Shown: positions 1-64,000 of the stretch, piece after piece
How positions within the stretch are numbered: position 1 is the first letter of the stretch
Layout: each line of letters opens with the position of its first letter
Origin: an uncultured Verrucomicrobiota bacterium
Lineage (GTDB): Bacteria; Verrucomicrobiota; Verrucomicrobiia; Opitutales; Seribacteraceae
Length of the DNA stretch: 64,000 nucleotides
Direction: 5' to 3'
Assembly: GCA_902580225.1 (NCBI GenBank)
Contig: CACHJU010000001.1
Span: forward strand, 102,363 to 166,362
Made by a program: the position numbers and the translations under genes
Notes under the pieces: model-generated
Seen by the model: the letters and a program-made list of their open reading frames with translations, nothing else
What the model was told of the DNA's origin: nothing
Databases searched by the model: none

Positions 1-921
1 ACTGCACGCCATGCATGCATGGTTGGAGAATATTTAATCGAGCGTTTGGCTAGAGTTCCCGTAGAGGTTGAACATGCATCTGAATTTCGATATCGAAATT
101 CTCCAAAAGCTGGAAAATCATTAGTTATTGCTGTAAGTCAATCCGGAGAAACTTTAGACACTTTGGAGGCTGTTCGTGAGGCAAAGACAAAAGGGCTATT
201 AACTTTGGGTATTACCAATGTCGTAGGATCTTCTCTTGCCAGAGAGACGGATGGTGGAGTTTATCAAAGGGTTGGTCCTGAAATTGGTGTTGCGTCGACT
301 AAAGCTTTTTCTTCTCAGGCTTGCCTGTGTGCAATGTTAGGACTAGCATTGGGAAGAATGCGAGATTTGTCGCCAACTGATGGTCAGGCTATCGTACAAG
401 CATTGAATGACTTGCCTGACTTGGTTACCAAAGTATTACAACAGGGTGAACAGATTAGAGAGTTAGCAATAAAGTATTCCAAGGCAGAGCATCTTTTATT
501 TCTTGGACGACAAAGCCTTTATCCGGTTGCTTTGGAAGGGGCGTTGAAGCTGAAGGAAATTTCATACGCCCATGCTGAAGGATATCCAGCAGCTGAGCTA
601 AAACATGGTCCTATCGCATTAATCAACCCAGATTGTCCATCTGTTTTCATTGTTGAGGGTTCGAGTCTTTCATCTAAGACAATTGCAAATATGCAAGAGG
701 TAAAAGCAAGAAAAGGTCCTGTTTTGGCTATTGCACCTGATAATGTTGAAATCCCTGAAGAGGCTGTAGATGATATTTTTAGGTTACCGGTTGTTCACGA
801 AGTGATTCGCCCAATTTTGGCAAACTTGCCTCTTCAATTATTCGCTTACCATTTTGCTAGACTTCGGGGACTTGATGTTGATAAACCTAGAAATTTAGCT
901 AAGTCTGTAACTGTTGAGTAG
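1..921 (+). CDS. glmS: Glutamine--fructose-6-phosphate aminotransferase, C-terminal part (5' end outside window)
   Basis: GlmS makes glucosamine-6-phosphate from fructose-6-phosphate and glutamine, the first step to UDP-GlcNAc for peptidoglycan and LPS. The frame is open from base 1, and the residues before the first in-window ATG (TARHACMVGEYLIE) match the start of the first SIS domain, so the gene is cut by the window edge and ATG 19 is not a true start. Both sugar-isomerase SIS domains are visible: SQSGET and STKAF in the first, and GALKLKEISYAHAEGY plus ELKHGPIALI in the second. These carry the Glu and His that act in isomerisation. The C-terminus LAKSVTVE is the typical GlmS tail with its catalytic Lys. 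The N-terminal glutaminase domain is not in the window. Identification is very secure. Confidence 0.97.
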   Translation, partial: TARHACMVGEYLIERLARVPVEVEHASEFRYRNSPKAGKSLVIAVSQSGETLDTLEAVREAKTKGLLTLGITNVVGSSLARETDGGVYQRVGPEIGVASTKAFSSQACLCAMLGLALGRMRDLSPTDGQAIVQALNDLPDLVTKVLQQGEQIRELAIKYSKAEHLLFLGRQSLYPVALEGALKLKEISYAHAEGYPAAELKHGPIALINPDCPSVFIVEGSSLSSKTIANMQEVKARKGPVLAIAPDNVEIPEEAVDDIFRLPVVHEVIRPILANLPLQLFAYHFARLRGLDVDKPRNLAKSVTVE

Positions 922-928
922 GGGAGTT

Positions 929-1501
929 TTAGGTCTTTGCCCTCCAACTGGCCGGGTCAATGCCGTAAAACTCCTTAAATCTATTGTAAATTTCTGGTGA
1001 TTCACGCTTCAGTCTTGTTCCTCTTTCAAAAAATGCAGAGGTTCCACAGGAAAAAATTTCCGGCTTATCTCCCTTTATTGATTCATACCCGCCGTATGCT
1101 CGAATGGAGTAGTTTTTTCCTGATTCATAGGCACGTATAAGTTTATTATGTTCGTGATCAACAATAATTTGCCATGGCTTAAAGTCTTTTGAGATTCGTG
1201 AAACGGGAATACTTTGAGCAATTCCATCATCCGCGAAATCGATCAGGTGAGCGAATTCATGTAAGATTAGATTATGTCCGTCTCTCGCTTTTTTAATGGA
1301 TTGTTTTAAGTAATTCCAACTAAGATTCACTTCAAATCGTGTGGCACTTCCTCGGGCGTTGGGATTTCCTTTTATTTCATCTTCCCATAAATGAACTGCT
1401 CTGAGGTGTCGATAATCTGATAGAGGGCGATTTACAATGAGTAAGCGAGCTTCCGCTGCAACCAGAATCCTCATCTCTTCAGTGGGCATGTCTTTTTTCA
1501 T
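929..1501 (-). pseudogene. M90-family (MtfA-like) zinc peptidase, C-terminal two thirds of a broken gene
   Basis: The 190-residue frame has the gluzincin motif HEFAHLID (H81, E82, H85) and a downstream PEIF...SAFFERG segment that matches the region of the third zinc ligand in MtfA/M90 peptidases. In E. coli MtfA is a cytosolic peptidase linked to glucose PTS control by binding Mlc; that role is not implied here. The family is normally about 250-270 residues, and the missing N-terminal part is found directly upstream in two pieces (see 1502-1791): an in-frame TAG at 1547-1549 and a frameshift near 1640-1655 separate them. The ATG at 1501 is therefore an internal Met, not a convincing start. 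Catalytic residues are intact, so decay may be recent, or the lesions may be sequencing errors. It converges on glmS with 7 bases between them. Confidence 0.8.
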
Positions 1502-1791
1502 GTAGGTGATAGGAAATTCCTCAAGGAAACAAAGAATCCTTTCTTCCTAGGTAGTAAACAAGTCTTTAGGCAACCAATGATATAAGCCTATATTGTTTGC
1601 AATGATAGACCTCTGATCGGGGGTCAGTTTTTGATCTTTATTTTGTTTTAAAAATTGTCCAATAAAACACCATTTGGATTGGTAAGTTTAACCGAAGATT
1701 CACCTAAGTTTTTCTTTTCCTTTTTTTTAAGGACAAAAAAAGCAACCAGTGCCGTAATTGCGATACGAATGATTAATTCAATTTCATTCAC
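1502..1791 (-). pseudogene. Upstream fragment of the broken M90 peptidase (N-terminal anchor and linker)
   Basis: Reading the minus strand upstream of 1501 in the same frame gives RILCFLEEF, then TAG at 1547-1549, then LTPDQRSIIANN...LYHWLPKDL, which fits the N-terminal M90 pattern of 'iL ... y..LP..l'. Further upstream the coding sense moves to another frame. From a GTG at 1791 it reads NEIELIIRIAITALVAFF followed by a Lys-rich stretch (a likely N-terminal membrane anchor) and runs to a TAA at 1648-1650. The two frames meet within the T/A homopolymer area around 1640-1655, where a single-base slip would join them. The M90 peptidase thus carries at least one nonsense and one frameshift lesion. 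I see no other gene in this stretch. Confidence 0.6.
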
Positions 1792-1845
1792 AAGTTGGTC
1801 GAGCAGGTATTTGAAACATTTATTAAGTTCGAGGTTTTCATCTGA

Positions 1846-3312
1846 TTAATCCTGCAAGTCATTTTTCCGGATAGCGATTAATTTGTCTTTTAGTTTTTTT
1901 CGAAAGGATTCGACTAGAGGTTGGTATTTTAAAGTATCGGCGAGATTATTGAATTGTTGGGGATCTTTCTCCATGTCGAAAAATTCGATTCCATTCCTAC
2001 CATGTTCGAAGCCCCCATTTAATTGTTGCGGTAGTTTTTCACCATATTGAATAAAAGCCCATTTTTTATTTCTAAGTAAAAAACCCGTTCTCATTGGGGC
2101 AACTGAGAATGCCTCTTTTCTTACCTCATAAATAGGGTCATCTAACATTTTTGAAATATCTTTACCTTGTAAACGGTTTTGCTCAGGCAATCCACATAAA
2201 CTAGACAGGGTGGGGTACAGGTCAAGGAGCTCCACGAATGAATCACAGACTGCTGACTTTTTACCGGGCATGGAAATAATCAGAGGCACTTTGGCTGATT
2301 CATCCCGCAAGCTGACTTTTGCCCAGAAATCATGCTCTCCGAGGTGAAATCCATGATCGCTGGTGAAAATGACAATCGTTTCGTCCCGCTTACCGGATTT
2401 TTCCAGTGCGTCCATAACTTTGCCCACTTGAGCATCGAGATAAGCGACCGAAGCATAGTATCCACCAACCGCCTTTTTTTGTTTCCGTATATCCATCTGC
2501 ATATTTTCACTGGTACAATAATTGATTCCAGCTTGGGGTATGTCATCCCAGTTACCCGGAAACTTTTCCGGAAGCACCATCTTGGAGTATGGCTTAAATG
2601 GATTATAATATTTTCTTGGGGCTACGAAGGGAACATGGGGTCGCACAAAACCTACACCGAGCCAAAAAGGTTTTTCCATAGACTTGAATTTCTCAAGTAA
2701 CTCGACGGCCTTTTTTGCGGTCTTCCCGTCCGCGTGCACAAGATCGTCTCCATCCGCTTCCACGACGACAAAGGTGTTACCACCCACAACTGTTCTTTGG
2801 CCGTTTGGGTTTTTTTGCAAGGTCTCTCCATCACCGGGTGCCCGCCACTCCGGACCCTTACTGTTGTATTTCTCGTCCCAAGAAAGTGAATCATCCGCTC
2901 CGTCACCTCCACTTTCAATTCCTCCGGGTACTCCCATATGAAATATTTTACTTACACGGGCTGCATGGTAACCATGATTTCGAAAGTGCTGGGACCATGT
3001 GCTCCGATCACCAATTTGAGGGCGAGGGTTCCTGTATCCTAAAACACCGGTGGCGTGTGGATAATATCCAGACATAAAAGATGCCCGGGAAGGTCCGCAA
3101 TAAGTACCCTGGCAATAGGCTTGGGTAAAGCGAACACCTTCTTTCGCTAACCTGTCAATGTTGGGAGTTTTGCAAACTTCATTTCCATAACAGGACAGGG
3201 CAGTGTAAGTGAGATCGTCTGAGATAATGAAAAGGATATTGTAATTTTCTTTGGCTTTAAGGATGACTGATACAAGTAAAGCAAATAGGGAGGTAAAAAT
3301 CATTGTTTTCAT
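1846..3312 (-). CDS. Sulfatase, iduronate-2-sulfatase-like
   Basis: This is a secreted family-S1 sulfatase hydrolysing sulfate esters, probably on a sulfated polysaccharide. Residues 1-20 form a signal peptide (MKTMIFTSLFALLVSVILKA). The metal-binding start ILFIISDDL follows at about 26-34. The formylglycine motif is C72-GPSRASFMSG. SKIFHMG stands in place of GKWH, and IFTSDHGFHLGEH lies near residue 320; both are typical of the iduronate-2-sulfatase-like branch. Length (488 aa) fits that branch. Activity needs conversion of C72 to formylglycine by an FGE that is not in this window. It is a lone minus-strand gene, divergent from fbp with only about 108 bases to the fbp start, between two decayed genes. 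The exact substrate cannot be read from the sequence. Confidence 0.9.
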   Translation of the reverse strand: MKTMIFTSLFALLVSVILKAKENYNILFIISDDLTYTALSCYGNEVCKTPNIDRLAKEGVRFTQAYCQGTYCGPSRASFMSGYYPHATGVLGYRNPRPQIGDRSTWSQHFRNHGYHAARVSKIFHMGVPGGIESGGDGADDSLSWDEKYNSKGPEWRAPGDGETLQKNPNGQRTVVGGNTFVVVEADGDDLVHADGKTAKKAVELLEKFKSMEKPFWLGVGFVRPHVPFVAPRKYYNPFKPYSKMVLPEKFPGNWDDIPQAGINYCTSENMQMDIRKQKKAVGGYYASVAYLDAQVGKVMDALEKSGKRDETIVIFTSDHGFHLGEHDFWAKVSLRDESAKVPLIISMPGKKSAVCDSFVELLDLYPTLSSLCGLPEQNRLQGKDISKMLDDPIYEVRKEAFSVAPMRTGFLLRNKKWAFIQYGEKLPQQLNGGFEHGRNGIEFFDMEKDPQQFNNLADTLKYQPLVESFRKKLKDKLIAIRKNDLQD

Positions 3313-3420
3313 TATTTCAATTCATTGAAATTCAATTTGAAAGACAATCCGTATTTTCCTTTTCTTTCGGGGATTCATTCTTGGAGTTCCCCCTTTTTTT
3401 TGTTACTAATAAATTCCTAT

Positions 3421-4431
3421 ATGACTAATTCATCTTCTTCCATCATAACAGTTCAGCAGCACATCATGCGTGAACAAAAACGTTTTCCTGGGGCATCCGG
3501 TGAGTTTTCTTTTTTGTTATCGGGTATAACACTCGCCACAAAAATGATTCAGGCACAGGTTCGTCGGGCTGGATTGACTAATGTTCTTGGAGCACATGGA
3601 GATATTAATGTGCAAGGCGAGATTCAACAAAAACTTGATGTTATTTCCAATGAAGCTTTAGTTCACTGTTTAAGTGCAAGAGAAAGCATAGGCGTCTTAG
3701 CATCTGAAGAAAACGAGAATCCGATGCTGGTTGATCAGGGTTCGAAAGAAGCCAAGTATGCAGTCGTTTTTGACCCGCTGGACGGATCATCCAATATTGA
3801 TGTAAATGTGAGTGTAGGTACCACTTTTTCAATTCTAAGAAAGCCAGATGATGTATCTGGTGATAATCCAGAGGCTTGGGTTTTACAACCTGGCAGTAAA
3901 CAGATTGCCGCTGGATATGTAGTGTATGGATCTTCTACCATTCTCGTTTACAGTGCGGGGCACGGTGTGCATGGCTTTACTCTAGATCCAGAAATTGGTG
4001 CATATGTATTAAGTCACGAGAATATGACCATGCCGGAGCAGGGGAAATATTACTCGGTGAACGAAGCGTATCGAGATGGCTTTCCCTCCCGATACGGCGA
4101 GTATATTGATCGTCTTCGCTCGGGGGTGCTGGGGGTTAATTATTCGTCCCGTTATATTGGTTCAATGGTTGCTGACTTTCATCGTACTTTATTAAAAGGT
4201 GGGGTATTTCTTTACCCACCTACTCAAGACAATGCGGAAGGTAAACTTCGTCTCCTTTACGAAGCCAACCCAGTTGCTTTACTTGCTGAACAGGCTGGTG
4301 GTATTGCTTTGAATGGTGAAAAAAGAATCATGGACATCGAGCCAACCAGTATTCACCAACGAACTCCGCTCGTTGTGGGCAGCCGCTTCGAGATGTCCGA
4401 TTTCGAGAGATTTATACAAAAAAAATCTTAG
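3421..4431 (+). CDS. fbp: Fructose-1,6-bisphosphatase class I
   Basis: FBPase removes the 1-phosphate of fructose-1,6-bisphosphate in gluconeogenesis, as needed by a cell growing on unusual sugars or small acids. The frame is open from 3325, but the ATG at 3421 is chosen. It gives 336 residues, near the family norm, and starts just ahead of the conserved QHIMREQKRFPGASGE segment, while the 32 extra residues look unrelated to the family. Key motifs are GDINVQGEIQQKLD, ASEENE, the metal/phosphate motif DPLDGSSNIDVNVSVGT, GYVVYGSST, SRYIGSMVADFHR, KLRLLYEANP and LAEQAGG. It converges with the decayed TAXI gene, and the two stop codons overlap by 3-4 bases. Identification is secure; the start is likely. 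Confidence 0.96.
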   Translation: MTNSSSSIITVQQHIMREQKRFPGASGEFSFLLSGITLATKMIQAQVRRAGLTNVLGAHGDINVQGEIQQKLDVISNEALVHCLSARESIGVLASEENENPMLVDQGSKEAKYAVVFDPLDGSSNIDVNVSVGTTFSILRKPDDVSGDNPEAWVLQPGSKQIAAGYVVYGSSTILVYSAGHGVHGFTLDPEIGAYVLSHENMTMPEQGKYYSVNEAYRDGFPSRYGEYIDRLRSGVLGVNYSSRYIGSMVADFHRTLLKGGVFLYPPTQDNAEGKLRLLYEANPVALLAEQAGGIALNGEKRIMDIEPTSIHQRTPLVVGSRFEMSDFERFIQKKS

Positions 4432-5699
4432 TTATTGGATTTTCGTAAAGTTTCGTTTACCATTTGCAGTGCAGTGTGGAGTTGTCGTTGAAAAATAACG
4501 AAAGAATCATCAGCGGCCAGTTCTTCAGCGATAAGTTTTTGGGTGGTTTCCCGGCGGATCCCATGAAGTTCCTTGGCAATTTCTTTGGCCCGTGTGGCAT
4601 CAACGCCTTCGATCAATTTACCCGTGATCTGATCGACTTTTGCAAAAAACTTATCCAGACTGTCCTTTAATCTTTGGAGGTAAATTTTACCAATTGCCTT
4701 GGCTGCTCCCCATGCCACTGCAATCAAAGAAAGAACTAAGGCAATTGATTCCGCCCATTCCTTGATGAAACTTGGCTTTTCCCGTTCATGGTGAAGCTTT
4801 GCTCCCGCATGAATCGGATGATGTAACAGAGACGAGTCCGGGGTTGAAAATTGAACAAATAGTGGGTGAGCCTTGGTGAGTTACGCCACGCGGGTATGAA
4901 TTAAACGCGTAATTTCGAAGATGTCATTTACCGCAAGATCAGGATTACATGCGAGAACAACCTTGGTTCCGATTGTGCGAATTCTTTTCACGGGTAATCC
5001 TTCCTCTGGTCCTGTGGTGTATGCTCCGGCGGGGATGGTAGCAGACTGAATGAAGGGATAGGAAAGCCTCAAAGTTTCAAAGGGATTCGGTCCCATTGGC
5101 AGTAGCGTAAGGTTTCCATCCGCTAGAAACTTTGAGATTGTGGAATTCCCCACTCCGGAAACCACGCAAACGCAGTCGACTTTTCCGTTTTGAAGAGATA
5201 ATAAACTTGATTCAAGTTCATCACGGTTCCATTGCACATGGCTTTCATTCAGTCCCATTTGCTTAAGCATAGCCACCGCAATTCCCTCGCTTCCTCCTTC
5301 CTTGTTTCCAATCGAGATAACCGCTCCTTCCAGTTGCTTAATAGAATTAATATTTTTCCTGACAATCACATTCAATGCTTCCTCGTAAAGAATCGTCACT
5401 GAGTTTACTACTTCTTGACTCGAAATATCGTTTTGTAAGAGAGCCAGATCTGCTCTTCCATGAGCGAGAGCCTTTAAATTCTCCCGACTTCCCGAACTGG
5501 TTTTAACATCAATTTTGTGACCATCAATCCTAGACAGGGAAATGCCCAAGGCACTGGCAACTTCATCGTATTTTCATCCCTCATTCCCTCCCAGTAAAAT
5601 CCAGTTTCGTTTGCCCTTATTGGTTATAAATGTGGTAACGATACCGACCACGCCGAGCGAGAAAATGATAGAAATCGTTAGGATTTTAAAACTCTTCAT
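4428..5699 (-). pseudogene. TAXI-family TRAP transporter solute receptor, interrupted by in-frame TGA and TAA
   Basis: A single minus-strand frame from ATG 5699 to TAA 4428-4430 encodes a TAXI-type TRAP receptor of about 423 codons. It begins with a signal anchor (MKSFKILTISIIFSLGVVGIV), then the ligand-binding fold (WILLGGNEG; KALAHGRADLALLQND; GNKEGGSEGIAVAMLKQMG), then a C-terminal extension with a second TM segment (SIALVLSLIAVAWGAA) and a helical tail. Two stops break the frame: TGA at 5574-5576 (codon 42, after NEG) and TAA at 4881-4883 (codon 273, after HTRVA). The protein sense continues directly across both with no frame change. Automatic calling will therefore yield two fragments, 4881-5549 and 4428-4727. 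No TRAP permease (DctM/DctQM fusion) is seen nearby. Pseudogene is the best reading; stop readthrough is unlikely because two different stops are involved. Confidence 0.8.
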
Positions 5700-5873
5700 T
5701 GAGAAGGTTGGTTGTGATCGGGTTGTGTCTGGCTTTATGGGTTCGAATACCAAAGTAAAGTAAACTACTGTGGTTTCTGCGAACTAAAATTTACCTTGTA
5801 ATGCGATAATAATTTATTTGATTGTGACAGTTATAGGTTGATTTAACACCTTCAGCTTATAATTATTCTAAAA

Positions 5874-8726
5874 ATGCATAATGTATATGGTCTAGTTCTC
5901 CCTCTAGTCGTTTTTGTGGGATTTTTTGTCTCCTTTCTCGATGCAAATCCAGTTGACTTTAATACCCAAATTAAATCACTCCTTTCTAATCGTTGCATTG
6001 TCTGTCATGGACCTGATGAGGAGCATCGCGAAGCAGGTTTACGCTTAGATACTTTTGAAGGTGCAACTCGTGATATTGATGGTTATTCCGCAATTGTGCC
6101 AGGCAATCCAGAAAACAGTGAGATTTTGTTTCGTGTAACTTTGGAAGATGGAGATCAGGAATTGATGCCTCCAAAGGGGAGGGGAGAAAGATTGAGTGAA
6201 GAAGAAGTTGCTGTACTCACAAAGTGGATCAAAGAGGGAGCCAAATATGATAAGCATTGGTCTTATAAACCACTTGTGCGAGCTGAAGTCGCTGAAAAAG
6301 GTCATCCGGTCGATTTCTTCGTTGATCAACGATTGAAAAAGGAAGGGTTATGCAGAAGTGAACCTGCTGATAAGCGTACATTGGCGAGAAGGGTCTCACT
6401 CGACTTAATTGGATTACCACCGACCTTGGTTGAGTTGAATGAGTTTCTCACTGACAAAAACCGAGATGCGTACAGTAAATATGTTGATCGATTGCTTGCT
6501 CGTTCTGAATTTGGAGAACACTGGGCTAGAATGTGGCTAGATTTGGCCCGATATGCAGACTCTGCCGGGTATGCGGATGATCGTCCTCGTACGATTTGGG
6601 CTTATCGTGACTATGTGATTCGGGCGTTCAACAGCAACCTTCCCTTTGATCAGTTTACAATCGAGCAACTAGCGGGTGATTTGTTACCTGAACCAACGGA
6701 GAGCCAATTGGTTGCCACTGCTTTCCATCGAAATACGCAGACCAACAACGAGGGTGGAACCAATGATGAGGAATTTAGAAATGTTGCTGTGGTTGACCGT
6801 GTAAATACAACATTCGCCACCTGGATGGGTACGACCATGGCATGTGCACAGTGTCATACCCACAAATACGATCCGATTACTCATCATGAATATTTTCAGG
6901 TATTTGATGTTTTCAATCAGACTGAAGATTCGGATAAGCGGGACGAAAGACCAGTCTTGGAACTGAAAGACAAATCGGTGGAGATGCTGCGGGGGTCAGT
7001 CCGCAAGCAGATTGAAGATCAAAAGAAGCTGATCTCTGGTATTCAGAAAAAACAAAAAAATAAAGTGGTTGAAATGCCCAAGCGTTCTGGTCCTGTAATG
7101 ACCCGATTCGTAAGGGTGACCAATTTGGTGAAGCAGGGCTTCCTTCACTTAGCAGAGGTCGAGATTTACGAAGACAGTGAAAATGTGGCACGATCAGGAA
7201 AAGTGTCCCAAAGCAGTACCGGATTTAATGGTCCTGCCAAATTAGCGATCGATGGAAATACGGACGGTGATTATGCCAAGATGTCGGTCACCCACACTAA
7301 TAAGGAAGATAATCCATGGTTGGAGATCGACCTTGGCTCCCCCCGCAAAGTTGATCAAATTAAAATTTTCAATCGCACCGATGGTGGAACTGCCGGACGA
7401 ATCAAGGAGTTTCAAATTGTCGCTTTAAACGAAAAGAGGGACCCAAACTGGGTGCAACGGGTAAAGAAAACCCCGAGCCCAGATCACGCTGCATCTTTAC
7501 CTGCTTCCTTTGAATCATTTAGCAAGGAACATATAAGAATAGTTGCTCAATATAAATCGGATGTTGCCCCTACTGAACTCAGGGTAGCCCAGAAAAAACT
7601 GAAAGAACTCCAAAATCGTTTGAACGGAATCAAAGGCCCAACCGTTCCAATTTTCCGTGAACTTCCAAAGGAGAAGAAAAGGAATACTTTTGTTCAACTT
7701 AGGGGTTCTTATCTTAGTCGCGGCGATCAAGTGCATGCCGGTTTTCCGATTGCCTTATTTGACGCACCCAACGGAATTTCCGCTCCTAACCGCTTGGACC
7801 TTGCCAAGTGGATTATGGATCCTAAAAACCCTTTAACACCCCGCGTCACCGCAAACCGATTTTGGGAAAAGCTCTTTGGGATCGGACTTGTTGCCACAAG
7901 CGAAGAATTTGGATCACAGGGAGAACTGCCTTCTCATCCAAAACTCCTCGATTGGTTGGCAACGGAAATGATTCGCTTGAAATGGGATGTTAAAGCCTTC
8001 ATCAAATTACTCGTGACATCTGAAACTTATAGGCAAAACTCCCATGTTACCGAAGAGATGGCTGCGAATGACCCGCTTAATCGTATGCTTGGGCGTGGAC
8101 CTCGTGTGCGCTTGTCCGCGGAGATGGTGCGGGACCAGGCCCTTGCAGTTTCGGCCTTATTGAGCCCGAAATTATACGGGAGGCCGGTAAACCCGCCACA
8201 GCCCGAAATGGGGTTGAAAGCCGCCTTTGGGGGCGGTATCGATTGGAAGACGAGCACTGGTGAAGATCGCTATCGCAGGGGAATCTATACCACTTGGAGA
8301 AGATCCAATCCCTATCCTTCGATGGTTGCCTTTGATGCACCGAATCGTGAGGTTTGCACGGTTCGTCGTGGCTCAACTAACACTCCTCTGCAAGCCTTGG
8401 TGACCATGAACGACCCTGTCTACATCGAGGCGGCTCAGGCACTTGCCCGTAAAATGGTATCTTCAGGCAAATCAATCTCTGATCAAATTTCTAAAGGCTT
8501 TGAAATATGTTTATCACGGAAACCGGATACTGATGAATTGGATCGACTGGTTTCACTTTTTGAGCAGGTCAAAGAAAAGTACTCGCAGGATGAAAATCTC
8601 GCAACGCAAATGGCCACCGATCCAATCGGTCCAGTGCCCAATGACATGAATACTGCCGAATTGGCTGCCATGACTATAACGAGCAATGTTCTTCTTAACT
8701 TGGACGAAGTTTTGATGAAAAGGTGA
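5874..8726 (+). CDS. PSCyt1-DUF1549-discoidin-DUF1553 cytochrome-like protein
   Basis: A large (950 aa) exported protein of the planctomycete cytochrome type. A signal peptide (about 1-24) is followed by a PSCyt1 heme-binding segment with CIVCH near residue 42. The DUF1549 domain lies at about 125-335 (ADKRTLARRVSLDLIGLPPT) and holds a second CxxCH, CAQCH, near 324. An F5/8-type C (discoidin-like) carbohydrate-binding domain occupies about 405-525 (RFVRVTNL...LHLAEVEIY; WLEIDLGS). The C-terminal DUF1553 domain (about 660-945) includes NRLDLAKWI and NRFWEKLFGIGL. These proteins nearly always precede a DUF1501 protein, as here with a gap of 19 bases. Their biochemical role is not established; extracytoplasmic electron transfer tied to sugar oxidation is a reasonable guess. 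The discoidin insert suggests binding to a polysaccharide. Confidence 0.92.
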   Translation: MHNVYGLVLPLVVFVGFFVSFLDANPVDFNTQIKSLLSNRCIVCHGPDEEHREAGLRLDTFEGATRDIDGYSAIVPGNPENSEILFRVTLEDGDQELMPPKGRGERLSEEEVAVLTKWIKEGAKYDKHWSYKPLVRAEVAEKGHPVDFFVDQRLKKEGLCRSEPADKRTLARRVSLDLIGLPPTLVELNEFLTDKNRDAYSKYVDRLLARSEFGEHWARMWLDLARYADSAGYADDRPRTIWAYRDYVIRAFNSNLPFDQFTIEQLAGDLLPEPTESQLVATAFHRNTQTNNEGGTNDEEFRNVAVVDRVNTTFATWMGTTMACAQCHTHKYDPITHHEYFQVFDVFNQTEDSDKRDERPVLELKDKSVEMLRGSVRKQIEDQKKLISGIQKKQKNKVVEMPKRSGPVMTRFVRVTNLVKQGFLHLAEVEIYEDSENVARSGKVSQSSTGFNGPAKLAIDGNTDGDYAKMSVTHTNKEDNPWLEIDLGSPRKVDQIKIFNRTDGGTAGRIKEFQIVALNEKRDPNWVQRVKKTPSPDHAASLPASFESFSKEHIRIVAQYKSDVAPTELRVAQKKLKELQNRLNGIKGPTVPIFRELPKEKKRNTFVQLRGSYLSRGDQVHAGFPIALFDAPNGISAPNRLDLAKWIMDPKNPLTPRVTANRFWEKLFGIGLVATSEEFGSQGELPSHPKLLDWLATEMIRLKWDVKAFIKLLVTSETYRQNSHVTEEMAANDPLNRMLGRGPRVRLSAEMVRDQALAVSALLSPKLYGRPVNPPQPEMGLKAAFGGGIDWKTSTGEDRYRRGIYTTWRRSNPYPSMVAFDAPNREVCTVRRGSTNTPLQALVTMNDPVYIEAAQALARKMVSSGKSISDQISKGFEICLSRKPDTDELDRLVSLFEQVKEKYSQDENLATQMATDPIGPVPNDMNTAELAAMTITSNVLLNLDEVLMKR

Positions 8727-8745
8727 ATCTGTGAAGATTTAAACC

Positions 8746-10194
8746 ATGAATCCACTGACCGAAAAAATACAAATTGATACAAGGAGGCACTTTCTTCGAA
8801 ATTGTGGAATGGGACTTGGGGCGGGTGCGTTGGCCCATCTTCTTTCTCCTAAAGCTTTTGCACTACAAGCTCCACAGAACCCATTACTCCCTAGAAAGCC
8901 TCATTTCTCAGAAAAAGCCAAGCGGGTCATTTATATCCATTTGACTGGTTCACCTCCACATTTTGATATGTGGGACTACAAGCCTGAATTAGTCAAAAGG
9001 ACGGATCAGGATTGCCCTGATGAATTTGTGAAGGGCAAGATGTTCGCGTTCACTTCCGGTACCCCAAAACTTATGGGTACACCGCGTACTTTTAAGCAGT
9101 ACGGCAAATCGGGCATGTGGATGTCCGATGCGATTCCCAATTTTCATGAACATGCGGATGATTTCTGTGTGATTAAATCGATGCATACGGATCAATTTAA
9201 CCACGCACCGGCCGAACTATTTGTACATACCGGCTTTCCACAGCCCGGGCGCCCTTCCTTTGGTGCGTGGACAACCTACGGACTTGGATCCGAAAATCAG
9301 GATTTGCCAGGTTATGTTGTTTTAATTTCGAGTGGTACCCAGCCTAACGGCGGAAAGAATTCATACAGTGCCGGTTTTATTCCATCTGTCTATCAGGGAG
9401 TGCAGTGTCGTTCCAAGGGCGATCCCGTTCTTTATGTTTCCGACCCTCCGGGTATGAATCGTAGATTGCGTCGTGCCAGTCTGGATGCTCTTAAAGATTT
9501 GAACCAAAAAGCATCCGAAAAATTTGCCCATCCGGAGACTCTCACAAGAATTGCCCAGTATGAGCTGGCTTATCGTATGCAGACTTCCGTGCCTGATGTG
9601 ATGGATATTTCTAAGGAATCACAGAAAACATTGCATGCATATGGGGCAGAGGTTGGAGGAGCAAGTTTGGGCAATAATTGTTTGTTGGCCCGCCGTCTCG
9701 CCGAAAAAGGCGTTAGATTTGTTCAATTGTTCGATTGGGGTTGGGACTACCATGGGACCAACCCAAAGGAGGATATCCGGGACGGTTTGACGAGAAAGTG
9801 TGCAACTATGGACAAGCCAATTTCCGCACTAATTAAAGACTTAAAAGAACGTGGACTGTTTGACGAGACATTGATCATCATAGGTGGTGAGTTTGGTCGC
9901 ACTCCATTTCGTGAAGGCCGTACTTCAAGAGGTAAAGTATTGGGGCGCGATCACTTTCCGGATTGTTACACCATGATTATGGCCGGAGGAGGAGTAAAAG
10001 GTGGTTATGTTCATGGCGAATCGGACGAACTTGGATTCAGTATCACAAAAGATCCGGTTCATGTTCACGACCTGCAGGCTACCTGGATGCATCTTCTTGG
10101 TTTTGATCATGAGCAACTTACTTACCGCTTTCAAGGGCGAGATTATCGTCTGACCGATGTTCATGGTCATGTGGTGAAGGATTTGATTGCCTAA
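8746..10194 (+). CDS. DUF1501 family protein, Tat-exported
   Basis: The N-terminus carries a twin-arginine type signal (TRRHFLRNCGMGLGAGAL, about residues 12-29), so export as a folded protein is likely. The body is a DUF1501 domain, related in fold to the alkaline phosphatase/sulfatase superfamily. Motifs seen are IHLTGSPPHFDMWDYKP near 65-80, SMHTDQFNHAPAE, and near the end IIGGEFGRTPF and GRDHFPDCYTMIMAGGG. Length (482 aa) is normal. It is 19 bases downstream of the DUF1549/DUF1553 cytochrome, the standard arrangement for this pair, and probably forms a two-gene operon with it. Catalytic activity is unknown for the family. It lacks the Cys/Ser-x-Pro-x-Arg sulfatase motif, so it should not be counted as a sulfatase. 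Confidence 0.92.
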   Translation: MNPLTEKIQIDTRRHFLRNCGMGLGAGALAHLLSPKAFALQAPQNPLLPRKPHFSEKAKRVIYIHLTGSPPHFDMWDYKPELVKRTDQDCPDEFVKGKMFAFTSGTPKLMGTPRTFKQYGKSGMWMSDAIPNFHEHADDFCVIKSMHTDQFNHAPAELFVHTGFPQPGRPSFGAWTTYGLGSENQDLPGYVVLISSGTQPNGGKNSYSAGFIPSVYQGVQCRSKGDPVLYVSDPPGMNRRLRRASLDALKDLNQKASEKFAHPETLTRIAQYELAYRMQTSVPDVMDISKESQKTLHAYGAEVGGASLGNNCLLARRLAEKGVRFVQLFDWGWDYHGTNPKEDIRDGLTRKCATMDKPISALIKDLKERGLFDETLIIIGGEFGRTPFREGRTSRGKVLGRDHFPDCYTMIMAGGGVKGGYVHGESDELGFSITKDPVHVHDLQATWMHLLGFDHEQLTYRFQGRDYRLTDVHGHVVKDLIA

Positions 10195-10269
10195 TGGTTT
10201 TTGTTCTTGTTTTTCCATTCGTAAAAAGATTTGTTGACGCGTTCTTTCACTCTTTCGAGTATAAACTTT

Positions 10270-10285
10270 ATTGTAACCTTACAAT
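10270..10285. promoter_or_regulatory. Inverted repeat, candidate operator
   Basis: ATTGTAA-CC-TTACAAT is a perfect 7-base inverted repeat with a 2-base spacer. It lies upstream of the DUF1592/DUF1552 cassette and 11 bases from a second palindrome. A dimeric regulator could bind here, but the AT-rich context makes chance occurrence possible. Confidence 0.3.
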
Positions 10286-10296
10286 ATGTTCTAGGC

Positions 10297-10310
10297 ATTA
10301 AATATTTAAT
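10297..10310. promoter_or_regulatory. AT-rich perfect palindrome, candidate operator
   Basis: ATTAAATATTTAAT is a perfect 14-base palindrome just downstream of the inverted repeat at 10270-10285. It has the same caveat: it is suggestive only as part of the pair. Confidence 0.25.
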
Positions 10311-10620
10311 ATTGTGAGCATTTTATTTAGCCTTTGGAGGAGTTTCATATCGTCTGTATTCGTTACTTGGACTCTACTCTTTATGCCAAATTTTATTTAG
10401 TCGTTCAAACTCTATGAACAATGGAGTTAATCCTAACAAGCAAATCTCAAATGATATATAAATTATTTTTTTTGGTAACTTAAAAGCTCTGATTCTTTCC
10501 TTAGTCACCTCCGATGCGTTTCTTTTTCGAATCCTTCCTGGCACGCATTAAAAAATTGTACTAATATAAAGAATACATTCTATTCACTCTTGTTCTCTAA
10601 TCCAGTTGATCAATTATTTC

Positions 10621-13600
10621 ATGAAGTATTTATGGATAAAATGCATCCTATTTTTATTTTGCTTTCTGAGAATGCCTGGACTATCTGCAGGTGAATTCAG
10701 GGTAGAGGTCGATCAACACTTAAAAACATCGATTTCCAATGATGATCTTCTTAGCGGCTATCCATTTCTTTCCAATTTAAAGTTGCAGGCTGGAGGCTTT
10801 TTAAAATTAACCGATGGCAAAGGAAGCAAGACGGACGGATCTCTTAGAACTTTTGCCCGTGATGACATCAAAGATTGGGTGGTCACTTTCTCAAGACTCA
10901 AAATCATCAGGCTAGAAGAGGTTCGAGTATTTTCCTGGAACGGAGATCAGCGGGCGCAGCAGGATTATGATCTAGCCTACAGCACGGATGCCGGAAAGAC
11001 ATTTCTTCCATTGGCCAAAGAGGTTCGTGCTTCACAAAATGGAGCCTGTAACCTGACTCGAGTCTCCTGCCAGGTGGATGGTGTGACAGATCTCCGGTTT
11101 ACCTTTCGTAACCCAGGAGAAAATAACAACTCCAAGAATTCCTTACACTCCTCCATTCTTGAGATTGATGCAATTGGGATTCCTTTGAAACCCCTTACAT
11201 TTGCAGAGGCTCGAAAAGCAGGTCGGGAGAATTCCGTGCTGCTGGAAAAGTCGGAAAGCATTAAGAATCAAGAGAGCCTTTCCAATAGCATTTCTCCGAA
11301 ACCGAAACTCACTGAATTTGCTACCGAGATTGAACCCGCCCTTCGGGAAACTTGCCTGCAATGCCATGGTCCGGAAAAGCAGAAAGGGAAATTTCGCATT
11401 GATACGCTCGATCCTGATCTTTTGCATGGAGAAGATGTCGCATGGTGGCTCGAAGTTCAGGATGTCATAAGCAATGGCGAAATGCCCCCCGATGATGCGG
11501 ATCAAGAGCTCGGTGATGAGGACCGCACCAGAATTGTGGACTGGTTGGCTTCGGAAATACTAACAGCCTCACAGGTAAAGCGGAGTGAGAGCGGGCATTC
11601 TTCCTTCCGTAGGATGACCCGTTACGAATATAACTATGCTCTGCAGGATCTCCTTGCTCTTCCAAACGATTTTGCAGCAGATTTACCCCCGGAAACCACT
11701 TCTGAGGATGGATTTAAAAACAGTTCAGAAATGCTCCAGATGACAGCTATGCAATTTGAACAGTACCGGGAGATAGCCCACAATGCACTTAGTCTGGCAA
11801 CGGTTAAAAAAGGTGACCAGAAATCAATTTATTTTGGAGTGTCCATGAAAGAGCTATCTCAGCCAAATTGGTATAATCATGAACAAAAAATAGAAAAAAT
11901 CAGGAAAGAAAATAAGGACAATCCCGCCGAATTAAAAAAACAGTTGGATCGCTTCTCGCTTCAGCCCAGCCCAGCCCATGCCCACTTTTTGAACATTCAA
12001 GATGGTTTGCGTATTCGTTCGCAGTGGCAAAGAGGTTCATGGAGATCCAAGTATTCAATCGCACCGACAGAGGTCATGGCGGTTATACCCCAAGATTTTC
12101 CTATTGTTGCGATTCTTCCTTTTAAAAAGTCGCTCACTGTTGATGTTTGGGATGTACTTCCGGATACTGGAATTATGAAAGTGCGGGCAATGGCTGCCCG
12201 TTCATCGACTGAGAATAAAAGTCCTCCCACTTTGAGTCTGCTTTTCGGTCACCAAGTTAGTAATAATTCGTTTGCATCTGAAACCATCGGTTCGGATCAG
12301 GAAATTCTGTCCGTTCCGGGTAACCCGCAATTCTATGAATGGAATTTCCCGCTGAGTGAGGTGATTCGGAATCCTTTTCGAAATGTGGAAGATTTGAAAG
12401 GCCCAAACCCCGCCGAATATATAAGATTTCAAAATACTTCTTCTTCCAAAGAGGATATAACCCTATTATATGTTGAAGTAGTCGCTCCATTTTACGAGCA
12501 GTGGCCACCGGATTCTCATCGAAAAGTTTTTCCCACGGATACGGAGAATTCCGAAACCGTGACCGATGCACGGAAAATCATTTTAAAATTCATGGAAAAG
12601 GCGTGGCGCCGACCGGTGACCACCCAGGAAATGGATAGGAAGGTGGCTTTGTTTTCGAAGTTTCGAAAAGCTGGAATTGGATACCAGGAATCGATCATCG
12701 AAACCCTTTCCACGGTATTATCCTCACCCCATTTTCTTTACTTCGTACGGAGCGGAAAGTCCAAGGAAGATAAATCAAATGACATACAAAACGATTTTCA
12801 AATTGCCAGCCGTTTGTCTGCCTTCTTATGGACAAGTTTGCCTGATCAAGAATTATTTGACTTAGCCGCCCGGGGAAAGCTTACCAATTCCAAAACCTTG
12901 GTTGCTCAGGCAAAGCGTATGCTTGCTGATCCAAAAGCTGAACGGTTTATCGAGCATTTTGTGCGTCAATGGTTGGGAATGGATTTATTGGAGTACTTGG
13001 AGGTGGATAAAAAAGCCTATCCGCAATTCGATTCCGCGTTAAAAGAAGCCATGAGCAAAGAACCGGTTGCTTTTTTTCGCGAAGTGTTGAGCACAAATGG
13101 AAGCGTGCTGGATTTTCTGCATTCAGATTACGCGATGATCAATGAGCGCCTTGCCAAACACTATGGAATTTCCGGAGTTTACGGAACAAAGTTACGAAAA
13201 GTATCCCTTGAACCTAGCGATAAACGGGGTGGTGTACTTTCTCAGGCCGGTCTTCTTGCGATGAACTCGGACGGAAAAGATTCTCATCCCCTGAAGAGGG
13301 GAATCTGGTTGCTCGAGCATCTGCTTAATGATCCTCCACCTCCACCTCCTCCCGCCGTGCCTGAGATCGATCTGGCCGATCCTGAGATTCTGAAATTATC
13401 CTTAAAGGAACGAATGGAAGAACATCGTAATGATCCAGCCTGCAGATCCTGTCATGCCAAGATTGATCCATGGGGTATTGCCTTTGAAAATTTTGATGCC
13501 ACCGGTGCCTGGCGTTCACAGGTTGGGAAAGCACCGGTTGATGCATCCAGCCTTTTATACAACAAACAGGAGTTGAATGGTATGGATGGATTAAAAAGAT

Positions 13601-13797
13601 TCCTGTTAGAAAACCGCCAGGATCAATTTGCCCGCAGTCTGAGCCATAAGATGACTTCGTACGCACTTGGCCGGCCATTAACTTTTGGAGACCGTGCTCA
13701 AATCAACCAGATTGCCAGTGAATTGAGAAGAACTGGGGATGGTCTTGCTGATCTTGTCTTTCTGATTGTAAAAAGTAACCTTTTTCGACAAATTTAA
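10621..13797 (+). CDS. DUF1587/DUF1592/DUF1588/DUF1585 planctomycete-type cytochrome
   Basis: A 1058-residue exported protein. The ATG at 10621 is preferred over an upstream TTG at 10606 because it opens directly into a signal peptide (MKYLWIKCILFLFCFLRMPG). Domains in order: an N-terminal beta-rich region of about 200 residues; PSCyt1 with CLQCH near 245; DUF1587 near 330-395 (FRRMTRYEYNYALQDLL); DUF1595 near 660-720 (FMEKAWRRPVT); DUF1592 (FLWTSLPDQELFDLA); DUF1588 (LAMNSDGKDSHPLKRG, a run of seven Pro, then CRSCH); and DUF1585 at the C-terminus (YALGRPLTFGD). The CxxCH motifs imply covalent heme and periplasmic location. It is 20 bases upstream of its usual DUF1552 partner. Function is undefined; a secreted redox role is inferred. 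Confidence 0.92.
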   Translation: MKYLWIKCILFLFCFLRMPGLSAGEFRVEVDQHLKTSISNDDLLSGYPFLSNLKLQAGGFLKLTDGKGSKTDGSLRTFARDDIKDWVVTFSRLKIIRLEEVRVFSWNGDQRAQQDYDLAYSTDAGKTFLPLAKEVRASQNGACNLTRVSCQVDGVTDLRFTFRNPGENNNSKNSLHSSILEIDAIGIPLKPLTFAEARKAGRENSVLLEKSESIKNQESLSNSISPKPKLTEFATEIEPALRETCLQCHGPEKQKGKFRIDTLDPDLLHGEDVAWWLEVQDVISNGEMPPDDADQELGDEDRTRIVDWLASEILTASQVKRSESGHSSFRRMTRYEYNYALQDLLALPNDFAADLPPETTSEDGFKNSSEMLQMTAMQFEQYREIAHNALSLATVKKGDQKSIYFGVSMKELSQPNWYNHEQKIEKIRKENKDNPAELKKQLDRFSLQPSPAHAHFLNIQDGLRIRSQWQRGSWRSKYSIAPTEVMAVIPQDFPIVAILPFKKSLTVDVWDVLPDTGIMKVRAMAARSSTENKSPPTLSLLFGHQVSNNSFASETIGSDQEILSVPGNPQFYEWNFPLSEVIRNPFRNVEDLKGPNPAEYIRFQNTSSSKEDITLLYVEVVAPFYEQWPPDSHRKVFPTDTENSETVTDARKIILKFMEKAWRRPVTTQEMDRKVALFSKFRKAGIGYQESIIETLSTVLSSPHFLYFVRSGKSKEDKSNDIQNDFQIASRLSAFLWTSLPDQELFDLAARGKLTNSKTLVAQAKRMLADPKAERFIEHFVRQWLGMDLLEYLEVDKKAYPQFDSALKEAMSKEPVAFFREVLSTNGSVLDFLHSDYAMINERLAKHYGISGVYGTKLRKVSLEPSDKRGGVLSQAGLLAMNSDGKDSHPLKRGIWLLEHLLNDPPPPPPPAVPEIDLADPEILKLSLKERMEEHRNDPACRSCHAKIDPWGIAFENFDATGAWRSQVGKAPVDASSLLYNKQELNGMDGLKRFLLENRQDQFARSLSHKMTSYALGRPLTFGDRAQINQIASELRRTGDGLADLVFLIVKSNLFRQI

Positions 13798-13817
13798 TCA
13801 TAAATAATAAATGGGTA

Positions 13818-15224
13818 ATGAATCGTAAAATTTCATCACTGGATCGAAGAAAATTTCTCAGAGGATCGGGAGTGGCCTTGGCCTTACCTTGGTTTGAATC
13901 CTTTTCCAATTCCCTTGGTGCCGCCACACCCCCTCAATCTTCAATCAGGCGACTTGCCTGCTTTTATATGCCTGATGGTGTGCCTATGCCCCGAGTGGAT
14001 GATCCCGCTTACACGGACTGGAGCTGGTTTCCGCATGGCAGGGGAAAAGATTTCACCCTGACGAAGTGCCTCGACCCGCTCAACCCGCTCAAGGATAACC
14101 TGACCGTTTTCTCCGGTTTGTCTCACCCGGCTGTCCGGAATGTACACGGACATTCCAATGCTGATCAATTCTTGACTGGTGCGGATACCGGTAATCGGGG
14201 TGGTTATCAAAACAGCATCTCTCTCGATCAGGTATTTGCCGCCGAGGTGGGAGAGTACACCCGGCATTCCTCTTTGGTTATGTCCACGGATGGAGGAACC
14301 GGTTCTCCGAGAGGTGCCCAGACGATGTCCTTTAATCGAAAGGGTCGTCATATGCCAGCCGAGCACAAGCCTAAGCGTATTTTTGACATGCTTTTTGTGA
14401 AAAGCGGAAAGGACGCTGTCCGTCGTTTAGCGACAACACAAAGCGCATTGGATGATCTTTTGGAGGATACCCATTCTCTGAGTAAAAGTCTTTCCCACCA
14501 TGACCAAAACCGTTTGGAAGAATATCTGCAATCCGTTCGGGATACCGAGCGAAATGTGGAGAAGGCAAAAAGATGGCTCGATATTCCTCTTCCTCAGGTG
14601 GAGGTGGATCATCTTAATCTGGATATTACCCCCGAAGAGCCGAGAACTTATCTTCAAACTATGTATGAACTGATTTACTTGGCTTTCAAAACCGATTCCA
14701 CCCGGGTGGCCACTTATCAGATTGGTCGGGAGAACGGAGTCGGGGCCAGTGATTACATGGCAAGAGCGGTAGGTTTTAACCTTACCCACCAACTTTCTCA
14801 TGAAACCAAAAAACCGGGAGGATGGGAAAACTTTGGAACTTATTGTAATTTTCTGAGTGCTGAGTTGGCCCGGTTTGCAAATAAGTTAAAAAATACGGAG
14901 GAAATTGGCGGGTCGGGCAATATGCTTGATAACACGGTTTTATTGTTTGGATCGGCTTCCAGTGCTTTCCACCTTTCTCGAAACTATCCTTTGCTTCTTT
15001 TGGGTGGTCGGGGAATGGGTTTTAACCATGGACAGTTTATTAAGTATGGAGAAGGAAATGAAAAGAACCAGTCGACCGCGGGAATATCTTCGGATGCAGG
15101 ATGGAAAGGATCGATGGATTACACGGAACTTCCACTGTCCAACCTTTACTTAACCATGCTGCAAAAATTGGGAGTGGAAACTGATTCCTTCGGTGGAAGC
15201 ACCGGAACATTTTCGGAAGTATAA
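13818..15224 (+). CDS. DUF1552 family protein, Tat-exported
   Basis: The N-terminus LDRRKFLRGSGVALALPWFESF is a clear twin-arginine signal. The rest is a DUF1552 domain: LACFYMPDGVPMP near residues 46-58, GLSHP and DQFLTG near 90-115, SLDQVFA near 130, and SHETKKPGGWENF near 325. DUF1552 proteins regularly follow DUF1587/1592/1588 cytochromes, as here with a 20-base gap, so the pair is very likely co-transcribed and may act together outside the cytoplasmic membrane. The family is related to DUF1501 and, more distantly, to the alkaline phosphatase fold. No activity has been assigned. It is followed after 3 bases by the GDSL-like protein at 15228. Confidence 0.92.
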   Translation: MNRKISSLDRRKFLRGSGVALALPWFESFSNSLGAATPPQSSIRRLACFYMPDGVPMPRVDDPAYTDWSWFPHGRGKDFTLTKCLDPLNPLKDNLTVFSGLSHPAVRNVHGHSNADQFLTGADTGNRGGYQNSISLDQVFAAEVGEYTRHSSLVMSTDGGTGSPRGAQTMSFNRKGRHMPAEHKPKRIFDMLFVKSGKDAVRRLATTQSALDDLLEDTHSLSKSLSHHDQNRLEEYLQSVRDTERNVEKAKRWLDIPLPQVEVDHLNLDITPEEPRTYLQTMYELIYLAFKTDSTRVATYQIGRENGVGASDYMARAVGFNLTHQLSHETKKPGGWENFGTYCNFLSAELARFANKLKNTEEIGGSGNMLDNTVLLFGSASSAFHLSRNYPLLLLGGRGMGFNHGQFIKYGEGNEKNQSTAGISSDAGWKGSMDYTELPLSNLYLTMLQKLGVETDSFGGSTGTFSEV

Positions 15225-15227
15225 GAA

Positions 15228-16694
15228 ATGACTCGAACTTTGGGCTTTGGGCTCTTTGTCATTTTGGCTTTTTGTCTGGTTGGAGAAGAGAAATATCAGA
15301 CAATTAAAGAGGAAAAATCTTATGCTGATCCACCAACCGGAAATTGGGTGACCAATGGAGTGATTACCCCTTTGGATCAGGAGATGCAAAATTTTTACAT
15401 CCGTAATGCGGATGGTGCAATCGAGGTTCTGCTCCAAGATAATGCCCCAATCGGTTTGCAATCCCGTGTGCAAAGAGGTGGATTAGAAGTACGAAGGGTT
15501 GAGTTTAACATGGGAGATAAACAATTTTCCTATGACTTGCCTCAGAATTTATATGTTAAAAGAACTTTTAAGGATGTGGAAGCGATCAGAAAATGGGAAG
15601 AGCGGGGTAGGCGCCCAATCATGGACGGAAAACTTTATATAGCTCCAATCCCCGACCAATTACCAACGCTTGAAAAACCTTGGATGTCAGGCAAATTTAT
15701 TCGTGAAAATGGTCGTTTTATGGATGTGCTGATTGGTGATGCAATCTACCAAATCGGCACCCAGGGTCATGATGGCCAGCACCGAATCATGGGACTTCTG
15801 AGTCAGAAAGATATCAAACCCTTCGTTCAGCAGGCTTTCGTTCATGGAAAGATGGAAGGAGATGTTTTTCATGCCAGCGAAGTCTGCCTTCGAATGCTTG
15901 AAGATTCCAAGGCTCAAGACGATCCGAACCTTGACCGGTACCTTTTCATTGGCGATTCGATTTCCGGAAATTATGACAAAGCTCTTCGGACTGCATTGAT
16001 GGGAAAACTGAATATTTATCATCCTCCCACTAATTGCGGGCCGGTTCGCAAGGGCGTGGAAAATATTGTCCAGTGGCTCGGTGCTTATGACCAACCCGGA
16101 CTGGGCTGGGATGTGATCAGTTTTAATTTTGGTCAGTGGGATTCAGCCAATACTAAGGCTCGTTATCAGGGTGATTTGGAGAAAGTGATTGCAGAATTGA
16201 AGAAAACCAAGGCAAAAATGATTTTTGTAACCACGACTCCGATTCCCGGTGGATATCCTCCTCCCGGTGAACTGGGACCCGATAATAAGGCAACCGGGCG
16301 AGTGCAGAAAACCATGGAGCGTTTTATAAACCCATGGGCACTGGAAGTGATGAGTAGGCATCCGGAGATCGAGATTTGTGATCAACATGCCCTCATTTCC
16401 AACGAAAAGTTTTATGCCACCTGGTTGAAAAAAGCCGGGTTTCATAAAAAAGGGGAAAACAATCCCTACGGAGATCTGCATATTGGGGGCTTACTGGGGG
16501 AACCTGTTGGCAGGCAATTGGCCCGTAAGGTGTTGGATGTTTTGGGAAGGGAGGATGAACCTCTCAGTCCTCATGGACTGGTGGCCAATGATTTGGATCC
16601 GAAAAGACAGCGTTCCGCGACAAAGGATATCGATCTTGAAGATTTTTCTGACCTATTGGAAAGCAATCAGAGATTACGCAAATATCGGCGTTGA
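15228..16694 (+). CDS. Secreted SGNH/GDSL-like hydrolase with N-terminal beta domain
   Basis: A signal-like N-terminus (MTRTLGFGLFVILAFCLVG) is followed by about 220 residues of likely beta structure that I do not recognise. The C-terminal half is a GDSL/SGNH-type domain: block I YLFIGDSISGN near residue 240 with the candidate nucleophile Ser, FNFGQWD near 300 in place of the usual GxND block, and a late DLHIGG near 415 that supplies the Asp-His pair. Such enzymes remove acyl groups from sugars; the substrate here is unknown. The gene starts 3 bases after the DUF1552 gene, pointing to translation from the same transcript. It probably helps to deacylate a polysaccharide attacked by the neighbouring sulfatases; that is inference from context. 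Confidence 0.72.
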   Translation: MTRTLGFGLFVILAFCLVGEEKYQTIKEEKSYADPPTGNWVTNGVITPLDQEMQNFYIRNADGAIEVLLQDNAPIGLQSRVQRGGLEVRRVEFNMGDKQFSYDLPQNLYVKRTFKDVEAIRKWEERGRRPIMDGKLYIAPIPDQLPTLEKPWMSGKFIRENGRFMDVLIGDAIYQIGTQGHDGQHRIMGLLSQKDIKPFVQQAFVHGKMEGDVFHASEVCLRMLEDSKAQDDPNLDRYLFIGDSISGNYDKALRTALMGKLNIYHPPTNCGPVRKGVENIVQWLGAYDQPGLGWDVISFNFGQWDSANTKARYQGDLEKVIAELKKTKAKMIFVTTTPIPGGYPPPGELGPDNKATGRVQKTMERFINPWALEVMSRHPEIEICDQHALISNEKFYATWLKKAGFHKKGENNPYGDLHIGGLLGEPVGRQLARKVLDVLGREDEPLSPHGLVANDLDPKRQRSATKDIDLEDFSDLLESNQRLRKYRR

Positions 16695-16799
16695 TTATTG
16701 CTTGGAATTGCACCCGAAGAGTTCAACTCTTTATAAAATCACTTCAATATGAATCCTTTTTTCTAGGCTCAAAACATTTTAAAGAGTAGATATATTTAA

Positions 16800-17531
16800 A
16801 TGAAAACATACAAGTTCTTGATTATATTCTCATCTTCACTTTTTACTTTTTCTGCATTAGCAGAAAATGCAAAAAAAGATTTATCCGTACCACCGGTTGT
16901 AACCCCCGGAGTTTACGGAAACCCTGACAAAGTGGGCAAGGCACCATCTGACGCCATGGTTCTTTTTGATGGGAAGAATTTTAATCAGTGGGAGAGTACC
17001 AAGGGCGGGGAAGTGGAATGGAAATTGATTGATGGGGCCATGGAAGTGATTCGTGGTACCGGCATGATTCAGACAAAAAAGAAGCTCGGATATGGCCAGT
17101 ATCATGTGGAGTGGCGGACTCCAGACGAAGTAAAAGGTTCCGGGCAGGGCAGGGGAAATTCGGGTTTTTTCCCATTGGGAGGCCCCGAAGTTCAGGTTCT
17201 GGATTCGTACAAAAACTCTACTTATTCTCATGGTCAGGCTGGATCCATCTATAACCGTTACCCTCCCTTAGTTAATGCATGTCGGGCTCCCGGTGTGTGG
17301 CAGACCTATGATGTCATTGTACATGCCCCCATTCAGGATAAGGAGGGGAAATACATTCGTAAAAGTGCTTGCACAGTTTTGCATAACGGCGTTCTGATCC
17401 AAGACAATATGGAAGTGGGAGGAAGCAAGGGAAAGACCGGTAACCTTAGGCTCCAGGATCATGGAAATCCGGTACGTTACCGAAATATCTGGCATCGTCC
17501 ATACCGGGATCCTCTTCCCATGAAGAAATAG
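16800..17531 (+). CDS. DUF1080 (3-keto-disaccharide hydrolase-type) secreted protein
   Basis: A signal peptide (MKTYKFLIIFSSSLFTFSALA) precedes a DUF1080 domain with a concanavalin-like beta-sandwich pattern: LFDGKNFNQWEST near residues 51-63, VEWRTP near 103, GNSGFFPLGGPEVQVLDSY near 120, and NLRLQDHGNPVRYRNIW near the end. This family includes hydrolases of 3-keto-disaccharides, which act after a sugar ring has been oxidised at C3; many members are only carbohydrate-binding. It lies 105 bases after the GDSL-like gene and 26 bases before a sulfatase, so it probably belongs to the same saccharolytic run. Its proximity to oxidoreductase-like proteins would fit the 3-keto route. Confidence 0.88.
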   Translation: MKTYKFLIIFSSSLFTFSALAENAKKDLSVPPVVTPGVYGNPDKVGKAPSDAMVLFDGKNFNQWESTKGGEVEWKLIDGAMEVIRGTGMIQTKKKLGYGQYHVEWRTPDEVKGSGQGRGNSGFFPLGGPEVQVLDSYKNSTYSHGQAGSIYNRYPPLVNACRAPGVWQTYDVIVHAPIQDKEGKYIRKSACTVLHNGVLIQDNMEVGGSKGKTGNLRLQDHGNPVRYRNIWHRPYRDPLPMKK

Positions 17532-17557
17532 TATTACTTTTATATAGAATATAAAAA

Positions 17558-19435
17558 ATGATAACTTCCTTTAACCAACTTTCTATCTTATTGCTTGCCC
17601 TTGGAGGCTATTTATGTGGTTCGGATTCCCGTCCTAATATTGTCTGGATCTTTGCCGAAGATACTTCCCCATGGATGGGCACTTACGGCCACGAGGCTAA
17701 CAAATTTGCTACCCCACATATTGACTCGATTGCTAAGGCGGGCGTGCGCTTCGATCGTGCTTATGTTCCAGCTCCCGTATGTTCAGCTTGCCGATCCTCG
17801 ATGATGGTCGGGGCCAATCAAATCCGGTTTGGTTCCCATGAGCACCGTTCGTCCCGAGCCAAGGATGCACAGCTTTATTTACCCGAGGGTATGAAGCTAC
17901 TACCTCAAATTATGAAAGAAGCAGGTTACATGACCTTCAATCACGGGAAGACCGATTACAACTTCGTATGGGAAAACGATAAGGTCTACTCGAAGATCAA
18001 ACTTAAAGGACAGACCGACAGTTGGGACATCCTCAAGCAAAACCAGCCTTTTTTCATCCAGTTCCAAACTAAGGGTGGGAAAATCAACACCAAGAAGTTG
18101 GCCGAAGAAAGACGAACCGACCCTGCCAAGGTTACTGTGCCAGCGGATTACCCTCAGAATGACCTGTACCGCAAAGTCGTTGCCCAGCATTGTGACGCAG
18201 TGCGCGTCGATGACGATCACATTGGCAAAATTTTGGCCGGCCTCAAGGGGTCCGGACTCGAGGAGAACACCATTGTGGTTTATTTATCCGACCATGGGGC
18301 CAATCATCTAGTTCGGCATAAACAGATGCCAACGGAAGGTGGCCTTCATGTCCCCTTCATGCTTAGGGGGCCAGAGAAATGGGTGCCCAATCAGGGTGCC
18401 CGTAAGGACTTGGTTAGTACTTTGGACCTGACTGCAACCACATTGAGCTGGGCGGGTATTCAATTGCCCGACTGGTATGAAGGCCGAAATCTTTTTGCCA
18501 AGGACTTTAAACCACGCAAGTGGGTGGCTTCAGCCAAGGATCGTCTTGATCATACCATTGACCGGGTCCGAACGATCCGCACGGACAAATTCCGTTACAC
18601 ACGTAACTACAAGCTTGATCGCATTCTGCTTCAACCGCAGTACCGGGACGGTCAGGACTATTTGAAAAACTTGCAAGAACTCTATATTGCCGGCAAACTT
18701 TCGGATGACTTGAAAAGGATTTACTTTGGTGAACGCCCAAAGGAGGAGCTTTACGATGTATCAAAGGACCCTGCTCAGGTGAATAATTTGGTGGGTGATC
18801 CGAAGTTTGCCAGGGAACTAAACCGTCATCGCAAGTTACTCGACACCTGGTTGGCTAAGGGCGATCGAGGAGAAGGCGAAGAATCCGCTAATGCACTACG
18901 TCATAATGGAGACAACTGGCAAGGTGGCCGAGGGGTAAACCCGGAATACGAAATCAACCGCGAAGATAACGACGGCGACGGATTGTCCGACAAATGGGAG
19001 AAGCTCAATGGCCGAAATCCACAGGACGGACGAATCGCCTATGAATTTGATTGCGGTGGCTGGCAGACCGAAGGCTGGCAGGGAAGGGGAATACGCGATA
19101 ATGTTGCCGGCTTTCAGGGTTTTCTTGAATTCAGTCTGTCGGGTAAACCAGGTTCTTTGGTCCGCAAGGGTCTTCAGCTCAAGCCTCACGGATCCGATCA
19201 TGCTTTGCTGATCAAATTGCGAGTGGATGGGCCGGTCGTGATCGAAGCTCTCGCCAATGGTAAGAGCCTAGGCACTGGTGTAAAAGTACCTGCGAGAAAG
19301 CAATTCAAGGAAGTTCAGATTCCGTTAAGTGAAAAAACCAATTGGAAAGGTGTGATTAAATCGCTTGAAATCAAGCTAAAGGGATCAGAGGGAACTGACA
19401 TTGAAGTCGATGCGATTGAGGTCAAGCGTGCCTAA
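17558..19435 (+). CDS. Sulfatase (CSACR type) with C-terminal calcium-motif and beta domain
   Basis: A secreted family-S1 sulfatase of 625 residues. The start of the fold is PNIVWIFAEDTSPWMG at about 26-41. The formylglycine site is C75-SACRSSMM, with Ala replacing Pro in CxPxR, a variant common in PVC sulfamidase-like proteins. HGKTDYN replaces GKWH, and YLSDHGAN lies near 247. From about 470 a DNDGDGLSDKWE repeat resembles a thrombospondin-type-3/EF-loop calcium site. It joins a C-terminal beta-sandwich of about 125 residues (YEFDCGGW; ALLIKLRVDGPVVIEALANG) that may bind carbohydrate. The gene follows the DUF1080 gene by 26 bases. The substrate is unknown; an N-sulfo- or O-sulfo-sugar is possible. 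Confidence 0.9.
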   Translation: MITSFNQLSILLLALGGYLCGSDSRPNIVWIFAEDTSPWMGTYGHEANKFATPHIDSIAKAGVRFDRAYVPAPVCSACRSSMMVGANQIRFGSHEHRSSRAKDAQLYLPEGMKLLPQIMKEAGYMTFNHGKTDYNFVWENDKVYSKIKLKGQTDSWDILKQNQPFFIQFQTKGGKINTKKLAEERRTDPAKVTVPADYPQNDLYRKVVAQHCDAVRVDDDHIGKILAGLKGSGLEENTIVVYLSDHGANHLVRHKQMPTEGGLHVPFMLRGPEKWVPNQGARKDLVSTLDLTATTLSWAGIQLPDWYEGRNLFAKDFKPRKWVASAKDRLDHTIDRVRTIRTDKFRYTRNYKLDRILLQPQYRDGQDYLKNLQELYIAGKLSDDLKRIYFGERPKEELYDVSKDPAQVNNLVGDPKFARELNRHRKLLDTWLAKGDRGEGEESANALRHNGDNWQGGRGVNPEYEINREDNDGDGLSDKWEKLNGRNPQDGRIAYEFDCGGWQTEGWQGRGIRDNVAGFQGFLEFSLSGKPGSLVRKGLQLKPHGSDHALLIKLRVDGPVVIEALANGKSLGTGVKVPARKQFKEVQIPLSEKTNWKGVIKSLEIKLKGSEGTDIEVDAIEVKRA

Positions 19436-19547
19436 GTATGATGAGTGACTATTCAATTTCATGAACCGAAATTGGAGCACAGAATGATCAATAAAACCCA
19501 TTCACCCTAAGTATTTTCAAGCTATTATTTACCGAAGGAAATTAATT

Positions 19548-21167
19548 ATGAAAAAGAACAAAAGTTATGCCTTACTCCTTTTCTTAATATTAATGCAAGT
19601 TATTGTGTCGCTTGCAAAGGTGCCATCGAATGGATCCATTACCCCACCCAATATCCTTTTTGTTTTCAGCGATGATCATGCTTGGCAGTCAATTGGCGCT
19701 TACGGTGGAAGGCTTAAAGAAGTAGCCCATACTCCACATATCGACAAGCTGGCGAGTGAAGGAATGCTATTCAGGAAATGTTTCGTAACCAATGCGCTCT
19801 GCGGTCCAAGCAGGGCGGCGGTTCTTACCGGCAAATACGGGCATAGAAACGGGGTTACCTGGAATAGGAATACCAACTTCGACGGATCCCAACAGACCTT
19901 CCCCAAGATGATGCGCCAGAATGGATACCAAACGGCGATCATTGGAAAGTGGCATTTGGCATCAGTACCGACGGGCTTTGATTACTTCGATGTCATGAAG
20001 GGGCAGGGCCGTTATTATAATCCTTTTCTTCAGAGGGGTAATGCGGAAGGATTACAGGATACCCGGACGGTGGTCGGTTATAATTCTGATATCGTGGGCG
20101 ACCTGACGATTGAATGGCTGAAAAACGGTCGTGATAAAAGCAAACCTTTCATGTTGATGTCCCAGTTCAAGGCTACACATCATGGATTTTGTCCGGGCCC
20201 CGATGAATATAATTTATACGATGACATTCATATTCCCGAGCCTGATAATTTATTTGATGATTTTTCCTTTAGGGGAACGGCGATACGCGAGCAAACCTTA
20301 ACCCTTTATAAAAATTTATCTTATTCGATTTTGGTCGGTGATCCTGGCGAGTTGGGTAAGCTGAATCCGGGTCAAAGAAAAGCCTGGGATGCTTATCGCT
20401 TAAAATTTTCCAGACCCTTTCAGGCAATGAATTTAAGCTGGAATGATCAAAATAGGGAGCTTTCCCGCTTCAAGTATCAATCTCTTCTCAAAAACTTTCT
20501 TGCTTCGGGAGCGGGAATTGATAAAAATGTAGGTCGTATTCGTGCCTTTCTTCAGGAAAATAATTTGGCAGATAATACCGTTGTCATCTACATGGCGGAT
20601 CATGGATTCTTTCTGGGAGAGCATGGATTTTTTGATAAACGATTTATGTATGAGGAAGCACTGAGAACCGCATTTATCGTTCATTGGCCAGGTAAGGTTG
20701 AAGAGGGGGTTGTGAATGACCGAGATATTGTCTCAAATATTGATATAGCCAGTACTTTTCTGGAGATGGCAGGAATTGAAATCCCTCAGGAAATTCAAGG
20801 TCGAAGCATGGTTCCCGTCCTTAAGGGAAAAACCCCGGATGATTGGAGAAAGTCTTTTCTTTACACTTATCACGAACTCGCAAACCATAATGTACAGCCT
20901 CATTTTGGAGTAACAGACGGACGAAACAAACTGATTTATTACCCAAAGTACAACGAGTGGGAATTCTTTGATCTTAAAAAAGATCCCCAAGAAATGATCA
21001 GTCAATATTTTATACCTGAGAATAAGACGGTAATAACCAAGCTAAAAAAAGAGTTGGTCCGTTTAAGGAACCAATATCATTGTCCCCCTATCATTACACT
21101 TAGGAACATTAATAAAAAAGCAAATTGGGAATATGAAAAACGCATCATGCCACTCGGAGTCAAATAA
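19548..21167 (+). CDS. Sulfatase (CGPSR type)
   Basis: A secreted sulfatase of 539 residues. Visible are a signal peptide (about 1-23), the metal-binding stretch NILFVFSDDHAWQS at 35-48, formylglycine motif C85-GPSRAAVLTGKYGH, IGKWHLAS near 133-140, and MADHGFFLGEHGFFDKR near 350. The LGEHGFFDKRFMYEE stretch and the C-terminal KYNEWEFFDLKKDP place it in the branch that includes N-acetylglucosamine-6-sulfatase-like and choline-sulfatase-like enzymes. An AAGGAAATT ribosome-binding-like stretch precedes the ATG. All catalytic positions that can be located look intact. It is 112 bases downstream of the previous sulfatase and may have its own promoter. Confidence 0.9.
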   Translation: MKKNKSYALLLFLILMQVIVSLAKVPSNGSITPPNILFVFSDDHAWQSIGAYGGRLKEVAHTPHIDKLASEGMLFRKCFVTNALCGPSRAAVLTGKYGHRNGVTWNRNTNFDGSQQTFPKMMRQNGYQTAIIGKWHLASVPTGFDYFDVMKGQGRYYNPFLQRGNAEGLQDTRTVVGYNSDIVGDLTIEWLKNGRDKSKPFMLMSQFKATHHGFCPGPDEYNLYDDIHIPEPDNLFDDFSFRGTAIREQTLTLYKNLSYSILVGDPGELGKLNPGQRKAWDAYRLKFSRPFQAMNLSWNDQNRELSRFKYQSLLKNFLASGAGIDKNVGRIRAFLQENNLADNTVVIYMADHGFFLGEHGFFDKRFMYEEALRTAFIVHWPGKVEEGVVNDRDIVSNIDIASTFLEMAGIEIPQEIQGRSMVPVLKGKTPDDWRKSFLYTYHELANHNVQPHFGVTDGRNKLIYYPKYNEWEFFDLKKDPQEMISQYFIPENKTVITKLKKELVRLRNQYHCPPIITLRNINKKANWEYEKRIMPLGVK

Positions 21168-21203
21168 CTAAATAAGTAAAGTTAGCCGATTTAATAAATA
21201 TTT

Positions 21204-21507
21204 TTATTTTGGCAGTTCCGTAATTTTTGATCGCCTCCAAATTATCTGCAGACAAATTTGGGGAGTCCATAAAATTTGGCTTTTGTTTTTCATTCTAATC
21301 AGGGTCGTTAACGGCTTGCAAGCCAAGCTGAAAGTGGCCCCTGTATTCTCTGATAACATGGTCCTGCAAAGGGATGAAGCGATTCCGTTACGAGGAATGA
21401 CAAAAAATTTAAAGGTAGTCACCGTAAATTTTGACGGCATGGAATATAAGACTAGGGTAACTAATACATTTCGTACCGATCAGTTCGAACCAAATGCCGA
21501 ACGCTAA
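21204..21507 (+). pseudogene. Sialate O-acetylesterase N-terminal fossil
   Basis: The frame open through 21283-21507 reads KIWLLFFILIRVVNGLQAKL (a signal-peptide-like segment) and then APVFSDNMVLQRDEAIPLRG, the hallmark N-terminus of secreted sialate O-acetylesterases, followed by a short beta-like stretch. It stops at 21505-21507 after about 75 residues. The family is normally 450-650 residues, and no SGNH catalytic residues follow. I see no continuation in the next 150 bases in other frames. It is read as the remnant of a deleted esterase. The rest of the stretch between the two neighbouring genes (21168-21681) holds nothing else that I recognise. Confidence 0.65.
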
Positions 21508-21681
21508 GGTACTTGGACAGAGTTCAAAATTCTCTTTTCACTTGGTGCCTACATGGATTGCATTGTTGAAATAGTAAAGATTCCCAAGGTTCAAGTATAA
21601 ATAGTAGAAATTTCTTTGTCTTAAAAAATTGATTGTTTGATATTTAATGTATAGTTGATTTTTAATAATTTGTTATTAATT

Positions 21682-24309
21682 GTGCCAACTTTTCTACACC
21701 ACAACATTCGTTTTGCCTTAACCATATTGCTTTTTATCAAAGCTCTATCGGGCTTTTGTTTACAGGTGGGTGCTGAGGACCGCTCCGAAATTAACATAAA
21801 TCCCGACCCTCCATCCTCTACTTTTTCGCCGGAGGAATCTCTTTCTAAGATTTGGGTTCCCGATGGTTTTAAACTCGAACTCGTTGCGTCCGAACCCATG
21901 ATCGAAGAACCAGTCTGCATGGCTTGGGGACCAAACGGAGAGCTGTATGTTGCCGAAATGCGGAGTTACATGCAGGATATTGATATGAGCGGTGAATTGG
22001 AACCGGTTAGTCGTGTGGTGAAATTGGTCGATTTAGATGGAGACGGGCGTATGGATAAAGTGACCACCTATCTGGATAATCTGGTTTTGCCTCGGGCAAT
22101 CCTCACGCTGGATAATAAAGTGTTGATCGGAGAACCCCCCCATCTTTGGTTGTGCGAAGACACCAATGGAGACGGAAAGGCCGATACCAAGGTCAGTATT
22201 TACGAGAATTTTAGTAAAAGAGAATCCGGGAATGTGGAGCATAAAATCAATGGTTTGCAGTGGACCATGGACAACTGGATTTACAACACAAAAAGTTCCT
22301 CTATTTTCCGATACAGGGATCAGACGATTGAAGAGAGAAAAGTAGTCTTTTCCGGACAGTGGGGCCAGACGGTAAATGATCGGGGTGAAAGCATTTCCAC
22401 CAAAAACAGTGAACCAGGTTTGGCGACCATTTTCCCTGGAAAATACTTGGGTGATCTTTCTCTTTCGAACAAGTACAGACATTTATTCGAACGAGTTAAG
22501 CTGGGACAGGGTTATGGAACCACTTGGCCGATTCAGGGAACCTCCGATTTGCAGGGTGGGCGTGGATTAGGAAGATCAGACGACGGCTCTTTACAACGGT
22601 TCACTGGAGCTTGTGGGCAGACCGTTTTTCGGGGTGACCGGCTTGGAGATAGCATGAAGGGAACCTACTGGGTTTGCGAACCTGTGGGACGGATGATCCG
22701 GTGCTCGGATGTGGACTATGACGAAGGCATGATCACCCTGCATAACCGGTTGGAGAAAGAGAGGCTCGAATTCATTGCCTCCACCGATCCTAATTTCCGA
22801 CCTGTAAATGCCTACACCGGCCCGGACGGAACTTTATATTTTATAGATATGTATCGTGGTATCATTCAGCATGGTAATTGGACAAGGAAAGGCAGCTATC
22901 TGCGTGAGGAAATCCTGCTTCGCGGTTTGGAGAAAAATGTTGGTAAAGGACGTATTTATAGATTGGTATGCGAGGATATCAAACCCGGACCGTTGCCCCG
23001 CTTAGGAAAGTCTGATGCAAAGGAATTAGTCGAAGCATTGGGCCACCCGAATGGATGGTGGCGGGACGAAGCCCAGAAACTTCTAGTTTTACGCAAGGAA
23101 ACGAATGCAATTCCCCTTTTAAAGAATATGGTGAAACAGGCGGAGAACGGCTTGGCCCGGGCTCATGCCCTTTGGACCATGGATGGAATGGGCGTATGGG
23201 ATGAGTCACTAGTGTTAAGTGCGATCAAGGATAAGGATATCGAGCTTCGTTTGGCCGCGTTGCGGATCGCCGGTGAAAGACTGCTTGATCATGAAGCTTC
23301 GGATGCCCTTCTAGATGCGGTGGGCCAATCTCTCCCTGATGATGATCTCGATATCGCTGCCCAGCGTTTGATGTCACTGAGCTTTTACAAAAAACAAACC
23401 AAAGCACATGTAGTTCGTGCGGGACACATCGAACGCGTCCTCAATGCCGCGGGAAAGTTCATCGATAAGGAAATTATTGCCAAAGCATTCATGGTGGCCC
23501 TGAATTCGGCTGAGTACATTCCTGCATTGGGATTGTTCAGTAAAGAAGGGCGCTTTCAAAATCTGGATACGCATCCGCTTCCCCAGCACCTTGCTTTTGC
23601 TTGTTTTACCTTGGCTGATGATGAGGCTTCCTTCACGGCTCTGATTGATTTTACCGCACAAACTCAATCCGGATTTCGTGCTTCGCTGCTGGAGGGATTC
23701 CGCCTCGGCACCCAAGGAGGGAGATCTGTTCCCAGAGATTTGGTTCGCTGCAAAAGTAAACCTTCCGGTTTGACGAGAATGGAAGAAGCAGGGGTTCCAG
23801 AATATAGCTTGGCGATTCTCTACGACCTTCTTACCTGGCCCGGCGATCCAAAGTACAAGCTGCAAAAGGCCTTGCCTCCTTTAAACGAATCTGAGTTGGC
23901 TCGTTTCAACAAAGGTCGTGAAATTTATCAGGGTCTTTGTGCCTCTTGTCATGGTAAGGAAGGACAGGGGGTAAACATGCCAGAACCGCAGAATCACACG
24001 ATGCTTGCACCTTCGTTGGCAGGTTCTCCGCGAGTGAATGAAAGGAATTATCGTTACTTGGCGGAAATTATTCTGAAGGGAATGACCGGGCCGATTGATG
24101 GCGTCACTTATGGGGGTGTAATGGCACCCATGGAGGCTTATGATAATGAATGGATCTCATCTGTTATGACCTTTGTTAGAAGATCTTGGGGAAACAGCGG
24201 AGCTCCAGTAAATCCCAAAGATATTGAAAAAGTACGCGGTTGGAACAAAAAGCGATCCTCTGCGTTTACTCTGGCTGAATTGAATATACCCACTCCGAAA
24301 GCAAAATAA
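21682..24309 (+). CDS. PVC-type membrane-bound dehydrogenase with HEAT-like region and C-terminal cytochrome c
   Basis: 875 residues if started at GTG 21682; the frame has no ATG early on and a TTG at 21655 is an alternative. The N-terminus has a signal peptide (FALTILLFIKALSGFCL). Residues about 55-400 form the beta-propeller of the PVC 'putative membrane-bound dehydrogenase' family (IWVPDGFKLELVASEPMIEEP; MAWGPNGELYVAEMRSYMQD; LVDLDGDGRMDKVT; YTGPDGTLYFIDMYRG). An alpha-helical HEAT-like region follows (HPNGWWRDEAQKLL; ELRLAALRIAGERLL). The end is a cytochrome c domain with CASCHGKEGQG near 755. The architecture suggests periplasmic oxidation of a sugar or sugar alcohol with electrons passed to heme; the cofactor and substrate are unproven. 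It is 6 bases ahead of the ThuA gene. Confidence 0.9.
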   Translation: MPTFLHHNIRFALTILLFIKALSGFCLQVGAEDRSEININPDPPSSTFSPEESLSKIWVPDGFKLELVASEPMIEEPVCMAWGPNGELYVAEMRSYMQDIDMSGELEPVSRVVKLVDLDGDGRMDKVTTYLDNLVLPRAILTLDNKVLIGEPPHLWLCEDTNGDGKADTKVSIYENFSKRESGNVEHKINGLQWTMDNWIYNTKSSSIFRYRDQTIEERKVVFSGQWGQTVNDRGESISTKNSEPGLATIFPGKYLGDLSLSNKYRHLFERVKLGQGYGTTWPIQGTSDLQGGRGLGRSDDGSLQRFTGACGQTVFRGDRLGDSMKGTYWVCEPVGRMIRCSDVDYDEGMITLHNRLEKERLEFIASTDPNFRPVNAYTGPDGTLYFIDMYRGIIQHGNWTRKGSYLREEILLRGLEKNVGKGRIYRLVCEDIKPGPLPRLGKSDAKELVEALGHPNGWWRDEAQKLLVLRKETNAIPLLKNMVKQAENGLARAHALWTMDGMGVWDESLVLSAIKDKDIELRLAALRIAGERLLDHEASDALLDAVGQSLPDDDLDIAAQRLMSLSFYKKQTKAHVVRAGHIERVLNAAGKFIDKEIIAKAFMVALNSAEYIPALGLFSKEGRFQNLDTHPLPQHLAFACFTLADDEASFTALIDFTAQTQSGFRASLLEGFRLGTQGGRSVPRDLVRCKSKPSGLTRMEEAGVPEYSLAILYDLLTWPGDPKYKLQKALPPLNESELARFNKGREIYQGLCASCHGKEGQGVNMPEPQNHTMLAPSLAGSPRVNERNYRYLAEIILKGMTGPIDGVTYGGVMAPMEAYDNEWISSVMTFVRRSWGNSGAPVNPKDIEKVRGWNKKRSSAFTLAELNIPTPKAK

Positions 24310-24315
24310 GAGTTT

Positions 24316-25281
24316 ATGAAGCCAGCCCAGTATTTCCTTCTGTTGGTCTATTTCATGGCTTCCTTTTTGTGGGGAGCTAAAGTGGAGCGGGATCTGTCTG
24401 CTCCCAAAGGAGGGTGGGTACCTCCAACAGAGGAGGAATTAAAAAAGGTCGAGTCCGCGATTCCAGAAAAGTTACCAGCAGAACCGAGGAAAGACCGGAA
24501 ACTCCTGATCTATAGCCTCAGTCACGGATTCAAGCATAACTCCCGGTTGATCGGCGAAGAAATGCTCAAACGGATCGAGCGTAAAACCGGTGCTTTTACC
24601 CTGACCATTAATAACGATTCAACCCAGTGGACTTCAGGTTACCTAAAACAGTTTGATGCGATTGCGGTATTGAACGCCACTAGCCTGCATGGGGGCTTCA
24701 AAGGCGAAAGCCGTGAGGCTTTCCTTAACTTCGTATATGAAGGCGGTGGCTTATTCGGATGCCATGCCGCCACTGACGGTGGAAAAGATAAGTGGCCAGA
24801 GTATTCGCAGCTCTGGGGTGGTGCATTTGGCGGCCATCCTTGGGGTAAAACCGGCACTTGGCGAATACGAAACTATGACCCGAGACATGCCATAAACCGG
24901 TGTTTTCACGGAGAGGGATTTGACATTAATGATGAACTGTACCGGCAGGTTCATCCTTATAAAAAAGGTAACTTCCATACCTTGACATGCATCGATCTTT
25001 CAGCGAGGCAGAACACCCATAACAACAACGGTAAAATCAAAACCGTCCCTCCCGAAGCGGAACGGAAGCCCGGTGAACCCAACCCCGTTAAAGTCCCCCT
25101 CAATTTAGAGCGTGAATATCCAACTTCCTGGTGTAAAAAAGCACGCAAGGGACGCGTCTTTTATGCCACTTTCGGGCACAATGAATCGGCTTATTGGAAC
25201 CCTAAGATCGTTGAGCATTACCTTCGCGGACTTCAATATGTTCTTGGTGATCTTGAGGCCGATGATGTGCCGGACCGCTAA
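24316..25281 (+). CDS. ThuA-domain protein, exported
   Basis: A 321-residue protein with a signal peptide (MKPAQYFLLLVYFMASFLWGA) and a ThuA domain (class I glutamine amidotransferase-like fold). Visible are KLLIYSLSHGFKHNS near 57-71, FDAIAVLNATSLHG near 112-125, FVYEGGGLFGCHAATDG near 138-154 including the Cys at the nucleophile elbow, WGGAFGGHPWG near 167, and GRVFYATFGHNESAYWNP near 285. ThuA-type proteins take part in uptake or modification of trehalose and other disaccharides in rhizobia, and are linked with 3-keto-sugar metabolism. The gene follows the dehydrogenase-cytochrome by 6 bases and precedes the tandem sulfatase block by 55, so co-expression is likely. I infer a role on oxidised sugars. 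Confidence 0.9.
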   Translation: MKPAQYFLLLVYFMASFLWGAKVERDLSAPKGGWVPPTEEELKKVESAIPEKLPAEPRKDRKLLIYSLSHGFKHNSRLIGEEMLKRIERKTGAFTLTINNDSTQWTSGYLKQFDAIAVLNATSLHGGFKGESREAFLNFVYEGGGLFGCHAATDGGKDKWPEYSQLWGGAFGGHPWGKTGTWRIRNYDPRHAINRCFHGEGFDINDELYRQVHPYKKGNFHTLTCIDLSARQNTHNNNGKIKTVPPEAERKPGEPNPVKVPLNLEREYPTSWCKKARKGRVFYATFGHNESAYWNPKIVEHYLRGLQYVLGDLEADDVPDR

Positions 25282-25336
25282 ACGGTTTCAATTTCTTGCC
25301 TACAAATAATAAGCCCGGTGACCCTGATTAAAAATT

Positions 25337-26953
25337 ATGGAAAATTTATTTAATCCTTTTTCTTATAATGTCCGCCTTTTGAAAACATTGGGAGCGATTT
25401 TGGCACTACCTCTCATCTTAAAAGCATCCAAATCTCCGAACTTTGTCTTGGTGTACATGGATGATCTCGGTTGGGCAGAGACTTCGGTTGAAATGATCAA
25501 GGGGCGCGAGGATACGCGGAGTGATTTTAACCGGACTCCCAATGTGGAAAGGCTGGCCCGCGAAGGAATGGTCCTGTCATCCTGCTATTCCCCTTCGGCC
25601 TTGTGTGCTCCGTCTAGAAATAGTCTGCTCCATGGAATGACGCCTAGTCGGTTGAGGTATACCGTACTTTCCGCGGTGGAAGCCCAGAAGCAATACTTGG
25701 GTCAAATTACCATTCCACAGGCTTTGAAGAAAGCGAATCCCAGTTATAGGACCGCTCATTTTGGCAAGTGGCATAACGAAAGTATTAAACCAACCGAGGC
25801 TGGTTATGATGTGACTGATGGTCCGAATGGAAATGGACCGGGAGACTTTGATGATGACGGTAAAACCCATCTCCCGAATGACGACCCGAAACGAATCTTT
25901 TCCCTGACCGAAAAGAGTATCGACTTCATGAGGAAACAGATTGAGGCGGATAAGCCTTTTTATCTACAGCTTTCCCATTATGCGATGCACATTTGGCACG
26001 ATTCGCTGGAGGAAACCCGTCAGAAATACCTTAAATTGCCCAAAGGTAGGAAGTACGAAAAGAAAGATGATCTCCCTGAAATTGAAGTTCCCATTGCCAT
26101 GTATAACCATGGATGGATTATCAATTATGCGGCCATGCTTGATGATGTGGACCGGGCTATGGGAACATTATTGGATTCAATCGATGACCTGGGGATAGGA
26201 GAAAATACATATTTTATTTTTACCTCTGATAATGGAGGCGGATTTCGGGGGAACGCACCACTTAAGCAGGGTAAGGGTAGCTTGTATGAAGGTGGAATCC
26301 GGATGCCTTCTCTGGTCCGCGGACCCGGTATAAAGAAAGGGAGCTATTGTAATGTCCCAGTGGTGCAGTGGGATTTTCTACAAACTTTTTATGACTTGGC
26401 AGGCGGTACGGATCCACTGCCTAAGGATTTGGACGGAGGGAGTTTGCGTAATGTTTTTCAAAAGGGAAACAAGGGACGGGTAAAACGAAATACGAAGGAA
26501 TTAATCTTTCACTTTCCCTGGCACACTGGTGTGGCCGAGTCTGTCATTCGCTCCGGTAAATATAAACTACGCAAGGATTTGGATTCTCTGGAAATTGAGT
26601 TGTTCGATATTAGCAAGGACATCGGCGAGGAGACTGATTTAGCTGCAGCAATGCCCGATTTGGTTCGTAAGCTCGATCAAAAACGAACACAATACCTGAA
26701 AAAGGTAAATGCTGAGACGGTTACCTTAACCCGACGCAATTATGTTGAGCTTCTTGAGGGAGGATGGATCGAAAATGGGAGGAAACGGTTGGCAAAGCTC
26801 AAGGCTGAAATGATCCGTGATCCCTCCAATAAGCAAATAGCCTTTCAGGTGGGAATTTCCCAGAACCATGTCAATTTTCAAGACAAACAACTCGAAAGAT
26901 CCAAACGCCTGATCCAAATGCATGAGGATCGTGGAACTGCGGATAAAAACTGA
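25337..26953 (+). CDS. Sulfatase, tandem copy 1 (CAPSR)
   Basis: First of four tandem paralogous sulfatases. It starts with a hydrophobic leader (about 13-30), then NFVLVYMDDLGWAETSV at 35-51. The formylglycine motif C90-APSRNSLLHG is canonical (codon at 25604-25606), and FGKWHNES keeps both Lys and His of the active site. TSDNGGGF near 298 and LKQGKGSLYEGGIRMPS follow. The stretch DDPKRIFSLTEKS is shared with copies 2-4 and marks the subgroup. After the fold comes a C-terminal tail of about 75 residues, rich in Lys/Gln/Glu and probably helical. It is 538 aa long, with a gap of 5 bases to copy 2. This is the only member of the block with a standard catalytic set. Confidence 0.92.
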   Translation: MENLFNPFSYNVRLLKTLGAILALPLILKASKSPNFVLVYMDDLGWAETSVEMIKGREDTRSDFNRTPNVERLAREGMVLSSCYSPSALCAPSRNSLLHGMTPSRLRYTVLSAVEAQKQYLGQITIPQALKKANPSYRTAHFGKWHNESIKPTEAGYDVTDGPNGNGPGDFDDDGKTHLPNDDPKRIFSLTEKSIDFMRKQIEADKPFYLQLSHYAMHIWHDSLEETRQKYLKLPKGRKYEKKDDLPEIEVPIAMYNHGWIINYAAMLDDVDRAMGTLLDSIDDLGIGENTYFIFTSDNGGGFRGNAPLKQGKGSLYEGGIRMPSLVRGPGIKKGSYCNVPVVQWDFLQTFYDLAGGTDPLPKDLDGGSLRNVFQKGNKGRVKRNTKELIFHFPWHTGVAESVIRSGKYKLRKDLDSLEIELFDISKDIGEETDLAAAMPDLVRKLDQKRTQYLKKVNAETVTLTRRNYVELLEGGWIENGRKRLAKLKAEMIRDPSNKQIAFQVGISQNHVNFQDKQLERSKRLIQMHEDRGTADKN

Positions 26954-26958
26954 TAACC

Positions 26959-28668
26959 ATGATTATGCCTTTTCTAATTTCCATATTTTGGCTCTTTGTC
27001 ACCCCGCTTTGCCTATCGGCAAAGGCACCCAATTTTATTCTCATATATGCCGATGATCTTGGCTACGCGGACACATCGGTACAGATGATGGATGCCGAGC
27101 CCTCGACTCGTAATGATTTCATTCAAACACCCGGAATCGAACGGCTCGCTCAAATCGGAGCCCGCTTTACCGCGGCATACGCTCCATCACCTACCTGTAC
27201 CGCATCCCGAATCAGTATTCAGCACGGTCAGTCGACCGCCAAGATTCAGTACCGGAATGTTTTTGATGTTCTTTCTGTCGTTCAGCGTCCGGATGGCTAC
27301 GATGCTGAAGTGACTATTCCCGAAATGTTGAAAGAATCTGGGAAGAACTACATCACCGCTCATTTTGGTAAAGGATGTAGTGCAATGGGACGATTTGACG
27401 AGGCCGGTTACGATATTACCGATGAAAACCCAGGTGAACCGGGAGGCAATGGCAACGGGCATGGTTCCTATTGGGATCCGATTAAGGACAAAACCCCGTT
27501 TCCCCCGGACAATCCGAAACGGATGCACTCGTTGCGAAAAGATGCTGCAGACTTCCTCAAGAAACATGCCGGAAAGCGGCCCTTCTTTATGATGGTTTCA
27601 CATTACGCACCGCATATTCCTTTTGTCTGCACACGGGAGGCTTTTGAACGAACTAAAAAGCGGTGGATCGCAGCAGGATATGATACCAAAGGCCTGGTAG
27701 AACTAAACGATGATCCGGTTAACAATCCGAAAGGAGAAGCAAATAAAAAGATTACCTATGCAGCCATGGTGGAGGAAATGGATCTCACATTGGTCGATGT
27801 GCTTGATGCGCTTGAGCAAACAGGTGAACTGGAGAATACCTACATTATCTTTACCTCTGATAATGGAGGCGGTTATGCCGAAAATCGGAAAGTGGATGGA
27901 GCAATCCGTAGGTTTAATGGTCCTTTGCAAGAGGGCAAACGTTCGATTTATGAGGGTGGGATCCGTGTGCCCACCGTCATATCTGGGCCAGGGATTAAAG
28001 CGGGTTCGCAATGCGATGTGCCCATCGTACAGTGGGATTTCCTACCCACCTTTCATGACCTGAGCGGGAGTGAGGCACCTATGCCTCCAAACACGGATGG
28101 AGGAAGTTTGCGTCAGGTATTTAAGAAAGGGAACAAGGGAAAGGTCAAGCGGGTTGCACCGGGAATTATCCATCATTACACCTGCCACTACCATCCGCCG
28201 ATCAGTTCAATCATTATGGGTGATTATAAATTGATGCGTCATTTAAACTCCAATGAATTTAAATTGTTTAACTTGAAAACGGACTATCGCGAGGAAAAGA
28301 ATTTGGCATCCACCATGCCAGAGAAGGTTAAGGAAATGGATCAGGTTTGCCGGAAATATGTCAAGAAAGTGGATGGCGGAACGGCTGAACAGGTTAGACA
28401 GGCACACCATAAACTAATGGATCATTTCAGCCAGCAGTCTATTGACGGATACAAGAAAAAGTTAGCGGCTCTCAAGGAACAGAACCTTTCTGATTTTGAA
28501 GATCGTAAAGCTGATATGCTTAAGGAGTTGAACCAAAATCTTTTCAAAAATGTTGTGAACAAGGAAAAAACAAATGTTCACCGAACCCTTTATTCATGGA
28601 GAGAGGGGCCGGAAAAGAATGAGGCCGAAAAAAATGCCCGTATCAAATTTGTAGAATTTAGCGAGTAA
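26959..28668 (+). CDS. Sulfatase, tandem copy 2 (CTASR, GKG)
   Basis: 569 residues with a signal peptide (about 1-20; LFVTPLCLSAKA), NFILIYADDLGYADTSV at 25-41, and the formylglycine motif C80-TASRISIQHG (codon at 27196-27198) with Ala in place of Pro. The GKWH motif is replaced by HFGKGCSAMG, so the His that normally assists catalysis is absent at that spot. SHYAPHIPF, TSDNGGGYAE and LQEGKRSIYEGGIRVP are preserved. The substrate-side stretch NGNGHG is shared with copy 4. A helical C-terminal tail of about 90 residues (SQQSIDGYKKKLAALKEQ and onward) follows the fold. The gene begins 5 bases after copy 1. It is most likely an active but specialised sulfatase. Confidence 0.9.
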   Translation: MIMPFLISIFWLFVTPLCLSAKAPNFILIYADDLGYADTSVQMMDAEPSTRNDFIQTPGIERLAQIGARFTAAYAPSPTCTASRISIQHGQSTAKIQYRNVFDVLSVVQRPDGYDAEVTIPEMLKESGKNYITAHFGKGCSAMGRFDEAGYDITDENPGEPGGNGNGHGSYWDPIKDKTPFPPDNPKRMHSLRKDAADFLKKHAGKRPFFMMVSHYAPHIPFVCTREAFERTKKRWIAAGYDTKGLVELNDDPVNNPKGEANKKITYAAMVEEMDLTLVDVLDALEQTGELENTYIIFTSDNGGGYAENRKVDGAIRRFNGPLQEGKRSIYEGGIRVPTVISGPGIKAGSQCDVPIVQWDFLPTFHDLSGSEAPMPPNTDGGSLRQVFKKGNKGKVKRVAPGIIHHYTCHYHPPISSIIMGDYKLMRHLNSNEFKLFNLKTDYREEKNLASTMPEKVKEMDQVCRKYVKKVDGGTAEQVRQAHHKLMDHFSQQSIDGYKKKLAALKEQNLSDFEDRKADMLKELNQNLFKNVVNKEKTNVHRTLYSWREGPEKNEAEKNARIKFVEFSE

Positions 28669-28696
28669 TATCAATTTCAAAATACTAGTTTAACTT

Positions 28697-30367
28697 ATGA
28701 AAAATTTTTGGTTTCGATTCTCTCTCTTAATCCTTTGTGCTTTCTCGTCTTTGGCTAAGGATGCTCCCAATTTCATCATAATTTACATGGATGATCTGGG
28801 CTGGCATCAAACTTCCGTTCGAATGATGGATTCAGAACCGTTGTCCAAGCATTCTTTTTACAAGACACCCAATGTGGAACGCCTGGCCAAAATGGGTAGG
28901 TGTTTCTCCAACGGCTATGCACCCACTGCGACTTGTACGGGATCACGCGTGAGCATATTATTTGGCCAAACATCCGCCCGTACCCATTATCGATATGTGT
29001 TTGATGTCTTTCATCAAAAGCAACGCCCCGAGGGTTATGCCGGACAATATTCTCTAGCGGATTCAGTAAAGACTGCCGGTAAGAATTACATCACGGCCCA
29101 CTTCGGCAAGGGGATGACTGAGAAACTCAAGCTTGTGAATTATGATGTTACCGATGAATACGAAGAGCATGCACCTAATGGTAATTTACATGGTGAAAAA
29201 ATTGATATTTCTTCACGCAAGGATCTCCCGCTGGACAACCCGAAGCGAATCTATTCACTGATCGATGAATCGATGAAATTTCTCAAGAAACATGCCGGAA
29301 AGCGTCCGTTTATGATGATGGTTTCCCATTATTCGGTTCATGTCCCACATGCTGCGACCCAAAAATACATGGACAAATGGCAGGCAAGATATGATGCCCT
29401 CGAAAAACCTAAAGACAAGGAGGAGTTGAGGCTTTTTGAAAGGGAATGCAATCCTCTGTACGCAGCCATGTTGGAAGAAACGGATCAGCACATTGGCATC
29501 CTTCTTGATTATCTCAAAAATGCGGGAGAGCTGGATAACACTTATTTCATTTTCACTTCAGACAATGGAAGTGAATGCATTCCGCGTACCAAGGAAAATC
29601 GTCGCTACAACGGCCCACTTCAAGAAGGGAAGTACTCTTGCTTTGAAGGGGGGATTCGCGTGCCTTTTGTGGTGGCAGGCCCGGGAATCAAGGGCGGCAC
29701 TTATTGTGATGTTCCGGTTGTTCAGTGGGATTTGCTTGCTACTCTGCACGACTTGTGTGGTAACAATACACCTTTGCCTGATGATATCGACGGGGGTAGT
29801 TTGAGGGATGTCTTTTTCAAGGGTAACCATGGAAAGGTTAAACGCCGGGCACCGGGAATTGTTCATCACTTTCCAAGTCATTACCAAGTGCCCATTAGTG
29901 CCATTCGAATAGGAGACTATAAGTTCATGCGTAATATGAACACGGATGAAAAGAAACTTTTCAATGTTGCGGTCGATTACCGCGAGAAGAATGATCTTGC
30001 TCAAAAAATGCCCGAAAAAGTGGCCTCTATGGATAAGATTCTACGAGCCTATATCGAGGAGGTTGATGGGGGGGATGTGAAGGACAGCTATCAGGCATTT
30101 TATGAAACTATGGATGATTTCGAAGGTCGGGCGGTAAAGGACCATCAGCGTAAAATGAAAGACCTCGAAGCTAAGATGCCGAGCGACTTCGAACATCAGA
30201 AATCCCTGATTAATCTGGAATTAGAGCTTAAAAAGCGTAGCTTTTATGCGAACCGAGAGATCACTAAAAGGCAGGAAACTTGGCCCGGTTGGTATGACAC
30301 AGCCCGTAAAACCGCGGAAGCAGAAATCGGTATGACCAAAGGTGGGAAGCTGATCAAAAAAAAGTAA
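28697..30367 (+). CDS. Sulfatase-like protein, tandem copy 3 (CTGSR, GKG)
   Basis: 556 residues with a signal peptide (LLILCAFSSLA) and NFIIIYMDDLGWHQTSV at 25-41. The formylglycine position is C80 but the motif reads C-T-G-S-R (codons 28934-28948): Gly sits where CxPxR or CxAxR sulfatases have Pro or Ala. The GKWH motif is HFGKGMTEKL, again without His. SHYSVHVPH, TSDNGSECIP and LQEGKYSCFEGGIRVP remain. Everything else in the fold is kept, with no stop or frameshift, so the gene is not decaying in an obvious way. Whether an FGE would still convert C80 is uncertain. A helical tail (DHQRKMKDLEAKMPS) closes the protein. It lies 28 bases after copy 2. Confidence 0.88.
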   Translation: MKNFWFRFSLLILCAFSSLAKDAPNFIIIYMDDLGWHQTSVRMMDSEPLSKHSFYKTPNVERLAKMGRCFSNGYAPTATCTGSRVSILFGQTSARTHYRYVFDVFHQKQRPEGYAGQYSLADSVKTAGKNYITAHFGKGMTEKLKLVNYDVTDEYEEHAPNGNLHGEKIDISSRKDLPLDNPKRIYSLIDESMKFLKKHAGKRPFMMMVSHYSVHVPHAATQKYMDKWQARYDALEKPKDKEELRLFERECNPLYAAMLEETDQHIGILLDYLKNAGELDNTYFIFTSDNGSECIPRTKENRRYNGPLQEGKYSCFEGGIRVPFVVAGPGIKGGTYCDVPVVQWDLLATLHDLCGNNTPLPDDIDGGSLRDVFFKGNHGKVKRRAPGIVHHFPSHYQVPISAIRIGDYKFMRNMNTDEKKLFNVAVDYREKNDLAQKMPEKVASMDKILRAYIEEVDGGDVKDSYQAFYETMDDFEGRAVKDHQRKMKDLEAKMPSDFEHQKSLINLELELKKRSFYANREITKRQETWPGWYDTARKTAEAEIGMTKGGKLIKKK

Positions 30368-30414
30368 ATTACCGACTTATCTCAAAAGATTTTATTTCTC
30401 TACATTAATTACTC

Positions 30415-32022
30415 ATGAAAATATTCACCCTCGGCAGTTTAACTTTAATCCTATCCTGCTTCTGTCTCTATGGAAAGAAAGCTCCCAACTTCATCCTCAT
30501 CTATGCTGATGATCTGGGCTATACCCAGACGAGTGTTCCAATGATGAAGGATCGTCCTGAGCTTGGTCATTCCCTGCATCAGACCCCAAATTTGGAAAAG
30601 TTGGCAAAGCGAGGTATGCGTTTTTCGAACGCCTATTGTCCATCTCCGGTTTGCACCTCTTCCCGGGCAAGTATCCAGTTTGGAATGACTACCGCTCGGG
30701 TGGGTTGTGTTTCCATTCACGATGTGGTGATGAATAAAAGGCAGGTAGATTTTGAAAAGAAACTTTCCTTGGCGGAAATGCTTAAGGAATCGGGAAAGGG
30801 GTATGTAAGTGGCTTTTTTGGCAAAGGTTGCACTCCCCTCGGCTGGTTCAAGGATCATGGATATGACGAGACTGATTTCATTCACAAACACCCCAATGGC
30901 AACGGACATGGGGACTGGTGGGAACCGGCAGACAAAACCCTTATCCCACTCGATGATCCTAAACGTGTTTTCAGCTTAGCCAAGACTTCCAATGCATTCC
31001 TCGAAAAAAGAGCCAAGGATAAGAAACCTTTCTTTTTGACGATCTCTCATTATGCCTTGCATGTTCGAAATATGTCTTTGAAAAGCACCCGCAGAAAATA
31101 TTTGGATATGGTTGCTGAACGGGAAGGTATCGAGGACAAGATTCCTGACATTTCAAAGTTTGACCATAATGCTGAAGAAATGCCCCTAAAGATGCGGTCT
31201 TATTGGGAACGGGCCAATTATGCTGCGATGATGGAAAACATGGATACCTCGATTGGTATGGTGCTCGACCGGCTGAATGAACTGGGTATGCAAAAAAATA
31301 CCTTTGTGATTTTTTCTTCCGATAATGGTGGAGGAGCGAGTAATAAACCACTCCAAGGAGGGAAAGCGAGAATGTGGGAGGGTGGCATTCGGGTGCCAAT
31401 GATCGTGGCCGGACCTGGTATTCCTGTCAATTCCCAGTGTGATATTCCAGTTGCTCAATGGGACTACCTTCCGACCATGCACAAACTTTCGGGAAGTGAG
31501 GCCCCACTGCCCAAGGACTTGGATGGGGTAAACTTGCGTTCTGTCCTCAGGAAGGGAAATGAGGGAAAACTTCCCAAGCGGGACACGGGTCTGGTCTTTC
31601 ACTTCCCTGCCTACTACACGATCCCGATCACTTCTTATCGGGACGGAGATTTCAAATTAATGCGTCATTTAAACACCGGTGAGATTAAGCTCTTTGATGT
31701 GGCCAAGGACATGGGGGAAACCAAGGATTTATCCGCTTCCATGCCAGAGAAAAGAGATTCTATGGTTCGGAAACTCGATGCTTACTTGAAGAAAGTAGGA
31801 GCGTGGACTATGGAGGAAGTCTATGAAACCCGTCTTGATGAATTAAACAAATGGATCGGAGAGAAGCAGCAGCAGATTTCGGACTGTCAGAAAAAACTTA
31901 AGAATTCCCCGGATGACAAACAGATTAAAGTACAATTGAAACAGGCACAGGATTCCCTAAGCAAATTCCAAAAGACCCGTACCCATGTCCTGGCTAACCA
32001 ATCCTCTTCCAAATGGCTGTAA
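30415..32022 (+). CDS. Sulfatase-like protein, tandem copy 4 (CTSSR, GKG)
   Basis: 535 residues with a signal-like N-terminus (LTLILSCFCLYG) and NFILIYADDLGYTQTSV at 25-41. The formylglycine position is C80 in C-T-S-S-R (codon at 30652-30654), with Ser in place of Pro/Ala. FFGKGCTPLGW replaces GKWH. SHYALHVRN, SSDNGGGAS and LQGGKARMWEGGIRVP are kept. The shared subgroup stretch LDDPKRVFSLAKTS and NGNGHG are present. The C-terminal tail of about 75 residues is a strong coiled-coil candidate (KWIGEKQQQISDCQKKLKNS), longer and more regular than in the other copies. It is the last gene of the block; the next gene begins about 54 bases later with a weak start and is functionally different. Confidence 0.88.
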   Translation: MKIFTLGSLTLILSCFCLYGKKAPNFILIYADDLGYTQTSVPMMKDRPELGHSLHQTPNLEKLAKRGMRFSNAYCPSPVCTSSRASIQFGMTTARVGCVSIHDVVMNKRQVDFEKKLSLAEMLKESGKGYVSGFFGKGCTPLGWFKDHGYDETDFIHKHPNGNGHGDWWEPADKTLIPLDDPKRVFSLAKTSNAFLEKRAKDKKPFFLTISHYALHVRNMSLKSTRRKYLDMVAEREGIEDKIPDISKFDHNAEEMPLKMRSYWERANYAAMMENMDTSIGMVLDRLNELGMQKNTFVIFSSDNGGGASNKPLQGGKARMWEGGIRVPMIVAGPGIPVNSQCDIPVAQWDYLPTMHKLSGSEAPLPKDLDGVNLRSVLRKGNEGKLPKRDTGLVFHFPAYYTIPITSYRDGDFKLMRHLNTGEIKLFDVAKDMGETKDLSASMPEKRDSMVRKLDAYLKKVGAWTMEEVYETRLDELNKWIGEKQQQISDCQKKLKNSPDDKQIKVQLKQAQDSLSKFQKTRTHVLANQSSSKWL

Positions 32023-32075
32023 CTCGGGGTATTTTTTAATTCGTATTCAACAGGACGGCAGCTAAGTTCTTTGCT

Positions 32076-33065
32076 TTGGAAATTGAGCAGGTAGATAGTT
32101 TTATTTTAGAACGAACCAAAGCGAATCGGATTACGAACCGGGTCGAAGTTCAAAGCCTTTGGAGTGGATACGGGAGTATTCAACGGGTGGACTTGGATGG
32201 AGGTGAGTTTTCAAGTATTATTGTGAAGCATGTTCAGCCTGGCAGGGGATTTCACCCAAGGGGATGGAATACAGATCTGTCTCACCAGCGAAAACTCAAA
32301 TCCTACCAAGTGGAAGCAAATTGGTACCGAAAACAGGATGTGGATTGCAAAAATGGCTTCGCACGGATTCCAGCTTGCTTGGGAACGAAGAAGGAAGGAG
32401 ATGAGGTATTACTTCTATTGGAAGATTTAGATGCTTCTGGATTTAAAGGCCGTAAGAGTTTCGTCAACCAGACTGAGTGGGAGGCATGTGTCAGCTGGTT
32501 AGCTAACTTCCATGCCGAGAATTTGGATGGGGATGCGACTGGGCTATGGGAGAGTGGAACCTATTGGCACTTGGAGACGAGACCCGACGAATTGGAGCGG
32601 TTGGATGATCAGGTAATGAAAAAGGCAGCCCCCGCGATTGCTACCAAGTTAAAAACCAATAAGTTTCAAACTCTGGTTCATGGCGATGCCAAGTTGGCAA
32701 ACTTCTGTTTCAATGCAGACGGAACTCGGGTGGCGGCAGTCGATTTTCAATATGTCGGGGCAGGTTGTGGGATGAAAGATTTAGCCTATTTTGTCGGTAG
32801 TTGTTTTCGAGATGAGGAAGCGGAAGAAATGGAGGTTGAGGTCCTTAATTATTATTTTACTCAGTTTCGAAAATTACTTGCACGAATAAATAGTGAAGTG
32901 TCTGGCCAAGAAGTTGAGGGGGACTGGCGTCCTTTATACCGTGTCGCTTGGGCTGACTTTCATCGTTTTATGAAGGGTTGGAGTCCAGGGCACTGGAAGC
33001 TCAGCGATTACAGTGAACGGGTCACCTGGGAAGTAATTGAATCCTTGCGGGAGGAAAACGCCTGA
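32076..33065 (+). CDS. Aminoglycoside phosphotransferase/choline-kinase-like kinase
   Basis: A cytosolic protein of about 329 residues with an APH/EcKinase-type fold. Visible are a nucleotide-loop-like start ([13 protein letters not shown] near 28-40), IIVKHVQP with the likely ATP-binding Lys near 50, the hinge [13 protein letters not shown] near 108-120, the catalytic motif [11 protein letters not shown] near 200-210 (HGDxxxxN), and [12 protein letters not shown] near 221-232 (DFQ in place of DFG). No signal peptide is present. The TTG start is weak and the true start is uncertain, as the frame is open upstream without an ATG. The stop overlaps the next ATG (TGATG), so it is translationally coupled to a phosphatase-like gene. 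The substrate is unknown; a small alcohol or sugar is likely. Confidence 0.78.
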
Positions 33066-33922
33066 TGGATCTCAATCGGCTAACAATTCATGCGGTAAAT
33101 GCGGCTCTTGATGCAGGTAATTTGATCAAACATTATCAGGATATTGAGGTACAAGTTTTACATAAGGATGGGGGAGACACTTATGCTTCTCAAGTGGTGA
33201 CCGAGGTGGATCAAAAAGCACAGGATGCAATCTTGCGAATTCTTACGCCGACTTGTTGTGAGTTTGATTTGGCATTACTAACTGAGGAAAGTGAAGACGA
33301 CCGTTCCCGTTTCGAGAAGAATTATTTTTGGTGTATTGATCCTTTGGATGGCACTCTGTCTTTCACTCGAGAAGAATCAGGCTATTCGGTTTCTATCGCT
33401 TTGGTTGCCCGGGATGGTTCGCCTCAAATCGGAGTGGTCTACGATCCGGTGCATGATATTCTTTGGCAGGCAACCAAAGGATACGGGGTGAAAAGGAATG
33501 GTATACCATGGAAAATGCAATCGAAGGGAAACGAGTTGGTCTTTACTTACGATCGAAGTTTTGAAGATCATCCTGAACGATTACGGGTTTTAAGGCAGTT
33601 GGAAAACTATGCTGGTTCAGTTGGACTGCAAGGGGTAGTGGCGACTCAATTCGGTGGAGCCGTAATCAATGCCTGTCATTCTCTGGAGTCGGCTCCCGGG
33701 TGTCATTTTAAATTTTCCAAGCCACAGGAGGGTGGGGGTAGTATTTGGGATTATGGAGCCACCGCTTGTCTGTATGAAGAAGCGGGTGCTGAAGTAAGCG
33801 ATGTGCATGGTAATCCACTTGATTTAAACCGGAGGGATTCAACTTTTATGAATCATGGGGGTGTTGTTTATGCTACGGATCAAGCACTTGCTCTCAAAAT
33901 TAGGGAAATTCTAAGCCTTTAA
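33065..33922 (+). CDS. Inositol monophosphatase-superfamily protein
   Basis: A 285-residue cytosolic phosphatase of the Li+-sensitive, Mg2+-dependent IMPase superfamily. Metal-site motifs are LLTEESED near 73-81, the hallmark WCIDPLDGTLSF near 92-103, and the C-terminal WDYGATACLYEEAGAEV near 232-248. It could act on inositol phosphate, 3'-phosphoadenosine-5'-phosphate (as CysQ does) or a sugar phosphate; the sequence alone does not decide. Its ATG overlaps the stop of the preceding kinase-like gene by one base, an arrangement that suggests matched production of the two. Their opposite chemistries (adding and removing phosphate) may control one small molecule. A PAP-phosphatase role would be interesting in a sulfatase-rich region but is speculative. 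Confidence 0.85.
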   Translation: MDLNRLTIHAVNAALDAGNLIKHYQDIEVQVLHKDGGDTYASQVVTEVDQKAQDAILRILTPTCCEFDLALLTEESEDDRSRFEKNYFWCIDPLDGTLSFTREESGYSVSIALVARDGSPQIGVVYDPVHDILWQATKGYGVKRNGIPWKMQSKGNELVFTYDRSFEDHPERLRVLRQLENYAGSVGLQGVVATQFGGAVINACHSLESAPGCHFKFSKPQEGGGSIWDYGATACLYEEAGAEVSDVHGNPLDLNRRDSTFMNHGGVVYATDQALALKIREILSL

Positions 33923-34016
33923 TTTTGCCCTTTGATTGATTTTCGAAAATTCATTGAGTCTCTCCTTATCCCTTGCCACAAAGAGAGATAAAATGAAAAG
34001 GTAAATTTATTATATT

Positions 34017-36179
34017 ATGAAAAATCTAATCCTTTTTTTACAAACATCCTGTCTTATTTTACCCAGTGTTGCCTTTGGAGGGGAGCGCCCCAACATTCTT
34101 TATTTATATGTGGATGACCTCGGTTGGGGCTCCATTGGCCCGAATGGTCAAGCTGAGAGAAAAGCGGCAGGTAAGCCCTATGTGCTTACGCCAAATTTGG
34201 ACCGCTTGGCGGAGCAGGGAATCAATTTTACCCGAGGTTATGGATGCACGGTATGCTCCCCCGCACGGTCATCGCAGCAAACCGGGTTTCATCAGGGGTA
34301 TACCTTTGCTGACCGTAATGATCCGGACAATGCCAAGAAGGCAATCCGTAAGGATGACATTACCATGGGAGACGCACTTATCAGGGCTGGCTATGCTACC
34401 GGATATTGGGGAAAGTGGGGATATGGAGGATCGAAGGATATGCAAAATCCGACTATCGATAATGTGCAGACTCTTCCCACTTCTCACGGGTACAAGTTTG
34501 TCGTCGCGGAACTCCATCATGTACGTGCTCATACCTTTTTTCAACCAACCCTTTGGAATGCACCCTCGACAGGGTGGACACCCGGATTTATTGAGCTCAA
34601 GGCTAACAGCATGGCAAAATACAGGAATCAACAGTCTTATTCGAATTATCCTGCATTTCAGAATCATCCTGAATATCCCGATCCTGCCTATTGTGATGAT
34701 GTTTACGCATTTGCTTGCCTTGATTTTGTCAGAAATCAGGCACAAGAATACAATCTTTCAGGTAAGCCATTTTTTGGCTTATTTGCGGCTCAGATTCCAC
34801 ATGCTCCTTTCAAGGAAGTGGAAAAACTTCCGAGCTGGGATCATGACTACAGAGATAAATCTTTTTTTAAAAATTTATCTCCCCAATCCCAACAGTGGTG
34901 TGCCATGGTCACACGAATCGATGCTCACTTTGGTAATATTCTGGAAGCACTCGAAGACCCGAATGGAGATGGGGATAAGTCAGATTCTGTTGCTGATAAT
35001 ACGCTGGTTGTTTTTCAATCGGATAACGGAGGTCCGGGTGGGAGTAATCGTGAACAATTAGACGCGAACGGAGGACTTCAGGGATCAAAGGGAAGTATTT
35101 ATGAAGGAGGTATTCGAGTACCCACTATAATGCGCTGGACAGAGAAAATTACTCATCAATCAAAGTTGAAAAAAGGATCGAGTACTGACTTGGTGATGGA
35201 TTGTTCGGATTTGCTACCCACTTTTTGTGAACTTGCAGGAGCACCCATTCCTCTTGGAGTGAGCGGTGTCTCCCTTGCTCCAACTCTTACAGGGAAAGGC
35301 ATTCAACGACCAAGAGATTTTTTGATTCATGAAGCAGGAAATCAGGCGTCGATTATTCAAGGGCAGTATAAATTAATTCGCCCACGTGGAGATACGAAGT
35401 CATCGGCAAGCAATAAAACGAAAAAACGAAAAAAGGAACCCGTTACCATGCTTTTTGATCTGAATACTGATCCTGCGGAGCAAAATAATCTGGCTAATGT
35501 TCACCCTCAATTGGTTAAAAAGCTTAATGCACTAATGATCGCGGAACGGGTGGATGAACCCGCAGGGTTTGCTAATACCTATCATACATGGAATGCGAAA
35601 ACCAAAAATAGTTCCCTTGGTTCCTCTTCAAATTGGTCGGAGTATATTTATGAAAATGCGGAAGTGATCTATATGAAGGAAAGTGGCGTACCCAAATCTT
35701 ACTGGTGTGCTCGGATTCAAGAGGGAACGGCAGTCGCATTGAAAGAAATTAATTTTCTAGGCCTCGAGATAAGCGGAGTTCTTGTCGTAAAGAAGGGAGC
35801 AAAAGTAAGTGCAAGAAATGAACTGAGAGTCTCTAATGCAGGGCAAGTCAACCTACAAGGAGGAATGATCGAGTCTCAACGTTGGCTTGAGATAAAAAAG
35901 GGAGGAGTGCTTAAGGGATACGGAATTGTTAAAGGGAATCTTTATAACCAAGGAACATTTGCTTTGCAGATGGACAAACCTTTACAGGTTGATGGTACTG
36001 TAAACTTATCCGGCAGGTTGGAGTTATTGAAAACAGGAACAATCAATAATGGTGAAAGTTACACCGTACTTCAGGCCAATTCGATTGCAGGTGGATTTGT
36101 AAATGATGAGGTGTCAATTGGCGGCAAAAGTTTTTCGGTCTTCTACACTCCAACCTCGGTTACCGTGAAAGCAAAGTAG
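34017..36179 (+). CDS. Sulfatase (CSPAR) with C-terminal beta-repeat domain
   Basis: 720 residues. A signal peptide (MKNLILFLQTSCLILPSVAFG) is followed by NILYLYVDDLGWGS at 26-39. The formylglycine motif C80-SPARSSQQTG is canonical. WGKWGYGG replaces GKWH (Lys kept, His missing), and QSDNGGPGG lies near 335. The catalytic fold ends near residue 520. The last 190 residues are a Gly/Val-rich repeat pattern (GVLVVKKGAKVSA; NELRVSNAGQVNLQGG; GVLKGYGIVKGNLYNQG). This resembles the beta-helix repeats of autotransporter passengers and of large Verrucomicrobia surface proteins. I infer surface anchoring or polysaccharide contact for that part. It is monocistronic by spacing (94 bases upstream, 172 downstream). 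Confidence 0.9.
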   Translation: MKNLILFLQTSCLILPSVAFGGERPNILYLYVDDLGWGSIGPNGQAERKAAGKPYVLTPNLDRLAEQGINFTRGYGCTVCSPARSSQQTGFHQGYTFADRNDPDNAKKAIRKDDITMGDALIRAGYATGYWGKWGYGGSKDMQNPTIDNVQTLPTSHGYKFVVAELHHVRAHTFFQPTLWNAPSTGWTPGFIELKANSMAKYRNQQSYSNYPAFQNHPEYPDPAYCDDVYAFACLDFVRNQAQEYNLSGKPFFGLFAAQIPHAPFKEVEKLPSWDHDYRDKSFFKNLSPQSQQWCAMVTRIDAHFGNILEALEDPNGDGDKSDSVADNTLVVFQSDNGGPGGSNREQLDANGGLQGSKGSIYEGGIRVPTIMRWTEKITHQSKLKKGSSTDLVMDCSDLLPTFCELAGAPIPLGVSGVSLAPTLTGKGIQRPRDFLIHEAGNQASIIQGQYKLIRPRGDTKSSASNKTKKRKKEPVTMLFDLNTDPAEQNNLANVHPQLVKKLNALMIAERVDEPAGFANTYHTWNAKTKNSSLGSSSNWSEYIYENAEVIYMKESGVPKSYWCARIQEGTAVALKEINFLGLEISGVLVVKKGAKVSARNELRVSNAGQVNLQGGMIESQRWLEIKKGGVLKGYGIVKGNLYNQGTFALQMDKPLQVDGTVNLSGRLELLKTGTINNGESYTVLQANSIAGGFVNDEVSIGGKSFSVFYTPTSVTVKAK

Positions 36180-36351
36180 CAGGCATTTCCTTAACTCTAA
36201 TTTCCGTCTTTTAAAATTGAAAACTTGACGGGTTTTAAAAGGTACCTTCATTATATTTGTTTTACTTTATCAAAACTGATCGGTTGCACGCCCTGCCTTT
36301 TTTGTTCATCAAAAAGTATAACCCGATTAACTAGCCAACCCTCAACTTGCC

Positions 36352-37683
36352 ATGAATAAACAGCCCGTTTCTCCCCCCTTAAGTCGAAGAGCCTTTGTTC
36401 GAGGAGCTGTGGTAACATCGGCAGTGGCTGGATTTCCCGCCATCACTCATTCCAGATCTCCCAATGGTAAACTTGCGATTGGATTGATCGGGGTAGGGGG
36501 GCGAGGTCGCGGGCATGTCGCGGGTTGTCGAAATGAACAGGTAGTATCTCTTTGCGATGTGAATAAGAAAAATCTCGATGGTGCCGCCCGTTTCCCTTGG
36601 TGCAAGGATGCTCGCACAACCTCCGACTTTCGTGACTTTTACGAAAAGATTGATGATCTCGATGCAGTGGTGGTTTCAACCACAGAACATACTCATGCCT
36701 TTGCCACGCTTCCTGCCTTGCAGGCAAAAAAACATGTTTATTGTGAGAAACCCCTTACCCGCGATGTTCATGAGTGTAGAATTATCACCGAAGCTGCTGT
36801 TATGGCAGGTGTGCAGACTCAAATGGGGACACAGATTCATGCCGGGGAGAATTTCCGTCGGGTGGTGGAACTTATTCAATCGGGAGCGATTGGGGAAGTA
36901 CGGGAGGCACATACTTGGGTGAGTCGGGCATGGGGCTGGAAGAGTCCAGCTGATGATACCCCCAAGGAAACTCATTCAATTCCTGAATTTTTAGACTGGG
37001 ATTTGTGGATCGGTCCAGCTCCTTTTCGTCCCTTTAACAATGTCTATTTCCCCGGTCCCAAATGGTACCGATGGTGGGACTTTGGAAATGGGACCATGTC
37101 AGACTTGGGCAGTCATCGTAACGACCTCCCATGGTGGGCCCTAAAGTTGGATGCACCATTAACCATTGAGCCATTAACCGGACCGAAGCCACATCACGAC
37201 ATTGCTCCTGCATCTATGAGCGTGAAGTACACCTTTGCACCAAGGGGTGAAGGATACCCGGCGGTTGAGCATACTTGGTATCAGGGAACGGAGAAGCCCA
37301 AGATTTGGCATGACAAGAAGATCCCCCAATGGGGTAACGCGACCCTATTTATCGGAGAGAAGGGAATGGTTATTTCCGATTACGGTAAGCATGCACTTTT
37401 ACCCGAGGACAAATTCAAGAATTTCGAACGTCCTGAGCGATGGATTGAACCTTCTCCTGGACAAATGGCTGAATGGATTCGGGCATGCAAGGGAGAAGGT
37501 CCTGAAGCTTTGTGCAACTTTGCTTATGCCGGGCCGCTTACAGAGGCCAACCATTTAGGTAATGTTGCTTATCGTGCTCAAAGTAAGCTCGAATGGGATG
37601 CCAAGAACATGAAGATTCCCAATGTCCCCGAAGCGGAAAAGTACTTGGGGAGAACTTACCGCAAAGGTTGGAAACTTGTCTGA
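36352..37683 (+). CDS. Gfo/Idh/MocA-family oxidoreductase, Tat-exported
   Basis: 443 residues. The N-terminus [20 protein letters not shown] is a twin-arginine signal, so the enzyme is exported folded, probably with NAD(P) bound. The Rossmann start is [20 protein letters not shown] near 40-59. The conserved [10 protein letters not shown] near 133-142 carries the family Lys, and the C-terminal domain has [27 protein letters not shown] near 240-265 with the His region typical of the family. Such PVC enzymes act on pyranoses, including glycoside oxidation-elimination reactions. The gene is followed after 11 bases by an amidohydrolase, and the two may handle consecutive steps. The sugar substrate is unknown. 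Confidence 0.92.
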
Positions 37684-37694
37684 TTACACACCTT

Positions 37695-38675
37695 ATGAAA
37701 ATACCCTTCACCATAGAATGTGTTTTGTTTTCGCTTACCGGTGCACTTATATTTTCTAGCTGTTGCACGCCAGCTCTCCAATTTTCTATTGAAGAATCGA
37801 CTGATCACATAGAAATCATCGACACCCACATTCATCTCTACGATACCAACCGCTCACAAGGGGTGGATTGGCCACCGGTGACGGACAAGGTTTTGTACCG
37901 TCCTGTTCTCACTGAACACTTCGATGAAGTAGCAGATCGGGAAGGTATTGCATCTACTGTAATTGTGGAAGCGAGCAGCCGCGTGGAGGACAACCAATGG
38001 ATGCTCGATTTGGTTAAGGATAAGCCGGGTCGTTACCTTGGATTGGTGGGCAACCTACCAATCGGTACCGATGAGTTTACCCGCTTGATTGAACGGTTCT
38101 CCAAAGATTCCCGTTTTGTCGGGCTTCGGATGAGGGATCGCCCTGGTGGAGATGCCTTCTTCACCGATGCGGTATGGCGTGACTTGGCTATCCTTGAAGA
38201 AAAAGGTCTGACCCTAGATGTCCTTATCCACAATTTTACGATCGACGAGGTCACTGAGGTTGCCAAGCGACTGCCTGACTTGAAGATCATGATTAATCAT
38301 TTGGGTGGTTTGAATATTACCCATGATCCTTCTGATGAGAATTGGAAATCAGCAATAGAGAGAGCAGCTTCATATGCAAATGTGTACTGCAAAGTAAGCG
38401 GTATTTTCCAGCGGGCAGGGATAAAGCCCACACCGAAGGAAAAATCGTTTTACTCACCCGTTTTCAAGGTAGTTTTGGACGCTTTTGGGGAAGACCGTAT
38501 TGTATATGGGAGCAATTGGCCGGTCACCGATCGGGGAGGGAGTTATTCCGAGCAGTTAAGGATAATTCGAGGTTACTTTAGCTCTTCGGTTATGCGATTT
38601 GAAGACAGCGAACGAGGGGATCACATTGCAAAAAAACTTTTCCGGGAAAATGCGATCAGGTTTTACGGACTTTAA
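37695..38675 (+). CDS. Amidohydrolase-2 family metal-dependent hydrolase (sugar-lactonase-like), exported
   Basis: About 326 residues from ATG 37695. The frame is open further upstream into the preceding gene, but this start gives a signal peptide (FTIECVLFSLTGALIFSSCC, possibly a lipoprotein leader). The TIM-barrel metal motif IIDTHIHLYDTNR (HxH) is near 36-48. Further motifs are EGIASTVIVEASSR, INHLGGLN near 200, YCKVSGI near 228, and the terminal Asp region VYGSNWPVTDRGGSY near 275. This branch includes L-fucono- and L-rhamnono-lactonases and pyrone/dicarboxylic lactone hydrolases. Following an oxidoreductase by 11 bases, a lactonase acting on the oxidised sugar is a sensible inference. 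Unusual for the branch is the export signal. Confidence 0.85.
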   Translation: MKIPFTIECVLFSLTGALIFSSCCTPALQFSIEESTDHIEIIDTHIHLYDTNRSQGVDWPPVTDKVLYRPVLTEHFDEVADREGIASTVIVEASSRVEDNQWMLDLVKDKPGRYLGLVGNLPIGTDEFTRLIERFSKDSRFVGLRMRDRPGGDAFFTDAVWRDLAILEEKGLTLDVLIHNFTIDEVTEVAKRLPDLKIMINHLGGLNITHDPSDENWKSAIERAASYANVYCKVSGIFQRAGIKPTPKEKSFYSPVFKVVLDAFGEDRIVYGSNWPVTDRGGSYSEQLRIIRGYFSSSVMRFEDSERGDHIAKKLFRENAIRFYGL

Positions 38676-38995
38676 TCAATAAAAGAACAGATATATTCGC
38701 AAATACATTCGTTGACTTCGATTGTAAAGCCACTCTTTTCCGGCACATAAAATGATTGATTCTCGCCGTAGGAATTTGATTCCTCTGAGCCATCTAATTT
38801 CACATCACAGGTTCCGGCAATGATTTCCATTTGTTCAGCTTGATCCGTGTTAAAGTGGTAGCTACCCGGATAAATTAATCCAAGTGTTTTTTGGGCACCG
38901 TCTGAAAGTATCACGGAATGACTGACCACTTTTCCGTTAAAATAGACATTTGCTTTTGCAGTTACTGTAGCTTGGTTGAATCTAATCGTAGCCAT
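38672..38995 (-). CDS. ppnP: Pyrimidine/purine nucleoside phosphorylase (PpnP/DUF1255)
   Basis: A small single-domain cupin protein of 107 residues when started at the internal ATG 38995; the frame extends 13 codons further, but the family start fits MATIRFNQATVTAKANVYFNGKV. Typical family stretches are ANVYFNGKVVSH, LGLIYPGSYHF, EQMEIIAGTCDVKL and FYVPEKSGFTIEV. In E. coli PpnP splits nucleosides with phosphate to base plus ribose-1-phosphate with broad specificity. It acts in the cytosol. The gene overlaps the end of the amidohydrolase gene by 4 bases in the opposite direction, so the two converge. It appears to be an ordinary nucleoside salvage gene unrelated to the sulfatases. Confidence 0.88.
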   Translation of the reverse strand: MATIRFNQATVTAKANVYFNGKVVSHSVILSDGAQKTLGLIYPGSYHFNTDQAEQMEIIAGTCDVKLDGSEESNSYGENQSFYVPEKSGFTIEVNECICEYICSFID

Positions 38996-39111
38996 AAGGA
39001 TTGGGCATGCTGTGGAGATGAAGAAAAAAGTCAAGAATCCCTTTTTCCTAGTCCTTCTTAAATTTATTTTTATCCAAGAGATTGAGGGTCATTCACTTTT
39101 GGAAATTACAT

Positions 39112-39335
39112 CACATATGGAAAACTTTGATCTTACTGGACGGTGGCGTAAGAAGTACCGAAAGGGAAATGAAGTTGATTCAAGCGGAAAACTTATGAGA
39201 AAGCATAATTACACTGGTAAGGTCGACTTTAAGGATTCACTCCTCAAGGAAAAGAACGGTTTTGCTAAGGCTTTCGTTAGCCATCTTCTTCAGTTTCTAA
39301 CTTTCAGAGAACTCACCCGAGGAGATACCCTCTAG
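39112..39335 (+). pseudogene. C-terminal fossil of a DUF1588/DUF1585 cytochrome protein
   Basis: Within a 119-codon frame (38976-39335) the part from about 39112 reads MENFDLTGRWRKKYRKGNEV, DSSGKL, DFKDSLLKEKNGFAKAFVSHLLQF and FRELTRGDTL. This is the pattern found just after the CxxCH of DUF1588 and through DUF1585 in the large planctomycete cytochromes; compare FENFDATGAWRSQVG and LGRPLTFGD in the gene at 10621. Nothing upstream in this frame matches the other 900 residues, and the heme motif is missing. It is therefore read as the tail of a deleted copy. The rest of 38996-39441 shows no other gene. Confidence 0.68.
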
Positions 39336-39441
39336 TTCGAAACGATCGTAGCTTTAGTAAAACTTCACGATTAGCCTTTAAAACTTTGAATTCGAGAAGT
39401 TATTTTGAGTCAAAGTTTCTTTTATTTATCAAAACTAAGAT

Positions 39442-40080
39442 TTAAAGTTTTCGGATTTTGAGATTTTGATACCAAACTGGGTCCATATGATCCTGTAAAA
39501 GAATAGGCCCTTCCCAACTACCAAATCCTTCATTCTTTCGATACTTACTTTTTTGAAATCGCTTTTTCCATTCATCTGAACCCCATGAAATCTCAACCAC
39601 TTTCTCACCATTTAGCCAATGTTGTATTTTATGTCCTCTGGCTATAATAAGACCTGTATTCCATTTACCAACAGGTTTAAGAGTCTTTGAGTCGGGTGCG
39701 GCCACTAGTTCATAGAGAGATCCTGCTCGATGGGTGGGGTTTTTATTATCACGATGTTTTTGATCATCCAAGACCTGATACTCAAGACCAAGACTCCCCC
39801 GTGTCCGGTATTTAATTCCACTGTTCCCCGCCTCGGAAATTTTCCATTCAAAAGTTAATTTAAAGTCTCTGAATTTTTCTTTGGTTATAATGTCACCACC
39901 CAAACTTTTTCGGTGAATTACTCCATTATTTATTTCCCAGCCTTTTCCAATTGGCTTTCCTTTTATGTTAGTCCATTGCAAAAAGTTATCTTTTTCGAAG
40001 AGATTATGCATTTTTTCCAGCTTTGCTGCATGAATATTCCCAGAGATAAAAAGAAAAAAGAAAATTTTGTACATATTCAT
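39442..40080 (-). CDS. DUF1080 secreted protein
   Basis: 212 residues with a signal peptide (MYKIFFFLFISGNIHAA) and a complete DUF1080 domain: LFEKDNFLQWTNIKGKPIGKG near 28-47, WEINNGVIHRKSLGGDIIT near 48-66, DFKLTFEWKISEAGNSGIKYRTRG near 73-96, LEYQVLDDQKHRDNKNPTHRAGSLY near 99-125, and GPILLQDHMDPVWYQNLKIR at the end. The last stretch is the most conserved family feature. It is probably a periplasmic or outer-surface carbohydrate-active or binding protein; hydrolysis of 3-keto-glycosides is known for some relatives. It differs clearly from the DUF1080 proteins at 16800 and 57432, so it is not a recent duplicate of them. No operon partner lies on the same strand. Confidence 0.9.
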   Translation of the reverse strand: MNMYKIFFFLFISGNIHAAKLEKMHNLFEKDNFLQWTNIKGKPIGKGWEINNGVIHRKSLGGDIITKEKFRDFKLTFEWKISEAGNSGIKYRTRGSLGLEYQVLDDQKHRDNKNPTHRAGSLYELVAAPDSKTLKPVGKWNTGLIIARGHKIQHWLNGEKVVEISWGSDEWKKRFQKSKYRKNEGFGSWEGPILLQDHMDPVWYQNLKIRKL

Positions 40081-40416
40081 ATAGTAGTTAATTAAAAATG
40101 ATAAATATGGTGCAATTGATTAAAATTTTTTCAATCTACAACCATCAATTTTTTCGATTTCATTTGTTTGGCAAGTTATAACTCAATTGAAATTAATTCT
40201 ATGAATAACATTTGTTCTTTATGAATTCTAATGATTAACCCCCTTTTATTTATCTTGAGTTCTTGTCAATGAATATCCGCGATAAAGGAGTTTGAAGAAG
40301 GTTAGAATAATGGGCAATCTATTTTACACTTCAAAATTAGATGAACTTGCTTATTAAAGTTATTTAAAAACATAAAAAAAATTCGACACTCCCCCTTTAA
40401 AAATCGAGAGTTATTT
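40081..40416. other. Gene-free AT-rich stretch
   Basis: About 336 very AT-rich bases between divergent genes (DUF1080 on the minus strand, isomerase-like on the plus strand). No frame, remnant or RNA gene is recognisable. Promoters for both flanking genes should lie here, but I could not place boxes with confidence. Confidence 0.55.
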
Positions 40417-41253
40417 ATGAAAAGAAGAGAATTTTTGACTACCAGTTCAGGTGCATTATGTTTTTCTCATCTGGTAAGGGCTGAAGAACACTCCTTTATA
40501 GGGAAAATTAAAAAGGCGGTTAAATTCGGGACTAAACCCAATGAGATACAAATGCATAAGTTGAAGAATTTGGGTTTTGATGGCATTGAGGGATCAGGAC
40601 CTGGTTTGCAGATCGAACCAATGAAGAAAGCATGTGCAAAGTACGGTTTGCCCATGCATGGGGTGGTTTACAATAAACATTGGAAGGTTAGATTGTCCGA
40701 CCCAAATCCGGAGGTTCGCGAGAAAAGCAGAATCGGGCTAGCACTGGCCATGCGAGAGGCAAAGGGAATCGGTGGAACATCCGTGCTTTTGGTACCTGGT
40801 CGAGTTAAGGGCGATCAAGAAACTCATCAACATGTCTGGGACCGGTCCCTTGAACAAATTCGTAAATTGATTCCTTTGGCAAGCGAGCTAAAGATACATA
40901 TTCTTATTGAAACCGTATGGAATGGATTTTGTTACAAGCCCGAACAGTTTCGTGATTATATCGATGCAATTAATAGTCCTTGGGTTCAGGCGTATTATGA
41001 CATTGGAAATATGCAGAAATATGGACCCAGTCACAAATGGATCCGAATATTAGGAAATCGCACATTAAAGTTGGATGTGAAGGACTGGGGTTCAAAAAAT
41101 GGATTCTGCCCACTCGGGCAGGGAGATGTAGCTTGGAAAAAAGTTCGCCACGAACTGGAGCAAATAGACTTTAGGGGCTGGGCAACGCGAGAGGGAAATG
41201 ATGGAGGAGTTGAAATCACTGCCCGCTTAATGAACGAATTGCTCGGACTTTGA
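40417..41253 (+). CDS. Sugar phosphate isomerase/epimerase-like TIM-barrel protein, exported
   Basis: 278 residues. MKRREFLTTSSGALCFSHLVRA is a short twin-arginine-like signal. The rest is an AP-endonuclease-2/xylose-isomerase-like barrel: LGFDGIEGSGPG near 47-58, GIGGTSVLLVPGRVKG near 118-132, the metal-site Glu in IHILIETVWNGF near 155-166, YYDIGNMQKYG near 190-200, LKLDVKDWGS near 212-221, and RGWATREGNDGG near 255-266. Relatives include hydroxypyruvate isomerase-like and sugar epimerase proteins, and exported members are frequent in PVC genomes next to Gfo/Idh/MocA enzymes. Reaction and sugar are unknown. It stands alone on the plus strand between two AT-rich regions. Confidence 0.88.
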   Translation: MKRREFLTTSSGALCFSHLVRAEEHSFIGKIKKAVKFGTKPNEIQMHKLKNLGFDGIEGSGPGLQIEPMKKACAKYGLPMHGVVYNKHWKVRLSDPNPEVREKSRIGLALAMREAKGIGGTSVLLVPGRVKGDQETHQHVWDRSLEQIRKLIPLASELKIHILIETVWNGFCYKPEQFRDYIDAINSPWVQAYYDIGNMQKYGPSHKWIRILGNRTLKLDVKDWGSKNGFCPLGQGDVAWKKVRHELEQIDFRGWATREGNDGGVEITARLMNELLGL

Positions 41254-41347
41254 GGAAAAGTTACAAACAAAGAATGTCGTAAACCTATTTCTTGTAAATA
41301 TCACCATTGCGTAAAAGAACATAGTGCAATGGCTATGCCTTCGATAA

Positions 41348-41659
41348 TTAAAAGGGTGCCACTTCCACTACGATACCATCCAGTGAATCGCTCATTTCCA
41401 CTTGGCAACTGAGTCGACTTCGCTCATCGGTTCCTTCTTCAATATCGAATAGATCCTGTTCGGCTTCGGAGGCTTTTCCGGTTTTTTCAAGCCAATCAGG
41501 ATGAACGCGAACATGGCATGTCCCACAGGAACAGCAACCACCGCAGGCACCCAAGATTCCTTCAACATCATTTTCGCGGGCCACTTCCATGAGGTTTCCC
41601 ACTGCATCGTTTGCCATCACTTTGTTTCCATCTTCAGTTATAAAAGTTACTTTTGCCAT
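41348..41659 (-). CDS. [2Fe-2S] ferredoxin, adrenodoxin type
   Basis: 103 residues. It has the plant/vertebrate-type [2Fe-2S] cluster motif in the adrenodoxin spacing, ACGGCCSCGTCHVRV near 38-52 (Cys-x5-Cys-x2-Cys), with the fourth ligand Cys in RLSCQVEMS near 83-91. EDGNKVMANDAVGNLMEVARENDVEGI matches the family N-terminus. A soluble cytosolic electron carrier, usually serving a monooxygenase or Rieske oxygenase, is expected. No such partner is adjacent: the nearest minus-strand gene is the broken sulfatase at 41754. It may instead be a housekeeping copy. Identification is secure, the partner unknown. Confidence 0.93.
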   Translation of the reverse strand: MAKVTFITEDGNKVMANDAVGNLMEVARENDVEGILGACGGCCSCGTCHVRVHPDWLEKTGKASEAEQDLFDIEEGTDERSRLSCQVEMSDSLDGIVVEVAPF

Positions 41660-41753
41660 CTTGATTTGTTTAAAAGTTAATAATGTGCAATTTCATTAGA
41701 TTCGCAGATTGCCCATCAATCAAATTCAAAACAACTTATTCCCTTATTAGTGC

Positions 41754-43626
41754 CTATTCAACTGGTATGGCGAATTTGGCGAATTTGTCTTTTGTTTTGG
41801 AAAGACTGGCATAATCAGGAGTTTCAGGAAAACGGACTAAGAAATTATTTTCATCCACCAAATTAACAAAGAAGTGAGTGCTATCTGATGGGATTTCAGC
41901 CGTAATAATTCCTCCTGTTCTTACCTTAGCTTGAATCCTAAACCATTCTTCATACCGGGCATTTCCATTTAGTGAGTAAATCAGATCAGCCTGAACAAGT
42001 TTAGTGCCATTTTCTTTGTATTTAATTTTAATTTGATTTCCAATCTGTTTAGTGGAGATTACGGAGGGAACTTTCTTTTTTTCCGATCCAATGATGCGAC
42101 AATGGGGATTGTAGTAAGGGTAACTGGCGTTCATTTCAGTAAGAAGTTCAGTTAATTTTTGATTCATCGCTTGAGTCCGTTGCGGATATTTCAAAGCCAG
42201 ATTTTTTGATTCTTCAATGTCGATTCTCACCTGTTTTGTCTTGTTGGTTTCGTACAGTTGGTAGAGTTCAAATTGAGATTTTTTGGAGAAATGTTTATGA
42301 TCGTAATTTCGAATCATTTTATAATCTCCAATCCGAATTGTACTTTCGAACGCCGCACTGTTTGGAAAGTGCCAAATCATCGTGTCTCGAATCTTACCTC
42401 CTGAATCACGAACTAGTTTCGGATTGGTCGGATCTTGAAGCAGTAGGTAGCTGAGGTCGGAGCCATCGAGGTTTTTATCCTTTGGTTTCTCGCTTCCAGT
42501 AAGGGATAAAAGGGTAGGGTAGAAATCGAGACCGTTTACCATTACATCCGATTCAATTCCTTTTTTGATGCCTGGACCAGTAATAATTAATGGCACGCGT
42601 GTGCCTCCTTCTTTAAGTGAAATCTTTCCTTTGTCCAAGGGGAAATTATCGGTAATAACCTCTCCCGGGTGACCTTCCATACCTCCGTTGTCGGAGGTGA
42701 AAATGATATAAGTATTCTCTACTAGCCTATGACCAGGCCACCGTGGATCTGCTGTCTTGTGTAGGTAGTTAAAAACTTTACCAATATAATAATCAAGTTC
42801 TTCAATCATAGCAAAGTAGAATGGGTTATTATGTCCTTTCTTAGTCCAACCTTGGTTGTCCGAGGGTCTTTCCACCCCAAGTTTTTTGCAGTACTTTTCA
42901 AGGAGTTTTTCAGAGCGAGTGTGAATGGGTGTATGTACGAGCCAGGTGGCGTAGTAAAGGAAGAAAGGTTTATCGTGGTTTTCCTTCAAAAAGGTTAGGG
43001 CATCCTCACTGGTTTGATGATAGGGATAGCCGTTTTCATCTAAACTGTATGGATCTTCCCGTTGATTAGAAGCAAACCCTTCAACACGACTGGGCATAGG
43101 TGATCTTGCACCTCGGTTACTTCGCGTCCAGTCAAAGCCTTGATCTTCAGGTTGAGGAAAAGCTTTGTGGTCGATGGCCATGTGCCATTTTCCGGAGTGC
43201 CCGGTAACATATCCATTCGTTTTAAGAACTTTAGCTAAAGTTTTCTCATTTTCGGGCATTCTGCCACTGTACCAGGGAGCGATCATGGACCAGGCTAATT
43301 TATGATTCGGAGTGGGGGGGGGCACCCCCTACAACATGGGTTTTCTGGGCCCGGGCTGGATGGTTGCCACTCATGATTGCACAGCGAGAAGGTGCACAGG
43401 TGGGAGCTGGTGAGTAAGCTTGCCAAAACTTTACACCTCTTTTGGCAAGGCTGTCGATATTGGGAGTTTCCATGGGGGAAGGCTCATCAATATCATAGCA
43501 TTTTACATCCTGCCAGCCCAAGTCGTCAGTAAGAATTAAGACTATATTGGGCTTAGAAGGACGTACTCCTGCAATTATCACAATTGGTAAAAAGGTGATC
43601 AATGAAATGGAGTATAAAAATTTCAT
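41754..43626 (-). pseudogene. Sulfatase (CAPSR) split by a frameshift in a 9-C tract
   Basis: The gene begins at ATG 43626 with a signal peptide (FLYSISLITFLPIVIIAG), NIVLILTDDLGWQDV, and the canonical motif C77-APSRCAIMSG. The frame then runs into nine C on the coding strand (43314-43322) and stops a few codons later (HSES). In the next frame the protein continues at once (PPPTPNHKLAW, SGKWHMAIDH, FTSDNGGMEGHPGE) to 41754. Removing one C would join both parts as ...THVVGGAPP-TPNHK, giving an otherwise complete sulfatase of about 625 residues with a C-terminal beta-like extension. Alternatives to decay are slippage-based phase variation or a homopolymer sequencing error. All catalytic motifs are intact in both parts. 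Confidence 0.85.
43314..43322 (-). repeat. Poly-C tract (9 C on coding strand) inside sulfatase
   Basis: Nine consecutive G on the plus strand (C in the coding sense). The length puts the sulfatase at 41754-43626 out of frame by one; eight would restore it. It is a possible slippage site. Confidence 0.85.
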
Positions 43627-43678
43627 GAGGGAAGAAATGGTTGAGTTAGATTTTTAGTTCAGGGAGGAGACTCGAAAT

Positions 43679-45073
43679 TTAAGAAAGTAAGAAAAAACAG
43701 ATAACAGAAATTACAACTGCTCCGAGAATATTCAATACCAGACCTTCACGGACCATTTTAGCTATGGTAATTTCTCCGGTGCCAAAAACCACTGCATTCG
43801 GAATGGTAGCTACCGGTAGCATGAAGGCACAACTTGCACTCATCGCCGCGGGTATCATCAGAAGAATTGGATCTAAATTCGAAGCAGTTGCGGCGACACC
43901 GAGTATGGGCATCAGAACATTAGTGGTGGCTGTATTGCTGGTCATTTCTGTGAGGAAGGTTACTAAAAGACAGATTCCAAGAAGTAATCCGAAAAGAGGG
44001 AGGTTCTCAATGCCCGAAAATACGCCGGCAATGGATGCACTCAAACCAGACTGCTTGAAGGCCTCACCTAGGCAAAGTCCGGCACCAACCAATACAAGCA
44101 TTCCCCAGGGGATTTGGTTGGCAGTCTTCCAGTCAAGGAGGCGATCTCCTTTGCCACCACCACTGGGCAGGCAGAAAAGAGTAATTACTGCAATAAAAGC
44201 AACACTGGCATCATTGGCACTAGGGAAATTAAGCCAGGTTTTCCATCCGCCAAAAGGTTCTGAACGAGTAATCCAAGCGAGTGCGGTTAGCCCGAATACA
44301 ATGAGGGTTCGGATTTCAGCCACTTGCCAATTTCCAGGATGGGGGAGTATGATTTGCTTATTGCCGGTTAATCCACGGGATAACCAAAGCCAGATAACAA
44401 GGACCATAATGATTGTTACAGGAACTCCAAATTTCATCCACTCACTAAAAGACAATTCAGGAAAGCCAAGGTCTGCATAAGCTCCAATCATCACCAAATT
44501 GGGAGGGGTTCCAATCGGGGTTCCAATGCCTCCGACATTGGCGGCAAAAGCAATACCCAGAAGTAAAGGAATGGTTAATTGGTGATTACGACTTCCCTGT
44601 ATGACCGCAAGAGCCATGGGTAACATCATTAAAGTAGTGGCCGTGTTTGAAATCCACATGCTTAGAAAAGCCGTTGCGATCATAAATCCAAGAATAAGAA
44701 ATTTTTCGCCGCTCGGGCAGGTATTTACCATCATCAGGGCAATTCTTTTGTGAGCACCACTTTTTTCCATCGCCTTGGAAAGAAGAAAACCACCAAATAG
44801 AAGAAGGACTAATGGGTGGCCGTATTTTTCACCGACTACTTTGGGTTCGAGGATGCCGAAGAGCGGGAGAAGGGAGAGAGGAAGGAGAGAGGCAATTGGA
44901 ATGGGGACCGCTTCGAATATCCACCAGAGTGCTGTCCAAATCCCAATGCCTAGGGTAATGATCTCCGCATATTTGAACCCACCAAATTCCCAAGCTGTCC
45001 AACTAATTAATAAGGAAAGCAGAGGTGCCACCCAGATGATAAATGTTTTAGAAATATTTGGCCAATTTTTCAT
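43679..45073 (-). CDS. SLC13/DASS-family anion:Na+ symporter
   Basis: 464 residues forming about 12 hydrophobic membrane segments. Two related SNT-type motifs mark the DASS fold: WISNTATTLMMLPMALAV near 139-156 and MTSNTATTNVLMPILGV near 378-394. These ligand the sodium ions and substrate in the family. Members carry dicarboxylates, citrate or sulfate across the inner membrane. Placed directly upstream of a sulfatase on the same strand (gap about 52 bases), transport of sulfate released by the sulfatases is attractive but unproved; a dicarboxylate such as succinate is equally possible. Its N-terminus is short before the first TM, and no CBS or other regulatory domain is attached. Confidence 0.9.
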   Translation of the reverse strand: MKNWPNISKTFIIWVAPLLSLLISWTAWEFGGFKYAEIITLGIGIWTALWWIFEAVPIPIASLLPLSLLPLFGILEPKVVGEKYGHPLVLLLFGGFLLSKAMEKSGAHKRIALMMVNTCPSGEKFLILGFMIATAFLSMWISNTATTLMMLPMALAVIQGSRNHQLTIPLLLGIAFAANVGGIGTPIGTPPNLVMIGAYADLGFPELSFSEWMKFGVPVTIIMVLVIWLWLSRGLTGNKQIILPHPGNWQVAEIRTLIVFGLTALAWITRSEPFGGWKTWLNFPSANDASVAFIAVITLFCLPSGGGKGDRLLDWKTANQIPWGMLVLVGAGLCLGEAFKQSGLSASIAGVFSGIENLPLFGLLLGICLLVTFLTEMTSNTATTNVLMPILGVAATASNLDPILLMIPAAMSASCAFMLPVATIPNAVVFGTGEITIAKMVREGLVLNILGAVVISVICFFLLS

Positions 45074-45188
45074 GCTTTATCAAAGTGTTGGGTCAATCTT
45101 TTCAGAATAAGAATTACAAAAAATTTAAAGCAAATATTAAATTCTGATTAAAAAAGATAAATCCGTACTAAAAATAATGAATGAAAAA

Positions 45189-46127
45189 TTATTTATGACA
45201 AAGTATTAAACGGTGTTGATGTTTTCCATCATAAGGACAATAGAAGGGCCGAGATATATTGTAATATTTTTGCTGCCAAGGACATAGTTCATCAATTATT
45301 ATTGTGTCCTTTGGATGCCATGGATAGTCAAAAAAATTCACGGTAGTACCGTCTGGTAATTTCTTGCTAATCCTGTTTGCACAATAAAAGAAAGTATTTT
45401 GATTTTTAGAATTCCTTATAAAATTAAAATAATCGGAAATAATATTTGGATTCATCTCCTGCATGGAGCATATGTTAATTGCAAGTCCAACCCCACTACT
45501 TTCAATTAATTTGGAGTTGTTTGCTTGGATTAAAATACAATCGATGTCCTTATTTGATAAAGAAGCATTGTATGCTTCTTTGTCTTTAACTAATGTAAAA
45601 TTAGATAATGGGACAGATTTCTTAATAAAAAAAGCGTCAATTAAAAGATTTTGTGTCAGGTTTATCACGATTACTTTTTGAGCCAAATCCTTAAAGTGTG
45701 ATAAAATTAGTGAAGCCATTAAACCATATCCATCACCTATTATCACGATTGGTTCGGTAATTTTGCTTATTGTAATTTGTTTTTCAAGAAACGCTAAAGC
45801 GATAACTTGTCGCAAGGTACCTAACCTCATTTTATTGTTTCTTAATGAATGAATTTTTTTCGCGGTTTTCAAAAGTTTTTTAAATTCATGGAAATTATTA
45901 CCTTTAATCCGAAAAGGGGTTTGTAGAATATAATGTAAAATTGTTTGAATAAATGTTCGGTCAATACCTCCTTCCCCTTCAGGGAGGCCTTTACCTGAAA
46001 AATTTCCATTTTTGATTTCAAAACCATCAAGCATCTTTTTCCAATGAGATGACATTCCGGACTGATAAGAATTACATTCTTGAATTAATTCTTGAATCGC
46101 ATTCTCATTGGATTTTAAATTTACCAT
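45189..46127 (-). CDS. Putative sugar O-methyltransferase
   Basis: About 312 residues from ATG 46127; the frame is open to 46244, but that N-terminal part looks non-conserved. The core has a SAM-binding-like IVIIGDGYGLMASLIL near 130-145. A late signature, ICSMQEMNPNIISDYFNFIR, FYCANRISKKLPDGT and FFDYPWHPKDTI, is typical of the 'putative sugar O-methyltransferase' family found in O-antigen and exopolysaccharide clusters. The gene is visibly more AT-rich than all its neighbours, is flanked on both sides by AT-rich non-coding DNA, and has no functional partner nearby. It is probably acquired by transfer. The reaction (methylation of a sugar hydroxyl) is an inference from the family. Confidence 0.62.
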   Translation of the reverse strand: MVNLKSNENAIQELIQECNSYQSGMSSHWKKMLDGFEIKNGNFSGKGLPEGEGGIDRTFIQTILHYILQTPFRIKGNNFHEFKKLLKTAKKIHSLRNNKMRLGTLRQVIALAFLEKQITISKITEPIVIIGDGYGLMASLILSHFKDLAQKVIVINLTQNLLIDAFFIKKSVPLSNFTLVKDKEAYNASLSNKDIDCILIQANNSKLIESSGVGLAINICSMQEMNPNIISDYFNFIRNSKNQNTFFYCANRISKKLPDGTTVNFFDYPWHPKDTIIIDELCPWQQKYYNISRPFYCPYDGKHQHRLILCHK

Positions 46128-46374
46128 AATAATATACTCAGATTTTTTTGAATATATTATTAATTTGTTCTTAATTGTGGAAATGTAAATAAATTTTCCG
46201 TTTCTATTTCTGAAAATGAAAGTTTCCTGGTGGAAGTTCATCACTTATATTAAAATAGATGCATGGAAATTAAGTATAGTTTTTAATATTTCGTTTTTTA
46301 TTCATGTATTGTAATTGAAATAAACTTTTAGAATTTATTTTACTTGGTTTATGGAAAGAGTCACAAGATAAGTG

Positions 46375-48528
46375 ATGAACCCTTTTGTCTTTAAGCTATT
46401 TTTTCTCTTTTTTTCTCTTCCTCTTGGTGCCCTCATTCAGCCCAATATAATAGTCGTGTTGGTTGATGATATGGGGTATTCCGATCTTGGGTCATTTGGT
46501 GGAGAAGTCAGAACTCCACACTTGGATCGTTTAGCAAAAAACGGGTTGCGGTTTACTCAAAGTTACAACTCAGCCCGTTGCTGTCCGTCTCGGGCTTCTC
46601 TACTTACCGGGTTGTATTCTCACCAAGCAGGGATTGCAAATTTTACGGGTCGGGATTCGACAGATCGCTTGGGCCCTGCTTATTTGGGCAAACTAAACAA
46701 GCAATGTATGACCTTAGCTGAGGTTCTTAAAGGAGTAGGCTACTCGACCTATGGGGTAGGTAAGTGGCATGTTGGCCACGAGGAACTGCCCACAGAACGT
46801 GGATTTGATGAGTACTACGGATATGTTCGCGGGCATAGTACGAGCCAGTGGAAAGCGAGTAATTACCAAAGGTTACCCGAAGGAAGAGACGAGGAATTGA
46901 AGTATGAAAACGAGGAGTATTATGCAACCGATGCTTTCAGTGATTATGCAATCGAGTTTCTAAGCCAGGCTCAGAAAAAAGAAGGGCCCTTTTTTCTATA
47001 CCTTGCTCATTCCTCACCCCATTTTCCTCTGGAGGCACCAACTGAGACCAGAGACTCTTACCTTAAGACCTATCGCAAGGGTTGGGACAAACTTCGAAAA
47101 GAACGTTTCGAAAAACAAAAACGAATAGGCTTGGTAACAGATTCGTGGAAATTTACTGAGCTTTCGGATGTACCTGTTGACCGCGATGACATTGCCAATC
47201 AGTATGCTGGAAAACCAAATCCTAACTGGAAGGATGTTCCTCAAAACCGTAAGGAAGACCTAGTTTACCGAATGGCTACTTTTGCAGCAATGATCGACCA
47301 TGTGGATCAAGGGATTGGCAAAATTCTATCTCTTCTGGAAAAGGCTGGAGATTTGGATAATACCCTCATTCTTTTTACCAGTGATAATGGAGCCTGCTAT
47401 GAGTGGGGTCCCTATGGTTTTGACCAAAGCAGTCGTAAGGGCTTTACTCAATTGCACGAAGGGAAAGCATTGCAGGGTATGGGCGGGCCCGGTACCTATC
47501 ATTCGGTGGGGAGTGCGTGGTCATGTCTCAGTAATACTCCATTGCGTATGTATAAGCACTTTAACCACGAGGGTGGGAATTGCAGTCCACTGCTTGCCCA
47601 TTGGCCAAAGGGAATCAAAACTACTGATCGTTGGATTCGCTCCCCGGTCCACCTAATCGACTTGATGCCTACGGTCTTGGAAGTTTCTGAAGCCAACTAC
47701 CCCAAGAAATTTAAAGGCGAAGACTTGATTCCGTTTGAAGGTAGCAGTTTGATTCCTTTTTTCAACGGGGTAGAAAATTCTGATGATCGTGTCCTTTGTT
47801 TTGATCATTTCGAATCTAGTGCAATCCGAAAGGGTGATTGGAAACTGGTGCGTGGAAACAACCGTTACAGGAATCGGACTTGGGAACTTTATAACTTAGC
47901 CGAGGATCGATGTGAAACCAACAACCTGATTGATTCTCACGCGGCCAAAGCCAAAGAGCTTGAGGCTGAATGGTTGGTCTGGGCCAAGCGGGTTAAAGTC
48001 AGCCCTTATTACAGCCATGTTGAAGAAAATCCAGTTAAGGTAAGAAAAAAACTCAAAGAAGACGCCCAGGGGTTTTATATTCTTAAGCAAGGGGACCAAA
48101 TGGCTCGTGATTACGCACCCCAATTCGCCCAAAAGTCGATAGAGATAAAACTTTCCATTACCCGGGGAAAAGAAAAGAATGGAGTTTTGATTTCCCATGG
48201 CGGTAGCCGAAGTGGCTATTCCCTGTACTTGGTGGATAGGAAACCAGTTTTTTCCTGCCGACTCGAAGGAAACTTGTATACCATTCAGTCCGCTGAGATT
48301 TTACCCGAGGAACGAGTTTCTTTAAGCACGGAGCTTTTGCCTGATGGGAGAGTATTCTTGAAGATTGATAATCAAGTGGTGGGTCGGGGAAAACTTCCGG
48401 GTCTATTCAATAGTCATCCTCAGGATCCGCTTGAGATTGGAAATGATTCACAGTCGACCGTGGTGAACTATGTTTCTAATTCCTACTTCAAGGGAAAGAT
48501 TAATCAGGCGAAGCTAAAACTTGAGTAG
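46375..48528 (+). CDS. Arylsulfatase-type sulfatase (CCPSR) with C-terminal beta-sandwich
   Basis: 717 residues from ATG 46375 (GTG 46372 is also in frame). A signal peptide (FKLFFLFFSLPLGA) is followed by NIIVVLVDDMGYSDLGSFGGE at 25-45. The formylglycine motif C70-CPSRASLLTG is preceded by SAR as in bacterial arylsulfatase A-like enzymes. VGKWHVGH near 130 and FTSDNGACYEWG near 335 follow. The fold ends near 545. The remaining 170 residues (DAQGFYILKQGD; NGVLISHGGSRSGYSLYLVD; GKINQAKLKLE) look like a concanavalin/LamG-type sandwich, as seen in long PVC arylsulfatases. An intact catalytic set is visible. It is transcribed alone, with an AT-rich upstream region of about 250 bases. Confidence 0.92.
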   Translation: MNPFVFKLFFLFFSLPLGALIQPNIIVVLVDDMGYSDLGSFGGEVRTPHLDRLAKNGLRFTQSYNSARCCPSRASLLTGLYSHQAGIANFTGRDSTDRLGPAYLGKLNKQCMTLAEVLKGVGYSTYGVGKWHVGHEELPTERGFDEYYGYVRGHSTSQWKASNYQRLPEGRDEELKYENEEYYATDAFSDYAIEFLSQAQKKEGPFFLYLAHSSPHFPLEAPTETRDSYLKTYRKGWDKLRKERFEKQKRIGLVTDSWKFTELSDVPVDRDDIANQYAGKPNPNWKDVPQNRKEDLVYRMATFAAMIDHVDQGIGKILSLLEKAGDLDNTLILFTSDNGACYEWGPYGFDQSSRKGFTQLHEGKALQGMGGPGTYHSVGSAWSCLSNTPLRMYKHFNHEGGNCSPLLAHWPKGIKTTDRWIRSPVHLIDLMPTVLEVSEANYPKKFKGEDLIPFEGSSLIPFFNGVENSDDRVLCFDHFESSAIRKGDWKLVRGNNRYRNRTWELYNLAEDRCETNNLIDSHAAKAKELEAEWLVWAKRVKVSPYYSHVEENPVKVRKKLKEDAQGFYILKQGDQMARDYAPQFAQKSIEIKLSITRGKEKNGVLISHGGSRSGYSLYLVDRKPVFSCRLEGNLYTIQSAEILPEERVSLSTELLPDGRVFLKIDNQVVGRGKLPGLFNSHPQDPLEIGNDSQSTVVNYVSNSYFKGKINQAKLKLE

Positions 48529-48615
48529 ATCTAGGTTCTTGCCCTAGTAAAAGAATTTAGAAAGAATCAAGGAATAGAAACTTCAGCTTTCAAAACAGAT
48601 TTAAATGGTTCAAAA

Positions 48616-49887
48616 ATGGAATTTTCAGATTTTGGAAAAAGGTTTGCCGGAGAAATTGGTATCGGAGAATTAATGGATGACTTGGGCGATGCCCTAGTCT
48701 CAGATCCCGCCCCATTGATGTTGGGTGGTGGAAACCCAGCTCATGTTGCTGAAGTCCAGACCCTATTCCGGTCGAGGATGGAGGATATTCTTTCAAGTGC
48801 CGGAGAATTTGAGCGAGTGATTGGAAACTATGACACGCCCCAAGGTGCCAAGGCATTTGTAGGTGCCTTGGCCGATTTGTTTCGTGCTGAGTTTGGATGG
48901 AAGATTGGACCCGAAAACATTGCCCTGACCAACGGGAGTCAGAATGCCTTCTTTTCACTTTTTAATTTATTTGCCGGAAAATTTGATGGTGGTCAGTTGA
49001 AGCAGGTTCTTCTTCCCCTAGCTCCTGAATATATTGGATATTCTGAAGTAGGCTTGGAACCGGATTTCTTCCGTGCCAACCGTCCAGAAATTGAATTATT
49101 GGATGATAGGTTATTTAAGTACCGGGTCGATTTTGAACGACTGAAAATGGACAATAGCATTGGTGCGGTTTGTTTCTCCCGGCCCACCAATCCAACTGGT
49201 AATGTGGTAACCGATGAAGAAGTATCCCGTTTGCGCCAACTCGCGAATTCTCAGGGAGTGCCCTTGATTATCGACAATGCCTATGGCACTCCATTCCCAA
49301 ATATCATCTTTTCCGAAGCCCATCCCGTTTGGGATGAAAATATTGTGCTTTGCCTGAGTCTTTCCAAGTTTGGGCTGCCAACTCTGCGTACTGGGATTGT
49401 CATTGCCAAAGAAGAGACCATTCGAGTGGTCTCTCGCATGACCTCGGTTCTCAGCCTCGCCCCGGGGAGCTTGGGTCCTGCCCTTGCCTTGGATTTGGTG
49501 AAAAGTGGAGAAATTACCCGAGTGAGTAATGATGTGGTGAAACCGTTTTACCAACAAAAGTCTGCAAGGGCAGTTGCCCAACTTCGACGAGAAATTAGGG
49601 ATGAAATCCCGATGCGAATTCACAAGCCTGAAGGAGCTTTATTTCTTTGGCTCTGGTTTGAGGGGCTCCCCATTAGTAGCCTTGAGCTTTATCAACGGCT
49701 AAAGAAAAAGGGGGTGCTCGTGGTGTCCGGTCACTATTTCTTTCCGGGAATGGAGCAAGATGATTGGGCCCACAAAGAGCAATGTATCCGGGTTACCTAT
49801 GCCCAGGATGACCAAGTTGTAGAGAAGGGTATTACAATCATTGCAGAAGAGATCCGGGAGATTTTTTCATCAGCTAAAAGCTCTTAA
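48616..49887 (+). CDS. avtA: Valine--pyruvate aminotransferase
   Basis: 423 residues, fold-type I PLP enzyme. AvtA interconverts valine + pyruvate and 2-oxoisovalerate + alanine, and so links branched-chain amino acid and alanine synthesis. The N-terminus FGKRFAGEIGIGELMDDLG and MLGGGNPAHV are characteristic of AvtA. PLP-site motifs include FSRPTNPTGNVVTDEE near 190-205, IIDNAYGTPFP near 218-228, and LSLSKFGLPTLRTGIVIA near 252-268 with the Schiff-base Lys. Length matches the family. It leads a compact plus-strand run: its stop overlaps the next start in TAATG, so the next gene is translationally coupled. Its place at the head of a run that includes a sulfatase is odd for an amino acid gene. 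Confidence 0.94.
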   Translation: MEFSDFGKRFAGEIGIGELMDDLGDALVSDPAPLMLGGGNPAHVAEVQTLFRSRMEDILSSAGEFERVIGNYDTPQGAKAFVGALADLFRAEFGWKIGPENIALTNGSQNAFFSLFNLFAGKFDGGQLKQVLLPLAPEYIGYSEVGLEPDFFRANRPEIELLDDRLFKYRVDFERLKMDNSIGAVCFSRPTNPTGNVVTDEEVSRLRQLANSQGVPLIIDNAYGTPFPNIIFSEAHPVWDENIVLCLSLSKFGLPTLRTGIVIAKEETIRVVSRMTSVLSLAPGSLGPALALDLVKSGEITRVSNDVVKPFYQQKSARAVAQLRREIRDEIPMRIHKPEGALFLWLWFEGLPISSLELYQRLKKKGVLVVSGHYFFPGMEQDDWAHKEQCIRVTYAQDDQVVEKGITIIAEEIREIFSSAKSS

Positions 49888-50408
49888 TGATTTACTCTCG
49901 TTCATTAGCTTTTTTAAAATTGAAGATAATTCTATTCAAAACAAGGCTTTCATTTATCTGCTTTATTCTGACCGGATGCCTTTACTTTTTTTGTAGCTCC
50001 TTATGTCAGGCTGCCAAAGCTCCATCTTCCAAGGGTCAACTTGAGGAAATTGCCACCCATATTGTAGTAGGAGAAGTAAAGGCGGTTTATTCTTACAAGG
50101 AGCGGGAAGGAATTCCATTGGTAAGCGGTTACGAATATGATCACAAGGTGGCAGAAGTTAAAATCGATAAGGTTGAGAAAGGGAAGGTTTTGGAAAAGTT
50201 AATATATGTTCGTTACTGGAGCCGAAAGTGGAAAGGATTGGGGCTTCCTCCCCCGGGTGTACAGTCCTACCACCCGCAACCTGGAAAAGGGCAGTTGTGC
50301 CGGTTTTATCTTGCAAAGAATGCATTTGATGGTTTTTCAGAAGCCGATAATCAGGACGGGGGATACAATGTAGTTTATGTGAATGGGATTCAGCCAATAC
50401 AAAAATAA
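49887..50408 (+). CDS. Small secreted protein of unknown function
   Basis: 173 residues. I do not recognise a family. A long hydrophobic N-terminal segment (LSFICFILTGCLYFFCSSLCQA, about 20-42) is a signal peptide or signal anchor; the TGC within it could be a lipobox (cleavage before Cys 30). The mature part has alternating beta-like strands (HIVVGEVKAVYSY; YDHKVAEVKIDKVEKGK; KLIYVRYWSRKWKGLGLPPPG) and ends soon after a DGGYNVVYVNG stretch, which hints at a small beta-barrel or OB-like fold. Its ATG overlaps the avtA stop by one base, and the next sulfatase starts 61 bases after its stop. It is probably an envelope protein; no function is inferred. Confidence 0.75.
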   Translation: MIYSRSLAFLKLKIILFKTRLSFICFILTGCLYFFCSSLCQAAKAPSSKGQLEEIATHIVVGEVKAVYSYKEREGIPLVSGYEYDHKVAEVKIDKVEKGKVLEKLIYVRYWSRKWKGLGLPPPGVQSYHPQPGKGQLCRFYLAKNAFDGFSEADNQDGGYNVVYVNGIQPIQK

Positions 50409-50469
50409 TTTCTAATTGCTTAGGATTGCATCTCGACCAAAAAGTGAAATCTGTTTTCCCTCAAAGCCT

Positions 50470-51927
50470 ATGAAATTTAAATTTCTTGGAATATTTCTGT
50501 TCATCTCTTTCAATTCGCTCAGCTCATCAGAGCGACCCAATATTGTCTTTTTTATTGCTGATGATGTATCGCAGGATGATTTCGGATGTTACGGACACCC
50601 CGTGATCAAAACTCCACATATTGATTCGCTGGCTGCGAATGGCATGCGTTTTGATAATGCTTATCTTACTACAAGTAGTTGCAGTCCGTCCCGATGCAGT
50701 ATCATCACGGGCCGTTATCCCCACAATACCGGAGCTCCTGAATTGCATGTTCGCTTACCTCTGAAACAAGTTCGCTTTCCTGAACTATTGCGTAAGGCCG
50801 GTTATTACACCGTGCTCTCAGGAAAGAATCATATGTTTGGAAATAAGGACAGGGCCTTCGACCGTATTACCGGTGGGGGCGGTCTTGGTAAGGAAGATGA
50901 TTGGGTCGGACACATAAAAGAACGACCAAGAGATCAACCTTTCTTCTTTTGGTTTGCCTCGACTGATGCTCACCGTCCTTGGAATATTACCAAAGAAGCC
51001 CCCAAGTATGATCCCAAGGAAGTAATCATTCCTCCCTATATGGTCGATACGCCCATTACCCGCGAGGATTTGACGGGATACTATCATGAAGTCAGCCGTT
51101 TTGATTATTACATTGGATTGGTGACTGCTGAGCTTAGGAAACAGGGTGTTCTTGAAAATACCATGATCGTAGTTGCCGCAGATAATGGCCGTCCTTTTCC
51201 CCGTTGCAAATCTCGTATGTACGACAGCGGGATCAAGACGCCGTGGGTGGTTCATTTTCCTGAGGTCATCAAAAGTCCTTCGGTTACCCAGAGTTTGATT
51301 AGTGTGATTGATCTGAGCGCCACCTGCCTGGAGCTAGCTTGCGTAAAGTCTCCCGATTGTGTTCAGGGACGAAGCTTTCTTTCTATTTTAAAAAAACCTG
51401 AGACAACCATACGGGAAGTGGTTTTTGCCGAACACAATTGGCACGTTTACAAGAACCACGAGCGGATGGTCCGCTTTGGAGATTACCTGTATATTAAAAA
51501 TAATTATCCCAATCAGCCCAATCTCTGTTACGAATCGGATGATCACTATCCTGCTGGTGAGGAACTCTGGAAAGCTCATGCCGTTGGCAAGACTCAGCCG
51601 AACCAGCAACAAGTGTTTGCTAATCCGTGCCCACCCGAGGAACTTTTTCAGGTTAAGGATGATCCTCACCAGTTAAGCAATCTGATCAAAGATAAAAAGC
51701 ACGCCAAGGCCCTGAAACATGCCCGTTGGCTCCTTGCAAAATGGACCGAGCAAACGGGGGATTCCATCCCCGCCAACCCGACTCCCAATCGTCATGATCC
51801 TCCCCGGATTGAAAATGGAAAAATACTTCCCCCCGAAAAGGCAAAGACCAGAAACCCACATGCCGAAATGCCAGGAGCATCCGAAAACGCAACGGTGATC
51901 AATCACACTGGCCCCATCAAAATATAA
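50470..51927 (+). CDS. Sulfatase (CSPSR), heparan N-sulfatase-like branch
   Basis: 485 residues from ATG 50470. The frame opens at 50416, but the 18 extra residues are polar and the later start opens a signal peptide (MKFKFLGIFLFISFNSLSSS). Visible are NIVFFIADDVSQDDFGCYGHP at 24-44, the canonical formylglycine motif C71-SPSRCSIITGRYPHNTG, SGKNHMFGNKDRAFDR replacing GKWH, FFWFASTDAHRPW near 155, and AADNGRPFPRCKSRMYDSGIKTPW near 235. The DSGIKTP stretch and overall size suit the sulfamidase (heparan N-sulfatase)-like branch. The gene sits in the avtA run and is followed after 30 bases by an EamA transporter. All recognisable catalytic positions are preserved. Confidence 0.9.
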   Translation: MKFKFLGIFLFISFNSLSSSERPNIVFFIADDVSQDDFGCYGHPVIKTPHIDSLAANGMRFDNAYLTTSSCSPSRCSIITGRYPHNTGAPELHVRLPLKQVRFPELLRKAGYYTVLSGKNHMFGNKDRAFDRITGGGGLGKEDDWVGHIKERPRDQPFFFWFASTDAHRPWNITKEAPKYDPKEVIIPPYMVDTPITREDLTGYYHEVSRFDYYIGLVTAELRKQGVLENTMIVVAADNGRPFPRCKSRMYDSGIKTPWVVHFPEVIKSPSVTQSLISVIDLSATCLELACVKSPDCVQGRSFLSILKKPETTIREVVFAEHNWHVYKNHERMVRFGDYLYIKNNYPNQPNLCYESDDHYPAGEELWKAHAVGKTQPNQQQVFANPCPPEELFQVKDDPHQLSNLIKDKKHAKALKHARWLLAKWTEQTGDSIPANPTPNRHDPPRIENGKILPPEKAKTRNPHAEMPGASENATVINHTGPIKI

Positions 51928-51957
51928 CTAGTCTTATTTTGCGGGTCCCAATCACAT

Positions 51958-52842
51958 GTGAATTCTTTTCAGGCTAATTTAATTCTTCTTATAACCGCGC
52001 TCATTTGGGGCTTTGGCTTTGTGGCCCAGCGGATGGGGATGGATCACTTGGGACCCTATGCTTTTAATGTATGCCGTTTTTTGGTGGGAGCTCTTTCTCT
52101 TCTGCCACTATTATTTTTCCTTTGGAAGAAGGGGAGTGGTTCCACTGACTTCAATCGATCCTCTTGTAAGTTTTCGATATTTGCCGGTTTTGCACTCTTT
52201 GGGGGAGCGACCCTTCAGCAGGTGGGTATACAATATACCACTGTGGGCAAGGCCGGTTTCATTACCGGCCTGTATGTGGTAATCGTCCCCATTCTCGGAC
52301 TCTGTCTCCGACAGAAAATCGGAAGGTGGACCGTCATTGGATGCATCTCGGCCGTACTGGGTCTTTATTTTCTTAGCATCAAGCAGGACTTTTCCATGGG
52401 ATGGGGGGAGACTCTGGTACTGATCGGAGCGTTTTTCTGGGCAGTTCATGTTCAGGTCATTGGGGCTGCCAATAAACGAAACCTCAACCCCATCAAATTA
52501 GCACTTGTTCAGTATCTGGTCTGTGCGGGGCTTAATTTGTTACTCAGCTTGCTGTTTGAAACTTTTCTTTTTGATCAAGTCATCCTTGCATCGGGAGCCA
52601 TCCTTTATGCAGGTATAGTTTCAGTGGGTATTGCTTTTACATTACAGGTTATAGCTCAAAAAAAGGTCGATCCCAGTAGGGCGGCGATCATTCTCAACCT
52701 GGAAGCAGTCTTTGCGGTAATGGCGGGCTGGTTATTTTTTACTGAGCTTTTAACGATCAAGGAATGGTTAGGCTGTAGTCTGATGTTTTTGGGGATGATC
52801 CTCTCTCAGATTAATGGACAGGAACGGAAGAAGGTAGCTTAA
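51958..52842 (+). CDS. EamA/DMT-superfamily transporter
   Basis: 294 residues with about ten hydrophobic segments in two repeated halves, the plan of EamA (RhaT/YdcZ-type) drug/metabolite transporters. Landmarks are ALIWGFGFVAQRMGMDHLGPY near 14-34, FITGLYVVIVPILGL near 101-115, GETLVLIGAFFWAVHVQVIG near 145-164, and KVDPSRAAIILNLEAVFAVMAGWLFF near 240-265. The start is a GTG. The substrate is unknown; relatives export amino acids or metabolites. Its stop overlaps the next start (TAATG), indicating coupled translation with the downstream hydrolase. Confidence 0.9.
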   Translation: MNSFQANLILLITALIWGFGFVAQRMGMDHLGPYAFNVCRFLVGALSLLPLLFFLWKKGSGSTDFNRSSCKFSIFAGFALFGGATLQQVGIQYTTVGKAGFITGLYVVIVPILGLCLRQKIGRWTVIGCISAVLGLYFLSIKQDFSMGWGETLVLIGAFFWAVHVQVIGAANKRNLNPIKLALVQYLVCAGLNLLLSLLFETFLFDQVILASGAILYAGIVSVGIAFTLQVIAQKKVDPSRAAIILNLEAVFAVMAGWLFFTELLTIKEWLGCSLMFLGMILSQINGQERKKVA

Positions 52843-53819
52843 TGAGTTACATGCCTTCTCATCTGTTATTATGCATTTCTGTTTTCCTGTTCGCTTTGGT
52901 ATATCAAGGCAAAGCATATAATCCACTTGAGACTTTTGAGAGAATTGAAACTCTTGATCAGGCGATTAAGGATAAATCTCGTGATCGTTCGATACCCCTA
53001 AAATTTTATTTTCCTGTGGGAAAGACAAATTCCCCGGTAATTCTATTTAGTCATGGACTCGGGGGTAGCCGGAATGGATGTTCCTATTTGGGGAAACATT
53101 GGGCAGGTCGTGGATATGTCGCCGTATTTATGCAGCATGTTGGGAGTGATGAATCGGTTTGGAAAGATGTGGGTCCTCTTCGCCGAATGTTTGCTCTTAA
53201 GAAAGCCGCCTCTTCCAAGAATTTTATGCTTCGGGTGCAGGATGTTTCCGCCGTTTTGGATCAACTGGAAAACTTGAATCAAAAATCGGATTTCCCTTTA
53301 TTAGGCAAGTTGGATCTTTCCAGAGTCGGCATGTCCGGTCACTCATTTGGTGCGCTGACGACTCAAGCGGTTTCTGGAGAGAAAATTCCCCTGTCACAAA
53401 GCCTGACCGAGCGACGAATCAAAGCTGCGATGCCATTGAGTCCGGGTAGTCGAAAGATAATCAGTCCCGATGAATCGTTTGGCGAGGTTAGAATTCCCTG
53501 GTTATTGATGACGGGCACTCATGATCTCGCATCGATCGGTGGGCAAACCATTGATTCGCGTCTAGCCGTCTTTCCAGCTCTTCCGAAGGGGAATCATTAT
53601 GAGGTAGTTTTGTACAAAGCGGAACATTCGGTCTTCAATGACATGGCTTCTTCTAGGGACAAACTGCCCCGAAACCCGAATCATCATCGGGTAATTCTCG
53701 GACTCAGTACTGCCTTCTGGGATGCGTATCTTAAAAACGAAGTAGAGGCAAGGTCGTGGCTCAATGGAGATTCTCCAAGGGGCATCATGGAAAAGCAGGA
53801 CCGCTGGCAGAAGAAATAA
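52842..53819 (+). CDS. Secreted alpha/beta hydrolase (dienelactone hydrolase/PAF-AH-like)
   Basis: 325 residues with a signal peptide (LLLCISVFLFALVYQGKA). Alpha/beta-hydrolase landmarks are FSHGLGGSRNGCSYLGKHWAGRG near 69-91 (oxyanion region), the nucleophile elbow GMSGHSFGAL near 163-172 with Ser in GHSFG, the likely acid in MTGTHDLASIG near 222-232, and the His in KAEHSVFND near 258-266. These proteins hydrolyse esters of small acids or lipids; the substrate is unknown. It is the last gene of the avtA run and is translationally coupled to the EamA transporter. It then converges with a minus-strand sulfatase after about 100 bases. Confidence 0.86.
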   Translation: MSYMPSHLLLCISVFLFALVYQGKAYNPLETFERIETLDQAIKDKSRDRSIPLKFYFPVGKTNSPVILFSHGLGGSRNGCSYLGKHWAGRGYVAVFMQHVGSDESVWKDVGPLRRMFALKKAASSKNFMLRVQDVSAVLDQLENLNQKSDFPLLGKLDLSRVGMSGHSFGALTTQAVSGEKIPLSQSLTERRIKAAMPLSPGSRKIISPDESFGEVRIPWLLMTGTHDLASIGGQTIDSRLAVFPALPKGNHYEVVLYKAEHSVFNDMASSRDKLPRNPNHHRVILGLSTAFWDAYLKNEVEARSWLNGDSPRGIMEKQDRWQKK

Positions 53820-53919
53820 GCGAATCCAATACTTAATTTTTTTCTTACAGGGTCTTTACTTTGAAATTGGCTGTGTCCGAATCAGCATATCAAAAGGTAT
53901 CTTCATTAAGTTTGGGTTT

Positions 53920-55509
53920 TCATTGCTTTTTATTTACCTGATATCGTAATACTTCATTTAGGTACTCCCTTACGGGCCAAAGCTCTTTCCAATCCTTGTC
54001 AAAAGGATCGTTCTTCTGGGCTTCACCTGCAGTGCTTCTGCCTAGATTGACAAAATCCGCCAAAAGTTTCTTAAGTTGGATCACAACTTCAGGATATTCT
54101 CCCTGCAAATTTGTGCTTTCAACCGAGTCTTCATCCATGTTGTAAAGCTGAATCGGAGCTGTTTGCCGATAAGCCCTGTCTTTCGGGTTTTCCCTTCGCG
54201 TGCCTCCTCGTCTGTCAAAGATCAGCTTCCATTTACCTTTACGTATGGAAAAAATGCCGCTATCAGAATGATGAACCACTCCTCCCCGGACGCTGTCATT
54301 ATCTTCTCCATTTGTAAGTGATGCAAGAAAGCTAACGCTATCCTCACCTTCGTCTGGTGCAAGGTCCACTCGTGTAATATCTGAAACGGTCGCCAGGAGG
54401 TCCGTTACGCAAATCAGCTGATCGTTAACGGAACCAGCCTTAACTATCTTTGGCCATCTTACAATAAACGGTACCCGGTGTCCGCCTTCCCAAAGGCTAC
54501 CCTTCAGACCACGATATATATGACTTGGATACTGTCCTGCGGCTTGTAAGTGCTCGTATTTAGCTGCAGGAGAAGTTCCATTGTCTGCGGTGAAGACAAA
54601 TAATGTATTCTTCGAAAAGTCCATTTCATCGACTGCTTTCATTACCTCTCCCACGGCCCAGTCCGTTTCCATACAGAAGTCAGCATGGGTATTAATGCCA
54701 CTCCTATCCTTGAACTTCGCTTGCGGAACGATGGGGGAATGGGGAGAATTTAGGGGTATGTACAAAAAGAAAGGTTTTCCTTTCTTTTGCTTTTTAATCC
54801 AAGCGACTGACTTTTCCGCAAAAGTTCGCAACACCCTATCTTGCTTAAAAGACTTTGAAACCCAACCTTCCTTTGCCCGAACCAAGCCCAGTGCTTTGAT
54901 GTCCTTGGAGTCCTTTGCAAAAACAAGGTCATCCGCATCGATCATGCGATTCTCTATATATGCATGGGGTGGCATATTCAATGAGGCCGAAATGCCATAG
55001 TAGTAGTCAAAACCAAAATCATTAGGACCGTTTGCTATAGGTTGTGTAAAATCAATGTTGTCACCTCGGGAGCGTACTGGCTTTTTTCCATCCTTGGTTG
55101 GCCAGCTCATTCCCAAATGCCATTTTCCGACACAGGCTGTATTGTAACCCTGCCTCTTTAGAAAGGTTGCAACCGTGGTTCTATCCGATGCGATCAAAGG
55201 CCCGGCTGCTCCATCTAACACGCCCCCTTTAAGACGAGTGCGCCAAGAGTAGCGCCCCGTGAGTATGCCGTAGCGGGTTGGCGTGCAGACAGAGGAATTG
55301 GTATGAGCATCGGAAAAACGCATGCCTTCCTCCGCCAGCTGATCCAAAAAAGGCGTCGGAAACTTACAGTTTGGATTATTGGCTGCCACATCGCCGTAGC
55401 CCATATCATCGGCAAGGATGTAAATGATATTAGGTTGTTCGGCGACCGACAGGAAAAAGGGATAGGACATGAGGCACAGGGCGAGCATCCTGTATGGTTT
55501 CGGATTCAT
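53920..55509 (-). CDS. Sulfatase (CTPTR)
   Basis: 529 residues: signal peptide (MLALCLMSYPFFLSVAE), NIIYILADDMGYGDVAANNP at 27-46, formylglycine motif C75-TPTRYGILTGRYSWRT (Thr before Arg, as in many N-acetylgalactosamine sulfatase-like enzymes), VGKWHLGMSWP near 122, NSPHSPIVP near 249, FTADNGTSPAAK near 300 and LKGSLWEGGHRVPF near 325. The YSWRTRLKGGVL stretch is typical of the N-acetylgalactosamine-6-sulfatase-like branch of PVC bacteria. The catalytic set appears complete. It lies on the minus strand downstream of the sulfatase at 55577 with a gap of about 67 bases, so both are probably transcribed together. Confidence 0.92.
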   Translation of the reverse strand: MNPKPYRMLALCLMSYPFFLSVAEQPNIIYILADDMGYGDVAANNPNCKFPTPFLDQLAEEGMRFSDAHTNSSVCTPTRYGILTGRYSWRTRLKGGVLDGAAGPLIASDRTTVATFLKRQGYNTACVGKWHLGMSWPTKDGKKPVRSRGDNIDFTQPIANGPNDFGFDYYYGISASLNMPPHAYIENRMIDADDLVFAKDSKDIKALGLVRAKEGWVSKSFKQDRVLRTFAEKSVAWIKKQKKGKPFFLYIPLNSPHSPIVPQAKFKDRSGINTHADFCMETDWAVGEVMKAVDEMDFSKNTLFVFTADNGTSPAAKYEHLQAAGQYPSHIYRGLKGSLWEGGHRVPFIVRWPKIVKAGSVNDQLICVTDLLATVSDITRVDLAPDEGEDSVSFLASLTNGEDNDSVRGGVVHHSDSGIFSIRKGKWKLIFDRRGGTRRENPKDRAYRQTAPIQLYNMDEDSVESTNLQGEYPEVVIQLKKLLADFVNLGRSTAGEAQKNDPFDKDWKELWPVREYLNEVLRYQVNKKQ

Positions 55510-55576
55510 AAAGTGCAGCCCTCTTTAACCATATTCTAATCCTTCTTTGCAACTTGGTAACATAAGCGAACCTCAA

Positions 55577-57343
55577 TTAATCCCCCAAGTATTCTGCGGT
55601 GACGAAGTAGGCAATCCCGTCCTTACCATCACCAAGCAGGGCGGTATCCAAATCCGCATCCCCCGCCTTCAAATTCAGAAGGAAGGTAGCCCGCGTATCT
55701 TTAGGCATTACCGCTTTTTCTCGAGTCTTGCCGGCAATTGAAATGCGAACCTTTCGAATAATATGATCCTGCTTGAATTTCCTGCCACCAATACTCAAAG
55801 GCATATTCTTATAAAGTGGATACCTGGAAAGAGTGAACTTGTATTTGCCGTCGCGTGCCAGGCGTACCTTGTAGGGGCCGTGAGCCTGCATTAAGTCGCG
55901 TGGAGCGCTTTGCCCGAATGGTTGCCCCCCCTTCGACTTGGGGGTCCAGTACATATCTTGCCCCGTCATTTCGATCGTAGGCGATCCAATACCACCCAGA
56001 ACAAACCTTACCGGTTCCTGAACCAGTTCTTTTCCTCGTGCATGATAAGCCTGAAAAGCCGCTTCCATATGCTGAACAACTTCGGGATACTCCGCAGCGA
56101 TGTCATTCTCTTGCATCCGGTCCTTCTCAATATCATAAAGCTGACCTTGTCCGAGCATACGCCAGTTCTTCCAAATCACGCAGAGGTACTTGTCCCGGTC
56201 ATCGAGATTTTTGGCATTATAATAATAAAAGAATATTATGCGGTCATCGTCTTCAGCATCCAATGGATTCGCTAGGTAAGGCTTAAAGGAGCGACCTTCA
56301 ATCTTGGTGTCATCCGATATTTTGAGTCCGCAAAGATCAAGCAATGTTGGATAAACATCCAGCACTGAAATAATCGTTTGATTTTCCCCGCTCTCCAAGC
56401 CCGCCGGCCAGCGGAGAAAGCAAAATACGCGATGACCGCCTTCTTCCCTGGAACCCTTTTTGCCGCGCATCCCTTTGAACCATGGCTTCTTGGTCTGCGA
56501 TATTGCTGCACCCTGGGTACCGTCGTCCGTGGTGAAAAGAATGATGGTATTTTCGTCCAGGCCTTCCTGCTTTAGAAAAGCTGACAGGCGGCCTACATTT
56601 TCATCCAGATTGTCAACCATTCCGTAAAAGGCAGCCAGCTTTTCATTCACACCATTTGCTAGGTGATATTTCGTATAGTGATCGGCAACCTTCAGAGGCA
56701 GGTGTGTTACATTCGGTGCGAGATAGACAAAGAATGGCTTATCTTTGACTCCTTTAATGTAGCGTATCGTTTCATTAAAAAAAACATCCGTACAGTAACC
56801 TTCATACTTTTTGGGTATACCGTTATGGTAGTAGGTATCATCAAAATAATCATTACCCCAATAATCTGCGATCTGACTAATTGCTCCGCAGCGCAAACCA
56901 ACCACCTCATCAAACCCCTGATCCTGTGGTCTCATCGGCCAGGCGTCGCCGAGATGCCATTTTCCAAAATGTCCGGTTTCATAACCGTTTGCCTTGAATG
57001 CTTCTGCGATCGTCAAATTATCCGCCCGCATCAATGTACGTCCCAAACTCGTCCGCCAAGCCCCTGTCTGTTCCGCATACTTACCGGTCATTAAGGCTGC
57101 TCGCGAGGCGGTGCACATCGGCATCTGGTGGAAGTTCGTCAAGCGAACCGCCTCACTCGCCATCTTATCCATATGCGGTGTTCTCACATGCGGATTACCC
57201 TCGTAGCCGACATTATTGCCTTGATCGTCCGTCATGATGACAATGACATTTGGCCTTGATGTGTCCTTTGGCGGCAACAGATGGGCCTCCGCAAGCACAT
57301 CGACAGATAAAATCAAAGCCATTGCAGTGAGATGAGTTTTCAT
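55577..57343 (-). CDS. Sulfatase (CTASR) with C-terminal extension
   Basis: 588 residues from ATG 57343 (four more codons to ATG 57355 are possible). A signal peptide (MKTHLTAMALILSVDVLAEA) precedes NVIVIMTDDQGNNVGYEGNP. The formylglycine motif is C-TASRAALMTGKYAEQTGAW, with Ala in the third position. FGKWHLGDAWP, FTTDDGTQGAA and MRGKKGSREEGGHRVFCFLRWP follow; in the second of these Asp replaces the usual Asn of D-N-G. After about 430 comes a C-terminal domain (RFVLGGIGSPTIEMTGQDMYW; GPYKVRLARDGKYKFTLSRYP) of beta type that is frequent in this arylsulfatase branch. It is first in a two-gene minus-strand unit with the sulfatase at 53920. Confidence 0.9.
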   Translation of the reverse strand: MKTHLTAMALILSVDVLAEAHLLPPKDTSRPNVIVIMTDDQGNNVGYEGNPHVRTPHMDKMASEAVRLTNFHQMPMCTASRAALMTGKYAEQTGAWRTSLGRTLMRADNLTIAEAFKANGYETGHFGKWHLGDAWPMRPQDQGFDEVVGLRCGAISQIADYWGNDYFDDTYYHNGIPKKYEGYCTDVFFNETIRYIKGVKDKPFFVYLAPNVTHLPLKVADHYTKYHLANGVNEKLAAFYGMVDNLDENVGRLSAFLKQEGLDENTIILFTTDDGTQGAAISQTKKPWFKGMRGKKGSREEGGHRVFCFLRWPAGLESGENQTIISVLDVYPTLLDLCGLKISDDTKIEGRSFKPYLANPLDAEDDDRIIFFYYYNAKNLDDRDKYLCVIWKNWRMLGQGQLYDIEKDRMQENDIAAEYPEVVQHMEAAFQAYHARGKELVQEPVRFVLGGIGSPTIEMTGQDMYWTPKSKGGQPFGQSAPRDLMQAHGPYKVRLARDGKYKFTLSRYPLYKNMPLSIGGRKFKQDHIIRKVRISIAGKTREKAVMPKDTRATFLLNLKAGDADLDTALLGDGKDGIAYFVTAEYLGD

Positions 57344-57431
57344 TGAATCAATCATTACTCATTCTTGTTTATCAGGGCCTTAGAATCGTCTTGGAGAATG
57401 CTTAACTTAGAAAAGTACGGTTAAACTTTTC

Positions 57432-58067
57432 TTAGAGGGACTTTACCTTGATGTTCTTTACCAGAACCGTGCTGCCTGGGTCATGGGCTTGTAGACCGAT
57501 TGTTCCTTTTGATATTTTTCGGGTTCCTTTGAGATCCTTGGCCTCATTGTAGACCACCACGGTTTTGCCATCCACTTTGGTTTCTACGCGTTTTCCTTTC
57601 ACGATGATTTCATAATGAAACCATACATTGTCCTTGGCTGGTGCTTCGAGGTTCTTTTTCACGATATATACGCTGCCCGTTTTGACCGGATCCTTTTGGG
57701 TTTGATTGATCTGTGCCTCATGTCCAACCGGCCATCCCTTATCCTGATATTTGGTATGGAAAAAGATTCCTCCGTTTGACCCAGGCTTGGTCATCACATC
57801 AGCCTTGAAGTGAAAATCCGTCATATCCTTACCTTTGCCGGTGAAGTAGACCATTGAAGGTTTACCGTGGCATTTGATCGCACCGTCCTTAACGGAAATA
57901 CTCTCCGGATTCCACTTGTCGATTTTCCAATTCTTCAGATTCTTCCCATTAAACAAAAGTTTCCACCCATCCGCTTTTTCGGATTTGGATAGGGCATTGT
58001 CAGCTGCCGATAGAAAGCTAGTAAAGGAGAAAAGGGCCGTAAGAAGAGAAGGGATTAATTTTTTCAT
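57432..58067 (-). CDS. DUF1080 secreted protein
   Basis: 211 residues from ATG 58067; the frame extends 12 codons upstream, but the later start gives a clean signal peptide (KKLIPSLLTALFSFTSFLSA). The DUF1080 domain is complete: WKLLFNGKNLKNWKIDKWN near 35-53, SVKDGAIKCHGKPSMVYFTG near 59-78, FHFKADVMTKPGSNGGIFFHTKY near 87-109, KDNVWFHYEIIVKGKRVETKVDGK near 145-168, and KGTIGLQAHDPGSTVLVKNIKVKSL at the end. It is the form usually found as a single-domain secreted protein in PVC bacteria. It lies divergently to the sigma factor gene at 58197, with about 130 bases in between that may hold both promoters. It could act on the same polysaccharide as the sigma-led operon. Confidence 0.9.
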   Translation of the reverse strand: MKKLIPSLLTALFSFTSFLSAADNALSKSEKADGWKLLFNGKNLKNWKIDKWNPESISVKDGAIKCHGKPSMVYFTGKGKDMTDFHFKADVMTKPGSNGGIFFHTKYQDKGWPVGHEAQINQTQKDPVKTGSVYIVKKNLEAPAKDNVWFHYEIIVKGKRVETKVDGKTVVVYNEAKDLKGTRKISKGTIGLQAHDPGSTVLVKNIKVKSL

Positions 58068-58196
58068 TCGAAAACCGATATTCAAAGGTGCAGGGAAAAG
58101 CAACCGCCCAATTGAATTCTTAAAGTTTTTCTTGGGTGAGTTGGGTCTTGATCAAAAAATTTTTGGAAACAAATTCGAACTCTGATTCATTACCTT

Positions 58197-58742
58197 ATGG
58201 TGAATATTCAGAGAAAAGAAAATGAAGGACCAACTCCCACCGAAGAGGTTCAGTTGCTTTTTGTGCACAATGAGAATGCCATTCGGGCATTCATTCGGGC
58301 GTTGCAACCTTCATTGTCCGATGCAGACGATGTCCTGCAGGAGACTTTTTTGACGGTCTCGCGAAAGGCTTCCAGTTTTGAAATCGGAACGAATTTTACG
58401 GCCTGGGCATGCGGGATTGCCCGGCTCAAGGTACTGGAGAATTTCCGTCAGACTAAACGGGCCAATGTGCTAAGCGAAAAGGCTATTATTGCTTTGACTG
58501 AGGATGTCCCATCACCGGAGAGCTTTAAAGAAAGAGAGCAAGCGCTGGAAAAGTGCATTGCCAAACTACCATCTAAACTAAGGGATCTTCTCTGGAGAAG
58601 ATATTCCCGAAGGCAAACCTCAGATGAAATGGCCGAGGCTCTGGGCATGACTTCAAATGCAGTGCGGGTCGCCCTTTCAAGGTCACGCGTGAGTCTACGT
58701 GACTGTATCAATTTACAACTCAAGGAGACAAAAGGGATATGA
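58197..58742 (+). CDS. ECF-type RNA polymerase sigma factor
   Basis: 181 residues with the two-domain sigma-70 ECF plan. Region 2 spans about 20-90 (FIRALQPSLSDADDVLQETFLTV; FTAWACGIARLKVLENFRQ), and region 4 spans about 120-175 (LPSKLRDLLWRRYSRRQTSDEMAEALGMTSNAVRVALSRSRVSLRDCI) with a clear helix-turn-helix. Sequence style matches the Rhodopirellula/Verrucomicrobium ECF group. Its stop overlaps the start of the next gene (ATGA), which encodes a one-TM protein with an anti-sigma-like N-terminus. The pair probably controls the downstream saccharolytic genes, possibly including itself. Target promoters cannot be read from one locus. Confidence 0.93.
   Translation: MVNIQRKENEGPTPTEEVQLLFVHNENAIRAFIRALQPSLSDADDVLQETFLTVSRKASSFEIGTNFTAWACGIARLKVLENFRQTKRANVLSEKAIIALTEDVPSPESFKEREQALEKCIAKLPSKLRDLLWRRYSRRQTSDEMAEALGMTSNAVRVALSRSRVSLRDCINLQLKETKGI
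58722..58727 (+). promoter_or_regulatory. Ribosome binding site of the anti-sigma-like gene
   Basis: AAGGAG lies inside the end of the sigma factor gene, 11 bases before the ATG at 58739. It supports independent but coupled translation of the partner gene. Confidence 0.6.
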
Positions 58743-59695
58743 AAATGGAAAAGAAAGAAAGAGAACTGGATGATCTGCTGAACAGGTACATGGATGGAAA
58801 CCTATCCGAGGTGGATGCCCGAGCCTTAAGCACTCAAATCGAGGAATCTGCTGAGGTGAGGGAGCGCTATTGGGAACTTGCTTCGATTCATGGCATGGTC
58901 GAGCAAACTATGCAGACTGCCTCCCTTCAAGCTACCACTGGCAGGGAGTCCGCAGAGCAAGAAAAAAGACCAAGAGCTTCAGGTTTGTCACGGATCAAGA
59001 CAGGAATTGCCGGGCTGGCAATTGGAGTATTCAGTGCTTCAGTTGTCTGGGCATTTAAGCTGCCGCAGGACAACCAACCCCAACCAAAGATAGAGGAAAT
59101 TGTTTCCGAAAGTTTTGAAAATCCGGAACAGAATTTCAAACGAAGATTCCCCTATGAAGCGGGTAAATGGTACGGAGAGATATCCTCGATTTCAGCAGAT
59201 CAAGGGATTTCTTCGGTAAGCGGTGTGCGAGTTGCTCAATTTTTGGATAACCCGAAGGCTAAGTTCGCTTACGCCCGCTACCTGATCGATTTGGAATCTT
59301 ATACTGAAGTGTGCCCAACCCATACGAGGTCACTCCGCGTGGATACTTCCTTTTTCGCATCTAATATGGATCAGTCTTCCGTTTTCCAGATTCGTCTGGC
59401 AGCCTTCAGTCAGGCTCCCCAAGACATTGGTCCCATTTGGAATGACCGCGAAGTTCTTTTTGATCAAGTCCTTCAGCATGTCGGTAGGAACCATATTACC
59501 AAGCCTGGTCAGGATTCTCAATGGCATAAATTGAGTGCGTCCATCGACATTCCTCCCGGAACCCGAAGTGTGGTAATTTCTTTGGGAGCCGGTATGGTTG
59601 ATTCGAACGCTGACAAATCAAATCATTACCTCGATGATATCCGAGTTTCCTTAGTCGATAGCCCTCGGGCCATCTATGCCGACAATGCCCAATAA
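58739..59695 (+). CDS. Anti-sigma-like one-TM protein with LamG-like extracytoplasmic domain
   Basis: 318 residues. The cytosolic N-terminus (ELDDLLNRYMDGNLSEVDARALSTQIEES..VRERYWELASIHGMVEQ, about 7-55) has the pattern of PVC FecR-type anti-sigma regions. One TM segment (TGIAGLAIGVFSASVVWAF) lies at about 88-106. The rest (about 120-318) is an extracytoplasmic beta-sandwich-like domain without FecR barrel motifs, e.g. SFENPEQNFKRRFPYEAGKWYGE and NHYLDDIRVSL near the end; the latter resembles the last strand of LamG/concanavalin sandwiches. It overlaps the sigma gene by 4 bases. I infer a sensor that binds a carbohydrate outside and frees the sigma factor inside. No experiment supports this for the present protein. 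Confidence 0.75.
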   Translation: MKMEKKERELDDLLNRYMDGNLSEVDARALSTQIEESAEVRERYWELASIHGMVEQTMQTASLQATTGRESAEQEKRPRASGLSRIKTGIAGLAIGVFSASVVWAFKLPQDNQPQPKIEEIVSESFENPEQNFKRRFPYEAGKWYGEISSISADQGISSVSGVRVAQFLDNPKAKFAYARYLIDLESYTEVCPTHTRSLRVDTSFFASNMDQSSVFQIRLAAFSQAPQDIGPIWNDREVLFDQVLQHVGRNHITKPGQDSQWHKLSASIDIPPGTRSVVISLGAGMVDSNADKSNHYLDDIRVSLVDSPRAIYADNAQ

Positions 59696-59727
59696 ATCTT
59701 AAACCTAAACCATCTATTACTATCCAA

Positions 59728-60480
59728 ATGAAGCCCTTTTTACTATTATTTGCTTTCTCGGCCATATTTGCTTCTCAATCCGTGGCAGAGAACTCCGTTC
59801 ATCTCTTTGTCCTATCCGGGCAATCCAACATGCAGGGCATGGACCCGGAGACCGGGTTCATGCCGGAGGCTAAGAAACTTTTTAAGGATGAAAAGGTCGT
59901 TTATATCAAGGTGGCAAAAGGTAGTCAGCCGATATGCAGATGGCTCGAAGAATGGCAGGATATAGCGAAAAAGAATGGACTCTGTGAAAAGGACATAAAA
60001 AGGATTCACAAGGATGGGGAGGTAGAGTTTTATAAGCCGATTCTGGATCAGTACAAGGATATGTTGAAGAAACATCCAAAGTTCAATTCCGTTACTTTTT
60101 GCTGGATGCAGGGAGAGCGCGATGCCAACGGCGGCGGACAGCCTGCCTATAAAGATTCCTTAAAGCTTTTGATTTCAAAGCTGCGCCGTGATTTGGAGCG
60201 CCCGGATATGAACATTGTTATCGGCCGCTTAAGCGATGCTGGTGAGAAAAAAGAAAGTTGGGCGGCAATGCGAAAGATCCAGATGGAAATTGTCTATGAA
60301 GATCCTAGTGGTGCGTGGGTCGATGTGGATGATCTCAATGATCGAGAAAAGGATGGGAAGGTCAGCAACGCAGTTCACTATAACAGACCGGAGGGTTACA
60401 TCATTCTTGGCCAACGCTTCGCGCGCCAGGGCTATGCGCTTATCAGGGGAGAAAAGCCCGCAGAAGACGGCAGACCGTAG
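59728..60480 (+). CDS. SASA-domain carbohydrate esterase (sialate O-acetylesterase-like, CE6 type)
   Basis: 250 residues with a signal peptide (MKPFLLLFAFSAIFASQSVA) and a single SASA domain. LFVLSGQSNMQGMDP near 28-42 carries the nucleophile Ser (GQSNM), FCWMQGERDANGGGQPAY near 125-142 is block III, and SNAVHYNRPEGYIILGQRFA near 213-232 holds the C-terminal His. Such enzymes remove acetyl groups from polysaccharide sugars such as xylan or sialic-acid-like residues. It starts 32 bases after the anti-sigma-like gene, so it is the first effector of that operon. Deacetylation would expose chains for the sulfatases and the glycosidase-like protein next door. Confidence 0.88.
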   Translation: MKPFLLLFAFSAIFASQSVAENSVHLFVLSGQSNMQGMDPETGFMPEAKKLFKDEKVVYIKVAKGSQPICRWLEEWQDIAKKNGLCEKDIKRIHKDGEVEFYKPILDQYKDMLKKHPKFNSVTFCWMQGERDANGGGQPAYKDSLKLLISKLRRDLERPDMNIVIGRLSDAGEKKESWAAMRKIQMEIVYEDPSGAWVDVDDLNDREKDGKVSNAVHYNRPEGYIILGQRFARQGYALIRGEKPAEDGRP

Positions 60481-60531
60481 ACCAGTTTTACCTCCAAGGA
60501 TGCAGCCTTTAGATTCTACGAACTTCCTCCT

Positions 60532-62139
60532 ATGAATAAATTATTCTCTATTTTCACTTATGGCTTGGTTGCCATGGTCATCAGTTTCGCGACATCACTC
60601 CAGGCAGCTCCCAATAAGACAGATCCTCGTTGGAAAGTTTCGTCGACGAAGGATTGGCAGGGATTCATTTCTAAGTCCAAAGGGGTCAAGGTCGCAGATG
60701 GACATGCCATCGCACAGAAGCGAGAGGTATCCTTCACCAGTAAGTTGAAAAAATTCGCCAAACCGGCGAAGTTGCGTGACATCGAGCTTAAGCAAAGTGT
60801 CGAATGGATGAACTGGAAACCCTATTCCATATACAATCTCAATATGAGGAATGCACCGGTCTTGATCAGTCATGGTCCCAATAATCATTGGGCTCTCGCT
60901 CAGTACCGATCAGCCGAGCAAATCGTAGAATGGCATCAAAAAAAGGTTGAAGATGCCAAGAGCAGAAAAAGGAAGCCACCTCCGCCTCTCGGGTTCACTC
61001 TTGATGGGTTCGAACCGGAAAAAGTCACCTTGGAGGGGTACGATGAAAAGCTCGTAACGACTCCTTTTCCCAATCAATATCGCCCAACCGAAACCAAGGC
61101 AGATGTCACTCATCGCACATACCAACGAGCCTGGAAAAGTGGTTACCATGCGTGGCACAGTCGGGATATGATTAATTGGGTGCATTACGGTCCCACGGCC
61201 ATGGCTCCGACCGTGACCACCGCGGAATACAAAGACGGTAAAACCTATTTTTATTACGACCGCCCCAATGACCGGGATCCACATCTCATCATCGACAGCG
61301 ACTTGCGGGATGGTGTGCCGGGCGAAGACAAAGGTCTCGCATTCGACGCACCATGGGGCGGTTCGGATGTGGGAGTGATTCGTGATTTGGAGGGAAAATT
61401 TCATATGATTTCGGAAAATTGGCAGCCAATCAATGCTTCCAAGCGTTCATGGGACTCACCGTTGGCCAGTCATATGGTGAGTGATGACGGAATCGGAAAT
61501 TTCAAAATCCTCGAACCTGCGGTGGACTATCGAACCAAACCAACCGGTAGGACGGCTACCTTTGAGCATCCCCATTGGAACGATGAGGAGAAAGTGGTGA
61601 CCTATGAAATCCATGAACCCAAACAGGATGCATTCGGGGACTGGGCCGCCATCGCCATCGATGGACAGTATTACCTCGTGGGCGATTACGATCCAGCCGG
61701 TGTACATGATCGTATTGGCATGAGCGTCGCGCTCTTTACTTCAGAAGATATCAATAAACCATTTCGTTTCTATGGACATATTGGCTCCGGTCACCCCGAC
61801 CCCGATGTCATGTTTGCGGATGGCAAATTTTATCTGATCACCCAGACAGCGACTGACTTTGTTAGCGATGGTCCGTGGGTCGGTATGGCCACACTAAGGG
61901 CAGGAGTTGATAAGGATGGCGACGGCAAGATCGATCAATGGTCAAAATGGCAGGATGCCAAGGAAACCTATGCAAAAATCAAAGGCTTCTCAAAACAGGT
62001 TGATCGTACGCCCGCAAAAGTGTCCTTTTCCGATTTGCCGGCCGGCAAAGGTTTTCAGGTTGAAATGAAATTGCTCGCAGATGAAGACGACCAAGCACTT
62101 CCCAAGATCGATCAACTAATCGCAACCTTTGAAGGTTAG
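60532..62139 (+). CDS. Secreted beta-propeller protein, GH43/GH117-like
   Basis: 535 residues with a signal peptide (LVAMVISFATSLQAA). The body has repeated propeller-like blades: YHAWHSRDMINWVHYGP, YKDGKTYFYYDRPNDRDPHLIID, DVGVIRDLEGKFHMISENW, FGDWAAIAIDGQYYLVGDYDP, and GSGHPDPDVMFADGKFYLITQT. The HPDP...GKFYLI phrase and the acidic residues at blade starts recall five-bladed glycosidases of the GH43/GH117 type (clan GH-F and relatives), but I cannot assign a family with certainty. A DKDGDGKIDQW calcium-like loop lies near 462. It sits between the SASA esterase and a sulfatase in the sigma-led operon, so action on an acetylated, sulfated glycan such as an agar- or porphyran-like one is plausible. 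Confidence 0.68.
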   Translation: MNKLFSIFTYGLVAMVISFATSLQAAPNKTDPRWKVSSTKDWQGFISKSKGVKVADGHAIAQKREVSFTSKLKKFAKPAKLRDIELKQSVEWMNWKPYSIYNLNMRNAPVLISHGPNNHWALAQYRSAEQIVEWHQKKVEDAKSRKRKPPPPLGFTLDGFEPEKVTLEGYDEKLVTTPFPNQYRPTETKADVTHRTYQRAWKSGYHAWHSRDMINWVHYGPTAMAPTVTTAEYKDGKTYFYYDRPNDRDPHLIIDSDLRDGVPGEDKGLAFDAPWGGSDVGVIRDLEGKFHMISENWQPINASKRSWDSPLASHMVSDDGIGNFKILEPAVDYRTKPTGRTATFEHPHWNDEEKVVTYEIHEPKQDAFGDWAAIAIDGQYYLVGDYDPAGVHDRIGMSVALFTSEDINKPFRFYGHIGSGHPDPDVMFADGKFYLITQTATDFVSDGPWVGMATLRAGVDKDGDGKIDQWSKWQDAKETYAKIKGFSKQVDRTPAKVSFSDLPAGKGFQVEMKLLADEDDQALPKIDQLIATFEG

Positions 62140-62176
62140 ATTATTTATCAAAAGTAATTTCTAACAGCCTAACAAA

Positions 62177-63625
62177 ATGAAAATCATCACTCTTTTAACT
62201 TTTCTCCTAACTGTGTCTCTAATAACAGCAGCAGATCAATCCCAAACCTTAAAAGGAAATCGTCCCAATATTATTGTCATCATGAGCGATGATCAAGGTT
62301 TGGGAGATATGAGCTTGTCCGGCAATACATTGGTAAAAACCCCGCACATGGATGCTTTTTATGCCAATAGTACACGCCTGACGGATTTCCACGTCTCGCC
62401 TTCTTGTGCGCCTACTCGATCGGTGATAATGACGGGAAAGCATGAATTCATGCATGGCGTTACCCACACAAAATATGCCCGCAACCGTATACCTGCGGGG
62501 CTGGGGACCATTGCTCATGAAATGAAAAGAGCCCAATACCAAACCGCTATTTTCGGGAAATGGCATCTTGGAATAGAAGAAGGCCGCAGACCTCAGGACA
62601 ACGGGTTTGATGAATCCTTTGTGCTACCCAGCGGTGGGCACGGCATGTTTAACATGAATCCCGTCATGATCCATAACGGGAAACTCGTTAAGTGCAAAGG
62701 GTTCAGCACCGAGGTGATCATGGGTCAGACCTTAAGTTGGATTAAATCCGCAAAAGAGAAGAAGAATCCTTTCTTCATCTATCTGCCTACCCCGGCACCG
62801 CATGGTCCTTACAAAGAAAATATCCCGGCGGAGTGGAAGACAAAGTGGTTGGACCAGGGATACAATCATAATGTCGCTGGACGCTATGCTTTGGTTGAAG
62901 ACCTGGATACCCAACTGGGCAGGTTCATGAAGCAGCTCAATGCGTGGAAACTGATGGAAAACACGCTGGTAATCTTTATCACAGACAACGGACCCAATAC
63001 CGGTGGGTATAAAAAAGATGGAAAGGCTCACAAACTCTATCACGCTGGATTTTCAAAAGGCAAAGGCGGCGTATTTGAAGGGAGCACTCGGGTTCCTTCC
63101 TTTTGGCAATGGAAAGGTGTTTTCGAAGCAGGAAGAGATATTTCCAAGCTAACCGCTCACTTCGACTTCTTCCCCACCTTTATGGAATTAGCCGGAATTA
63201 AACCCGTAGCATCCACACCCAAATACGAAGGGCGTTCGTTGCTGCCTCTCTTCAGTGACCCCCAACACAAATGGGCGGACCGATATCTGTACTTCAATAC
63301 GGGTAAATGGGAGCCCGAAGACGATGTAAGAGACTATAAATTCAAAAGCGCTGCCATTCGAAATTCCAAATACCGTTTGATTTGGTATAAAGATCAAGAA
63401 ATCCTATTAAACTTGGAGGAGGATATGACCAATTTGGATAATATCGCCTCAAGCCACCCCGAAATTGTCGCAACCATGAAAGCTGAGTATGAAAAGTGGT
63501 GGGAAGGCGTTTATCCTCACGCGTCAAAAACACTTCCACCTGTGGTGGAACAGGAGTGGGAGAAAGCCTTTTACCAACTAAGAAAACATGAGGTTGCTCC
63601 TACCTATGAAGTTCCTGCTTTTTGA
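62177..63625 (+). CDS. Sulfatase (CAPTR)
   Basis: 482 residues: signal peptide (MKIITLLTFLLTVSLITAA), NIIVIMSDDQGLGDMSLSGNT at 31-51, formylglycine motif C77-APTRSVIMTGKHEFMHGV, FGKWHLGIEEGRRPQDNGFDESF near 130-152, YLPTPAPHGPY near 205-215, FITDNGPNTGGYKKDG near 264, and FSKGKGGVFEGSTRVPSF near 285-302. All catalytic positions are recognisable. It belongs to the arylsulfatase branch with compact C-terminus and no extra domain. It starts 37 bases after the propeller protein, continuing the sigma/anti-sigma-led operon. It is probably secreted to the periplasm, where formylglycine conversion occurs before or during export. Confidence 0.92.
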   Translation: MKIITLLTFLLTVSLITAADQSQTLKGNRPNIIVIMSDDQGLGDMSLSGNTLVKTPHMDAFYANSTRLTDFHVSPSCAPTRSVIMTGKHEFMHGVTHTKYARNRIPAGLGTIAHEMKRAQYQTAIFGKWHLGIEEGRRPQDNGFDESFVLPSGGHGMFNMNPVMIHNGKLVKCKGFSTEVIMGQTLSWIKSAKEKKNPFFIYLPTPAPHGPYKENIPAEWKTKWLDQGYNHNVAGRYALVEDLDTQLGRFMKQLNAWKLMENTLVIFITDNGPNTGGYKKDGKAHKLYHAGFSKGKGGVFEGSTRVPSFWQWKGVFEAGRDISKLTAHFDFFPTFMELAGIKPVASTPKYEGRSLLPLFSDPQHKWADRYLYFNTGKWEPEDDVRDYKFKSAAIRNSKYRLIWYKDQEILLNLEEDMTNLDNIASSHPEIVATMKAEYEKWWEGVYPHASKTLPPVVEQEWEKAFYQLRKHEVAPTYEVPAF

Positions 63626-63640
63626 CCCTTTGGCTAAGCG

Positions 63641-63792
63641 GCTAGTGAAGACGAGACAAAACCAGTCTATGTTTTTATCTTAGCTTACATCTGACCGAAC
63701 TTCAGCAGCAAATTACTGAAATGGGCATCACACCTGAAGAACTCCCGGTCGGAGGAACGATCGATGGAGGTCGACAGCCAACCCTAAGGTGA
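63641..63792 (+). pseudogene. Possible fossils of an esterase N-terminus and an unknown C-terminus
   Basis: Two short remnants lie in different frames. From 63641 to a TGA at 63692-63694 the sequence reads ASEDETKPVYVFILA, which resembles the strand before the GQSNM motif of SASA esterases. From about 63688 to TGA 63790-63792 it reads LTELQQQITEMGITPEELP followed by a short Gly-rich end, which looks like a protein C-terminus I cannot assign. Together they suggest a gene deleted internally. The evidence is thin because both pieces are very short. Confidence 0.3.
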
Positions 63793-63889
63793 AAAACAAT
63801 CTCAGTTTTCGAGAGACTAAAAAAAACATTTGTCCCTCTTTTCATTCACCCTTGTGCTTGTGAAGAGATTCACTCGTTATTCCTATTCT

Positions 63890-64000
63890 ATGAAAAAACA
63901 TTCTTTTACATCCTTCATTCTCGGCGTCGCCAGCGCTTTCCTGATACCTATTTCGGCGGAGGCTGAAAAATCCAGGCCCAATATTCTAATCCTCTATGCC
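63890..64000 (+). CDS. Sulfatase N-terminus (cut by window end)
   Basis: The frame from ATG 63890 gives 37 residues to the window edge: a signal peptide (MKKHSFTSFILGVASAFLIP, cleavage probably after ISAEA) followed by KSRPNILILYA. The phrase RPNILILYA is the first strand of family-S1 sulfatases, where the next residues would be the metal-binding Asp pair. It lies about 264 bases after the previous sulfatase and therefore may have its own promoter. Sulfatase is likely, but the active-site motif is outside the window. Confidence 0.72.
   Translation, partial: MKKHSFTSFILGVASAFLIPISAEAEKSRPNILILYA

Follow-up and report, generated by a model that had tools for sequence, protein, structure and literature searches.

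The kappa-carrageenan sulfatase AMOR_S1_16A (PDB 9fo1, SulfAtlas S1_16) combines the maturation motif CSPTR with a GKWH turn and carries the loop RGHPE, versus NGNxHG in copies 2–4 of the tandem sulfatase genes described here. PyuS of Pedobacter yulinensis (7stt/7stv) also retains both CxPxR and GKWH, unlike copies 2–4, and its His113 is reported as completely conserved among the sulfatases of Table 1 of the PyuS paper (PMC8746622). Across the S1 family, the third residue of the motif is Pro in 87% of the sequences and Ala in 369 of 4058 (SulfAtlas 2016 alignment), every other residue accounting for less than 1%, and the GK-x-H histidine is found in 81% (PMC5066984). The S subsite was termed invariant across S1 in a review (PMC10154612), and a Pro-to-Leu exchange in the motif of iduronate sulfatase is reported to reduce activity and to cause disease (PMC10185571).

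Copies 2–4 resemble the Ala-motif S1 sulfatases in having a small residue in place of Pro, but Gly and Ser, both rare in the SulfAtlas alignment, are fixed in large subfamilies of their clade. They also resemble the S1 sulfatases of the GKWG, GKWD and GKWQ types, in which the GK-turn His is lost and the Cys is kept; unlike copies 2–4, however, these enzymes retain Pro, and the NGNxHG His does not occur in the sister families examined. No description of the clade was found in the literature accessible without subscription on non-canonical motifs, inactive sulfatases, the catalytic His or its relocation, and PVC or verrucomicrobial sulfatases.

The four tandem genes and their clade

The window, i.e. 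the whole stretch of 64,000 nucleotides of DNA that was analysed, comes from a likely marine bacterium of Verrucomicrobia type and contains four uninterrupted open reading frames in tandem, all on the + strand and each matched by the sulfatase-fold profile Pfam PF00884 (E-values 2.3e-38, 3.3e-34, 1.5e-34 and 3.6e-39 in gene order). Copy 1 (25337..26953) is an S1-type sulfatase with the canonical CxPxR motif CAPSR at C90-R94 (25604..25618), FGKWH at residues 142-146 (25760..25774) and NGNGPG at residues 164-169 (25826..25843); it has the His in the GK turn and none in the loop, Pro standing at the place of the His of copies 2–4. The three S1-type sulfatases that follow depart from strict CxPxR with A, G and S, respectively, and lack the GK-x-H histidine. 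Copy 2 (26959..28668) reads CTASR at C80-R84 (27196..27210), FGKGC at residues 136-140 (27364..27378) and NGNGHG at residues 164-169 (27448..27465) with the loop His168. Copy 3 (28697..30367) reads CTGSR at C80-R84 (28934..28948), FGKGM at residues 136-140 (29102..29116) and NGNLHG at residues 161-166 (29177..29194) with the loop His165. Copy 4 (30415..32022) reads CTSSR at C80-R84 (30652..30666), FGKGC at residues 135-139 (30817..30831) and NGNGHG at residues 161-166 (30895..30912), again with the loop His165. These readings confirm the motif series of the original prediction (C90, C80, C80 and C80; one FGKWH followed by three FGKG) and its four intact frames. It had also listed SDNG and EGGIRVP as retained; SDNG occurs in all four copies, whereas EGGIRVP holds for copies 2–4 and copy 1 reads EGGIRMP.

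A DUF7133/cytochrome c gene and a ThuA gene lie upstream on the + strand (21655..25281), and the gene order upstream of copy 1 matches that in the relatives L070 and L072. An EcKL-type kinase gene and an inositol-monophosphatase-family gene are located downstream (32076..33922, +), as they are after copy 4 in L070-L073, L085 and L178. In the same relatives, the cluster is also followed by the fifth sulfatase of our locus (34017..36179, +), which reads CSPAR and WGKWG and falls outside the clade of copies 1–4.

The database searches for clade members were seeded with copies 2–4, and most members are related by descent. The 454 sequences collected, of at least 430 and fewer than 760 residues and with E-values to the clade profile not above 1e-60, were reduced to 374 by removing contained duplicates. 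Copies 2–4 fall into one clade, with support of 0.988 in one tree and 1.0 in another. The dN/dS values lay between 0.02 and 0.10 across all four copies, as estimated from 47 comparisons of which 36 were finite (several being one gene fetched twice and many having dS above 1), five paired the query gene with a copy of itself and six were saturated. Clade support, low dN/dS and near-invariant catalytic residues together support the assignment of copies 2–4 to a distinct functional subgroup under strong purifying selection, and to this extent the proposed neofunctionalised subgroup stands. The stepwise drift suggested along the gene order was ruled out by the trees, where the genes branch in an order other than that along the DNA and the root state is inferred to be Pro.

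Histidine positions and the remaining active site

Of two His residues, one belonging to the GK turn (read as GKWH or GKGxH) and the other to the NGNxHG loop, 372 of the 373 evaluable members among the 374 relatives carry exactly one. Copy 1 pairs GKWH with NGNGPG, and copies 2–4 pair GKG with NGNxHG. Roughly two switch events underlie this alternation. The sister families read GKWD or GKWG and, in the tree and alignment of homologues, have no His in the aligned loop, so that compensation is not universal. The profile alignment places His149 of 9fo1 five positions ahead of the loop His of copies 2–4, and the two may therefore not correspond; of the His125/His149 pair of S1_16, copies 2–4 have no counterpart of His125, and the loop His that they do possess is shifted by these five positions.

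The original prediction did not include the NGNxHG His, which is complementary to the lost GK-turn His. The structure model of copy 4 is confident. That of copy 3 (ma081422f9629, mean pLDDT 79.2) was built from 18 sequences and has pLDDT below 50 at residues 155-164, for which reason no geometry was read from it.

The rest of the active site is near-invariant in the clade with respect to the metal ligands, the Arg, both Lys residues and the general-acid His. Cys is present at the position of C80 in 348/349 and Arg at that of R84 in 349/349 of the GKG members with letters there. The Ca ligands are Asp, Asp, Asp and Asn as in S1 sulfatases generally, and the general-acid His, the Lys pair and the GK-turn Lys (H216, K317, K137) are those of the family as well. 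The updated PROSITE-type catalytic pattern of Barbeyron 2016, which matches 37 of the 68 other sulfatases of the source genome, matches none of the 374 clade members, copy 1 included.

The third residue of the maturation motif

The third motif residue is limited to G, S, A or P among the 374 relatives. Within the clade, Pro has been lost in GKG members only (298/349 vs 0/22 of the others), and 50 of the 349 GKG members with letters carry the canonical CTPSR. Pro and non-Pro states have interchanged repeatedly (18 Fitch steps over 174 tips), while the rest of the site is unchanged. Among the 120 best matches listed for each search (out of 2098, 5976 and 7079), the copy-2 type shows CTASR in 69, CTGSR in 49 and no letters in two, the copy-3 type CTGSR in 116 of the 117 with letters, and the copy-4 type CTSSR in 86 and CTPSR in 34. 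Judged by these sequences, the motif state is fixed by subfamily, more than chance would give.

The suggested linkage between the losses of Pro and His holds inside the clade but was not seen in the rest of the source genome, where, without copies 2–4, the GK-turn His is kept/lost in 44/12 members with Pro and in 7/4 members without it (Fisher p 0.44; p 0.045 with copies 2–4 included; 11 of the 81 rows of this table were dropped as their motifs were unreadable). Seven of the 14 non-Pro members of the genome retain the GK-turn His, and 12 members keep Pro without this His, mostly those of the GKWG, GKWD or GKWQ types.

A two-Cys redox or metal site made up of Cys80 and the GKGC Cys was also considered. 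It is unsupported by the best 120 matches listed, since in the copy-4 type the GKGC Cys accompanies CTPSR (33/34) just as it does CTSSR (85/86), and the copy-3 type has Met, Ile, Ala or Val in its place.

Catalysis, maturation and alternative explanations

We lean towards the view that copies 2–4 are working, probably formylglycine-dependent sulfatases in which the proton-abstracting His has moved to another loop and the motif tolerates a small third residue. They would likely still cleave sulfate esters via formylglycine made from Cys80. The loop His is predicted to reach the formylglycine and to stand in for the GKWH His as the base freeing sulfate from the enzyme. FGE, or anSME in some relatives, would accept a small third residue, Gly, Ala and Ser being tolerated alternatives to Pro and not signs of decay. 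In the source genome, which is 66.6% complete, TIGR03942 gave no match to an anSME. Each paralogue may target a different sulfate position on an algal polysaccharide, although this substrate is a guess. The harmful Pro-to-Leu exchange of iduronate sulfatase, the rarity in the family of third residues other than Pro and Ala, the offset from His149 of 9fo1, the sister families lacking both His residues, the small number of switch events and the genomes in which no maturase was found count against this view. A more far-reaching account, which we put forward tentatively and regard as rather doubtful in its entirety, is that the elimination-step His jumped from the GKxH turn to the NGNxHG loop, with one return as GKGxH, that this rebuilding released the maturation signal from its need for Pro, and that hundreds of sulfatases may use CTGSR, CTSSR and CTASR as true natural signals for formylglycine.

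It is unlikely that Cys80 stays unmodified in the members without Pro and that its thiol or a metal-activated water slowly hydrolyses sulfate or phosphate esters. Pro belongs to the classical FGE signal, and an unmodified choline sulfatase is reported to retain multiple turnover with a kcat of 0.27 per s (PMC6189696). Nine of the 26 genomes checked yielded no FGE bearing the Cys pair and no anSME; two of these nine are G211 (94% complete, three contigs, one CTGSR member) and G425 (95% complete), in each of which all seven PF03781 matches were read. However, a known maturase is present in 17 of the 26 genomes (FGE with the Cys pair in 15, anSME in two), and the gap in the others was assessed without reference to the CxPxR sulfatases of the same genomes and is not specific to the clade. 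Moreover, the repeated interchange of Pro and non-Pro at an otherwise constant site would need repeated changes of chemistry.

That copies 2–4 are catalytically silent proteins binding sulfated glycans is improbable. The His is gone from its usual place and the published catalytic pattern fits no clade member, but the near-invariant nucleophile, Arg, Lys pair, general-acid His and Ca ligands would be superfluous for binding, and the sulfate-binding role raised in the original prediction is thus disfavoured. We give equally little credence to the clade being active on esters of a different kind (phosphate, phosphonate or sulfamate) with the relocated His tuning the leaving-group chemistry: PyuS, whose fold is close (7stt), acts both as a sulfatase and as a phosphatase (PMC8746622), whereas the 85 PF00884 matches in the source genome and the sulfatase neighbours fit the use of sulfated polysaccharides.

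A dedicated or still unknown enzyme modifying the Gly, Ser and Ala motifs, also anticipated originally, is very unlikely. Behind its Cys pair, the FGE of the source genome does read NHSESLSPSNH where the canonical type has TxNTPDSSTSH, and the nine genomes lacking both known maturases would be in agreement with such an enzyme. Matches to this FGE at 1e-70 or below are, however, widespread in the order (83 genomes, including nine of the 26 that match the copy-1 query) and hence not tied to the cluster, and G439, which has a CTSSR member, contains a single match to it at 1e-40, which is of the canonical type. Ongoing decay under relaxed selection, to which the altered motifs themselves and the relative L088 (GTPSR, without Cys) could point, is ruled out for practical purposes by the low dN/dS of all four copies, far from the value near 1 that the original prediction had named for copies 3 and 4 as evidence against itself, and by the fixation of motif states per subfamily.

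The clade represents a natural experiment on two features commonly regarded as almost fixed in S1 sulfatases, the S-subsite His and the Pro at the third motif position. If the favoured view of working sulfatases with a relocated His is confirmed, the Gly and Ser motifs would broaden the substrate range of FGE and anSME and be useful for aldehyde tags, and surveys based on motifs would miss a whole branch of the family. The relocated catalytic residue would then be directly testable through swap mutants between adjacent genes.

Third motif residue and descent of the four sulfatases

The four adjacent genes at 25337..32022 (copies 1-4) lie on one strand and each encode an S1-type sulfatase. Their formylglycine motifs CAPSR, CTASR, CTGSR and CTSSR, with FGKWH in copy 1 and FGKG in the other three, were found exactly as in the original prediction. 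Three homologue searches gave 2098, 5976 and 7079 matches, and among the best 120 listed for each, the third motif residue (the Pro place of CxPxR) is fixed by subfamily: CTGSR in 116 of the 117 copy-3-type sequences with letters there, CTSSR (86) or CTPSR (34) in the copy-4 type, and CTASR (69) or CTGSR (49) in the copy-2 type. A tree of 289 sulfatases (80 named loci, members from the window's genome and 25 database representatives) placed copies 2-4 in one clade (support 0.988) with the copy-1 clade as its sister. The same topology, with a support of 1.0 for the GKG clade, was obtained with 234 representatives, 174 of them within the clade spanned by copies 1-4. The latter tree accounts for the third residue in 18 Fitch steps and places Pro at the clade root; 200 label shuffles took 86 steps on average and never fewer than 75. 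Copy 4 branches off before copies 2 and 3 separate, and the series CAPSR-CTASR-CTGSR-CTSSR is therefore a gene order which differs from the branching order and not a time series; with states fixed by subfamily, the proposed stepwise drift has to be abandoned. The third residue of GKG members with letters is exclusively G, S, A or P, and Pro is kept in all 22 members having the GK-turn His.

The proposed linkage between the loss of Pro and the loss of the GKWH His did not hold outside the clade. Among 70 scorable sulfatases of the window's genome, 14 lack the Pro and 19 the GK-turn His, and no association of the two losses was detected after copies 2-4 were set aside (44/12 vs 7/4, p 0.44). Other third residues in this genome are V, A, S and T (CWVSR, CVASR, CHSSR and CSTFR); examples of sulfatases with non-Pro motifs are those at C10:5946-7547, C10:16362-17903, C9:18359-19927 and C6:45046-46539. 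According to PMC5066984, the third residue across the family is Pro in 87%, Ala in 369/4058 and each of the others in <1%, and the GK-turn His is present in 81%. Each change thus has a precedent singly; what is unusual here is the fixed Gly and Ser together with a complementary loop His.

Genome and locus setting

The window is C1:102363-166362 of a genome (2.36 Mb, 66.6% complete) that gave 85 PF00884 matches in a profile search. At 85-88% identity to copy 3, the closest named relatives among the fetched loci are recorded as bacteria of Opitutia, Opitutales or Verrucomicrobia, and from such records we infer a marine habitat of the host. The order DUF7133-ThuA-copy1-copy2-copy3-copy4-EcKL-IMPase-fifth sulfatase is also present in two relatives' loci (L070 and L072) and partly kept, at contig ends, in L071, L073, L085, L178 and L180, and copies 1 and 2 are still paired in remoter genomes (L078, L080, L084, L228, L229, L231, L232); some of the loci compared are one genome fetched twice. 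The copy-3 query matched 13/42 genomes of the family at 1e-120, copy-2 type included, and 3/387 genomes of the phylum at 1e-140; the copy-1 query matched 26/372 genomes of the order at 1e-110, GKG members included. In genome G403 the copy-3 orthologue is split into two separate pieces (L180, C106:2815-4808) and looks broken or misassembled.

The fifth sulfatase (34017-36179) carries CSPAR and GKWG, i.e. the canonical Pro without the GK-turn His; it has a long C-terminal part past the sulfatase domain and also lies downstream of the cluster in relatives. The model of copy 4 (30415-32022) contains two long C-terminal helices (residues 466-497 and 502-529) outside the sulfatase fold, which possibly serve oligomerisation.

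Maturation enzymes

Ten PF03781 loci were read in the window's genome, and one protein with the FGE Cys pair was found (1267-2355 of the fetched locus L031, corresponding to C22:31485-32570); anSME gave no match in this 66.6% complete genome. The FGE may be membrane-anchored and extracytoplasmic, since its N-terminus has a lipobox-like signal (LLASC). Past the Cys pair its sequence departs from the canonical type of the relatives.

Maturases were sought in 26 genomes that one of these sulfatases matched: an FGE carrying the Cys pair is present in 15, and two further ones, G508 and G317, have an anSME above the cut-off. In G508 (96% complete), whose clade members include CTGSR and CTSSR sequences, neither of the two weak PF03781 matches has the Cys pair. 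Neither the Cys pair nor anSME was found in nine genomes, in which the PF03781 matches were read completely (G211, 7; G425, 7; G407, 5; G412, 3; G622, 1), read partly (G427, 8/11; G414, 3/12; G397, 3/13) or do not exist (G600); a canonical-FGE query gave at most weak matches (<=72 bits) in the nine. G211 (loci L187, L269, L281, L344-L350) and G425 (L267, L279, L291, L351-L354), both without the Cys pair in 7/7 PF03781 matches each and without anSME or a canonical-FGE match, are sulfatase-rich and 94-95% complete. Of the 372 genomes of the order, 83 contain a match to the FGE of the window's genome at <=1e-70, and these 83 include 9 of the 26 that the copy-1 query matched; a maturase that goes with the cluster is therefore not seen, which speaks against the dedicated maturation enzyme suggested earlier. 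A third FGE-like type, RGGSFLCSDGWCSGYQPGSR, with the Cys pair and without the CxRYR run, was observed in L246-L249 (genomes G594, G563, G576 and G580), and canonical FGE was also read in three of these four genomes.

Complementary histidines and the rest of the active site

Of the 374 non-contained clade sequences, 289 were retrieved by database searches that started from copies 2-4, which skews the sample; 350 of the 374 combine GKG with a His in the loop NGNxHG. GKWH occurs in 20 and GKGxH in 2, and in all 22 the loop position is occupied by Pro, Glu or Gly; one sequence (P0269) has neither His, and one further sequence is truncated. A third, incomplete GKGxH sequence agrees with this pattern, as does one of two later matches, a clade member; the other is a fragment without the motifs. 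The GKGxH lineage is nested in the GKG clade in both trees, at different places, and was therefore counted as a second switch.

Arg84, Lys137, His216, N304, D32 and D33 are invariant in GKG members with letters, D303 and Lys317 each deviate once, and Cys80 is kept in 348/349. One GKGM/NGNYHG clade member (L088_9812-11506) reads GTPSR, with Gly in place of the nucleophile Cys, and is a candidate dead sulfatase. Pairwise dN/dS against orthologues was 0.044-0.067 for copy 1 (3 pairs), 0.026-0.096 for copy 2 (10 pairs), 0.022-0.063 for copy 3 (8 pairs) and 0.029-0.065 for copy 4 (15 pairs); the values for copies 3 and 4, for which relaxed selection had been considered, are far from 1.

In the S1 scheme outlined in PMC10154612, the leaving group receives its proton from one His, and formylglycine loses a proton to a His, whereupon sulfate is eliminated. 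In choline sulfatase, the nucleophile is in contact with His104, which by its spacing from Lys102 we read as the GK-x-H His; in the H104A mutant kcat/KM falls from 4.8e3 to 2.6 with turnover remaining, and K102L and H201A are much worse (PMC5870055). The loss of the GK-x-H His is thus costly yet survivable, so that a substitute base from another loop is plausible; the loop His of NGNxHG would be the predicted substitute for the missing GK-turn His. In mice, a motif Pro-to-Leu change in iduronate sulfatase lowers activity (PMC10185571), but Leu is bulky; GKG members have a small residue at this place in 349/349 sequences with letters.

The tree, the kept site residues and the low dN/dS agree with the distinct subgroup of the original prediction: as judged by sequence, it is a real, conserved and functional subgroup of S1 sulfatases, for which a catalytic-histidine swap and non-Pro formylglycine motifs are predicted.
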